IMG/VR virus record: IMGVR_UViG_3300044911_002289
Coordinates: 1-37,175 of that record
Length of the DNA stretch: 37,175 bases
From: a virus
Direction: 5' to 3' (one strand)
Positions 1 to 37,175 of the stretch are shown here, one piece after another. Numbering within the stretch: the first letter of the stretch is position 1; each line of letters starts with the position of its first letter. The translations under genes were made by a program, and so were the position numbers. The notes beneath the pieces are model-generated. The model had not been told where the DNA came from and did not search any database. It saw nothing but the letters and a program-made list of their open reading frames with translations.

Positions 1-1
1 A

Positions 2-1669
2 CCGATACAGGAATATAAAGTAGTGGGGGAGGAAAATGGTCTTTTCTTCATCGAAGCAACAGATACAAGTCTCTACCCCACTGTTCCTGAGCCAGGCTTT
101 CTAAACCCAGACCAACCCGGAAATCCTAATGATAGCCGTGCCTCAACATTATATTGGTGGGATACGTTCCCCGCTAAGGAACTTTATATTCCTGTGTATT
201 ATGACATTGAGGTTTATAAGAAAAAAACAGTGGAGCAAACCGTTTTTTATCAAAACAATGGCATCATCCCCGCCTCTTCCTATAATAATAATAGTTTAAC
301 AGGAACCGTGCAGGGCGATTGTTATGTCACTGCATACATAAGCACAATAACGCCACAGGGAACTCAGAATATTGGGATAATTCCTTATATAACTGGGGCT
401 ACAAACGATACGCCTGCCCAAATTTTTAACAAAGATATCCCCTCTTCTAACGCTTGGTACGAGACAAGAAACGTACAGTTTAATGCACTGACAAACGTTG
501 CGGGTATTTTCTATTCCATGAATCCAAGCTCGTACAACACCGAGGAGTGGACATGGCAGAAAGGACAGCCCGCAATTGTGAACGAAAACCAACGAGAAGT
601 GAGAATAGACAACGGAATTATTTTCTCTTCTCCTTTCGTCCAAGGAACGCAAATAAATGGCTTAAATCAATTCAACTCACTTGACTTCCGCCTTTCTCCT
701 GTAGAGAATGGCCCGATTTCGTCTCTTGTTGTTACAAACGCTACACAGAAAGAGCCGGGCGTAATGCTTGCCATAGGAGCCAACGGGGTGAGTTCGTTTT
801 ATTACGATGCCATTCAGCTTACGAATGTGGACGGAACAGACAACGTAGCCACCACAACTTCCTACCTTGCCTCTCAAAGGCCGTTGCTTGGTCAATACGG
901 AACCACAAGGCAAATGAGCATAACAAAAACGCCTCTTGGTGCAGTGTATTGGTGGAGCGATGTCGTGAACGATTTGATACGCTACACAAACGCAGGGCTT
1001 GAACGCCTTGGAATGACATTCTCGTTTGCCAACTATTTGCGAAAAACTTACAACGACAATGCGCTTCTATTTACATGGTACGACCAAGTGACGGATGAGA
1101 TTCTTCTTTGCGGAAAGCTCAGAGAAACCTCTGTGTTCTCGGAGCGTTACAAAACATTCCAAGGAGAGCGCAGCTATAAAAATTTCCTTGGTAAATGCCC
1201 TGAACGAGGAATAGGGCTTGCTACAAAACAGTTCCTGTTCCTTGAAGGAAAAATATGGGTGACGGATGTGGACCTTGTAGGGCTTAACGCCCCTCCCAAC
1301 AACTTTATTTTTAACGAGTTTAAAGACCCTCTTTTAAACATCGTAACCAATGAAAGCCCTGCCAACGTAAAGCGTTGGAACCAAATAAAAGTGTTTGGCA
1401 GTAGGCCAGGGTCGGTGGAACTACGAGCTCCTGACGAAACGGAAGGGCTGTCGGGAGTTCTTGAATCAATCCTTGATACTGGCAATTGGATAAAAAGAAA
1501 GGGCGATTGGGAGGCTGCCATTCGAAGGGCGGCTAACACCCCCGGAGGACTACTCGCAGGAAAACTTATGGAAAGTAGGATATTATATTCTAAATTTGCG
1601 TTTGGTGCTGATGGATTTCAAAAGCTGAACTTTATAGAAATTAAGAGCAACGTCTCAATAGTACAATAA
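2..1669 (+). CDS. Tail nozzle/muzzle-like virion protein, 5' truncated
   Basis: The frame is open from the first bases of the window, so the gene starts upstream; the GTG at 23 is only an internal codon. The visible part (about 555 residues) is beta-rich and aromatic. Its second half has features I associate with the C-terminal propeller-like domain of podovirus tail nozzle proteins: a segment around VYWWSDVVNDLIRY, then DEILLCGK, then ERYKTF, then FLFLEGKIWVTD. The end, with WIKRKGDWEAAIRR followed by a short TPGGLLAGK segment, resembles the shared tail of these proteins. Its place just ahead of the portal gene fits a tail/connector role. Family assignment rests on remembered sequence patterns and gene order; a different distal tail protein is possible. 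Confidence 0.6.
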   Translation, partial: PIQEYKVVGEENGLFFIEATDTSLYPTVPEPGFLNPDQPGNPNDSRASTLYWWDTFPAKELYIPVYYDIEVYKKKTVEQTVFYQNNGIIPASSYNNNSLTGTVQGDCYVTAYISTITPQGTQNIGIIPYITGATNDTPAQIFNKDIPSSNAWYETRNVQFNALTNVAGIFYSMNPSSYNTEEWTWQKGQPAIVNENQREVRIDNGIIFSSPFVQGTQINGLNQFNSLDFRLSPVENGPISSLVVTNATQKEPGVMLAIGANGVSSFYYDAIQLTNVDGTDNVATTTSYLASQRPLLGQYGTTRQMSITKTPLGAVYWWSDVVNDLIRYTNAGLERLGMTFSFANYLRKTYNDNALLFTWYDQVTDEILLCGKLRETSVFSERYKTFQGERSYKNFLGKCPERGIGLATKQFLFLEGKIWVTDVDLVGLNAPPNNFIFNEFKDPLLNIVTNESPANVKRWNQIKVFGSRPGSVELRAPDETEGLSGVLESILDTGNWIKRKGDWEAAIRRAANTPGGLLAGKLMESRILYSKFAFGADGFQKLNFIEIKSNVSIVQ

Positions 1670-1670
1670 A

Positions 1671-2507
1671 ATGGCAGACAAACAATTTGATTGGACGGGG
1701 CTTTTGCAGTTTGCCCCCTCTGTTTTAGGAGCGGGAGCAAGTTATTTAGGAGCCTCTCCAATGAGGGAGGAGGCCGCCCGTTTGAGAAAAGAACGTGAAC
1801 GCCTTCTTCAGCAGGGAGCTCCCGGCCTCACGCCTATTGAGCAGGAGCAACTTGCTGCTGCCCGCGCAAGGGCCGCAACTTCCCGGGTTCCGGGATATGC
1901 TCAGGAGGTGGAAGGGATTGCCCAACAGCAGGCCGATGTTCTTGCCGCAGGGAAGAGAGGAAGCCAAACAAGCAGCAATCTGCTCAACCTTTTGTCTAAA
2001 ATGAACGCACAAGGACAGGCCGCAAGGCGCAATCTTGCTATGCGTGGAGCGCAGGCTCAAAGGCAAGCACAAGGAGAGCTCACAGGGCTTTCTATGAACG
2101 CAGACGCAAGGAGACAACAAAGACAGCAGCTTTACGAAGGCCAGCTTGCTGCTATGGACGCAGCGGCTCGTCAATATAAGGCGCAGGCAGGAATGGCTCC
2201 ATTGCAGGGGGCGTTGGCTTTTATGCCTTCGGGGGGATTTGATTTCTCTAAGTTTAGGAAAGACGCAACAAAGCCGAATATAGATGTTCCCGAGCAAATA
2301 GAGCCAATGCAGGTACAAGCGCCTAAGTTTTCAACAGCAGAAGTTCCGCAAGGAAGGCCGCAATACACCCCTACATTGGAAACAATGAATAAACCATATT
2401 TGGATGCAACATACAGAAATATGTTCGACCCAAATGCTGCTGGAGGAAGAATGAATATGAATAGCCAAATGCTTCGTACCACTCCATACTATAATTTCGG
2501 CGAATAA
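1671..2507 (+). CDS. Ala/Gln-rich virion protein, possibly internal or ejected
   Basis: A 278-residue protein starting 1 nt after the upstream stop. A hydrophobic Gly/Ala stretch (about residues 9-27) is followed by a long helical region rich in Ala, Gln, Arg and Glu (about 28-165). The C-terminal 100 residues are Pro-rich and probably disordered. This composition is typical of podovirus internal/ejection proteins or tail assembly proteins, and the location between the nozzle-like gene and the portal supports a virion role. There is no recognisable enzymatic motif. The stop is immediately followed by the portal ATG, so the genes are probably translationally coupled. The exact function is unknown. 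Confidence 0.85.
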   Translation: MADKQFDWTGLLQFAPSVLGAGASYLGASPMREEAARLRKERERLLQQGAPGLTPIEQEQLAAARARAATSRVPGYAQEVEGIAQQQADVLAAGKRGSQTSSNLLNLLSKMNAQGQAARRNLAMRGAQAQRQAQGELTGLSMNADARRQQRQQLYEGQLAAMDAAARQYKAQAGMAPLQGALAFMPSGGFDFSKFRKDATKPNIDVPEQIEPMQVQAPKFSTAEVPQGRPQYTPTLETMNKPYLDATYRNMFDPNAAGGRMNMNSQMLRTTPYYNFGE

Positions 2508-4817
2508 ATGTTTGCACCCGACCTGTCCGTTCCATTCGAAAAGAAGAAGTCCAAGGAGTTCGGGAAGGACTTTGCTACGGGCTTAGAGTCATGGCATCTG
2601 ATGCAAGTTGAAAGCCCCAATTTCCCGAAAAGGAAATGGGCGGAAAACTATCAATACGCATTAGGCAACCAAACCTATTTGCGTACCACGCAGCCAATAG
2701 ACAATCTTGTAGGAACGGATAGTCAAACGCTCCCTGGGGCTGACTTGCGGAACATGAGACTTGCCACGACAATTCTTGAAAGTATTGTTGGCAAACTTAA
2801 TAAGCAAAGGTTTCGCCCCACCATCTCCATGATTGATGCTTTGGCAATGGATGACCGCATTGACATGAAGGCAAGAATGGAGCTTGCCATGTACCTTAAA
2901 CAACAGGGCATGGAGATGGCGCAAATAACGCAACAGCTTGGCCTCACTCCTGACGATATTCCAATGGACACCACAGAGCTGCAAATCATGCTTGATTGTA
3001 TGCCGCAGTTTGTGGAAGAGATGAATCTTGAACTTGCCCTTAACAAAATAGGAAATGAAAACCACCTCGATACATTGGCAAGAATGGCTGACTATGACGA
3101 TGCCATTACAGCCGTGAGAGGCCACTACATCAATCGTGTTAATGGAAAGAAACAAATCGAATGGCTTGACCCACTTAATAGCGGTCATAGTATGTCCTTT
3201 TATCCTGATGGGCGTGACATTGTTTGGAGTTACAGAATACGGCCTGTTCCTGTTGAACAAGTTCGCATTGAAGCGCAGGAGGACCTCACGGACGACCAAC
3301 TCAAAAACCTAAGAGGAGGCCAATTCAGTCTTCTATACAATTGGCTGTTTTGGTGGAACTCCTCCAGTCAGCAAAATTTCCTGACAACATTCACAAATAC
3401 ATATACAGATTATGTTCTCGTCATGGACTTTGAGTTCGTCTCCACAGACCTACTCTATACAAATGTCAAAAACGGAAGGGCTTACAATGGATATACCAAA
3501 AAGACTCCCGGAAAAGATGGCGATGTGTACACAGCTAAAGTGCAGAACCTTTTCGGGGGTAAGTACATTTGCGGCTCTGGGTACATATACGACTATGGGG
3601 TTAAGACAGGTGTACGCCAACCTATCGTAACACGCAATGAGGATGCCTTTAAGGTGAACGCCTCAAAGGTGTACGGAAACTTTGTGTGGTATCATTCCTC
3701 AATGGTGAGAGGGGAATCCATTTCCATCATTGACAGAGCAAAGCCACATATTGACGCAATTGAGGACACCTTTAAGAAATTCAAAACATACATTCGGGAG
3801 TTTCTTCCTTGGATGATAAGGGTGGACCAAGATGCCTTGGCCGACCTTGCTTTGAAAGAAGGGGATGATGTAACGGCAGAGGACTTAATGACAACGCTCC
3901 TTGAGAGAGGAATAGGTGTTGTTTCTTCTTCCGCCTACAAAGGATTTCACAATGCCTCTGTAAAGGATGCCCTCACAATTATTTCCAATGACGGAGGAGG
4001 AAACCTTCAAGTGCTTTGGAACTTGCTCTTACAACAAATCAATCTCCTGCACGATGTTGTAGGCGTTCCTAAAATAGACACAGGAGGAGGCGTTAGCCCC
4101 GAACAAGGAAAGGCTGTAAGCCAAATGCTGCTTCAAGGAAGCGAGAACGTCCTCTCAGGATTGATGGCTGCCAAGATAGGGCTTTATACGTGTTTATGGG
4201 AAAACCTGATGTATGATATAATGCAATCAGGAGAGTCGGGGGTTGCTAAAGGAAGGGCGTTTACAATTCCTCAAGGCAATCCTGACGAGCGCATTCCCAA
4301 CCTTATTGTAGAACCTCTGCCTACGGACATGGACTGGCAGGACTTGTACAACAAGGCGCAGCAGGCTCTCGCAGCAGGAAGCCTTACAATGGACCAATAT
4401 GCCTACCTGAAAATCATTGACAACATGAAACAGGCATGGGGCTATTTGTCTGTTCAGCAAAAACGCAATGACATCAAGAAGGCGCAGATGCAACAAATGG
4501 CCGACCAAGCCAATACGGAGCGTCAAATGATGTCCAATCAGCAAGCCCAAGAAGGCAAGGAAAGGCTTGAGCAAATTAAAATTATCGGGAACGTAATTGG
4601 AGAATATGCAAAGGCGGCATTTACCAACCCTATGAATACTCAAAATCCCGAAGTAATTTTGCAGAGAATACAATTAGAATTAGAGAAAATGTATGGAAAC
4701 ACAGGAAACGCAAATGGAGAACAACAGCCTTCCGCAGGAGGGCCTCCAATTCCAACAGGAGGAGCAGAACAGCTTGCCGTTCAAGGTGGCGAAGGTGGAG
4801 GACTACCCATCGAATAG
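2508..4817 (+). CDS. Portal protein
   Basis: A 769-residue protein forming, by inference, the dodecameric portal through which DNA is packaged and ejected. Support: size typical of large podovirus portals, position directly before a scaffold-like and a capsid gene, an alpha/beta N-terminal body (for example EWLDPLNSGHSMSFYPDGRD, about residues 217-236), long helices in the stem region (about 400-560) and a helical C-terminal part with many Gln and Met. The last 40 residues are Gly/Pro/Gln-rich and disordered; the DNA there also encodes the first 41 residues of the next gene in another frame. ATG directly abuts the preceding stop. Assignment is from gene order and overall pattern, without a family search. 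Confidence 0.75.
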   Translation: MFAPDLSVPFEKKKSKEFGKDFATGLESWHLMQVESPNFPKRKWAENYQYALGNQTYLRTTQPIDNLVGTDSQTLPGADLRNMRLATTILESIVGKLNKQRFRPTISMIDALAMDDRIDMKARMELAMYLKQQGMEMAQITQQLGLTPDDIPMDTTELQIMLDCMPQFVEEMNLELALNKIGNENHLDTLARMADYDDAITAVRGHYINRVNGKKQIEWLDPLNSGHSMSFYPDGRDIVWSYRIRPVPVEQVRIEAQEDLTDDQLKNLRGGQFSLLYNWLFWWNSSSQQNFLTTFTNTYTDYVLVMDFEFVSTDLLYTNVKNGRAYNGYTKKTPGKDGDVYTAKVQNLFGGKYICGSGYIYDYGVKTGVRQPIVTRNEDAFKVNASKVYGNFVWYHSSMVRGESISIIDRAKPHIDAIEDTFKKFKTYIREFLPWMIRVDQDALADLALKEGDDVTAEDLMTTLLERGIGVVSSSAYKGFHNASVKDALTIISNDGGGNLQVLWNLLLQQINLLHDVVGVPKIDTGGGVSPEQGKAVSQMLLQGSENVLSGLMAAKIGLYTCLWENLMYDIMQSGESGVAKGRAFTIPQGNPDERIPNLIVEPLPTDMDWQDLYNKAQQALAAGSLTMDQYAYLKIIDNMKQAWGYLSVQQKRNDIKKAQMQQMADQANTERQMMSNQQAQEGKERLEQIKIIGNVIGEYAKAAFTNPMNTQNPEVILQRIQLELEKMYGNTGNANGEQQPSAGGPPIPTGGAEQLAVQGGEGGGLPIE

Positions 4818-5751
4818 CCTGCCTGAAGACGCTCCGAGTGAAGAAAACAATTTGCCTCCCGCAAATAGCGAAGGAGAGCAGCAGGCGCAGCCTGAAGGGA
4901 ATGTAGAAGACGATGATATAGAGTCCCTTCGTTCTAAACTTGCCCAGCTCGAACAGCAACTACAAAGCAAGGAGGCCCCTAAAGTGGAATACAGGATGCC
5001 AGAGGAGGTGTTAAATCTTCTCAACAATCCTGAAACACTTTCTGTCCTGAATGAGAACTACGAGAGCAAAACCGTTCTCGACCTCATTAAAACAGCCTTT
5101 AAGGAGGCTAATCCGTGGGCGACTACAGACCGCCACATTGAAGCACACTTGAGAAGACAATATCCTGATATTGACTTTGATATTCCCGAAAATCTCGGAC
5201 TTGCCGAGGAAGACTATGATGCTATTGCGTGGCAGGCCGAAGGCATCCGCCAACAGCTCATTTCTAAGCAAGGAGAGATAAAGGAGAAAATCGAAGCCGC
5301 AAAGGCCCCCGCCTTTACGCAAGAGGACATGGACGGCTATCAACAGCAGTTTAATGCTCTTGTAGAGGAAGGCATCAAGGGAATCAAGCCTGAGCCTTTA
5401 GCCTTGGACATTCCGGGGTATAAGATGCCGCAGCTTGACTTTGAAAAATTGAGGGATATTGTTTATAGTGAAAGTGTTCCGCTGTCGTTAGACGCAAATG
5501 GCAACGTGTGGCCCAACATGAAGGCAGCACAAGCTATGGCAGAATTGGAAATGCTCAAAAGCCAAATTCCGGCGATGTTGGAAGCGGCAAGGAGAGCAGC
5601 CCCAAAGGAAGCCGTTGAAGCGATAAACAGAACCTTAAACAATCAAGTGCCGCAACAGAACGCCACTCCGATGGACCCCAAACAAATTGCTGCTGCTAAA
5701 GCACCAACGCTGAATGGGCTGCGAATCATGGGCGTTCAAGCAACATTTTAA
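4693..5751 (+). CDS. Scaffold-like capsid assembly protein
   Basis: A 352-residue, strongly acidic and Gln/Glu-rich protein between portal and major capsid genes, the usual place and composition for a scaffolding protein that guides procapsid assembly and is then lost. A predicted coiled coil follows residue 75 (SLRSKLAQLEQQLQ). The gene overlaps the portal gene by 125 bp. Two nearby ATGs exist (4693 and 4714). Real use of the overlapping N-terminus is supported by a motif, NSLP/NNLP, repeated at about residues 11, 26, 41 and 53, three or more copies lying in or across the overlap. No protease domain was recognised, so maturation may need another gene or none. Confidence 0.72.
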   Translation: METQETQMENNSLPQEGLQFQQEEQNSLPFKVAKVEDYPSNSLPEDAPSEENNLPPANSEGEQQAQPEGNVEDDDIESLRSKLAQLEQQLQSKEAPKVEYRMPEEVLNLLNNPETLSVLNENYESKTVLDLIKTAFKEANPWATTDRHIEAHLRRQYPDIDFDIPENLGLAEEDYDAIAWQAEGIRQQLISKQGEIKEKIEAAKAPAFTQEDMDGYQQQFNALVEEGIKGIKPEPLALDIPGYKMPQLDFEKLRDIVYSESVPLSLDANGNVWPNMKAAQAMAELEMLKSQIPAMLEAARRAAPKEAVEAINRTLNNQVPQQNATPMDPKQIAAAKAPTLNGLRIMGVQATF

Positions 5752-5779
5752 ATTTTTCACAAGTTAAAAGAACAAAACA

Positions 5780-7225
5780 ATGGCTCTTAACACAACCCCC
5801 GCATTTAGCGGAGCATCAGCCACCTCTCCAACAGGAGCGAATGCCGTAGCAGATGCTGCGCTTCTGTCTGGCCTCGCCGACAGCACCTCATTCGTGAGGG
5901 ATTTTTGGCCTACACTTCTTGACCGTTATCCTGACCGTCAGCTCATCGAGAACGGCCTTATGGCTCACCTCGTGGATAACAAGGCTTTCGTAGGCGTTCA
6001 AACCAACACACAGCAGGTGTTTCACGCTGAACAGGATTCAGTTCTGAACACTCTCACTGTGGTATCTCTTACTGGAGGCGCTTCTAATGGCGCTTCTGCG
6101 GTAATCACAGTAAACTCTATTGCTTATAATGGCAATAACTACAACTACGCCACCGTAGGTCAAAACTTCCAAGTTGCAGATTCTCCAGCAACCATCCTGA
6201 ATGTTACTGCTGTGGGTTCAAGTGGTAGTGCTACTTTTACCATCACCGTTGTTCCTGCTGGGGACGTTCAGATTAACTCTGTAGTACAGGCTGGCGACAC
6301 CCTCCTGCCGCAGGATGCTGTGAACGATGTAAACGGCGACTTCCCTAACGGTACTGTTCGTGGATGGTCACGTTTCGGTGTGAACTTCCAATACATGAGC
6401 ACAGGCTCTGCTATTGTTGGTCAGGACACCTACAATCAGGCGTTCATGTTCCAATTGGAAGGCGGACAAACCATCCTTGCTCCTCGCATCTTCGCTGACG
6501 CTTTGATGACTGCCATGCTTCGTAAGTCTGCTGCCATCACTCGTGGTCGTGGTGAAACTTATGGCGGAAAGCAAACCACCGTTGGTTTCGTTTCTGCTGC
6601 TCAGGCATTTGGCTTGACAGATGACTATGCTGCAGGTGGCGTTCAAATGACCGACCTTGAGGACATCGGCATCCGTCTTCAGAACCGTGGTGCAGGTACA
6701 GAACTTGACCTGTGGGGTGGCTACAACTTCCTTCAGAGCATTCAGCGTAACGCTCTGTCTCCATTAACAGGCGGTGCTGTTCAGTACATCTCCGGTGAAA
6801 TGAACGATGGCAATGGTCGTCCCGGCTTGAAAAAGTCTCTTGGTCACTTCATCCTTGGTAAGTTCAAGGTGAATCTGAACGAGGCTTCTGAGTGGGCGCA
6901 CAAGGCTATGTACTCTCCTGATATTGCTGGTACAGATTCTCTGACCTCCGGCTATTGGGCTAACGCTTTCTGCATCATCCCGAAAGAGCAAGTGGCTGTT
7001 CCTCGTGAACTCACCAACACCACTTACACTGTCACTGCTCCGATGTTCCGTGTTCTTCAACTGAAAGCCCCTGTAACCACAGGCGGCACTCCTGTGATGA
7101 ACCAAATCGTGAAGCGTGACCCTGCTCACTTCGGAGCTATGAAGTATCAAATCGTGAACAACGAATACTTCGCTGCTCAGACGATGCTTGCTTCTAAGCT
7201 GTACTTCGGAGGAACTATACTCTAA
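5780..7225 (+). CDS. Major capsid protein
   Basis: A 481-residue protein, expected to adopt the HK97 fold and build the head. Evidence: location after portal and scaffold, size, codon choice noticeably richer in CGT/CTC/GGT-type codons than its neighbours (as in highly expressed genes), and a strong terminator right after it. N-terminal helix-rich arm (residues 1-60), then a segment about 88-175 rich in Val, Thr, Asn and Gly that looks like an inserted beta-sandwich domain, then a mixed domain with GRGETYGGK (about 255) and a C-terminal beta/helix part ending in YFGGTIL. Leader AAAAGAACAAAACA precedes the ATG with no Shine-Dalgarno. Nothing suggests a cleavable prohead propeptide. Confidence 0.85.
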   Translation: MALNTTPAFSGASATSPTGANAVADAALLSGLADSTSFVRDFWPTLLDRYPDRQLIENGLMAHLVDNKAFVGVQTNTQQVFHAEQDSVLNTLTVVSLTGGASNGASAVITVNSIAYNGNNYNYATVGQNFQVADSPATILNVTAVGSSGSATFTITVVPAGDVQINSVVQAGDTLLPQDAVNDVNGDFPNGTVRGWSRFGVNFQYMSTGSAIVGQDTYNQAFMFQLEGGQTILAPRIFADALMTAMLRKSAAITRGRGETYGGKQTTVGFVSAAQAFGLTDDYAAGGVQMTDLEDIGIRLQNRGAGTELDLWGGYNFLQSIQRNALSPLTGGAVQYISGEMNDGNGRPGLKKSLGHFILGKFKVNLNEASEWAHKAMYSPDIAGTDSLTSGYWANAFCIIPKEQVAVPRELTNTTYTVTAPMFRVLQLKAPVTTGGTPVMNQIVKRDPAHFGAMKYQIVNNEYFAAQTMLASKLYFGGTIL

Positions 7226-7246
7226 TAGCTTCCCCGAAAAAAAATT

Positions 7247-7277
7247 AGGGCCTTCTGAAAAGTTGGCCCTTTTTTTG
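7247..7277 (+). terminator. Intrinsic terminator after capsid gene
   Basis: Perfect 6-bp stem AGGGCC / GGCCCT (7247-7252 with 7265-7270), 12-nt loop, then a run of T residues through 7277. It lies about 20 bp after the capsid stop and would cap an abundant capsid transcript or reduce read-through into downstream virion genes. Confidence 0.85.
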
Positions 7278-7312
7278 TTTATTTGCCAAATAAATATAAA
7301 ACAACATATTAT

Positions 7313-8287
7313 ATGGTAGTTTCAAACGACAGAAATGGCATTAGCGAAATCAACACATGGCCCGAAGAAGTGGAGGCCAAGTTGATAGAATTACAGCCTG
7401 GAGACATTGTAAAGGTGAGGCTCAATCCCGCTTTATGGTTTACAGTGCTTGAGCAAAGGGGAACAAGCAACGACTACAATCGTCCTACATCTTCGGGAAT
7501 AGTGAAGAAAATCGGACAGCATGGCATTCCTTCCCCTTGGACAATACGTTATAACAGACAGCCATTCCAAATCGGATTCCTTGAGGGATATGATGCCAAT
7601 GGTGTAGCCCGTTACAATAAGCCTTTGTTTAACGAACAAGGCGAGTTTATTTTTAATGGAGACCGTGTAGGAGACAGAGAGAGCTTCTTTGTGATTCAGC
7701 TTCATCCTCAAATGCGTATTGACCCTCTGACAGGACTTGAGCGCAGGAATTGGAAGTTTGAAATCGTAGATGCTGAGAAGGAAAGCACAGGCATCACGCA
7801 AAACTTTGAGGCTAAACTTGCCCTCCTGAATAAAATTAAAGACCTGAATGAGCAAAGCCTGAACACGCTTATGAAGTCTTCCGTTTACGGACGTTCATTC
7901 TACGGCAAGCCTGACCTCGTAGGCAAACCAAAAGCCTCACGTGCCATTTTGGTGAAACAAGTGGAAGAAGGAAGGCTCAAAGAGATGAACGATGTACTCA
8001 AGGCTTTGGATGAGGTGAATAAAATCGGCCTCGTGTATGATGCCTTAGTTGCTAAGAAACTCATTTGCACAGAAACAAAATTGCTTCGTTACGATGGGCT
8101 TGAAATTTGTACCTTTGCAGAGGAGATAAGCATTCCTAACATGGAGGAGGCCGCTATTAACATTTTCAAATACGCAAGCCATTTGCCTGTGTTTGAAGAG
8201 AAGGCGATAGAGTTTCTTCGTGAGAGCTATGAGGGCGCTAAATCCACCGTTCACAAAGCCCGCAGAGGCGTAAAAGGAGAAGAATAA
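7313..8287 (+). CDS. Hypothetical virion-module protein
   Basis: A 324-residue protein of unknown function. I place the start at ATG 7313 because it follows an A-rich leader typical of this phage; a TTG at 7283 in the same frame is possible but sits next to the terminator tail. The N-terminal part (1-150) is beta-rich with a compact fold suggested by alternating hydrophobics, followed by a helical, lysine-rich region about 160-320 (for example LVKQVEEGRLKEMNDVLKAL). Its stop overlaps the next ATG as TAATG, so it heads a small coupled group. Position after the capsid gene suggests a head/neck-associated or assembly role, but this is inference. Confidence 0.82.
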   Translation: MVVSNDRNGISEINTWPEEVEAKLIELQPGDIVKVRLNPALWFTVLEQRGTSNDYNRPTSSGIVKKIGQHGIPSPWTIRYNRQPFQIGFLEGYDANGVARYNKPLFNEQGEFIFNGDRVGDRESFFVIQLHPQMRIDPLTGLERRNWKFEIVDAEKESTGITQNFEAKLALLNKIKDLNEQSLNTLMKSSVYGRSFYGKPDLVGKPKASRAILVKQVEEGRLKEMNDVLKALDEVNKIGLVYDALVAKKLICTETKLLRYDGLEICTFAEEISIPNMEEAAINIFKYASHLPVFEEKAIEFLRESYEGAKSTVHKARRGVKGEE

Positions 8288-8487
8288 TGGACACCCCGAC
8301 AACATTATACGGCAAATATTTGGCCTCCCTTGGATTTGATATTCAAGGAGGTTGTACAGTTCCCTCTGATAAAACACAGACGCTTCTTGCTTTCTATCAA
8401 GAGGTGTTGTTCCGTCAGAGCGTTCAGGTGAATGATGATGTGACGGCTAATCAGCTTCTCACCTTCACCTATCAGAACTATCAATAA
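8287..8487 (+). CDS. Small hypothetical protein
   Basis: A 66-residue protein, no recognised family. It shares one base with the preceding stop (TAATG), which supports translation by coupling. Mixed composition, mildly acidic, with no membrane segment and no Cys cluster (a single Cys). Probably a minor virion or assembly factor by context only. Confidence 0.75.
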   Translation: MDTPTTLYGKYLASLGFDIQGGCTVPSDKTQTLLAFYQEVLFRQSVQVNDDVTANQLLTFTYQNYQ

Positions 8488-8495
8488 GCCATATA

Positions 8496-8969
8496 ATGTT
8501 TCAGCAAATTGAAACGGAGAGGGAGGCGATGAATGAATTGCCTCCTTTTCTTTTTAATACAATGAATACGAAACTTGGTCTTCATGTGGGAATCAAGGAA
8601 AAGATTCCGCATACAGAAAACGACAGGCTCGCCTATTTGGCTTCCATATATTCATGGCAAGAGTTTAATGGTCCGCTCATTTTAGCTTGTGATGAGGATT
8701 TTTATATGTGGCTTCACAACTTCGGAGCGGAAATGTTTTATGTTGATATTATTCCTTTGAACTTAGAATATAAGACAGAGGAGGACGTATTGGAACACTT
8801 CAAGAAACATACGCCTTACGAGCTGTTCTTTGTTGGCCTCCATGACAGAGCCATAATGGATGGCGAAGGGAAAGTTATTGATTTAAGGGAGTGCTATGAA
8901 CAAAAAGATTTTGTAGATTTGCAATTACATCTGCTCCCTGACGAATACCAAAAAATAACATGGCAGTAA
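8496..8969 (+). CDS. Hypothetical protein in virion module
   Basis: A 157-residue acidic, aromatic-rich protein starting 8 nt after the previous stop. It has a plausible alpha/beta fold (hydrophobic stretches GPLILACD and MFYVDIIPLNLEY) but no motif I can assign. Its 3' end overlaps the next gene by 10 bp. It is read between head-associated genes, so a structural or assembly function is possible; nothing in the sequence proves it. Confidence 0.8.
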   Translation: MFQQIETEREAMNELPPFLFNTMNTKLGLHVGIKEKIPHTENDRLAYLASIYSWQEFNGPLILACDEDFYMWLHNFGAEMFYVDIIPLNLEYKTEEDVLEHFKKHTPYELFFVGLHDRAIMDGEGKVIDLRECYEQKDFVDLQLHLLPDEYQKITWQ

Positions 8970-9814
8970 TTCCATCAAATCAAGTCCTTTCGGGCATAAC
9001 ATTTGCCCAAAGCACAGCCGAGAACCGAGCCGTGGCCAATAGCGCAACAGGAGGCACGGTGACGAGCCTAACAAATATCATCACTCCCGTGTCTTTGGAG
9101 ACAGGAAGGATATATTACCAAACTGGTAGCGCCACTGTAGAAGGAATTGGAACGGAGTTTCTCACTGATTTTGAGGTGGGGCAGTATTTGTTTGCCTATG
9201 ATAGAATAACGGCTGCGCCTGCTCTTCTTGGTAAAATACAGGCCATAGGAAGTGATGTTGCCCTCACCTTGACAGACAATGCTCCTGCCACAGTGGCCAA
9301 CACGGCTGCCGTTTATTGCGGAAAGACAAATATTCTTCTCTCGACAAGGGACAACATTATTATGCGGGTTCCCGTCCCCGTTCAAAGTGGCAATTTCTTT
9401 TTGCCATTTTGGGCTAATTGGAGGATTGGGGGTGGAATAGATATAGGGTTTAATAGACAAGATAGGAGCTCTCTTGAAAGAATAAGTTCTGTTGGAAGTC
9501 CAGCAACGCCTGCAAGCACACCATACGAATCAATAAAATATCAGATTAGGCCATTAGTGAGCGGATGGATAAAATACACCGAAACCGACAGAAATAACAA
9601 CCTTACGCAAATTGTAAGATACTTTCCTACGGGTCAAAACAGCATTCCTGTTTTTGCCTATGCGGAGCTCAACCCGTTTGGCGATACACTTCAAAACCTC
9701 ACGCCGAATACATTGTTCAAGTTGTTTGCCAGTCAGAGTTTTGACCAAAACACCATTCAGGCAACAAACAATTATTTGCTAACAGATTTAAAAGAAGCAG
9801 GCTATCCTGTATAA
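8960..9814 (+). CDS. Virion-associated protein, paralogue A
   Basis: A 284-residue Thr/Ser/Ala/Asn-rich beta protein with no enzymatic motifs, typical of capsid decoration, head fibre or tail surface proteins. It is clearly related to the next gene: both contain a VGQYL[FY] segment followed by LLG[KQ]I, then a strand segment ending in a W[AT][NS]WR-type motif, then [SK]LER[IV]S[SN]VG[ST]P. These blocks occur in the same order at similar distances, which implies tandem duplication and divergence. It overlaps the upstream gene by 10 bp. Confidence 0.82.
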   Translation: MAVIPSNQVLSGITFAQSTAENRAVANSATGGTVTSLTNIITPVSLETGRIYYQTGSATVEGIGTEFLTDFEVGQYLFAYDRITAAPALLGKIQAIGSDVALTLTDNAPATVANTAAVYCGKTNILLSTRDNIIMRVPVPVQSGNFFLPFWANWRIGGGIDIGFNRQDRSSLERISSVGSPATPASTPYESIKYQIRPLVSGWIKYTETDRNNNLTQIVRYFPTGQNSIPVFAYAELNPFGDTLQNLTPNTLFKLFASQSFDQNTIQATNNYLLTDLKEAGYPV

Positions 9815-9847
9815 ATTTATTCCATTCATCTTTAATACAAATAAGAA

Positions 9848-10705
9848 ATGTCCACATATAATTCAAGCATAAACTACTACAGAGTTAATGCCAATAACAC
9901 AAATATAGCCAGCACTAATAGCGGAGCGGGCAATCCAACAGAGGAGATTGCAGCCCCCCTCGCAGCAGGAACATACGCTTCGGGAAGTGGAACATCCACA
10001 ATTACAGGAGCATCCACCTCAACTTTTAACGATTGGTCTGTTGGTCAGTATTTGTATTATATAGACAACAACTCGGTTTATCGCCTGCTTGGGCAGATAG
10101 CCACCATTACGGCCGCAACATACACAGTAACGCTGCAAGCCAACTCAATAACTTATAGCGCTCCGAATCAAATTGCAGTGGGAATGACTCTTGCCGCTTC
10201 TTATAGCCTTGTGACAACAACAGAAAGTTTTTACATCCGTGTTGCAACGCAACTAACAGGGGGTGGCCTTCAAGGAGGACAAGCATATATTCCATTAATG
10301 ACCTCATGGAGAACGCAGAATGTTGCATCAGCGGTGAACAACACGTCCGTGACAAAACTTGAGCGTGTGAGTAATGTAGGAACGCCCGTTTCAAACTCGG
10401 CCACTATAAATAACATTCCATTCACGCTGCGTGTACTGAATGTGTTCTCTTCTAACACAGGTTTTACAAGGTTATGGCCGAACGCAGACTTTCCTGATTA
10501 TATTTGGATAAGAGCCGACCTTTCTCCAACAGGAGCAAGCCTTGCGGGTCAAAGTATGTTCAGAATAACGACAGAAGAGACAATTGATGCCTTCTTGATT
10601 ACGCCAACCACTACACCACAACAGGCTTTTGATGCGGGGTATGTGAACATCAATCTTGACCTTGTTACAGGAGTGACAGGAGTCCCTGGCACAGGCGGCG
10701 ATTAA
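9848..10705 (+). CDS. Virion-associated protein, paralogue B
   Basis: A 285-residue Ser/Thr/Asn-rich beta protein, the second copy of the pair described for the gene at 8960. Shared blocks: VGQYLYYID then LLGQIATI (about 60-85), YIPLMTSWR (about 145-155), KLERVSNVGTP (about 170-180). The N-terminus has a Gly/Ser/Thr-rich stretch absent from its paralogue. Same size and adjacent position suggest the two proteins occupy related sites on the virion or form hetero-oligomers. Exact role unknown. Confidence 0.82.
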   Translation: MSTYNSSINYYRVNANNTNIASTNSGAGNPTEEIAAPLAAGTYASGSGTSTITGASTSTFNDWSVGQYLYYIDNNSVYRLLGQIATITAATYTVTLQANSITYSAPNQIAVGMTLAASYSLVTTTESFYIRVATQLTGGGLQGGQAYIPLMTSWRTQNVASAVNNTSVTKLERVSNVGTPVSNSATINNIPFTLRVLNVFSSNTGFTRLWPNADFPDYIWIRADLSPTGASLAGQSMFRITTEETIDAFLITPTTTPQQAFDAGYVNINLDLVTGVTGVPGTGGD

Positions 10706-10767
10706 TCGGGGTGGTAATTATAACTAACAAACAGAAACAGAAAAGAAAGGACGCATTCTAATTACAA

Positions 10768-11742
10768 ATGCCAGTATTAGCCCAAAAAATAGCTTTCTTC
10801 GCCACCGTAAGCAGGAAGGTGTCCTTTCTTAACACGCTTGCCGAATGGCAGGTGTTCGCCACAGGAGGAGCGAGCAGGGCTTTCATCACTACAAATCTAC
10901 AGGACAGCGTTTTCGTTACAGGAAGCAGACAAACGGCTTTCTACAACACCGTAAACCCCATTCCTACATTTGTTACCACAAACATAAAGGTGGCGTTTGT
11001 TGAAACCCCCGACCCCGATGCTCCAAAAGAACTACAGCCTAAGATAGGTCCGCTTATTGTAAACGCAGACCAAACAACCATCACCGTATCTGACGCAACA
11101 GGAACGTTTGACCCTGACAATCCTACGCTTGACCCCGGAGGCTTTAATCCTGAAGACGCAGAGTTTGACCCCGAAAGGCCAAAGCGGTCCGCCGTAAAGC
11201 TATGGACTGTGTACAAGCTGCACAGCAGGCCCGGCCCTCAATTTGGAAACAGCACTGTCAGCCCAAGCAATCAAGACGAGGAGGAGGACGTTCCATACAT
11301 CTACACCCTTACGCTGCCAACAGAAACAATAGACAAGGTGGCCGTTACGATTAAGGGACTGTATGAGGTGTTTCTCATAGCCGCTCCTTTTGCGCAGGAA
11401 TGGGCCGATTGGGAGGGTAACACAAACCTTGCCTCTGTTGCAAAGACATTCCCAAATTGGTATGTAGGCTCTACGCCAATAATGGTGGATGCTAATATTG
11501 CCAATTGCTTAAACAAAATGCGCTATCAATTCCTTCAGGGGGTGATGTGCGGCAGATGTGATTGCGAGTATTTCGACACGTATGGAATATATGTAGGAAT
11601 GCTCAACGCTATGGAAGCGGGGGAATGGAATGTGGCCAATGAATATTACGACAGACTAAAAATGATTTGTGCAGACATGGGGTGCTCAAGTTCCTGCGGC
11701 TCCTGCGGAAACGGTGGGTGCTCAGGTTCCTGTGGATGTTAA
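10768..11742 (+). CDS. Virion-associated protein with F/T repeats and Cys-rich tail
   Basis: A 324-residue protein with three visible regions. Residues 5-82 hold eight short units with Phe at 10, 20, 30, 39, 49, 58, 68 and 77 (spacing 9-10), each followed by Thr two or three residues on. Residues 85-170 are Pro/Asp/Glu-rich and probably flexible. The C-terminal 110 residues are helical and end in a Cys/Gly/Ser-rich tail (GCSSSCGSCGNGGCSGSCGC) preceded by a CGRCDC motif; eleven cysteines in all, suggesting metal binding or disulfide cross-linking. Lies just before the tail fibre gene, so it may be an adaptor or appendage protein. No family recognised. Confidence 0.82.
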   Translation: MPVLAQKIAFFATVSRKVSFLNTLAEWQVFATGGASRAFITTNLQDSVFVTGSRQTAFYNTVNPIPTFVTTNIKVAFVETPDPDAPKELQPKIGPLIVNADQTTITVSDATGTFDPDNPTLDPGGFNPEDAEFDPERPKRSAVKLWTVYKLHSRPGPQFGNSTVSPSNQDEEEDVPYIYTLTLPTETIDKVAVTIKGLYEVFLIAAPFAQEWADWEGNTNLASVAKTFPNWYVGSTPIMVDANIANCLNKMRYQFLQGVMCGRCDCEYFDTYGIYVGMLNAMEAGEWNVANEYYDRLKMICADMGCSSSCGSCGNGGCSGSCGC

Positions 11743-11759
11743 AATAGAGAAAACACTAT

Positions 11760-14700
11760 ATGGCTAACTTCTTAGACAACCTCTCCTCATATAACGCCAA
11801 GGCGGCGTTAGCTATTTCCAATGCTGTTGCCTGTGGCAATACGCAGAAGGCAAATATGATGAGCAGTTTGAAAAGCACGGCCAATGACACTACGCTTTCC
11901 GAAGCCGTTCGTCTCAATGCCCTAACGGCCTTAGTGAACCTTGGCAATTTGCTTGACGTTCCGCTGCCGCCGTATTTCCCAATGTCGATTCAATATGCCG
12001 ACATACAAACGTACGATGGCATACACAATGACCTCTTGGGCTTGCAAGGAGGCGCACCAAACGAATACTTTCACCTTACGTCCGCAGAAAGGGCTTCCAT
12101 TGCGGGGAAGGCAACCCTCTCTGACATTACATGGGGAAACCTTTTAGGAGGCTATTCGGACAACGCTACGTTTGCTGCATTGTTTGACGCAAAGCAGACA
12201 GCCCTTTCCGCTCCTGCCGCAGGAACCTATTTCGTTAAAATAAACGGCACGACAATAAGTTATGATAACAGTGTCTATCTTACTTCTTCTACGGGCGTGG
12301 CTTCGGGCTCGGCGGCGGGAGGCTCTTTAACAGGAAGCTACCCCAATCCCACCATTCTCAATAGTGCTGTAATTAACCAGCTTCTTACAGGATGGAATGG
12401 AAGCGGAACAAACGTTCCCGTTGAAGAATCTGACAGCATTCTTTCGGGAATGATAAAGCTGAACGCAAGGATAACCGATATTGTTAATAACCCCGGAGGT
12501 GTTTCCTCTGTTGCCCTTTCAACAAATGCTCCCGCAATATTTGATGGAACGGCAGCTCAAACGGGAGCTGCTACAGTGACGCTTGGGCTTAAACCCCAAA
12601 GCCAAAACCTGTTCCTTGCCTCAAGCAGTACAACAAATAACACGCAGCCTACGTTTCGTGCCATTGCTGTTGCTGACCTTCCTACGGCAAGTGGCGTAAC
12701 GCCTGCACAATACGGAACCACATCTCTGATTCCACAAATCACCGTGGATGCCAAGGGGCGCATAACAGCTATATCCACCGTTTCTGCTGCTGCGGGAGGG
12801 CAAGTGAATAGCGTTACGTTCAATGTTCCCGCAGGGACTATTTACAGTGTAAGTACTACAGGAAGCACCCCCGCAGACCCCGTTATAAACTTTAGCGTAC
12901 AGACTCAGGCTCCTAATACGGTGTATGCAGGCCCTTTATCGGGCTCTAATGTCGTTCCTTCCTTCCGTTCCTTAGTGGCTGCTGACATAGCAAACATTGC
13001 CATTCCGCAGAGTCAGGTGACGGGCCTTGAAGCCACGTTAAGCACATTCCTGACAGGTAGTCTTGCTAATAGTACAATATATGTTGGGAATGGGTCCGAT
13101 GCTGCTGTAGCTGGCACTGTTGCTGGCGACTTGGAAATGGTTTATGACGATAATGGTGGAAGTGACGAGGCCAGCTTTACAATTAAAGATGGGGTTGTTA
13201 CATACGATAAAATACAAGATGTAACGTCGGGAAAGATTCTTGGCCGATATTCTGCCAATGATGGGCCGCCTCAACATTTAACTCTTGATAGCACTGCCTT
13301 CACCCTAAATACAACATCGGGCGTTATTGGCCTTCAAACACCCAACCCCTCTTTGCTAACCCAAAAGGGGGATATTCTAACAAGAGGCGCAAGTGCGCCA
13401 ACAAGGCTTGGAGTGGGAGCGGACGCTACACTCTTCATGGCCGACACAGCTGCCGCAACAGGAAACAAGTGGGTGGCTATGTCGGGAGACGCAACGATAG
13501 CAGTAACGGGAGCTGTAACAATAGCTAACGGAGCCGTTACCCTTGGCAAGATGGCCAATCTTGCGGCCAACAGGATTATAGGAAACAACACAGGAAGTGC
13601 CGCTGCGCCTATTGCTCTTACGACAGCACAGGCAACGGCAATGTTGGACTTGTTCAGCACCTCAACCACTACGAAAGGACTTGTGCAGGGAAGCAATGGA
13701 GCGGACAACACATATTTCCTAAATGCGACAGGCGCTTGGTCTGTCCCAGCAGGAGGTGGTGGCGGAAGTGGTACAGTTACATCAATAGCAACAGCAGGAC
13801 TTATAAGTGGTGGTACGATAACCACAAGTGGTACGATTACCACATCAATGGCTACCAATAAACTTGTTGGTAGAGGCACGGCAGGAACTGGTGTAATGGA
13901 GGAAATTACATTAGGTACTGGACTTTCATTAACAGGAACTACATTAAACGCAACAGGTGGTGGGAGCGGAACGGTTACATCTGTTGACCTTACGATGCCT
14001 GCCGCATTTTCGGTAACCGGCAATCCAGTAACAACGTCTGGTACGTTTGCTGTCACAGGCGCAGGTACAGTTTCTCAGTACATTCGTGGAGACGGGTCGC
14101 TTGCTAACTTCCCTACATCTGGTGGAGGTGGTGGTAGTGTAAATTATTATCTGAACGGCTCTGTCACTCCATCTCCTGATGTTGTGGGATATAAGCAAAT
14201 GAGTAGGGTTGCCAATACTGGCGCAGCAGCTAACTTTACACGAACAAATACGGTGTCGTTTCAATTGATGGCCGAGTTTGTTACAGATGCAAACGACCCG
14301 GGATTATTGAGTATTCCTGCCGGGTCATGGAATTTTAGTTTTTATTTTAGCTCAAGTAATAATTCTGACAACCCTCAGTTTTATGTTGATTTATTAAAAT
14401 ATGATGGGACTACATTTACGTCTATTGCCACTGGTATTGCAAGTCCAGAAACCATTACAAATGGAACAACGATAGATTTATATAACACATCTATATCCAT
14501 TCCATCATCAACAGCATTAACTCTTACAGACAGGCTTGTAATTAGGGTGTATGTAGATACTGACGGAAATCGAACCGTAACTTTCTATACGCAGGCAACC
14601 CGTTTAGCAGAAGTATTTACAACATTCACAACAGGCTTAACGGCTCTGAATGGTTTAACGGCGCAAGTTCAATTCTTTGCCACGCCCGGAACAACAGGAC

Positions 14701-16505
14701 TTGCTCCAAACTGGAGTAGCGCAACAGCAACACACACGCTAAACATTCCTCTTGCCTCGGCAGCAAGCGTAACGGCTGGCCTTATAAGCAAGACGGACTA
14801 CGACATCTTCAACGGCAAGCTATCTAATGTTCTTACGAATACAGGTGACATTATATATTCAAGCAGTGCCACAACGGCTCAGAGGCTTGGAATAGGGACA
14901 CTTGACCAAGTATTGTCTGTGTCTGCTGGAGGCATTCCTACTTGGAGAACAATAGCGGCTGGAGGAGATGTGACAGGTCCAGCCTCAGCAACAGATGGCA
15001 ACTTTGCCGTGTTTGACCTCACAACGGGAAAGATAATCAAGGAAAGTGCCAACGCCACTTTAACATCAGCAGGAGGGGCTACATTTAATAGTGGCGTGGA
15101 TGTAGGGGTGAGTGGGCCAACAAGCGGCACCACAGGAACGCTTGTGTTCCGTAATAGTGCCAATGCTTTTACAACAACAATTCAAGCATCCACATCTGCT
15201 TCGGCAAACGCTATTTACTCATGGCCTCAACAAGGAACAGCCACTAATGGGAACTTGTTAGCAAATGACGGGTCAGGAAATTTGTTTTGGACATCTGCCG
15301 GAGCGGGAAATGTTACAACATCAGGAGTTGGTCAGGTTATTAATGGTAGTATGTTTTTCCTTTCCAATGGTCTTGAAGTTCGTGACGCAGCTCAAACAAG
15401 AAATGTCAGACTTATAGCTAATGCATCGGGAGCTGCCGGAACTTGGACTGCAACCTTCCCAACACTTACAGGAACCGTAGCATTGCTTGATAACTCTCAG
15501 ACTTTTTTAGGAGCAAAGACATTTCAGGCTGGGGTGACACTAAACACTGCTGGCACATTTTCCTCTGCGGTGGCTGCGACATTTAGTGCAACAGCGGCCT
15601 CGGGGACGCCTTCCGTTACAATAAATCCGGGGACCAACTTTAGTGTTACAAATCCTCATTTATCAATTACCAGCACAGGGGCAAATATCACTTGGATGGG
15701 TTTTGGCTCAACAGCTCTTGGGGGGTCTGGAGCCGCTAATCCGCCTGTAAACGTTGGGGCAACAGCTTCATCAAGAAGCGCAGGAACTAAAATAGTTCTA
15801 TACGCCGCTCCCAATGCAACATCTTTGGATATAGCTTTAGGTGCGGAGAGTGGCGCAATGTGGTTGTCGGCGGGTAGTAGCGCATCATCACCTATATCTA
15901 TCAAATTTTATGTGCAAAGTAGCACTAATACTGCCGTTACAAGTATTGGCCAATTTGAAAATAGCACTTCTTGTTATGGCTTAAATATACCTGTTAATGG
16001 GAGCGCAACCATTGCCTCATTACTTTTTTCCGGCACTGCTGCCTCAACTCATCAATACATTAGATTTAATAGTGGAGTCTTTGGTGACCCAGCCTTAATT
16101 TCAGCGGGTAGAAGCCTTGGTTCAAGAATTATTTTATCAGCTCAGAGCGCCGGAGCTCAATTTTATGATTTTGCAATTGGGGGTTCAGGTACAGCTTCTG
16201 TTGGGGTTTGGTTTACAAGCACAACAAGTTTTTCATTTTGGTCAAACAACAGCTCGAGCAACACATCAAACAATGTGTTAAACATTACTGGAGCAGGAAT
16301 TTTAAATCTCCCACTTGCAGCAGGTAGGTATCAGATACAAGGAGCGCAGGTGGTTGGGCCGAGAAGAACAGGATGGACTGCTCAAACAGCAACAGCAAGC
16401 AGGGCAGATTTAGGAGCAAATCCATCAACCGCTGCATTAGCATCTTTTTGTCGAGCCTTATATGATGACCTTGCAAGTTTAGTAGGACACGGACTAATTA
16501 ATTAA
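11760..16505 (+). CDS. Tail fibre / receptor-binding protein
   Basis: A 1581-residue protein rich in Ser, Thr, Gly, Ala and Asn, by far the longest gene here. It contains motifs common in phage fibres: GGSLTGSYPNPTI (about residue 187), repeated GSGTVTS blocks (about 670 and 735), and Gly-rich hinges such as a GGGGGS linker. Around 785-960 an inserted beta domain of higher complexity (aromatic residues, no Gly runs) may bind a ligand. The C-terminus, with GWTAQTATASRADL then a short helix ending in GLIN, resembles the conserved tip/trimerisation segment of many fibres. Expected to be trimeric and to determine host range. Internal DNA repeats are frequent and make it a recombination target. 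Confidence 0.88.
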   Translation: MANFLDNLSSYNAKAALAISNAVACGNTQKANMMSSLKSTANDTTLSEAVRLNALTALVNLGNLLDVPLPPYFPMSIQYADIQTYDGIHNDLLGLQGGAPNEYFHLTSAERASIAGKATLSDITWGNLLGGYSDNATFAALFDAKQTALSAPAAGTYFVKINGTTISYDNSVYLTSSTGVASGSAAGGSLTGSYPNPTILNSAVINQLLTGWNGSGTNVPVEESDSILSGMIKLNARITDIVNNPGGVSSVALSTNAPAIFDGTAAQTGAATVTLGLKPQSQNLFLASSSTTNNTQPTFRAIAVADLPTASGVTPAQYGTTSLIPQITVDAKGRITAISTVSAAAGGQVNSVTFNVPAGTIYSVSTTGSTPADPVINFSVQTQAPNTVYAGPLSGSNVVPSFRSLVAADIANIAIPQSQVTGLEATLSTFLTGSLANSTIYVGNGSDAAVAGTVAGDLEMVYDDNGGSDEASFTIKDGVVTYDKIQDVTSGKILGRYSANDGPPQHLTLDSTAFTLNTTSGVIGLQTPNPSLLTQKGDILTRGASAPTRLGVGADATLFMADTAAATGNKWVAMSGDATIAVTGAVTIANGAVTLGKMANLAANRIIGNNTGSAAAPIALTTAQATAMLDLFSTSTTTKGLVQGSNGADNTYFLNATGAWSVPAGGGGGSGTVTSIATAGLISGGTITTSGTITTSMATNKLVGRGTAGTGVMEEITLGTGLSLTGTTLNATGGGSGTVTSVDLTMPAAFSVTGNPVTTSGTFAVTGAGTVSQYIRGDGSLANFPTSGGGGGSVNYYLNGSVTPSPDVVGYKQMSRVANTGAAANFTRTNTVSFQLMAEFVTDANDPGLLSIPAGSWNFSFYFSSSNNSDNPQFYVDLLKYDGTTFTSIATGIASPETITNGTTIDLYNTSISIPSSTALTLTDRLVIRVYVDTDGNRTVTFYTQATRLAEVFTTFTTGLTALNGLTAQVQFFATPGTTGLAPNWSSATATHTLNIPLASAASVTAGLISKTDYDIFNGKLSNVLTNTGDIIYSSSATTAQRLGIGTLDQVLSVSAGGIPTWRTIAAGGDVTGPASATDGNFAVFDLTTGKIIKESANATLTSAGGATFNSGVDVGVSGPTSGTTGTLVFRNSANAFTTTIQASTSASANAIYSWPQQGTATNGNLLANDGSGNLFWTSAGAGNVTTSGVGQVINGSMFFLSNGLEVRDAAQTRNVRLIANASGAAGTWTATFPTLTGTVALLDNSQTFLGAKTFQAGVTLNTAGTFSSAVAATFSATAASGTPSVTINPGTNFSVTNPHLSITSTGANITWMGFGSTALGGSGAANPPVNVGATASSRSAGTKIVLYAAPNATSLDIALGAESGAMWLSAGSSASSPISIKFYVQSSTNTAVTSIGQFENSTSCYGLNIPVNGSATIASLLFSGTAASTHQYIRFNSGVFGDPALISAGRSLGSRIILSAQSAGAQFYDFAIGGSGTASVGVWFTSTTSFSFWSNNSSSNTSNNVLNITGAGILNLPLAAGRYQIQGAQVVGPRRTGWTAQTATASRADLGANPSTAALASFCRALYDDLASLVGHGLIN

Positions 16506-16509
16506 TAAT

Positions 16510-16881
16510 ATGAGCAACAACTTAATCATAGTACCAATCAGCAACGAGCCTACATACGGCTTCAAGCGCACAGCAACAATGGCCGCATTGCAAATCAATT
16601 GCCTTCCCTTTCTTGGGGAAGTAGTTGTTTTGGCCGTTCAGGTGAATTACTTTGACGACAAGGATGTTCCTATTAATATTATTCCGCCAAAGATGGTGAA
16701 TCTAATTGCTGACAACACCACTTGCGTGGATGCCAACGGGGTGATAGTGCCTTGTGGCTCTCCTGAAGCGGCTATGACAGAGTATGAGTATTTTATACAA
16801 ATGCTTACAATACCTGTCGTCATAGCCACAATGGCGGAACAAAAGATTCTTTGGGCAGACTCACAAGGTAGATTTAATTAG
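16510..16881 (+). CDS. Hypothetical protein after tail fibre
   Basis: A 123-residue protein, hydrophobic and beta-rich, starting 4 nt after the fibre stop. It has two cysteines in TTCVDANGVIVPCG. No signal peptide or clear membrane helix. Position suggests a fibre-associated or tail protein, perhaps a chaperone or small tip protein, but there is no motif to support one choice. Confidence 0.8.
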   Translation: MSNNLIIVPISNEPTYGFKRTATMAALQINCLPFLGEVVVLAVQVNYFDDKDVPINIIPPKMVNLIADNTTCVDANGVIVPCGSPEAAMTEYEYFIQMLTIPVVIATMAEQKILWADSQGRFN

Positions 16882-16883
16882 CG

Positions 16884-17336
16884 ATGCAAGATTGGAGCAT
16901 CATACTTGTGAGAAACGAGAATGGGACATTGCTCCAACGTCTGTATTGGCAGGCTATCAGATGGGCTACAAAGAGTCAATACAACCATTGCCAACTCGTA
17001 CGCAACTTCAACGGCAAGCTATACATCTGCGAGAGCGATGTGTCTGGCTTCCGTGTAACCAAGACATTACAGAAGTGGCAGGAAGAGCAGATGGCTCTGC
17101 AGCGCAAGTTTGTTGTCATTAACATATACGGGTATACGGAGCAGAGGTTCAACAGCCTTTTAGGCAACAAGTATGACGCTGGCTATTGGACATACCTCAC
17201 AAAATGCTATAGCAGCATGGACTCCACCAATTGCTTTCAAAGCCTTGCTTACATCTTTAACTTTCCACGTCCGTGGCTCGCTACGGCTAACACCTTTTTA
17301 AATCATGGCAGAAAAAAAGTACACAGCAACGATTAA
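16884..17336 (+). CDS. Permuted papain-like (NlpC/P60-superfamily, YiiX-type) peptidase
   Basis: A 150-residue protein with the order of motifs seen in circularly permuted NlpC/P60 or YiiX/YycO-like enzymes: His first in SQYNHCQLV (His35), an acidic residue after a strand (ICESD, 49-52), then NKYDAGYW (about 95-102) and the nucleophile candidate Cys117 in STNCFQSLAYIF. In cellular relatives these act on amide or ester bonds of peptidoglycan or lipids. In a phage late module it could loosen cell wall during entry or lysis. Start ATG lies 3 nt after the previous stop. Catalytic assignment is by motif order only. Confidence 0.65.
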   Translation: MQDWSIILVRNENGTLLQRLYWQAIRWATKSQYNHCQLVRNFNGKLYICESDVSGFRVTKTLQKWQEEQMALQRKFVVINIYGYTEQRFNSLLGNKYDAGYWTYLTKCYSSMDSTNCFQSLAYIFNFPRPWLATANTFLNHGRKKVHSND

Positions 17337-17535
17337 TGGCAAAACCCGTTCCTTCGGAGCGAAGGGCTACAGCATCTCCCCCGGAACGCCAAAGGGCGAT
17401 AATTATTGCGCTCGTTCGAGCGGGATTAAAACCTGTAAGAACCCTCCCTGTGCAAATGCCTTGTCACGCAAAGCCTGGGGCTGCGTTGGAAAGAAATCTG
17501 TAGCCTCCAAGGCTGTGAAGTTTCAGAGGAAATGA
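17305..17535 (+). CDS. Small basic Cys-containing phage protein
   Basis: A 76-residue, Lys/Arg-rich protein with four Cys residues. The core SPGTPKGDNYCARSSGI followed by CKNPPCANALSRKAWGC is a pattern I recognise from small proteins in the structural region of many phages, without a known function. It begins inside the upstream gene (32-bp overlap); no other in-frame ATG gives the conserved core a better start. High positive charge suggests nucleic acid contact or a role inside the capsid, as inference. Confidence 0.8.
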   Translation: MAEKKYTATINGKTRSFGAKGYSISPGTPKGDNYCARSSGIKTCKNPPCANALSRKAWGCVGKKSVASKAVKFQRK

Positions 17536-17552
17536 AACTTTCTTTATATTTG
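17521..17552 (+). promoter_or_regulatory. Candidate Bacteroidetes-type promoter
   Basis: A -7 element TATATTTG at 17545-17552 followed by C, with TTTC at 17521-17524 as a one-mismatch -33 element (20-nt spacer). It lies in the gap before the gene at 17576. Confidence 0.5.
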
Positions 17553-17575
17553 CGCATACAATATATAAACATAAT

Positions 17576-18004
17576 ATGACAAATTTCAAAACACTTCTGA
17601 TGCTCCGTTCATTCAACGAGCAATTGCAGAAAAACATCGAAGGCGCGGACGACATTCTCCCCCTCGTACAACTGAAAAAGGTTGTAAAAAAGTTCACAGA
17701 AAAGTACGAAGAGTTTGACGAATCGCTTGAAGACCTTCGGCTTGACCATTGCTTCAAGGAAGGAAACAAAATCGTCAGGGACGAGAAGGGAGCCTACCAA
17801 TGGACAGCAGAAGGAGAGAAGGCTTTCCGCAAAGCCTACAAAGCCCTTCTGAATACAGAGGTGATGCTGCCTGCTGATTTCAAGCCGCTGAACTATTACG
17901 AACTCGGAATGGCTCTTCCTGCTGATTTCATGAAGGCTAATCCGTGGGACGCAATGGCCGAGGCTCTCGCCCCGTTCTACACCTACGCAACAGATTTTAA
18001 CTAA
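17576..18004 (+). CDS. Hypothetical late-module protein
   Basis: A 142-residue mainly helical, charged protein, rich in Lys, Glu, Leu and Phe. First gene downstream of a candidate promoter, followed by holin-like and spanin-like genes. A coiled-coil-like heptad pattern is seen about residues 30-60. No catalytic or membrane features, and no family recognised. Confidence 0.82.
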   Translation: MTNFKTLLMLRSFNEQLQKNIEGADDILPLVQLKKVVKKFTEKYEEFDESLEDLRLDHCFKEGNKIVRDEKGAYQWTAEGEKAFRKAYKALLNTEVMLPADFKPLNYYELGMALPADFMKANPWDAMAEALAPFYTYATDFN

Positions 18005-18010
18005 CACATA

Positions 18011-18268
18011 ATGAAACTTCAGGAGATTCTTGAGATTAAGGTGGCCATCATTGAAGTGGCAAAAGACTCACCTCTTATTGCCTACATGGCCTTCTACGAA
18101 CCTCTTCATACTTGGATGAGTGGCGTAGCTGCCGGATGGGACACTTCAGCCAAGTTCATCCTGAATGTTGTCATGGCCGTGTATGGCGTTCTTCGCATCA
18201 TCGACATCGTTAGGAAATGGAAAGACCCCAAAGGTGGAGAAGATGACAATGAAGGAGGCGATAAATAA
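18011..18268 (+). CDS. Holin-like small membrane protein
   Basis: An 85-residue protein with an amphipathic N-terminal half (possible weak membrane segment about 22-40) and a clear hydrophobic helix about 47-68 (KFILNVVMAVYGVLRIIDIV), then a highly charged C-terminal tail ending in GGEDDNEGGDK. Size, membrane segments and charged tail are as in phage holins. It is followed, with 26-bp overlap, by a spanin-like gene. Holin identity is inferred from topology and context; no conserved family was identified. Confidence 0.55.
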   Translation: MKLQEILEIKVAIIEVAKDSPLIAYMAFYEPLHTWMSGVAAGWDTSAKFILNVVMAVYGVLRIIDIVRKWKDPKGGEDDNEGGDK

Positions 18269-18836
18269 TGACCTACTTTTTAAGGGCATCCTTCTCGCTC
18301 TGATTGCTTTCCTGTTCATCGGGAACAGAAACTTGAAGGAACAAAACGAAAGGCTGGGGAAAGACATCTCCGGCCTTTCTGTTGCCCTGTCTGCAAGTGT
18401 GGACACAACACGAAATAAGTTCGGCCAAATGCAGGCCAAAACACAGACAATAGCGTTAAGCCAAGAGCAGGCCAACGAATTCCTTAAACAAGAGACGGAA
18501 AGCCTGAAGGAGCGCTTTGACATTCGCATTAAGGGAATTAAGACATACAGCCAAACAGGCGTTCAATACACGATTCCTGTGGCCGCCCCCGGGAAGGACA
18601 CTGTGATATACAACAACACGGAGCGTGTGTATTACACGCCCTACGGGAGGCTCTACACGAATGGAGACAGCCTTGAAGGAGCTCTGACAATAAACGACAC
18701 AATACGCATTACAATAAGCAAAGGGAAGCGCAGAGCTTGGTGGAAGCTGTGGCAGAAGCGTCCCTTAGAAACCAACGCCTTCATGGCCTCCCCCAACGGA
18801 AGCGTAACGCAATTGAAGAGCGTCCTTGTTCAATAG
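18243..18836 (+). CDS. Spanin-like membrane-anchored coiled-coil protein
   Basis: A 197-residue protein with an N-terminal membrane helix (about residues 12-29, LLFKGILLALIAFLFIG) and then a long coiled-coil-like periplasmic segment (about 30-100) rich in Gln, Glu and Lys, followed by a beta-rich end. This is the architecture of inner-membrane spanins (Rz-like), which connect inner and outer membranes at lysis; similar small proteins occur in Bacteroidetes prophages. Two ATGs (18243, 18249) fit; longer upstream frames read through the coding region of the previous gene without membrane signal. The start overlaps the holin-like gene by 26 bp. No separate outer-membrane spanin was found. Confidence 0.55.
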   Translation: MTMKEAINNDLLFKGILLALIAFLFIGNRNLKEQNERLGKDISGLSVALSASVDTTRNKFGQMQAKTQTIALSQEQANEFLKQETESLKERFDIRIKGIKTYSQTGVQYTIPVAAPGKDTVIYNNTERVYYTPYGRLYTNGDSLEGALTINDTIRITISKGKRRAWWKLWQKRPLETNAFMASPNGSVTQLKSVLVQ

Positions 18837-18844
18837 GAATTTGC

Positions 18845-18852
18845 TATATTTG
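18845..18852 (+). promoter_or_regulatory. Candidate -7 promoter element close to a start codon
   Basis: TATATTTG followed by C, 4 nt before the ATG at 18857. The -33 element is weak (CTTG at 18825-18828, spacing about 16). If used, the transcript would be essentially leaderless. Confidence 0.35.
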
Positions 18853-18856
18853 CATA

Positions 18857-19792
18857 ATGCACAACATTACCTCTCCCATTACGCCCATTAAAGGCATAGC
18901 TCCCCGAAAGGAGAAGGCTATGGAGGGAGGGAAATGGAAAATCGTTGAGGAGTTTGAAGGCAAAAGTCATGAAGACGGAGGCATAGACATTTTAGTTCAA
19001 GGGGGCGTTGTTAAGCGTATTCACGCTCCCTTCCACAAGCCTGACGAATATGCGGGATTGGGGAGCTTTTTTAAGAGCTTGGGGGCCGGAGCCTACGGAA
19101 TAGGAGAGGGCCTTCTTGACACGATTACGCTTGGAGCGACAGACAAATTAACAGACATGGGCTACGAGGGCCTGCAAAGGCTTGGAGGAAGCTCCGAACA
19201 AGAAATAAGGGAGCAGAACTCCGTCCGTGGCTACGGAACGACAGCAGGGGCCATTACAGGAGGCATACTCTCAGGAGGCGCTGCAACAGGCACAGCCATA
19301 CAGCAGGGAGCAAAGGGTTTGGGAGCGGGCGTAAGCTATGGCTCTCCTGACAGCAAGTTTGCCCAAGCCGTAGGAACATATTTGCCTCTCGCAGGAAGTA
19401 TAGCCGGAATGGCTGTGGGGAATGCGGGATACGCAGAGGGCTCTAAGCTCGGAAACTTTGCCGCAGGAGCTGGCAAACTAAGCAAATACAATCCCGCCAT
19501 TCAAGCAGGGCTTTCTACATTAATGAGGCCACAGGCGCAGCCCCAAGTGGGGAGAGTTCAGCAAGGCGTTAGAGAAGTGACACCCTTCCTTGGCCCGGGC
19601 ATGAAACAATCGTATAAAGAACTTGGACAAGAAATCGCAGGAGTGGCATCTCCTTCTCGTGGTACAGGAATGTCCATGATGGATGGGGTGCAGAACTTCG
19701 GAGGCGAAGGCGGTCCAATACAGTTTCAGCAGCAGCCCATTTTCGCTGCGGAAGCATATAATTATTTGAATAAATACGGAATCAATGTCTAA
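18857..19792 (+). CDS. Gly/Ala-rich virion-type protein with HEDGGI motif
   Basis: A 311-residue protein. Near the N-terminus it has EGKSHEDGGIDI (about residues 35-46), a His-x-x-Gly-Gly-Ile motif I associate with a group of virion-associated proteins in Bacteroidetes phages. The centre (about 65-215) is rich in Gly, Ala, Thr and Leu with hydrophobic stretches that could interact with membranes, as in ejected proteins. The C-terminal 90 residues are Pro/Gln-rich. ATG 18857 is preferred over the longer upstream frame because the latter overlaps the spanin-like gene and lacks any motif. Overlaps the next gene by 8 bp. Confidence 0.78.
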   Translation: MHNITSPITPIKGIAPRKEKAMEGGKWKIVEEFEGKSHEDGGIDILVQGGVVKRIHAPFHKPDEYAGLGSFFKSLGAGAYGIGEGLLDTITLGATDKLTDMGYEGLQRLGGSSEQEIREQNSVRGYGTTAGAITGGILSGGAATGTAIQQGAKGLGAGVSYGSPDSKFAQAVGTYLPLAGSIAGMAVGNAGYAEGSKLGNFAAGAGKLSKYNPAIQAGLSTLMRPQAQPQVGRVQQGVREVTPFLGPGMKQSYKELGQEIAGVASPSRGTGMSMMDGVQNFGGEGGPIQFQQQPIFAAEAYNYLNKYGINV

Positions 19793-19985
19793 GCATATAG
19801 AAGCGGAAGGAGGGGAGCTGCTCATTGAAACCTCCAATGGCTACAAGGCCATTATTCCCAAGAACATGGCCGAGTGGGTGAAGGAACATATTAAGAGTGG
19901 GAATCACGCAGCCGTGGACCACTATGTGAAAGGACTGAAAGAATTAAAGCCTGGGAAGAAAGCCCGCATGGGAGGCTGTTTATAA
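19785..19985 (+). CDS. Small conserved-type phage protein
   Basis: A 66-residue basic protein with the pattern EAEGGELLIE, then IPKN, then HAAVDHYVKGLKEL. Short proteins with an E-x-E-G-G-E start occur next to HxxGGI-motif proteins in Bacteroidetes phages, which matches the neighbour here. Function unknown. The start overlaps the upstream gene by 8 bp. Confidence 0.72.
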   Translation: MSKHIEAEGGELLIETSNGYKAIIPKNMAEWVKEHIKSGNHAAVDHYVKGLKELKPGKKARMGGCL

Positions 19986-19988
19986 ACT

Positions 19989-20123
19989 ATGGGAACAACA
20001 AAGAAATCAGGAAACGCTCCGGTGGCTAAGGTGAGCTTTGGCAAACGCCGTGAGGGAAAGCATCAGAAATCACACGGCCCAAAGGACAGCAAGCCCAAAC
20101 AATATAAAGGACAGGGAAAATGA
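19989..20123 (+). CDS. Tiny basic protein ending KQYKGQGK
   Basis: A 44-residue protein (13 Lys, 2 Arg) starting 3 nt after the previous stop and ending in an ATGA overlap with the next gene. The C-terminal pattern of Lys-rich sequence then a YxGQGK end resembles very small basic proteins found beside virion genes in other phages. It may neutralise DNA or be packaged; this is inference. Confidence 0.65.
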   Translation: MGTTKKSGNAPVAKVSFGKRREGKHQKSHGPKDSKPKQYKGQGK

Positions 20124-20488
20124 ATAAGCTAAAGGACTTGTGGGTGGCATGGCATGAGGTGATACTCGCCCCCGTTTATTATTTCGGATTTCTGCTGATA
20201 TACAATTACACGAGCGTATGGCTCCATGACGAAGCGGCAGCGTTATACCCCATCGGGAGATATGTGGACCTACTCTCCATTCCCTCCCGCTATTACATTG
20301 TTGTCGTATTAGGAACGCTTGGCTTCCGCATCAACACGCCCTTCTTGTTTAGGGCTGTCTTCGGAGACAGAGCAAGCGGAAAGACAAGGGACAATATTGT
20401 TAAGGACAATCATTTCCAAACGCTATGGCTCGCATTATTCTCCTATGCCTTGCATTTGCTTATAGCGGCCTTAGTTGCGCTCAAATAG
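20120..20488 (+). CDS. Multi-pass membrane protein, possibly lysis-related
   Basis: A 122-residue protein with hydrophobic segments at about residues 14-31, 54-68 and 100-120, so probably three membrane helices. It starts by ATGA overlap with the tiny basic gene and its last 64 bp overlap the endolysin start, where the endolysin signal peptide is encoded in another frame. Adjacency to a secreted endolysin suggests a holin or antiholin, but size and a charged loop (FGDRASGKTRDN) are also compatible with another membrane function. Confidence 0.65.
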   Translation: MNKLKDLWVAWHEVILAPVYYFGFLLIYNYTSVWLHDEAAALYPIGRYVDLLSIPSRYYIVVVLGTLGFRINTPFLFRAVFGDRASGKTRDNIVKDNHFQTLWLALFSYALHLLIAALVALK

Positions 20489-20934
20489 GCTGCATAAAGG
20501 AACAAGCTAAACGCCTTATTGGAACACGGGAAGGCCCTGTAAACAACAGAGGCCCTCGTGTTGATTCCATTATACGCTACGCAGGAGGAAAGCCCGGACA
20601 AGCGTGGTGTTCATACACGATGATTTATTTATGGAAGAAGTGTGGCATTCCTCACAAGGGAACTAATGGAATGGCTATGTCGTGGGCTAAGGCCGACAAA
20701 GCCGTTCGTGGGCCTGTGAGAGAAACGGATGTGTTTACAATATTCAATAAAGCTCTGGGGCGCATAGGCCATGTTGGCCTTGTCTATCAAGTTTATCCCG
20801 AAGAGCGCTTCTTTAAGTCCTTTGAGGGCAATGTGAACGCAAGGGGAGACAGGGAAAGCCACAGAAGTATGGCAGGATGCCTGATGAGGGAATACGCTGT
20901 GACGAATGGGATGTTTCGGTGGGTGGTGAATTGA
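20425..20934 (+). CDS. Secreted CHAP-like endolysin
   Basis: A 169-residue cell-wall hydrolase. Residues 1-19 form a signal peptide (ARIILLCLAFAYSG core, cleavage likely after SCA) or a non-canonical lipobox at Cys18. The mature part has the papain/CHAP triad pattern: Cys62 in QAWCSYTMIYLW, His116 in GRIGHVGLVYQV, and Glu134/Asn136 in SFEGNVN. Such enzymes cleave peptidoglycan as amidases or endopeptidases. The signal peptide implies export by the host Sec system, so lysis timing may not depend on a pore for this enzyme. It is the last gene of the plus-strand late module and is met head-on by the minus-strand early genes. Confidence 0.85.
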   Translation: MARIILLCLAFAYSGLSCAQIGCIKEQAKRLIGTREGPVNNRGPRVDSIIRYAGGKPGQAWCSYTMIYLWKKCGIPHKGTNGMAMSWAKADKAVRGPVRETDVFTIFNKALGRIGHVGLVYQVYPEERFFKSFEGNVNARGDRESHRSMAGCLMREYAVTNGMFRWVVN

Positions 20935-20962
20935 AAAGAAAAGAGGGAAGCAAGCGCCTCCC
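20934..20962 (-). terminator. Terminator of leftmost minus-strand operon
   Basis: Read on the minus strand: GGGAGGC, loop GCTT, GCTTCCC (7 bp with one G-U), then TCTTTTCTTTT. It sits at the convergent junction with the endolysin gene; on the plus strand the hairpin has a mismatch and no clean T-run, so it mainly serves the minus strand. Confidence 0.65.
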
Positions 20963-21002
20963 CCGTTTCGTCAATTGTCTCACTAAAATTACACCAAAAA
21001 CG

Positions 21003-21284
21003 CTATGTTTTTCTTGACCACTCCCAAACAGTTTCTTCCTCCTTTCCCTCCTCTATTCTCCCTTCTTTATTTTTTGCTATCCAATTGCAGAAAAGAAGCA
21101 TCTGTTCGCATTTAACATTAGCCGTGAACTGCTGATTGCGTATAATGCGGCACAGCTCCTCCTGGTCCTTCGGGGAAAGCACAATGCTTCCCATGCCAAC
21201 ATGATTTTCAGGATTCTTACGAAGCTCCTCAAACGCATTCTCAAGCGTTGTCGTATTCCTGACGGTTCTCCATTTCATGTTCAT
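21003..21284 (-). CDS. Hypothetical small early protein
   Basis: A 93-residue charged protein. ATG 21284 is chosen because it lies 1 nt after the upstream stop; a TTG at 21305 would overlap that gene. Two Cys residues at LCRI and KCEQMLLFC-like positions, a Glu-rich C-terminus and no membrane segment. No family recognised. Last gene of a four-gene minus-strand unit. Confidence 0.72.
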   Translation of the reverse strand: MNMKWRTVRNTTTLENAFEELRKNPENHVGMGSIVLSPKDQEELCRIIRNQQFTANVKCEQMLLFCNWIAKNKEGRIEEGKEEETVWEWSRKT

Positions 21285-21285
21285 G

Positions 21286-21519
21286 TCAATACACCATTTC
21301 GTCAAGGTTCAAATTATTATCCTGCACGATTTCCCAACAGGCTTTACAGAGAGTTTCTCCGTCTATCAGGTCTCCATCGTGCTCGGAGTTCTCAATGGCC
21401 TTCCTGATTTCCTGCATCACCGACCATAGCGCCCAAGCAAGCTCCCAATTGCGTACACAGCGGAGGTGGGCTATTTGTTCGTCTCTTTCGTGGAGATTGA
21501 ATTCCATTGTTGCTTTCAT
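21286..21519 (-). CDS. Hypothetical small early protein
   Basis: A 77-residue acidic helical protein with several Trp residues (NWELAWALWSVMQEIRKAI). The pattern of a helical N-terminal part with ALWSVMQEIRK and a C-terminal ILE/VQ-N-LDE end recalls small proteins of other phages that lack known function. It begins by ATGA overlap with the upstream gene, showing coupled translation. Confidence 0.78.
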   Translation of the reverse strand: MKATMEFNLHERDEQIAHLRCVRNWELAWALWSVMQEIRKAIENSEHDGDLIDGETLCKACWEIVQDNNLNLDEMVY

Positions 21520-21905
21520 ATTGCGTCTTGTATTTTATGGTTGGAAATAATATTCAAAGAGAGGAACAATTGCTTCTCAAAGCCCTCCTCCTTAAAGTGG
21601 AGGTAACGCCCCATGTCTAAGACAAGCTGGCGAGAGAATAAATAAGTTCCGTATTCGTCCGTGAGTTCTATTCTGTCAAACTTCTTGGCCTCACGCAGGA
21701 CATATTCGTTAAAGCCGTAGGCGTTGGCCTTACGCATCAGGTGCTTCTCCCTTTTGCGGCTCACTTCAAGCACTCTGTCAGCAAGGCGTACACGGCCTAT
21801 GTTTCGTGCTGCCTTCTTGCCTTTCAAATGGAGCGTGATGCACAGGAAGCCATCCCTTTCGTCCGCTTCAAAGCGGTGGCCCTCTTTACTCGTTATCGCT
21901 GCCAT
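21516..21905 (-). CDS. Hypothetical early protein
   Basis: A 129-residue basic protein beginning MAAITSKEGHRFEADERDG. Start ATG 21905 gives a 20-bp overlap with the preceding gene; the longer open frame upstream is antisense to nothing but overlaps that gene fully and has no coding character. Pattern: beta-rich start, then a Lys/Arg-rich helical central part (about 45-85) that could bind nucleic acid. No assignable domain. Confidence 0.72.
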   Translation of the reverse strand: MAAITSKEGHRFEADERDGFLCITLHLKGKKAARNIGRVRLADRVLEVSRKREKHLMRKANAYGFNEYVLREAKKFDRIELTDEYGTYLFSRQLVLDMGRYLHFKEEGFEKQLFLSLNIISNHKIQDAI

Positions 21906-22197
21906 TGTCTTCGAATGCGTTAATGTGAACAATAAACCTGTCCCGCTCTTCAGCGGGGAGGTCATAGAGTTTCCACACCATGTCAACAATAGAGGAATTG
22001 ATGTCGTCCTCGGCCTCTGCCATTTCGGGACCAAGCCCCTGATGGAGGTAACGCTCAAACTCCTGAGCGTGGTGCATTAGGCGGTTGAAGTGCATCTTGG
22101 CTTCATTGCGAAGCACCTTGTCTCCGTGCTTAATAACGAATCCGGATTCAATTACGCCTTTGACAAAGCAGGCGAACTTGCTAAAATCATTTTTCAT
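21886..22197 (-). CDS. Hypothetical early protein
   Basis: A 103-residue helical acidic protein, first gene after the minus-strand promoter at 22219-22251. The segment KVLRNEAKMHFNRLMHHAQEFERYL (about 27-51) forms an amphipathic helix; His and Met residues are frequent. Family unknown. As first gene it has a leader of only about 15 nt. Confidence 0.8.
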   Translation of the reverse strand: MKNDFSKFACFVKGVIESGFVIKHGDKVLRNEAKMHFNRLMHHAQEFERYLHQGLGPEMAEAEDDINSSIVDMVWKLYDLPAEERDRFIVHINAFEDNGSDNE

Positions 22198-22218
22198 ATT
22201 TTCTCATTTTGCTTGGGG

Positions 22219-22251
22219 CAAATGTATATTATTTATTTCACATTACACAAG
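22219..22251 (-). promoter_or_regulatory. Bacteroidetes-type promoter, minus strand
   Basis: Minus-strand -7 element TACATTTG (plus 22219-22226) and CTTG as -33 (plus 22248-22251), spacer 21 nt. It directs transcription into the four-gene unit ending at 20934 and lies just past the terminator of the upstream unit. Confidence 0.7.
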
Positions 22252-22261
22252 AGGAGAAAAC

Positions 22262-22285
22262 AAAAAAGCGGAGAAAGTTCCCCGC
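22262..22285 (-). terminator. Intrinsic terminator, minus strand
   Basis: Minus strand: GCGGGGA, loop ACTT, TCTCCGC (7-bp stem, one G-U), then TTTTTTG. It ends the SSB/Gp157 operon about 40 bp after its last gene. Confidence 0.82.
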
Positions 22286-22324
22286 CCATTTGTTTAACAA
22301 AACGAAAATAAAAAAAACCTTAGT

Positions 22325-22477
22325 TCATTTCTTCTTGGCTGTCTTGGCAGCGGCCTTGAACGCTGCTGCTGTTGGTGCGCCCTTCTCTCCGGGCTTCCTC
22401 ATTTTCTCTCCGCTTCCGGCCTCAATACGTTTCCGTTTGGCATTAAGATTTGCATAAAGTCCTGCTGGCTTTTTCAT
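22325..22477 (-). CDS. Small conserved phage protein (DUF6321-like)
   Basis: A 50-residue basic protein beginning KKPAGLYANLNAKRKRI, followed by GSGEKMRKPGEKGAPTAAAF. From memory this matches the short DUF6321-type proteins found in many phages; function unknown. ATGA overlap with the upstream DUF6496-like gene. Too short for most ORF callers, but conserved sequence and coupling make it a confident gene. Confidence 0.82.
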   Translation of the reverse strand: MKKPAGLYANLNAKRKRIEAGSGEKMRKPGEKGAPTAAAFKAAAKTAKKK

Positions 22478-22635
22478 TTCTTCTTCATGTTTTTAGGCAT
22501 GGACTTCGCCATAGGCTTGGACATTCCGGCTTTGCTCATAGCAATAGCAACGGCTTGCTTCTGAGGTTTTCCGGCCTTCATTTCTGTTTTGATGTTGGCC
22601 GAGATGGTGGCCTTTCCTTTTCCTGATTTTAACAT
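22474..22635 (-). CDS. Small conserved phage protein (DUF6496-like)
   Basis: A 53-residue basic protein with the signature ISANIKTEMKAGKPQKQAVAIAMSKAG, which I recognise as the DUF6496 type (family recalled, not searched); short proteins of this kind occur in phage genomes and have no known function. Lys- and Met-rich C-terminus. Its stop overlaps the start of the DUF6321-like gene (ATGA). Confidence 0.85.
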   Translation of the reverse strand: MLKSGKGKATISANIKTEMKAGKPQKQAVAIAMSKAGMSKPMAKSMPKNMKKK

Positions 22636-22677
22636 AGCCTTGTTGTTTATTGTTTGCGTAAATATAACTCTTAGTTG

Positions 22678-22938
22678 TTAATATTCGAACCCATAGTCAT
22701 TACAGAATATTGGGGTTTGCTCACCAATGTACGCCCCTTCTACATTATAGTAGAAATACTCAATGGCCTCTTCCATTGTCATCTCCTCGTCCTTCACTAA
22801 TATCTCAAGGCATATAGCGGTGCTGTAAATGAGCCGCCCAGACTTTTCCTCAAGGCCAATGACGGCCTCATCAAAGCCGTCAGCCTTCAGGAATGATTCA
22901 TCAGGATTGTTTTCGAGGATGGTTTCGAGTATGTTCAT
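22678..22938 (-). CDS. Small acidic conserved-type phage protein
   Basis: An 86-residue very acidic protein with the pattern GFDEAVIGLEEKSGRLIYS, then EEAIEYFYYNVEGAYIGEQTP. Such a core (AIEYFxxNVxGAYxGExTP) recurs in small early proteins of diverse phages; the function is unknown. Acidic nature could indicate a DNA-mimic or protein-binding role, as inference. It starts by ATGA overlap with the Gp157-family gene. Confidence 0.82.
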   Translation of the reverse strand: MNILETILENNPDESFLKADGFDEAVIGLEEKSGRLIYSTAICLEILVKDEEMTMEEAIEYFYYNVEGAYIGEQTPIFCNDYGFEY

Positions 22939-23441
22939 TTTATTTGCAATGATACATTGTCTTTCAGGAACGCCCCTGGCACTTCCTCTCCGGCCTTCAG
23001 AGCGTTGCCAATGGCCGTCTTGCTTGCTTCCTTCTTAACGACAAAGAACGCATCAGGAAGCTCAGTTTCGTCCACGATTTCCACAGCCTGAGAACGCCTT
23101 GTGGACAGCTTCATTAAAGGCGTTTCCCATTGCTTCCCTCCTGTCTTGCTGTTCTCTTGCCCGTACAGCATAAGAGCGTTCAGAAGCGTTTCCTTCAGGC
23201 GAGCAACGGAGTTCTCCTTTGTCTTCTTGATGGCCTGAATGCGCTTGATTTCAGCGGAGGCCGTGTCGATTTCCGATTCCCATTTGAGAATCAGCTTTGC
23301 ATACCCCTCGGCCTTGTGGCTGAAGCTCTCCCGATTGATGGCTAATTCCTCCATCATTTCGTCCGTAGCCTCACCCCCCGCCTCCTCAATATAGGAGGCA
23401 AGGGAGAGGAATTCCTGTGTGATTTCCCAGAGCGTAGCCAT
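22935..23441 (-). CDS. Gp157-family phage protein
   Basis: A 168-residue helical protein matching the Siphovirus Gp157 family: N-terminal TLWEITQEFLSLASYIEEAGG, a long coiled coil (about residues 35-95: KLILKWESEIDTASAEIKRIQAIKK region), then a beta-rich end with KLSTRRSQAVEIVDETELPDAF and TAIGNALKAGEEVPGA. Gp157 proteins are often encoded beside recombination or SSB genes; an early report links the family to phage resistance in Streptococcus thermophilus. ATG 23441 lies 1 nt after the SSB stop, so it is chosen over upstream in-frame codons inside the SSB gene. Confidence 0.85.
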   Translation of the reverse strand: MATLWEITQEFLSLASYIEEAGGEATDEMMEELAINRESFSHKAEGYAKLILKWESEIDTASAEIKRIQAIKKTKENSVARLKETLLNALMLYGQENSKTGGKQWETPLMKLSTRRSQAVEIVDETELPDAFFVVKKEASKTAIGNALKAGEEVPGAFLKDNVSLQIK

Positions 23442-23442
23442 A

Positions 23443-24168
23443 TTAGAAGGGTAAATCAAGGTCGTCAGAACTATCATTTAAGGACATCGGATGTGAAGGA
23501 GAGCTTGTCGCCATCATCATCATCTTCTTGTAATGCTCCTCGGAAAGCATGGCCTCCTGCTGTGCCTTTGTGTACTGCGGAGCAGCAGGCTTTGTGAGAG
23601 CCTTGTATTCATCAGAGCCTTTTATTTTCTCCTGAAGGAAATTAGGCATACTCTCGAATTTAGCTTGGTCGAATTCGTTAATGCTGAATTCAAATGTAGG
23701 ATTCACCTGCGGAGGGCACACCATGCCTTTCGGAATAGGCGTAGCAGAAGCGATTTCGTCAAACACTTTAGAAGGGTCTTTGCGGCCTTGCTTGTGAATG
23801 ATGTTGAGCAAGCAAGGAACGCCCAGCAGCTTCGTTACATCAAAGGCAGAGGCTTCCTCGTCTGTGAATGCCTTGCCTCTCCATGATGTCAGGAACGCAC
23901 GGAGGTTGGCCTTCTCGTTCATGGACAGGGTGAACTCCTTGCTGATTACACAAGGCTGCTCTCCCTTCTCAGGATTGAACACCTTCAGTTCTGTGGGGAG
24001 TTCGAATGTGATGCGCACCTTGTGCACCACCTTCTTCTGCCCAAGGATTTCCTCTTCACGAGTGCCGAGGTCAATCATGGAGTAACAACGGGCGACATAA
24101 TTGCCTGCCGGAATGGGGGAATAAGCGACACCATCGCCATTCCCAGAGGATTTTGCTATAATAGCCAT
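23443..24168 (-). CDS. Phage single-stranded DNA-binding protein
   Basis: A 241-residue protein. The core YSPIPAGNYVARCYSMIDLG (about 16-35), SMNEKANLRAFLTSWRGKAFT (about 101-121) and FDVTKLLGVPCLLNIIHK (about 128-145) is typical of a phage replication-associated SSB family with an OB-type fold. The C-terminus SSDDLDLPF is the acidic tip used by SSBs to recruit partners. It would coat single strands during replication or recombination, working with the helicase at the right end of the window. First gene of the operon behind a near-consensus promoter with a leader of about 35 nt. Confidence 0.82.
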   Translation of the reverse strand: MAIIAKSSGNGDGVAYSPIPAGNYVARCYSMIDLGTREEEILGQKKVVHKVRITFELPTELKVFNPEKGEQPCVISKEFTLSMNEKANLRAFLTSWRGKAFTDEEASAFDVTKLLGVPCLLNIIHKQGRKDPSKVFDEIASATPIPKGMVCPPQVNPTFEFSINEFDQAKFESMPNFLQEKIKGSDEYKALTKPAAPQYTKAQQEAMLSEEHYKKMMMMATSSPSHPMSLNDSSDDLDLPF

Positions 24169-24209
24169 AACTTGTGAAAATAATTGTTAAACATTTTGCT
24201 TTGCGGAGG

Positions 24210-24242
24210 CAAATGTAATAACGCCTGTTTGTATTTTCCAAA
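24210..24242 (-). promoter_or_regulatory. Near-consensus Bacteroidetes promoter, minus strand
   Basis: Minus strand: TTTG (plus 24239-24242), 21-nt spacer, TACATTTG (plus 24210-24217). Exact match to TTTG-N21-TAnnTTTG. Drives SSB, Gp157 and three small genes to the terminator at 22262. The adjoining gap 24243-24353 shows no other supported feature. Confidence 0.82.
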
Positions 24243-24353
24243 TATAGAGGATAAATTATTGAAAAACAAACGCATACACACTTGCAAAATGGACAGAATT
24301 TCCGGCCTGTCCGTGCCGTAATTAAAGGCCATATTTCCAAGAATTGCCGCCAT

Positions 24354-24533
24354 TTACGGAAATACTGAAAGTACCTTTAGTATAATTCCGAGTAGGGAAA
24401 ACAGCAATGTACCGAAGCCTTCGCCCATTGCCTCAGCATCCCGCTTCTTGTAGGCTTCGTAAATGTGGCGTAAGGAGGCCGTGAATACACAAACGAGTAT
24501 CAGGCCAATAAAGAACTGCGAGCTGTCTTTCAT
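24354..24533 (-). CDS. Tiny two-helix membrane protein A
   Basis: A 59-residue protein with hydrophobic segments about residues 7-20 (FFIGLILVCVFTAS) and 41-58, separated by a charged loop (YEAYKKRDAEAMGEG). ATG 24533 overlaps the stop of the previous tiny membrane gene (ATGA). Last gene of the long minus-strand unit. Possible superinfection exclusion or membrane-modifying function, by analogy only. Confidence 0.72.
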   Translation of the reverse strand: MKDSSQFFIGLILVCVFTASLRHIYEAYKKRDAEAMGEGFGTLLFSLLGIILKVLSVFP

Positions 24534-24706
24534 GCGTACACAAAGGATTGAATGCAGAAAATGATACAGGCAAGCAGCCACAGCAGCAAGTAAATGTAGC
24601 CCAGGCGGACATAGCCCTTGGCAAAGTTTACATGACTCCGCCAAATACAGAACAGGCCGGAGATGACGCATCCGAGCAGGATGAACAGGTCTAATAGTAC
24701 ACTCAT
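24530..24706 (-). CDS. Tiny two-helix membrane protein B
   Basis: A 58-residue, very hydrophobic, Cys-rich (5 Cys) protein with helices about 2-21 and 38-54. Coupled by ATGA overlaps on both sides. Encoded next to another two-helix protein, so the pair may work together in the host envelope; no family is recognised. Confidence 0.72.
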   Translation of the reverse strand: MSVLLDLFILLGCVISGLFCIWRSHVNFAKGYVRLGYIYLLLWLLACIIFCIQSFVYA

Positions 24707-25095
24707 TGTCTTGAAAGGAAATTGTCAGTGTCTCGTTGCGTTTCTTCCCTATCGTCTGTGTCTTCCCAAATCTTGTGCTGACATTCCTGAACGGCTTCAA
24801 CAAGCGTTTCATGTCGTGCCCATTTGCCTTCGTGGCGTTCGTATGTGTCGAAGTCAGGAATTGTGAGGTAGAGATAGGTTCCCCACACAAGCCATCCGAA
24901 GCCTTCCACTTCGTGATAGGAATATGCGCTGTGGCATAGCCCCGTCCATTCGGACGGAGCGTTTCCCATGTAGAGCCTTATTGTGTCAAAGAACTCCTGT
25001 GCCGAGGGAGCCTCCCCATTCAGGGGCGTTTCCATAAGGCTGTCGTCTCCTGCCAGCAAAAACAGCCTCATTGCTTCTTTCCATTCTGTATTCAT
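24703..25095 (-). CDS. Hypothetical early acidic protein
   Basis: A 130-residue acidic protein rich in Trp, Tyr and Glu, with a compact centre (GFGWLVWGTYLYLTIPDFDTYERHEGKWARHETL) that suggests a small alpha/beta fold. No motif I can assign. ATGA overlaps at both ends place it firmly in the operon. Confidence 0.8.
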   Translation of the reverse strand: MNTEWKEAMRLFLLAGDDSLMETPLNGEAPSAQEFFDTIRLYMGNAPSEWTGLCHSAYSYHEVEGFGWLVWGTYLYLTIPDFDTYERHEGKWARHETLVEAVQECQHKIWEDTDDREETQRDTDNFLSRQ

Positions 25096-25289
25096 GGGCG
25101 TGTGTGTTTTGCGTATTCCTTAGCCCGTTTGAGGATTTCCCGCACTTGCTCATAGGCGGTGGTGGCTTTGCCTCTCAGGCGCTCATTGAGCCATTCTGCT
25201 TGCGTTAAAAACTCTTGGCCGTGTGTGGGCTTCCCCTGCCTCTTGCATAACTCCTGTATGGCTTGGAGGCGTTGTGCTGCTGTTGTCAT
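25092..25289 (-). CDS. Hypothetical small basic early protein
   Basis: A 65-residue basic, entirely helical-looking protein (Gln, Lys, Arg, Glu, Ala) with RLQAIQELCKRQGK and YEQVREILKRAKEYAK helices. Possibly binds nucleic acid or a host partner. Unknown family; ATGA-coupled to both neighbours. Confidence 0.76.
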   Translation of the reverse strand: MTTAAQRLQAIQELCKRQGKPTHGQEFLTQAEWLNERLRGKATTAYEQVREILKRAKEYAKHTRP

Positions 25290-25558
25290 AGAAATGTGTA
25301 GATGAGGGTTACTATTTTATACATATGAATTGTGGCCTTGCCGATTTTAACAATCAGCTTTTCCTCATCTTCGCTGATGAGTATCTCCTCCCCGTTGGGG
25401 AAGATGCTCAACTTGGCCTCTTTGATTTCGGCATATATTACCGGAAAACTTGTGAACTCATTTGCTGTTATGAGCCTGATGCCATAGCGTTGCTTGTAAA
25501 ATTCGGGGATGCTTTCAAATGCCTCCCGAAATATCTCGTGTACGGTTTCTCTTTTCAT
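25286..25558 (-). CDS. Hypothetical early protein
   Basis: A 90-residue protein with helical N-terminus (VHEIFREAFESIPEFYKQRYG) and a beta-rich C-terminal half (KLSIFPNGEEILISEDEEKLIVKIG). No signal peptide; the last residues are hydrophobic. ATGA overlap with the next gene. Unknown function. Confidence 0.78.
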   Translation of the reverse strand: MKRETVHEIFREAFESIPEFYKQRYGIRLITANEFTSFPVIYAEIKEAKLSIFPNGEEILISEDEEKLIVKIGKATIHMYKIVTLIYTFL

Positions 25559-25743
25559 TTTGCGACAAAATAAAATTGTGTTTTTAACTTCTCTAAAATC
25601 TCCTCTGAATACTCCACCAAAAGGGAGGAGGCAAAGTCGTCAGGATACTTCCTGTTCTCTCTCGCCAATTCCTTTATGGCATAGTTTATCAGCAGAATTT
25701 GCTGCCCCGTGAGCGTTACTTGATGTTCTTGTAATGTATTCAT
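25555..25743 (-). CDS. Hypothetical small early protein
   Basis: A 62-residue helical protein (LLINYAIKELARENRKYPDDF). The start is preceded by the recurring leader AACAACAAAGCAAA directly before ATG. Ends in an ATGA overlap. Unknown family. Confidence 0.78.
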   Translation of the reverse strand: MNTLQEHQVTLTGQQILLINYAIKELARENRKYPDDFASSLLVEYSEEILEKLKTQFYFVAK

Positions 25744-25763
25744 TTTGCTTTGTTGTTTTATAT

Positions 25764-26045
25764 TTAACGGCCTTCTACAATTTCAAATAAGAATGGCATA
25801 AGATAATTCAGGTGCTGCTTCCATTCGGGAGCGTTCAAGTCCACAGGAACGGGCGTGAGGTCGTCTGGGTCGTCTGTGTACATTAGGGCAGACTCTACGC
25901 CTGCATCCTGAAGAACATTCTCCCACACATGATGTGTAGGCTCATTGCCTAAGTCCTCTCTTTTCCAATCAGCCCAATAGGTGATTTCCATTACTTGACC
26001 TCCCAGTTCCTCCGGAAAGTCAAAGGTGAATTCGTTGTCTCTCAT
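25764..26045 (-). CDS. Hypothetical acidic early protein
   Basis: A 93-residue, strongly acidic protein (many Asp/Glu, few Lys/Arg), with aromatic residues and a Pro-rich middle (DDPDDLTPVPVDLNAPEW). Acidic early phage proteins sometimes mimic DNA and inhibit host nucleases or polymerase; nothing more specific supports that here. Leader is A-rich (AATAAAAACAAA before ATG). Confidence 0.78.
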   Translation of the reverse strand: MRDNEFTFDFPEELGGQVMEITYWADWKREDLGNEPTHHVWENVLQDAGVESALMYTDDPDDLTPVPVDLNAPEWKQHLNYLMPFLFEIVEGR

Positions 26046-26359
26046 TTTGTTTTTATTGTAAATAATGGCTCAGAAGAAAACGAGGCGTAGGCGTTCATTA
26101 ATTCTAACGCCCTGTGTCCTGCGTGTAGTTCTATTTTAATATCTCCCACATAAATCAGGGGAGCATTCGTTCTGCACGGAATGCCGTGTGCTGTGGCAAT
26201 GTCGTGAAGCCTTAATACAGCGTCTATTTTCCGAGGGAACACTTGTATGCCAAACAGAAGGCCGGAGGGCATAGCGTGAGGCGTGAAGCCCAGGGAGGCA
26301 ATGTCTTCCTCCCTGTGTGGCTTAGTTGTTCGTTGTCTTATCAGAAGAATAGCTTTCAT
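26042..26359 (-). CDS. Hypothetical early protein
   Basis: A 105-residue basic protein with alternating strands and helices (KAILLIRQR, then LFGIQVFPRKIDAVLRLHDIA, then APLIYVGDIKIELHAGH). It may be a small alpha/beta fold. No catalytic motif recognised. ATGA overlap with the gene at 25764. Confidence 0.78.
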   Translation of the reverse strand: MKAILLIRQRTTKPHREEDIASLGFTPHAMPSGLLFGIQVFPRKIDAVLRLHDIATAHGIPCRTNAPLIYVGDIKIELHAGHRALELMNAYASFSSEPLFTIKTK

Positions 26360-26360
26360 G

Positions 26361-26618
26361 TTATTTAAATTGTAAGCTAAGCCATTCTTCTATTGTCTCA
26401 AAGAACTCACCATCCCATTCGTGCCCCTCGTGTATTGCCTCGAATTCGTCTGTCAGTTCTACTGCGAGTTCGTATAAGCCTCCGTGCCCTTTCGCCTCGT
26501 GGCGTTGTGCTACAAGCCCTGTACGAGTATTGTCTGCCGTAAGTTCAATGGTGATGGCTTGCACCACCTCGTAGTGTGTCTCCTGCCATGAGGCAAAGCC
26601 GTTCGGGAAATGTTTCAT
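26361..26618 (-). CDS. Small acidic conserved-type phage protein
   Basis: An 85-residue acidic protein with the pattern FASWQETHYEVVQAI near the start and LYELAVELTDEFEAIHEGHEW then GEFFETIEEWLSLQ. I have a sense of this pattern (SWxETHxEVV ... YELAxELTDEFE) from other Bacteroidetes phage proteins of unknown function. Starts 14 nt after the upstream stop. Confidence 0.8.
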   Translation of the reverse strand: MKHFPNGFASWQETHYEVVQAITIELTADNTRTGLVAQRHEAKGHGGLYELAVELTDEFEAIHEGHEWDGEFFETIEEWLSLQFK

Positions 26619-26632
26619 ATAACTCCGTCGCC

Positions 26633-26953
26633 TTAGTAGTTATATCGTTCCTTGTATTCCAGATGAACCTCAAACTCCTCTGAGCCGAATTCCTTCTGCT
26701 GAAAAACAACCGTGTACCTGCAGCTAACTAAGCAGCCGCAGCAATCGTGTTGGCATCCGCAGCGATAGGCATACCCGTTTGGGCTAACACCATACGGAGC
26801 GGATATGTCTTCGTTAATGGCATCAAAATGCCTCTTAATTGCCTCCGCTCTGGAAGGTGTAAGTCGGCCCTCCAGAATCGGATGCGTTGTCCGGTAGGTT
26901 CTAAAATCAAGGTCAGCCCAAAGGCCGACCCAAGAATATTTCTCATTCATCAT
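26633..26953 (-). CDS. Hypothetical early protein with Cys cluster
   Basis: A 106-residue protein with a dense cysteine motif YRCGCQHDCCGCLVSCRY (about residues 63-80; six or more Cys and one His), likely to bind zinc or another metal. The rest is aromatic and charged with no recognised domain. ATGATGAATGAG at the start gives more than one possible initiation codon; the first is listed. Confidence 0.76.
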   Translation of the reverse strand: MMNEKYSWVGLWADLDFRTYRTTHPILEGRLTPSRAEAIKRHFDAINEDISAPYGVSPNGYAYRCGCQHDCCGCLVSCRYTVVFQQKEFGSEEFEVHLEYKERYNY

Positions 26954-26958
26954 GTTCG

Positions 26959-27258
26959 TTATTTTTTTATAGTTAAAGGATTTAAAATAGAGCCAAGCGT
27001 TCCGAAAAAGTCATCAAGAATGTCATCAGGAGCGGGGCGTGTTTCCCCGTATTGAAACGACACATTCTCTTTTGAGGTAGTCTGAATAACCACCTCGCCA
27101 TCCATCAGGCGGCACAGCGTGTCGCAATCTTTGATTGTTTGGAAGGCTTCATCGTTCTTCCAATCGTCCGGCAGAGCGGACAGCGTGGCCTTGTACATTT
27201 CGAGAGCGGACACAAGTAGGTTGCGTTGCGCCTCCGGTAGAATCATTAGTTTTTCCAT
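26959..27258 (-). CDS. Hypothetical early protein
   Basis: A 99-residue protein. The start at 27258 is selected because the recurring leader (AACAATTAAGCAAA) lies directly before it; the in-frame ATG at 27315 lacks such a leader and would extend the protein by 19 residues. Helical N-terminus (PEAQRNLLVSALEMYKATLSAL), acidic middle and C-terminal DDILDDFFGTLGSIL helix. Unknown family. Confidence 0.75.
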   Translation of the reverse strand: MEKLMILPEAQRNLLVSALEMYKATLSALPDDWKNDEAFQTIKDCDTLCRLMDGEVVIQTTSKENVSFQYGETRPAPDDILDDFFGTLGSILNPLTIKK

Positions 27259-27278
27259 TTTGCTTAATTGTTTAAAGG

Positions 27279-27506
27279 TTAAAATAAATTGTTTTTCCGT
27301 TTGCATTCGTTCCACAGCGTTTGCAGGGCTGCCTTCTGTGTGTACAGCTTGCCTCTGCTATCTTCGTCTAAGTGCCTATCGTAGGCCAAAGAATTGTTAG
27401 TTATGCAAGTGTATTTCTTGCCCCTGTACTGAATGGTTACCTTCCAGTGCCCGTAGCTTGTAGTGCTTCGGACATCAATGCGTTCTAAAAATTGTTGCGT
27501 TGTCAT
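27279..27506 (-). CDS. Hypothetical small basic early protein
   Basis: A 75-residue basic protein (SYGHWKVTIQYRGKKYTCITNN) that looks like a small beta-rich fold followed by a helix with AALQTLWNECKRKN. Leader AAACAGCAAAACAAA before ATG. Could bind nucleic acid, by charge only. Confidence 0.76.
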   Translation of the reverse strand: MTTQQFLERIDVRSTTSYGHWKVTIQYRGKKYTCITNNSLAYDRHLDEDSRGKLYTQKAALQTLWNECKRKNNLF

Positions 27507-27580
27507 TTTGTTTTGCTGTTTAAATGTTTGCGAAATAATTGTTTGAAAATGTTTTGCTAAATTGGTTTGTGATAGGCGGC

Positions 27581-27736
27581 CTAATTGCTACACAAGCGGC
27601 CTGATAGTTCCTTTGCTGCCATGCCTGCAAGGTAGTGGCCTGATAGGACAAGGGTAATGAGGCGTTGCCTGTTTGCGGCCTTTAGGTCAATGAGGCTAAT
27701 AAGACCTGCTGAATTGAGAATGTTTTTTGCTTTCAT
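27581..27736 (-). CDS. Tiny hypothetical early protein
   Basis: A 51-residue basic helical protein (MKAKNILNSAGLISLIDLK start; GHYLAGMAAKELSGR near the end). ATGA overlap with the upstream gene supports translation. No family recognised. Coding is moderately certain because it is short. Confidence 0.6.
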   Translation of the reverse strand: MKAKNILNSAGLISLIDLKAANRQRLITLVLSGHYLAGMAAKELSGRLCSN

Positions 27737-27912
27737 ATTTGCTTTGTATTTGGTTTTGCTGTAATGGTTGTAAAATGATGGAAGGGTAATTCCATTCTGT
27801 TGAATTGCTTCAGGGCTCCATCAACATTTTGCGCTACTATTTCGGAGCGGGACACGACAAATTCCTGCCCCTGTTTCGTCCGGATGTAAAGTTTGAACTC
27901 AAATGTTTTCAT
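27733..27912 (-). CDS. Tiny hypothetical early protein
   Basis: A 59-residue basic protein starting MKTFEFKLYIRTKQGQEFVVS, which looks like a beta-hairpin followed by a helix (EIVAQNVDGALKQF). Leader AAACAGCAAAACGAA before ATG is identical in type to those of neighbours, a strong reason to accept the gene. Unknown function. Confidence 0.7.
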   Translation of the reverse strand: MKTFEFKLYIRTKQGQEFVVSRSEIVAQNVDGALKQFNRMELPFHHFTTITAKPNTKQI

Positions 27913-27932
27913 TTCGTTTTGCTGTTTATGTG

Positions 27933-28118
27933 TTAGTATTTCAATATTCTTTTAATCCTTTCACTGCCTACTTGGCAATCCTTTTCAGGCGTATCGAAAT
28001 AATGCCTGTAAATGTCCGTTCCGATTTTGCGTATTTTGTAATTTGTAGTGCCGAATTGCATCCCTGCTTTTACAGGAATCTTTACGTCCGTGTAAAATTG
28101 CGTTTTTGTGCCTTCCAT
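27933..28118 (-). CDS. Small hypothetical early protein
   Basis: A 61-residue basic protein with beta-strand pattern (QFYTDVKIPVKAGMQFGTTNYKI) and a C-terminal helix SERIKRILKY. Leader AACAACAAAGCAAAA before ATG. No family recognised. Confidence 0.72.
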   Translation of the reverse strand: MEGTKTQFYTDVKIPVKAGMQFGTTNYKIRKIGTDIYRHYFDTPEKDCQVGSERIKRILKY

Positions 28119-28134
28119 TTTTGCTTTGTTGTTT

Positions 28135-28290
28135 TTAGTTGTAAGAAATTGAAATTGTGTTGATGCGTGTTCCTTTGTACACGAAGGTTTCTGTATTCGT
28201 TACCTTTGCGCCAATTTCCCGTAAGTAGTTTACAAGGGCTTCGTAAGTGGTAAAGGATTTTCCGTTTGCTTTGAAGATTTCCTTTTTCAT
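28135..28290 (-). CDS. Tiny hypothetical early protein
   Basis: A 51-residue basic protein (MKKEIFKANGKSFTTYEALVN start, beta-rich end). Leader AAACAACAAAACGAA before ATG matches the family of leaders in this operon. Separate from the next gene by 16 nt. Unknown function. Confidence 0.68.
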   Translation of the reverse strand: MKKEIFKANGKSFTTYEALVNYLREIGAKVTNTETFVYKGTRINTISISYN

Positions 28291-28311
28291 TTCGTTTTGT
28301 TGTTTAAATTG

Positions 28312-28518
28312 TTAGAATGCTATTACTGACTTGAAAATTTGGCAATCCTTGCCGTCCGCTGCAATTGCGTCCAAACTGGCTTTTGCGTTGATGAGGAGTT
28401 GAAGGTGTATGGTTAGTTCAATGCGCTCGCTTTGTTCTATCCAATCGCTTCTAAGGTCGCATTTTGCATCGGCAATTGCGCCTTCTAAAAATTCCCGTGC
28501 TGCTGTTAGTGTTTTCAT
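28312..28518 (-). CDS. Small hypothetical early protein
   Basis: A 68-residue helical protein (MKTLTAAREFLEGAIADAK, then IELTIHLQLLINAKASLDAI). The start at 28518 has the operon-type leader AACAAAAACGAAA; a longer in-frame start at 28596 lies within a hairpin region and is not favoured. Unknown family. Confidence 0.72.
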   Translation of the reverse strand: MKTLTAAREFLEGAIADAKCDLRSDWIEQSERIELTIHLQLLINAKASLDAIAADGKDCQIFKSVIAF

Positions 28519-28567
28519 TTTCGTTTTTGTTCGGCTTTCTTCACCCGTTCCCGTGTTTAATTGTTGG

Positions 28568-28622
28568 AGGCCGGAGGAATTTACGACAATTCCCAAAGTG
28601 CATATTTCCGGCCTGTTTTTTT
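28568..28622. other. Hairpin with T-tract on the strand opposite to the genes
   Basis: AGGCCGGA (28568-28575) pairs with TCCGGCCT (28607-28614); an inner GGAATT/AATTCC pair (28576-28581 and 28588-28593) lies between. The T-run (28616-28622) follows on the plus strand, so as a terminator it would stop plus-strand (antisense) transcription. On the minus strand it forms a structured leader before the 68-residue gene. Confidence 0.6.
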
Positions 28623-29070
28623 AGTTGAAATAATTCTTACAAACTCTCCTGCTCAGCTCTCTTGCAGCCGCTTTCCTTATTGAAATAGCGTCCTTATACA
28701 ATGGCGTTCCGTCCGGGCTTGCTTCTTCTCTAAAATCAGCCCACAATAAAGAAGCAACAACAAAACAAGCTGCCGGCCTGTATTCCGTCGGAAAATGCAG
28801 CCCTGTAATATATTGCAGCTTTCCATTTTCAAGCGTCAGGCGCCCACTATTTTTGGAAAGATAGGCTGTTAGCTTTTCCTCTAAATTATCAATCCTGCGG
28901 CCTGCAAGGTAGAGAAGCTCCTGAAAATCGTGCAAATCCTTTGTAATTTCTCGGCATTCCCCCCGGAAAGCCCTGATGCCGTTCGCATCCCTATAATCGG
29001 AGAAATAATTGTTTGCATCAATTCCAGAGCGCTGATAGGCAAATTTTTGAAGTTTTTCTAATGTTGTCAT
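28621..29070 (-). CDS. Hypothetical early protein
   Basis: A 149-residue protein. The frame is open far upstream, but ATG 29070 follows an A-rich leader and begins MTTLEKLQKFAYQRSGI; upstream sequence in the frame overlaps the next gene. Helical and coiled-coil-like about residues 38-75 (TKDLHDFQELLYLAGRRIDNLEEKL), followed by a mixed C-terminal part. No known domain. Confidence 0.76.
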   Translation of the reverse strand: MTTLEKLQKFAYQRSGIDANNYFSDYRDANGIRAFRGECREITKDLHDFQELLYLAGRRIDNLEEKLTAYLSKNSGRLTLENGKLQYITGLHFPTEYRPAACFVVASLLWADFREEASPDGTPLYKDAISIRKAAARELSRRVCKNYFN

Positions 29071-29083
29071 TTTAGTATTTATT

Positions 29084-29434
29084 TTAGAATGTTTCCGTAC
29101 TTGGTAGAATTGTAAGAAGCTCAATGAAGTGTTTCTGCTCTCTTTGCTTTTCCGCTTCACAAAATTGGCTGAACGGGTACTTATTGCGCTGTATTTGCTC
29201 CAATACATTGCGGCTGAATGTTGCCAAGTGGCCGGAAAATATCCGGTTTTTGTGGCGCTTGTGGAAAGAAACGGGCTCAAGGTCAATGTATCCGGATCGT
29301 ATGTATTCTCCGTCAATTATGACATATTCGAGGCCGGAACAGCGACCTAAAATGCCGCGACAAAATTCGTTTGCTTTCTCAAAACTGCTCAGAGTTCTGT
29401 AAGCGTTGGAGGATGTTTTTAAGATTATTTGCAT
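29084..29434 (-). CDS. Hypothetical early protein
   Basis: A 116-residue basic protein, mixed alpha/beta, with two Cys in EFCRGILGRCSG and a Lys/Arg/His-rich centre (SFHKRHKNRIFSGHLA). It may bind nucleic acid. It contains the only GATC found in this window (plus coordinate 29295-29298). Leader ACAAAACAAAAAAGCT precedes ATG. Function unknown. Confidence 0.78.
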   Translation of the reverse strand: MQIILKTSSNAYRTLSSFEKANEFCRGILGRCSGLEYVIIDGEYIRSGYIDLEPVSFHKRHKNRIFSGHLATFSRNVLEQIQRNKYPFSQFCEAEKQREQKHFIELLTILPSTETF

Positions 29435-29459
29435 AGCTTTTTTGTTTTGTTAGACTAAG

Positions 29460-29493
29460 ACAGGGCAAGAAGCCCTGTTTCGGCCTTCCGGCC
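29460..29493. other. Two adjacent hairpins between early genes
   Basis: ACAGGGC/GCCCTGT with a 5-nt loop (29460-29478) and GGCC/GGCC with a 4-nt loop (29482-29493). Neither strand has a good T-run, so this is more likely an RNA processing, stability or attenuation element in the early operon leader than a simple terminator. Confidence 0.6.
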
Positions 29494-29500
29494 TCTTCAG

Positions 29501-29704
29501 TTAGTCAGGTAGAACTTCATCTGCCCAACTTTCCCAAACCGATAATCCTGATGTATCTAATTCCTTCGCCTTTACTCTTGCTTCATCTTCCGAATTTGCA
29601 TCTACATTAAATTCAACTCTTTTTGTTTCGGGCTGGTCTAAATCAATATCTCTTGAAGGATTTACAACCAATAATAATGTTACTTCGAAATTTTTCGTTT
29701 TCAT
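29501..29704 (-). CDS. Small acidic early protein, first gene of the minus-strand module
   Basis: A 67-residue acidic protein (MKTKNFEVTLLLVVNPSRD start; SEDEARVKAKELD in the middle; SWADEVLPD end). It has a beta-strand, helix, strand pattern like small phage DUFs that respond to protein partners. ATG 29704 is preceded by an A-rich leader; a longer frame extends into the repeat-rich intergenic region and is rejected. A weak -7-like CACATTTG lies at plus 29727-29734. Confidence 0.75.
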   Translation of the reverse strand: MKTKNFEVTLLLVVNPSRDIDLDQPETKRVEFNVDANSEDEARVKAKELDTSGLSVWESWADEVLPD

Positions 29705-30137
29705 ATTTTTTTCGTTTTTGTTTCTGCAAATGTGAAATAAATAATTGGAACGGAAAGCCCGTTTTCGACGAACGGAAATAAAATCGGGATGAATGGCAAA
29801 AAATAAGGGATGAGCGGATAGGAAATTCTGTTTTCTTTCGTGCGTGCGTGAACGGGAAAGGAACGAAAGGAAGGAAAGCGGGAAAGGAAGGAGGGAGGAA
29901 AGGAGGGAAGGCCATCCCTTTCCTTTCCGCCTTAATGGCTTTTCCGTTTCCGTCCTTCCGTCCTTCTGTTTCGTTTCCGTTTCCGTCCCTTCCTTCCGGC
30001 TTACAGCCGTTCCAATGGAAGGCGTTTTTAGTTTCCGTCCGTAGTGAGCACAGGAACGAACAGGAACGAACAGCATGACACAAGGAACGAAACAGAGGCA
30101 CGGGGCTTAAGGGAAACGACTTTGGAACGAAACGGAA

Positions 30138-30157
30138 GGGAGGGGAGGGGAGGGGGG
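30138..30157 (+). repeat. G-quadruplex-type tract
   Basis: Four G-runs (3, 4, 4 and 6 G) separated by single A residues, a strong canonical G4 motif on the plus strand. Located in the divergent intergenic region about 350 bp before the RepL-like gene. Confidence 0.8.
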
Positions 30158-30247
30158 CCATCCCCATTACGTACTCTCACAGCTACTGGGGGGCACGGGG
30201 TGTTTTCCTTTCGCTCCTGTTCTTTCCTTTAGGAGGGGGTACATAGT

Positions 30248-30538
30248 GGAAAAATATTTCCATTACAATTCCATGCGAAATGTGCGTTCCTGATAGCTCA
30301 GAAGGCGTTTTTACGTCCCTTTTCGTTCAAGGTCGTTTCTGATGTATTATTCAATATATGTATCCAAAACGAGAATGCTTGTAACGTTATGAGAGAGTGT
30401 AAGTTACGCCACTTTTCAGAGGAAATAAATTTCCGCTTTTTTTCGTCCTTTTAAATGAATAATGGAAATAAATTGCCGTTTCGGTAAAATATTTCCTATT
30501 TTTGCTTTCATAATGGAAAGAGAAGGTAAAAAATTTCC
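30248..30538. repeat. Array of five 14-bp palindromic boxes (iteron or operator)
   Basis: Boxes of type GGWAAWWWATTTCC: GGAAAAATATTTCC (30248-30261), GGAAATAAATTTCC (30421-30434), GGAAATAAATTGCC (30464-30477), GGTAAAATATTTCC (30483-30496), GGTAAAAAATTTCC (30525-30538). Four lie within 120 bp, straddle the candidate promoter and the first codons of the RepL-like gene. They could bind that protein for replication initiation and autoregulation. Confidence 0.8.
30472..30504 (+). promoter_or_regulatory. Candidate promoter for the replication module
   Basis: TATTTTTG at 30497-30504 as -7 and ATTG at 30472-30475 as a one-mismatch -33 element, spacer 21 nt. ATG of the RepL-like gene follows 8 nt later. 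One palindromic box (30483-30496) fills the spacer, so a bound repressor would block this promoter. Confidence 0.55.
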
Positions 30539-31022
30539 ACGCAGAATTTTACGTCCTGAGATAAAGGAAGAGAGCCTTGGTCGCAATCCCTTTGTCGCTT
30601 CCTTGGAGATACGTGTTCGTCCCATTCGCAGTGGGTATGTTGCCGATGAGGACATGATAATGGTGGAAAACTTTGTGGACATGGAAATGGACACATACGC
30701 CAAAGTGTTCGACAAGTCTGAGCAGCGGATGATAATGGCTGGCCTTTCGTTTCGAGCCCTACAAGTGTGGACATGGAGTGTGTACACGATAGAGAGCGGA
30801 AAGGATTATTTGTGGGTGAATGTAGTTCGTGTCATGGAGGAGTGCGGAATGAAGAGCATAAAGACGTTTAAGGCCGCTATAGCGGAATTGTGTCGTTATG
30901 GCTACATAGCCCCTTGTGTTGGCCACAAGAACGTCTATTGGATAAACCCCGCCATTGCCTTTAAAGGAAACAGGGCTAAGAAGTTCCCTGAGAATGTTGT
31001 ACGTAAAAAAATAGAGGAATGA
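30513..31022 (+). CDS. RepL-like winged-helix replication initiator
   Basis: A 169-residue basic protein. Residues about 75-155 look like the winged-helix domain of the RepL family: a helix RALQVWTWSVYTIE, recognition helix region MKSIKTFKAAIAELCRYGYI, then a wing ending in VYWINPAIAFKGNR, close to the typical Y-x-(I/V)-N-P...F-K-G-(D/N)-R end. RepL proteins start replication of plasmids and some phages. ATG 30513 is preferred over an earlier ATG (30462) that lies upstream of the -7 element. The palindromic boxes upstream and in the first codons are its likely binding sites. A purely regulatory role cannot be excluded. Confidence 0.72.
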   Translation: MEREGKKFPRRILRPEIKEESLGRNPFVASLEIRVRPIRSGYVADEDMIMVENFVDMEMDTYAKVFDKSEQRMIMAGLSFRALQVWTWSVYTIESGKDYLWVNVVRVMEECGMKSIKTFKAAIAELCRYGYIAPCVGHKNVYWINPAIAFKGNRAKKFPENVVRKKIEE

Positions 31023-31201
31023 CAGAGCAGGAGTATAGAAAGCTTCACGAGGCCCATATAAGACGCTTGAACACTTTGGATAGACAATACGCTTCTGACA
31101 GGCCGGATAGCCCTGAAGAGGCTGAATGGCTTGAGAAACGCATGAAGGAAGTGCTCTCTATGGAGCATAACGACACAAGTGAAAAAAATTTGCCATTTTA
31201 A
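31019..31201 (+). CDS. Small hypothetical protein
   Basis: A 60-residue charged helical protein (TEQEYRKLHEAHIRRLNTL, EEAEWLEKRMKEVL). It is coupled to the RepL-like gene by an ATGA overlap, so it may be a replication accessory. No family recognised. Confidence 0.76.
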   Translation: MTEQEYRKLHEAHIRRLNTLDRQYASDRPDSPEEAEWLEKRMKEVLSMEHNDTSEKNLPF

Positions 31202-31202
31202 T

Positions 31203-31210
31203 TATATTTG
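31203..31210 (+). promoter_or_regulatory. Candidate -7 element
   Basis: TATATTTG followed by C, 8 nt before ATG 31219. No good -33 at the expected distance (TTTG at 31189-31192 is too close), so strength is uncertain. Confidence 0.35.
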
Positions 31211-31218
31211 CCCCCATT

Positions 31219-31428
31219 ATGGCCATAAATTACGCCCTCTGTTCAAACAAGAAGTGCCACATGAAGGCACAATGTTTACGCCATTTCCTTTTCAAGAGCG
31301 ACCTTAGAGCCCCTACAGACGAAGTGCAGGAGTTTTGGCCGTCCGAAGACGGGGAATGTCAGCATTTCCTTTCCTTTCTTTTTGATAAAGAGGACGAATT
31401 GGACAACACAGCAGAAGGAAACGAATAA
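31219..31428 (+). CDS. Small Cys-motif protein, probably zinc-binding
   Basis: A 69-residue protein with Cys8, Cys13, Cys19 (CSNKKCHMKAQCLRH) and a later Cys in GECQHF, four cysteines spaced to bind one zinc. Small proteins with this spacing of CxxxxCxxxxxC then C occur in Bacteroidetes phages and prophages; function unknown. C-terminus acidic. Preceded by a -7-like element at very short distance. Confidence 0.8.
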   Translation: MAINYALCSNKKCHMKAQCLRHFLFKSDLRAPTDEVQEFWPSEDGECQHFLSFLFDKEDELDNTAEGNE

Positions 31429-31433
31429 CGAAT

Positions 31434-31757
31434 ATGGGAAGCATTCTTACAGGCTATTTAGACAGCCTTCCTGAAGAAATAAAAAACCCCTTGGCCGAGT
31501 TTAAGAAGGACACGGAGAGGGCTAAACAGGAAAGCATTGAGCAAAATGTTAATTCTCCGAAGCATTACGGAGGAGAGGGGAACGTTTACGAGGTGATTAA
31601 TGTAATAGAGGCACACGGAATGGGGCATGATTTCTGCCTTGGGAATTGCTTGAAGTACCTCCTGAGAGCGGGAAAGAAAACGGAATGCCCCTTGGAGGAC
31701 TTAAAGAAAGCTCAATGGTATTTAAATAGACTAATAACGCAATGGGAGAACAAATGA
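31434..31757 (+). CDS. DUF3310 family protein
   Basis: A 107-residue protein with the DUF3310 signature: VNSPKHYGGEGNVYEVINVIEAHGM (about 41-65), FCLGNCLKYLLRAGKK (about 68-83), LEDLKKAQWYLNRLI. The family is widespread in phages near replication or nucleotide-metabolism genes and is sometimes annotated as a nucleotide kinase, without firm evidence. N-terminal 35 residues are family-atypical and probably a local extension. Confidence 0.88.
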   Translation: MGSILTGYLDSLPEEIKNPLAEFKKDTERAKQESIEQNVNSPKHYGGEGNVYEVINVIEAHGMGHDFCLGNCLKYLLRAGKKTECPLEDLKKAQWYLNRLITQWENK

Positions 31758-32014
31758 GAACAAGGGAGGCGAGCGAAACGGCCATAAAACAACTTGAGAG
31801 GGAGGTGGCGTTCCTTGAAACGCAACAGACAGAGCTTATACGCAAGAAATGGGCCTTAGAGGACAAAATAAGAAAGCAACAAGAGCTTATTGAACGCTTC
31901 CAATTTGAGGGCCAGGAGGCTAAAAAGGGCCTTTCTGTGTGGAAAAAAGTGGCCTTAATGTTTGCTGTGCTGTGGGGCCTCGTGCTTTCCTTTTTCAATA
32001 TTGACAGAAAATGA
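31742..32014 (+). CDS. Coiled-coil protein with C-terminal membrane anchor
   Basis: A 90-residue protein: coiled coil about 5-60 (QLEREVAFLETQQTELIRKKWALEDKIRKQQELI) and a C-terminal membrane helix (about 67-85, VALMFAVLWGLVLSFF). Two starts are possible: ATG 31742 or ATG 31754, the latter making the ATGA overlap common in this phage. Tail-anchored coiled-coil proteins can tether replication complexes to membranes; here this is only a suggestion. Confidence 0.75.
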   Translation: MGEQMRTREASETAIKQLEREVAFLETQQTELIRKKWALEDKIRKQQELIERFQFEGQEAKKGLSVWKKVALMFAVLWGLVLSFFNIDRK

Positions 32015-32034
32015 AAGGAATTCCGCTATATTTG
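32001..32034 (+). promoter_or_regulatory. Candidate promoter before a short hairpin-rich RNA
   Basis: TATATTTG at 32027-32034 followed by C, with TTGA at 32001-32004 as an approximate -33 (spacer 22). No ORF starts before the terminator at 32096. Confidence 0.5.
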
Positions 32035-32039
32035 CTGTT

Positions 32040-32119
32040 AGTTGAAAATTAAATTGAATTTAAGAATTCATTTTGCTTTGTCATAGCAAAAAAGGGAGAG
32101 GCCAATGGCTTCTCTTTTT
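32040..32119 (+). ncRNA. Candidate small RNA or attenuator (three hairpins)
   Basis: Downstream of a -7 element, three successive hairpins occur in about 65 nt: TGAATT/AATTCA (32055-32070), TTTTGC/GCAAAA (32071-32091), and GAGAGGCC/GGCTTCTC (32096-32114) with T-run. No ORF is present. It could be a small RNA or a regulatory leader for the phosphoesterase gene. Confidence 0.5.
32096..32119 (+). terminator. Intrinsic terminator
   Basis: GAGAGGCC, loop AAT, GGCTTCTC (8 bp with one G-U) then TTTTTATTTT. The ATG at 32105 lies within its loop, so that codon is unlikely to start the phosphoesterase gene. Confidence 0.85.
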
Positions 32120-32129
32120 ATTTTATGCT

Positions 32130-32137
32130 TATATTTG
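32130..32137 (+). promoter_or_regulatory. Candidate -7 element for phosphoesterase gene
   Basis: TATATTTG placed directly after the terminator and 18 nt before ATG 32156. The -33 region is poor because it overlaps the terminator. Confidence 0.4.
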
Positions 32138-32155
32138 TATTTCAATACATTAGAA

Positions 32156-33178
32156 ATGACAAAATCAAGCGTTGCTCGTTCCTTTCGTGATAGATACGGA
32201 ATGGAATTGCCGACAAAGAAATTAGCAAGGATGATGTACGAGGCCCATCCCCTTCTTTTTACGAATGTGGAGGATGCAAGAAGCGTTCTGCGCTACATTG
32301 AAGGAAAGAACGGAGAAAAGAACAGGGAATACATTAAAGACAAGGAGCATTACATATACGGGGCTCGCCCTCTCAATCCCTACAGCCTCCCGGCAAGCGA
32401 CGAAAAAGAATACGTTCCACACGTTATAGAAGGGCCACAGCGAATTGCGGCCCTTTTTGATGTCCATGCCCCCTATCACAGCATAGAAGCGCTCACAGCG
32501 GCCTTAGAATGGCTACACGAGCAGGAGCCTACAATTCTCCTCATAGGAGGGGACTTCTTTGATTTCTATGGCCTGTCACGCTTTATGAAAAACCCTGATA
32601 AACGTTCTCCTGCCGAGGAAATAAGAATAGGCGTGGAATTGCTGAAGGCCCTGTACGTTGCCCTGAAGCCTAAGAACGTCATATTTAAAATGGGCAACCA
32701 CGATGAACGCTTTGAGCACTTCCTGTGGCAGAAGATGGGGGAGATGAGCGGGCTTCAAGATTTGGAGGAACTGAAGGAAATCACGCTTGAGAACATTCTT
32801 CGTAAACGGCTCGGACATGAGATGATTCCTCTTGAATTCGTGGGGGACAAGCGCATCATTAAGGCAGGCAATTTGAACATAGCTCATGGCCACGAGTTTC
32901 CTTCGGGGATAAGTTCGCCAGTGAATATAGCCAGGGGGCTTTACATGAGGGCCAAGGCAGACGCTATATGTGGCCATCACCACAGGTCATCAAATCACGT
33001 AGAACAGGACATTAACGGGCACATGATTACAACGTGGTCTGTGGGCTGCCTGTGCGACCTTCACCCCCTCTATATGCCCATTAATTCATGGAATCACGGC
33101 GTAGCCCTCATTACGCTTGACGAGGAAGGAAACGTAGACGTTCAGAACAAGCGAATAAAGAACGGGAGGATTATGTAA
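32156..33178 (+). CDS. Calcineurin-like metallophosphoesterase
   Basis: A 340-residue enzyme with all metal-binding motifs of the family: LFDVHAP (D102, H104), GGDFFDF (D133), GNHDERF (N181, H182), a later HGHEF and GHHHRSS (the two C-terminal His motifs). It is expected to hydrolyse phosphomonoester or diester bonds using two metal ions. An N-terminal helical extension (1-95) includes SSVARSFRDRYG, maybe for DNA or partner binding. ATG 32156 is used because the earlier ATG (32105) is inside a terminator hairpin. Position between DUF3310 and the helicase suggests a role in DNA or nucleotide processing. Confidence 0.86.
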   Translation: MTKSSVARSFRDRYGMELPTKKLARMMYEAHPLLFTNVEDARSVLRYIEGKNGEKNREYIKDKEHYIYGARPLNPYSLPASDEKEYVPHVIEGPQRIAALFDVHAPYHSIEALTAALEWLHEQEPTILLIGGDFFDFYGLSRFMKNPDKRSPAEEIRIGVELLKALYVALKPKNVIFKMGNHDERFEHFLWQKMGEMSGLQDLEELKEITLENILRKRLGHEMIPLEFVGDKRIIKAGNLNIAHGHEFPSGISSPVNIARGLYMRAKADAICGHHHRSSNHVEQDINGHMITTWSVGCLCDLHPLYMPINSWNHGVALITLDEEGNVDVQNKRIKNGRIM

Positions 33179-33183
33179 CTTTG
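33176..33183 (+). promoter_or_regulatory. Candidate -7 element
   Basis: TAACTTTG followed by C overlaps the phosphoesterase stop, 28 nt before ATG 33212. No good -33, so only weakly supported. Confidence 0.3.
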
Positions 33184-33211
33184 CATTTAACAAACATTAA
33201 AAAATACAGAC

Positions 33212-33700
33212 ATGGCAGAGGATAATAAAAAACAAAAAAATGGAGACAATAAAACATATCATCCAAGGATGTTTCCAGCATTTAGCAACCCTGAATATCT
33301 TTTAGAAAAAGAAGGTTCTCTTGTAAAAAAACACAGCAAACCAGAAGCAACTGCGGATAGTTCTGGTTTTTTTGTGAAACAATATATAGACCTTAAAAAA
33401 GAAAGGAATGATATTAAAAGCGGCAAAAAAAAATTAACGCTTAATCAATTTATTGACCCAAATAATCCTTACAAAAACAGAGATTATACGGGAGAGTTAA
33501 GAGAAAAAATGCACGAAGCTGCGAATAATTATTGGAGGCAAAAAGATAAAATGAAAGAAGGCATTATATTCGACCATGACAAAGACGGCCACCTCATAAA
33601 CCCCATATCCTCCAAGAAGGAAATAAAGCCAGCCGCTATTGTGACTCCCGTAAAACGGCCCTCTGAAGCCGTTATGAAAAAGCTAACAGGCAAGAAATAA
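33212..33700 (+). CDS. Hypothetical Lys-rich protein with mosaic composition
   Basis: A 162-residue, Lys/Asn-rich basic protein. The first two thirds (33230-33560) are notably AT-rich with A-runs, unlike adjacent genes, while the last part returns to the window's usual composition. No known domain; probably disordered in parts (Lys/Asn/Asp rich). It shares one base with the next gene (TAATG). Confidence 0.76.
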   Translation: MAEDNKKQKNGDNKTYHPRMFPAFSNPEYLLEKEGSLVKKHSKPEATADSSGFFVKQYIDLKKERNDIKSGKKKLTLNQFIDPNNPYKNRDYTGELREKMHEAANNYWRQKDKMKEGIIFDHDKDGHLINPISSKKEIKPAAIVTPVKRPSEAVMKKLTGKK

Positions 33701-34245
33701 TGCCCAAACACACTCCCCTTCCGTTCCATTTCTATGTGAACGTCAATAACGCCTTCCTTGGCCCCGATATGCCACAGGGCGTTACGAAAGCTATATGGCA
33801 CGGGGTGTATTGCCGGGAGTACCAAGTGCTTTCCTGCCACGTGTTCCTTGAGAGCGGGGCGCATTGGAGTGGGCTTCCAATTCAAGCATTGTCAGCCACA
33901 GAAGATTTCCGTCACGACAGCAACGTGCTGATGCCTTGGTGCGGAATGGGAGAGGAAATAGAGGCCATATATATGCCGTTCCTTGAGGGCTTAGAGGCAA
34001 GGCCAATGATTGACCCCGGCTATCCAAAAGGAAGGCACACAGGAATTATTATTGATTGGAAGGACGGCTACTCCCGCTATCCAGAGGAGCACAAGCCCCT
34101 CTCCCTCATTGCCCTTGAAACGGGACAGTTCGTTCTGTTCCCTAACAACTATGTGACGTATAAAGAAAAGCACTTTGTTAATGAGAAGGCAAAGGAGAAC
34201 ATGAAGCATTACAGGAGGGGAGAGGAAGTGTATTGGGAGAAATAA
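33700..34245 (+). CDS. Conserved-type hypothetical phage protein
   Basis: A 181-residue protein with aromatic, His- and Trp-rich patterns: IWHGVYCREYQVLSCHVFLE, SGAHWSGLPIQALS, PWCGMGEEIEAIYM, and a C-terminal VLFPNNYVTYKEKHF. Proteins with a HWSGLPxxALS-like core seem familiar from phage replication regions, but no function is assigned. Starts within the TAATG overlap. Several His and Cys could bind a metal. Confidence 0.8.
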   Translation: MPKHTPLPFHFYVNVNNAFLGPDMPQGVTKAIWHGVYCREYQVLSCHVFLESGAHWSGLPIQALSATEDFRHDSNVLMPWCGMGEEIEAIYMPFLEGLEARPMIDPGYPKGRHTGIIIDWKDGYSRYPEEHKPLSLIALETGQFVLFPNNYVTYKEKHFVNEKAKENMKHYRRGEEVYWEK

Positions 34246-34246
34246 C

Positions 34247-34254
34247 TAAATTTG
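34247..34254 (+). promoter_or_regulatory. Candidate -7 element
   Basis: TAAATTTG followed by C, only 4 nt before ATG 34259. No clear -33. If active, the mRNA would be leaderless. Confidence 0.3.
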
Positions 34255-34258
34255 CGTT

Positions 34259-35122
34259 ATGGCAGACAAGAATTTCAAAGGAGGTCCAGGAGGCAGGCTC
34301 AAAGCAGCAGCGGCTAATTTTATAAAACCTACAACGCAGGATTCGCTGGACTTATATAATCAGGCCAAGGTTATAAATAAGTTTTATGGCTCAAACTCAA
34401 ATTATCAAAAAGTAAGCGAAACTCCTTTTGATAAATATTTAAAGCAAAACAAAACAAGTTATAAGGACTTATTAACAGAACCAAGTGGTTCTTACGGAAT
34501 TACTCTTTTATCAAGGCCATCAAATGTAAAAACTTTAAATCAAGAATTTGGTACAAAAACAACTTCAAAAGAACTTGAGAGTAAGTTTAAAAACAAAGGA
34601 GTTTTTAGTGCATATCCAAATTTATTTAGAGGTCACTATGATGTCTATACAAATCCTAATGTCCCACCAATCTATCTGCATCCTTCTATAAAACCACAAT
34701 TCGTTACACAGTATGAGGCTGGGGTATATACGGATGTGGCAGATGTACCAAAATATGACCCAATTGCTATTAAGCCCGTTTCTATGCTCACGCCAAAAGA
34801 GCGTCAGTTAAGAGAGAAAAAATATGGGTCAATATCTCCCGTTCAAGTAATAAAACGCAAAGTTTCCGAGGAGGTAGAACCTCTCGCTCCTCGGCAATAT
34901 CCCGCTCCAACATTCACTCCAGGCGAAATGATTGCTCCTGTAATGCGCCCTGTAAGCGTTCCTGAGCCAATGCCTATGAAAGAGCCTGTAATGGAAGAGG
35001 AGGTTGTTACGGAGCGTCCTATGAGTCGTAAGCCCCCAAGAGCCGTTATGCCACGGAGGGCAGGGGGATGGAGCAATCAGCCGTTGCTTATGAAGCTCTT
35101 CCCGAAACTTTACGAGAAATAA
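34259..35122 (+). CDS. Hypothetical protein with mosaic composition
   Basis: A 287-residue protein. It begins MADKNFKGGPGGRLKAAAANF, has a Lys/Asn/Tyr-rich AT-biased region (about residues 25-155), then a Pro/Met/Glu-rich, GC-richer linker (about 205-270) and ends in a compact basic tail with GGWSNQPLLMKLFPKLYEK. The tail may be a docking peptide. A virion or scaffolding role is possible despite its location among replication genes; no family recognised. Confidence 0.76.
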   Translation: MADKNFKGGPGGRLKAAAANFIKPTTQDSLDLYNQAKVINKFYGSNSNYQKVSETPFDKYLKQNKTSYKDLLTEPSGSYGITLLSRPSNVKTLNQEFGTKTTSKELESKFKNKGVFSAYPNLFRGHYDVYTNPNVPPIYLHPSIKPQFVTQYEAGVYTDVADVPKYDPIAIKPVSMLTPKERQLREKKYGSISPVQVIKRKVSEEVEPLAPRQYPAPTFTPGEMIAPVMRPVSVPEPMPMKEPVMEEEVVTERPMSRKPPRAVMPRRAGGWSNQPLLMKLFPKLYEK

Positions 35123-35123
35123 T

Positions 35124-35156
35124 TTTGGAATTGTGAAATAAAGCTGCCTACCTTTG
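35124..35156 (+). promoter_or_regulatory. Consensus Bacteroidetes promoter
   Basis: TTTG at 35124-35127, 21-nt spacer, TACCTTTG at 35149-35156: exact match to the TTTG-N21-TAnnTTTG consensus. Transcription is expected to start near 35161, right at a structured RNA. Confidence 0.85.
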
Positions 35157-35160
35157 CAGA

Positions 35161-35262
35161 GCCGAAAGGCCGCTGGGTAGGAGCAGCGAGTTGTTAAGAT
35201 ATTACGCCCCTTTGTCCGCTGAGTAGAGACTCCTACCTCGAAAGGCGAACAAAGGGGTTTTT
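35161..35262 (+). ncRNA. Candidate structured RNA with loop-loop pseudoknot
   Basis: Expected transcript of about 100 nt. Elements: GCC-GAAA-GGC hairpin (35161-35170); CGCTG/CAGCG hairpin (35171-35188) whose whole 8-nt loop GGTAGGAG (35176-35183) is complementary to CTCCTACC (35230-35237); and a terminator stem (35207-35219 with 35245-35257) that contains CTCCTACC in its loop. Promoter, RNA and terminator form a complete unit just before a winged-helix gene. Could be a small RNA or a riboswitch-like leader. Confidence 0.7.
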
Positions 35263-35267
35263 ATTTT
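35207..35267 (+). terminator. Intrinsic terminator ending the structured RNA
   Basis: CCCCTTTGTCCGC pairs with GCGAACAAAGGGG (12 of 13 bp), 25-nt loop, then TTTTTATTTT. The next gene's ATG (35268) follows directly, so its expression depends on read-through or on loop pairing that weakens the terminator. Confidence 0.82.
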
Positions 35268-35528
35268 ATGAAAAAATCAAATTTTAATCCAGTACAAATT
35301 CCTCAAGACTTATTAACAAATCCATTGGTTTCATTGTCTGCAAAAGGCTTATATGCCTTTTTACAAATTTTCAATGAAGATGGGCAAATGGATTTTGAAT
35401 TTATGTGCAAATCGTACAATATTAATAAGGATGAGTTTGATAATTCTATGGATGAACTCATACATCATGGATATGTTTCCATTGAAACTCAATTTGGATT
35501 GCTTGTTTATGTCTTAAATGGAATTTAG
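35268..35528 (+). CDS. Winged-helix (HTH) replication-type protein
   Basis: An 86-residue protein with the pattern FNPVQIPQDLLTNPLVSLSAKGLYAFL, which resembles the N-terminal winged helix of phage and plasmid replication initiators (RepA_N/DnaD-like). The recognition helix is probably about residues 50-65 (NKDEFDNSMDELIHHGYVS). AT-rich relative to the left half of the window. It lies 2 nt before a second replication protein, so the two may act together at origin loading. Translation starts directly after a terminator T-run. Confidence 0.78.
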   Translation: MKKSNFNPVQIPQDLLTNPLVSLSAKGLYAFLQIFNEDGQMDFEFMCKSYNINKDEFDNSMDELIHHGYVSIETQFGLLVYVLNGI

Positions 35529-35530
35529 AT

Positions 35531-36268
35531 ATGAATCACTCGTTTGATATTAGTTACGCAAAAAAGTATGGCGTTGATGAGGCCATAATGATTTCAAATT
35601 TTCAGTATTGGCTTAAAAAAAATTGGGCTAATGAAAAGCACAAGCACGATGGGCGAACTTGGACATATAATTCCATAGTTGCATTTGAGAAGTTGTTCCC
35701 TTATTGGACTGCCAAGCAAATTAGAAGGGTTCTTGATTCTCTTGTTTCGCAAGGCGTACTTATGAGAGGCGAGTACAACAAGAGTATTTATGATAGGACT
35801 TCGTGGTATGCTTTTGTAGAGGAATCGACATTTCTTTTTGGGAATCACGACTTGCCCATTTGGGCAAATCAAGATGACCAAAAGGGCGAACCTATACCAA
35901 ATATAAACACAGATATAAACACAAATACAATAATCCCCCCTTTATCCCCCCAAGGGGAAACAGAAGGGGTAGATTTCAGAGGTTTGAAAGACGCTGTTCA
36001 ATTATGGCTGAAGTACAAAGCAGAAAAGAAGCAGAAGTACAAATCCAATTCTTCTGTACAAGCCATGATAAACAAACTTTATACTCTTTCAAACGGAAGC
36101 GCAGAACTTGCTATACAAATCATAGAAGAGGCTATGTCTAACAACTATCAAGGATTCTTCGCCCTAAAAAACAAAAATAGGGACGGACACCATAATGTTC
36201 CGCCGGCGGCCCCGTCCCGCAAAATTCACGAATCATTTAATTTTAACAATACAAACAATGAAATTTGA
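35531..36268 (+). CDS. Replication protein with N-terminal winged helix
   Basis: A 245-residue protein. N-terminal 95 residues match a very common phage replication-module domain: NHSFDISYAKKYGVDEAIMISNFQYW, then GRTWTYNSIVAFEKLFPYWTAKQIRRVLDSL, then YNKSIYDRTSWYAF. A low-complexity Asn/Thr/Pro linker (about 122-145) is followed by a helical C-terminal domain. Such proteins act as replisome organisers or helicase loaders, which fits the DnaB gene overlapping its 3' end by 11 bp. No DnaD signature could be confirmed by eye. Confidence 0.82.
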   Translation: MNHSFDISYAKKYGVDEAIMISNFQYWLKKNWANEKHKHDGRTWTYNSIVAFEKLFPYWTAKQIRRVLDSLVSQGVLMRGEYNKSIYDRTSWYAFVEESTFLFGNHDLPIWANQDDQKGEPIPNINTDINTNTIIPPLSPQGETEGVDFRGLKDAVQLWLKYKAEKKQKYKSNSSVQAMINKLYTLSNGSAELAIQIIEEAMSNNYQGFFALKNKNRDGHHNVPPAAPSRKIHESFNFNNTNNEI

Positions 36269-37175
36269 AAATGAAGACTTGGAAAAGCAGGTGCTTTCCG
36301 CAATGATGCTTTCTGACGAGGAAAGACTAACAGCCTTCTCCGCCCTTCCCACCTTAGAAATTTTCCAAATAGCCAAAAACAGAATTATTGCCGAAGGCAT
36401 ACAAGCCTTGCAGGAGGCCGGAGAATCTGTTAGCTTGGAAACCGTAGCCGACACCTTGAAGAAATCAGGACTGATGAAGGAGGCGGGCGGTGTAGCCCAT
36501 CTCGCTAATGTTTTCTCAAGCCTTAAAAAGCCGGGCTATGTAGAAGTTCACTGCCGCATTCTGATTGAGCACTACCTTCGGACTAAAGCCCACCTCATAG
36601 CTACAGACCTTCTTGCTAAAACAAATAGCGACACGGGAGACATCTTCGACATCCTAAACAAAATCCAAGTGAGCACTGATGCGCTCCTTGCCCAAACAAT
36701 AAGCAAATCTGACGATAACTTTCATGAGCAACTTGAAGAATCCGCAGCAATGTGGATGAATAAGGCTTCTGGGGAGATAGCAGGATATAGAACGGGCGTG
36801 GAAAGCCTTGATAGGCTATGTGGCGGCCTTACGAATTCAGAACTCACCATTGTGGGAGCAAGGCCGGGACAGGGCAAGACGGCACTTGTCGTGAGCTTGA
36901 TGCGTAACCTTGCCAAGCAAGGGATAGGGTGTGGCCTATTCAGTTTGGAAATGTCCAAGCACGAAGTGGTGCAAAGGCTCGCAAGTCAGGAGTCGGGAAT
37001 ATTTGCCTATAAAATGAAGCAGGGAGAAATGTCTAATTACGACAAATCAAACCTGATGGATGCCGTTCATAGGATGAAAAGCTGGAACATAAAAATCAGC
37101 GATGAGGGGTATTTAAACATGAATAAGATACGGGCTAAGGCTACAATGTGGAGGAACAAGTTTAACATTAAAGTG
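36258..37175 (+). CDS. dnaB: Replicative DNA helicase (DnaB-like), 3' truncated by window
   Basis: 306 codons are visible. N-terminal domain about 1-105 (EDLEKQVLSAMM start) is the DnaB N-terminal helical domain; residues about 175-306 begin the RecA-like domain with GYRTGVESLDRLCGG, Walker A GARPGQGKT (200-208) and GLFSLEMSK (about 226-234). It unwinds DNA at the fork as a hexamer. The gene has no stop before the end, as about 130-150 residues of a typical 440 are missing. Start overlaps the loader-like gene, suggesting coupled synthesis of loader and helicase. Confidence 0.92.
   Translation, partial: MKFENEDLEKQVLSAMMLSDEERLTAFSALPTLEIFQIAKNRIIAEGIQALQEAGESVSLETVADTLKKSGLMKEAGGVAHLANVFSSLKKPGYVEVHCRILIEHYLRTKAHLIATDLLAKTNSDTGDIFDILNKIQVSTDALLAQTISKSDDNFHEQLEESAAMWMNKASGEIAGYRTGVESLDRLCGGLTNSELTIVGARPGQGKTALVVSLMRNLAKQGIGCGLFSLEMSKHEVVQRLASQESGIFAYKMKQGEMSNYDKSNLMDAVHRMKSWNIKISDEGYLNMNKIRAKATMWRNKFNIKV

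Follow-up and report, generated by a model that had tools for sequence, protein, structure and literature searches.

A divergent THA-like candidate fibre-hub protein with a conserved cysteine core in an uncultured phage

We analyzed a cysteine-rich 324-aa protein encoded in a virus record of 37,175 bases (the whole stretch of DNA studied, hereafter the window) and conclude that it is probably a divergent fibre-docking hub protein resembling tail hub protein A (THA) of crassviruses, in which the C-terminal segment would be clasped near the loop between helices 1 and 2, probably by disulfides, with a cysteine pairing that we infer. In our judgement the THA-like identity is highly probable, disulfides are the somewhat favored chemistry of its cysteines, and a docking function is presumed. 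The preliminary description of this DNA had guessed at a virion protein, perhaps a tail or fibre adaptor. The adaptor guess is now well supported, as far as sequence and modeling go, because the protein has a fold match to THA of phage crAss001, shares profile-profile similarity with the THA family and is encoded directly before a fibre gene; gene position and distant homology likewise favor the assignment to the virion. If correct, this reading gives a putative role to a protein that has no match in Pfam, PHROGs or named phages. It would also place fibre hubs of the crassvirus type in a group of uncultured phages in which crassvirus profiles recognize neither capsid nor ring proteins, and would supply a simple signature, a cysteine at the first loop of the helical domain combined with a CxC at the C-terminus, for detecting hubs overlooked by profile searches.

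The protein and its relatives

The protein contains 11 cysteines (residues 247, 261, 264, 266, 301, 306, 310, 313, 318, 322 and 324), and residues 261 to 266 read CGRCDC, confirming the cysteine-rich C-terminus pointed out earlier, except that the last 20 residues hold six cysteines rather than five. Cysteine accounts for 3.4% of its residues as against 0.30% in the other genes up to position 16505, and the binomial probability of at least six cysteines in 20 residues is 4e-9 at a background of 0.70%, the value for the other 29 of 30 chosen ORFs, so that chance composition is ruled out. A stretch like this is rare, yet it has one counterpart, since one more of the 30 ORFs counted also has six cysteines within 20 residues; this 106-aa ORF (26633–26953, minus strand) possibly encodes a small metal-binding protein. 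The suggestion that this richness is rare for a cytoplasmically assembled phage protein holds within the window but has a precedent in crassvirus THA, in which all 11 aligned proteins keep at least three cysteines. The features discussed below are listed in Table 1.

Table 1. Positions of the THA-like gene, its parts and neighboring or related genes (window coordinates unless a contig is named)
Feature	Position	Strand	Basis or remark
Muzzle-like tail protein fragment, apparently cut by the contig end	2–1669	+	phrog_14478
Tandem paralogues, 284 and 285 aa	8960–9814, 9848–10705	+	284-aa protein weakly matches tail PHROGs
THA-like protein gene, 324 aa	10768–11742	+	ORF; homologues in 13 further contigs
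N-terminal region, residues 1–84, short repeat-like	10768–11019	+	pLDDT <50; missing in the divergent homologue of L007
Fibronectin-III-like beta domain, residues 85–240	11020–11487	+	AlphaFold model; FN3 matches over about residues 87–242
Three-helix domain, residues 242–303, core cysteines 247/261/264/301	11491–11676	+	Model, conservation
CGRCDC, loop between helices 1 and 2	11548–11565	+	Composition, model, alignment
Variable Cys/Gly/Ser tail, residues 304–324, six cysteines, CGC end	11677–11739	+	
Direct repeat copies within the long tail	11680–11735	+	11680–11699 and 11716–11735, 90% identical, 36 nt apart; further copy, 65%, at 11689–11708
Tail-fibre-like protein, 1581 aa	11760–16505	+	Directly 3′ of the THA-like gene
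Insert-bearing hub-like genes of relatives	L016 6614–8806; L017 15131–17323; L022 6018–8279		

No relative of the protein was found by tblastn in 50,697 records of named phages, and a further tblastn search of named phages gave nothing better than E 4. Pfam contained no family for it at E up to 1, PHROGs gave no match, and neither a single-sequence scan of viral contigs nor a profile search of genome contigs revealed a relative. Fifteen related IMG/VR contigs were recruited through the portal or the 481-aa protein in the capsid position, and a further one (L022) came from a search with a C-terminal-domain profile, making 16 distinct contigs; other recruited loci were repeats of the same contigs. 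Among the 15, L002, L004 and L008 end before the locus, and all 12 that cover it carry a homologue; the gene is present in L022 by construction, as this contig was found only through the query protein. L039 also carries the gene and was left out of the alignments because its HMM scores equaled those of L034. The Elemovirus portal is 20% identical to that of the window, and no homologue of the 324-aa protein was detectable in the stretch of the Elemovirus locus that was searched. Several matches were discarded: that to phrog_13045 was put down to chance, being a single match in four records, away from the gene, while 4 of 14 control genomes also matched; weak PDB sequence matches to SRP68 and an ERH fusion were likewise judged to be chance; and MW202484 had only a tail-fibre stretch in common.

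Resemblance to crassvirus tail hub protein A

The AlphaFold model of the window protein had a mean pLDDT of 69, with residues 85–304 above 50 and mostly above 70 and with residues 1–84 and 305–324 below 50; its beta domain is followed by predicted helices at 242–260, 266–284 and 287–303. A homologue model built from 13 sequences reached a pLDDT of 87 and a pTM of 0.84. For both models, the top PDB matches were tail chains of crAss001, 7qoj_G, which is tail hub protein A gp38, and 7qol_W, from an entry that contains the same sequence. In VIA-align, the window model matched 7qol_W with Z 8.8 (rmsd 4.1, 154 residues aligned) and 7qoj_G with Z 8.8 (rmsd 4.2, 159 aligned); the homologue model gave Z 8.6 (rmsd 3.8, 157 aligned) and Z 8.3 (rmsd 3.9, 159 aligned), respectively. 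Thus, two models recover the two-domain gp38 fold, but the best unrelated PDB matches stood at Z 8.0 for the window model and 7.4 for the homologue model, a small margin over FN3 structures given that differences below 1 count as ties and that FN3 folds are common. With Foldseek, the window model had no PDB match at E 0.001, and 7qoj_G ranked eighth at E 4e-3.

A viral structure library also yielded matches. The window model matched a 186-aa "structural protein" of phi14:2 (E 1.7e-4), which we take by its length to be g087, as well as cr111_1 (E 1.3e-3) and cr118_1 (0.16); the cr111_1 protein, identified by length, has the 206 aa of the THA homologue that tblastn from gp38 finds in that phage. 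With the homologue model, the matches were phi14:2 (4e-3), phi17:2 (5e-3), cr118_1 (0.013) and cr111_1 (0.07), so that those to phi14:2 and cr111_1 were weaker than with the window model. Podoviridae sp. ctz6O13 was among the two best matches in each run.

Profile comparison provided a second line of evidence. When the 13 aligned members were compared with 11 crassvirus THA proteins, hhalign gave 65% (E 6e-5, one comparison), and restricting the comparison to the C-terminal domain gave 69%. A separate run gave 49% and a score of 36.7, a score reached by none of 150 column-shuffled THA profiles, which attained at most 3.3% and 24.5; a reversed profile gave 0.2% and a portal alignment 0.1%. These results point to remote homology with THA. 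The alignment starts where helix 1 ends and continues through to the C-terminus, and the terminal CxC columns of both families coincide. In the loop, C261 lies opposite THA C161, and C163, which is invariant in THA, lies opposite R263; in helix 3, C301 is two columns from THA C204. Given these offsets, the match between the two families is only approximate for the cysteines of the loop and of helix 3. In THA, C163, C211 and C213 are present in 11 of 11 proteins, with the terminal pair appearing once as CC, and the window family has the same arrangement of a loop cysteine (C264, 13/13) and two terminal ones (CxC, 12/13), the loop match being approximate. None of the 13 records matched the Pfam model crAss_THA (PF25724) at E up to 10; for this reason we use the term THA-like and do not assign the protein to PF25724. 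The same model also misses phi14:2 g087, itself from a crassvirus, which hhalign linked to neither family.

Genomic setting

The genes are arranged in the order muzzle-like fragment, 278 aa, portal, 352 aa, 481 aa, 334 aa, 157 aa, 284 aa, 285 aa, THA-like protein and 1581 aa. Gene order and composition suggest that the 352-aa, 481-aa and 1581-aa products are the scaffold, capsid and fibre proteins, respectively, and the portal matches phrog_6547 by profile. The portal ORF shares up to 125 nt (4693–4817) with the ORF after it, the two being read in different frames, and an overlap also occurs in L007 near 12219–12319. The 1581-aa fibre-like protein is the likely docking partner of the THA-like protein. 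A homologue of its N-terminus lies directly 3′ of the hub-like gene in 11 loci, and in L007 a 1089-aa ORF directly follows that gene.

The tandem 284-aa and 285-aa paralogues are probably tail appendage proteins. In three relatives, the hub-like protein is about 730–753 aa long and contains five copies of a domain related to them. L007 is without both of these genes and also without the N-terminal repeat region of the hub-like protein, and because of this joint absence the paralogues and the repeat region may work together.

At the opposite end of the gene cluster, the muzzle-like fragment of the window did not itself match crAss_MUZ, and its full-length counterpart in L007 (5911–9192) matched both phrog_14478 and crAss_MUZ. 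Muzzle-matching genes encode 1093–1144 aa in four relatives, and in L007 the gene lies upstream of the portal; Elemovirus gp22, which lies downstream of the portal, also matches. In total, crAss_MUZ matched six of nine records at E up to 1 and five over the cut-off (four of eight window-group records plus Elemovirus), and none of 14 control genomes. The profiles Crass_capsid, Ring_1 and Ring_3_4 each matched none of the nine records, Elemovirus included. Judging from these profile matches, the phages of the window group seem to combine a tail tip of crassvirus type with a capsid and rings whose proteins have diverged too far to be recognized. No crAss_THB match was obtained among the 19 window proteins scanned, where divergence may hide one. 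Elsewhere in the window, a 181-aa protein (33700–34245) matches phrog_3704, annotated as ferredoxin (E 9e-11), and a calcineurin-like phosphoesterase domain (PF00149, E 3.5e-8) is encoded at 32105–33178.

Conserved cysteines and the C-terminal clasp

Conservation of the cysteines had been proposed in the preliminary description as a check on its suggestion, and the check succeeded for the core but not for the most conspicuous residues. C247, C264 and C301 are invariant in the 13 aligned members, C261 is present in 12 (missing in L007), and a Cys-x-Cys closes the C-terminal end in 12, the remaining member (L034) having its CGC within an extended tail. The full alignment has 16 invariant columns, and cysteine occupies four of them (hypergeometric P 0.001). 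By contrast, C266 occurs in the window protein only, and the tails after C301 vary in length (8–23 residues) and in cysteine number (2–6), that of the window being the longest. Since the core is conserved and the tail variable, the alignment argues that the core cysteines are under selection and that the extra tail cysteines, the eye-catching feature stressed earlier, seem to be mostly a local expansion. The key conserved feature is the core rather than the long tail.

How these residues might act is suggested by crAss001. As described in PMC10172136, each hub is built from two THA subunits and one THB, and twelve such hubs sit as a collar on rings 1 and 2. According to the same paper, the hubs grip the N-terminal end of the trimeric fibre, and hub–hub and hub–ring contacts are stabilized by disulfides. 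Because of these disulfides, cross-links in the THA-like protein are plausible by analogy. We propose that THA-like subunits would form a collar around the short tail and hold the N-terminus of a trimeric tail fibre, with the beta domain and the three-helix domain making up the hub body. From the order of the helices, the loop cysteines, the helix-3 cysteine and the tail are predicted to lie at one end of the three-helix domain, with C247, close to where helix 1 begins, expected at the opposite end. This predicted layout leads us to propose that tail and loop are clasped together, either inside one hub or from one hub to the next. The segment after helix 3 would be held near the helix-1/helix-2 loop by pairing among C261/C264 in the loop, C301 in helix 3 and the terminal CxC. 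The pairs would most likely be disulfides within or between hub subunits, presumably set once the particle meets the oxidizing outside, and the clasp would stiffen the mount with no covalent bond to the fibre itself. Cysteine links confined to the hub, inside one subunit or joining two, are likelier than links to the fibre or the neighboring proteins tested because the fibre-like protein has no conserved cysteine in its first 200 residues and the commonest cysteine column reaches only 7 of 12 rows in each of the 284-aa, 157-aa and 334-aa proteins; a conserved cysteine link to fibre or neighbor genes was dropped for the same reason. Ring proteins are the other disulfide partners of hubs in crAss001, according to PMC10172136. 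On this reading, the extra tail cysteines of the window phage arose by expansion of a repeat close to the conserved terminal motif and may offer further, optional partners for pairing.

Whether those extra cysteines do anything at all is a closely balanced question. That the long Cys/Gly/Ser tail is a tolerated slippage expansion of the conserved terminal motif, with no function of its own, has in our estimate slightly under an even chance: the direct repeat in the tail DNA and the spread of tail lengths and cysteine counts over the 13 members fit it well, but eight of the 13 tails carry cysteines beyond the CxC (five cysteines in L034, four in L036 and L038), which may suggest selection for more thiols. 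The chemistry of the core could also differ. In the same hub, the loop CxxC, the helix-3 cysteine and the terminal CxC might bind zinc or an iron–sulfur cluster and so fold the C-terminal end. The spacing of CGxC resembles that of zinc knuckles, the tail protein gpL of lambda carries an iron–sulfur cluster, and the candidate ligands are conserved and should share one end of the three-helix domain. We nevertheless consider metal binding unlikely, as only one loop cysteine and two terminal ones are invariant across the 11 crassvirus THA proteins, L007 has no C261, and the main text of PMC10172136 names disulfides, the strings "zinc" and "cystein" being absent from it; that paper was the only one found on crassvirus or crAss-like phages together with disulfides.

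A more basic doubt is whether the protein is a hub, given that FN3 matches fill the structural match list and that the long inserts of three members hold five copies of the domain found in the 284-aa and 285-aa proteins. Both would suit an appendage or fibre-branch protein that has an FN3 domain and only a fold in common with THA. We regard this as distinctly unlikely, since the helical end matches THA by profile and, among the PDB matches listed, only the crAss001 tail chains align over more than 112 residues, the others covering 88 to 112, mostly in the FN3-like domain. The THA-like hub with a probable disulfide clasp is thus the reading we retain. A bolder extension of it, improbable in our view, is that a family of phage fibre hubs carries an evolvable thiol clasp, in which an invariant core and a cysteine tail expanding by slippage form a tunable lock. 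Were that so, the lock, perhaps redox- or metal-responsive, would hold the fibres fixed on free virions and might give way when the phage reaches the surface of its host.

Three proteins of known phages serve for comparison. The 171-aa gp058 of phi17:2, a virion structural protein by annotated similarity to phi4:1 gp56, matches the fold of the homologue model, as identified by name and length, and places one cysteine ahead of its final helical stretch and another close to its C-terminal end; it differs in having three cysteines in total and no CxC. The phi14:2 protein g087, whose annotation as a structural protein cites MS/MS, is likewise a fold match by name and length, and its gene lies directly before a fibre/pectate lyase gene. 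Its C-terminal half has cysteines in the pattern C...CxxC...CxxxCxxC, but it has 186 aa, a 27-residue acidic stretch after the last cysteine and no sequence-profile link to the window family. The crAss001 THA (gp38; PF25724; 7QOJ, 7QOL) differs from the window family in several respects: identity in structural alignments is 7–8%, additional cysteines in helices 1 and 3 are conserved in the window family, most members of that family have an N-terminal repeat region, and the gene 3′ of the hub gene encodes a fibre in the window family and THB in crAss001. The two nevertheless share a beta domain followed by a helical domain, a cysteine near the first helical loop together with two terminal cysteines, and a profile-profile similarity that begins at the end of helix 1 and reaches the C-terminus.
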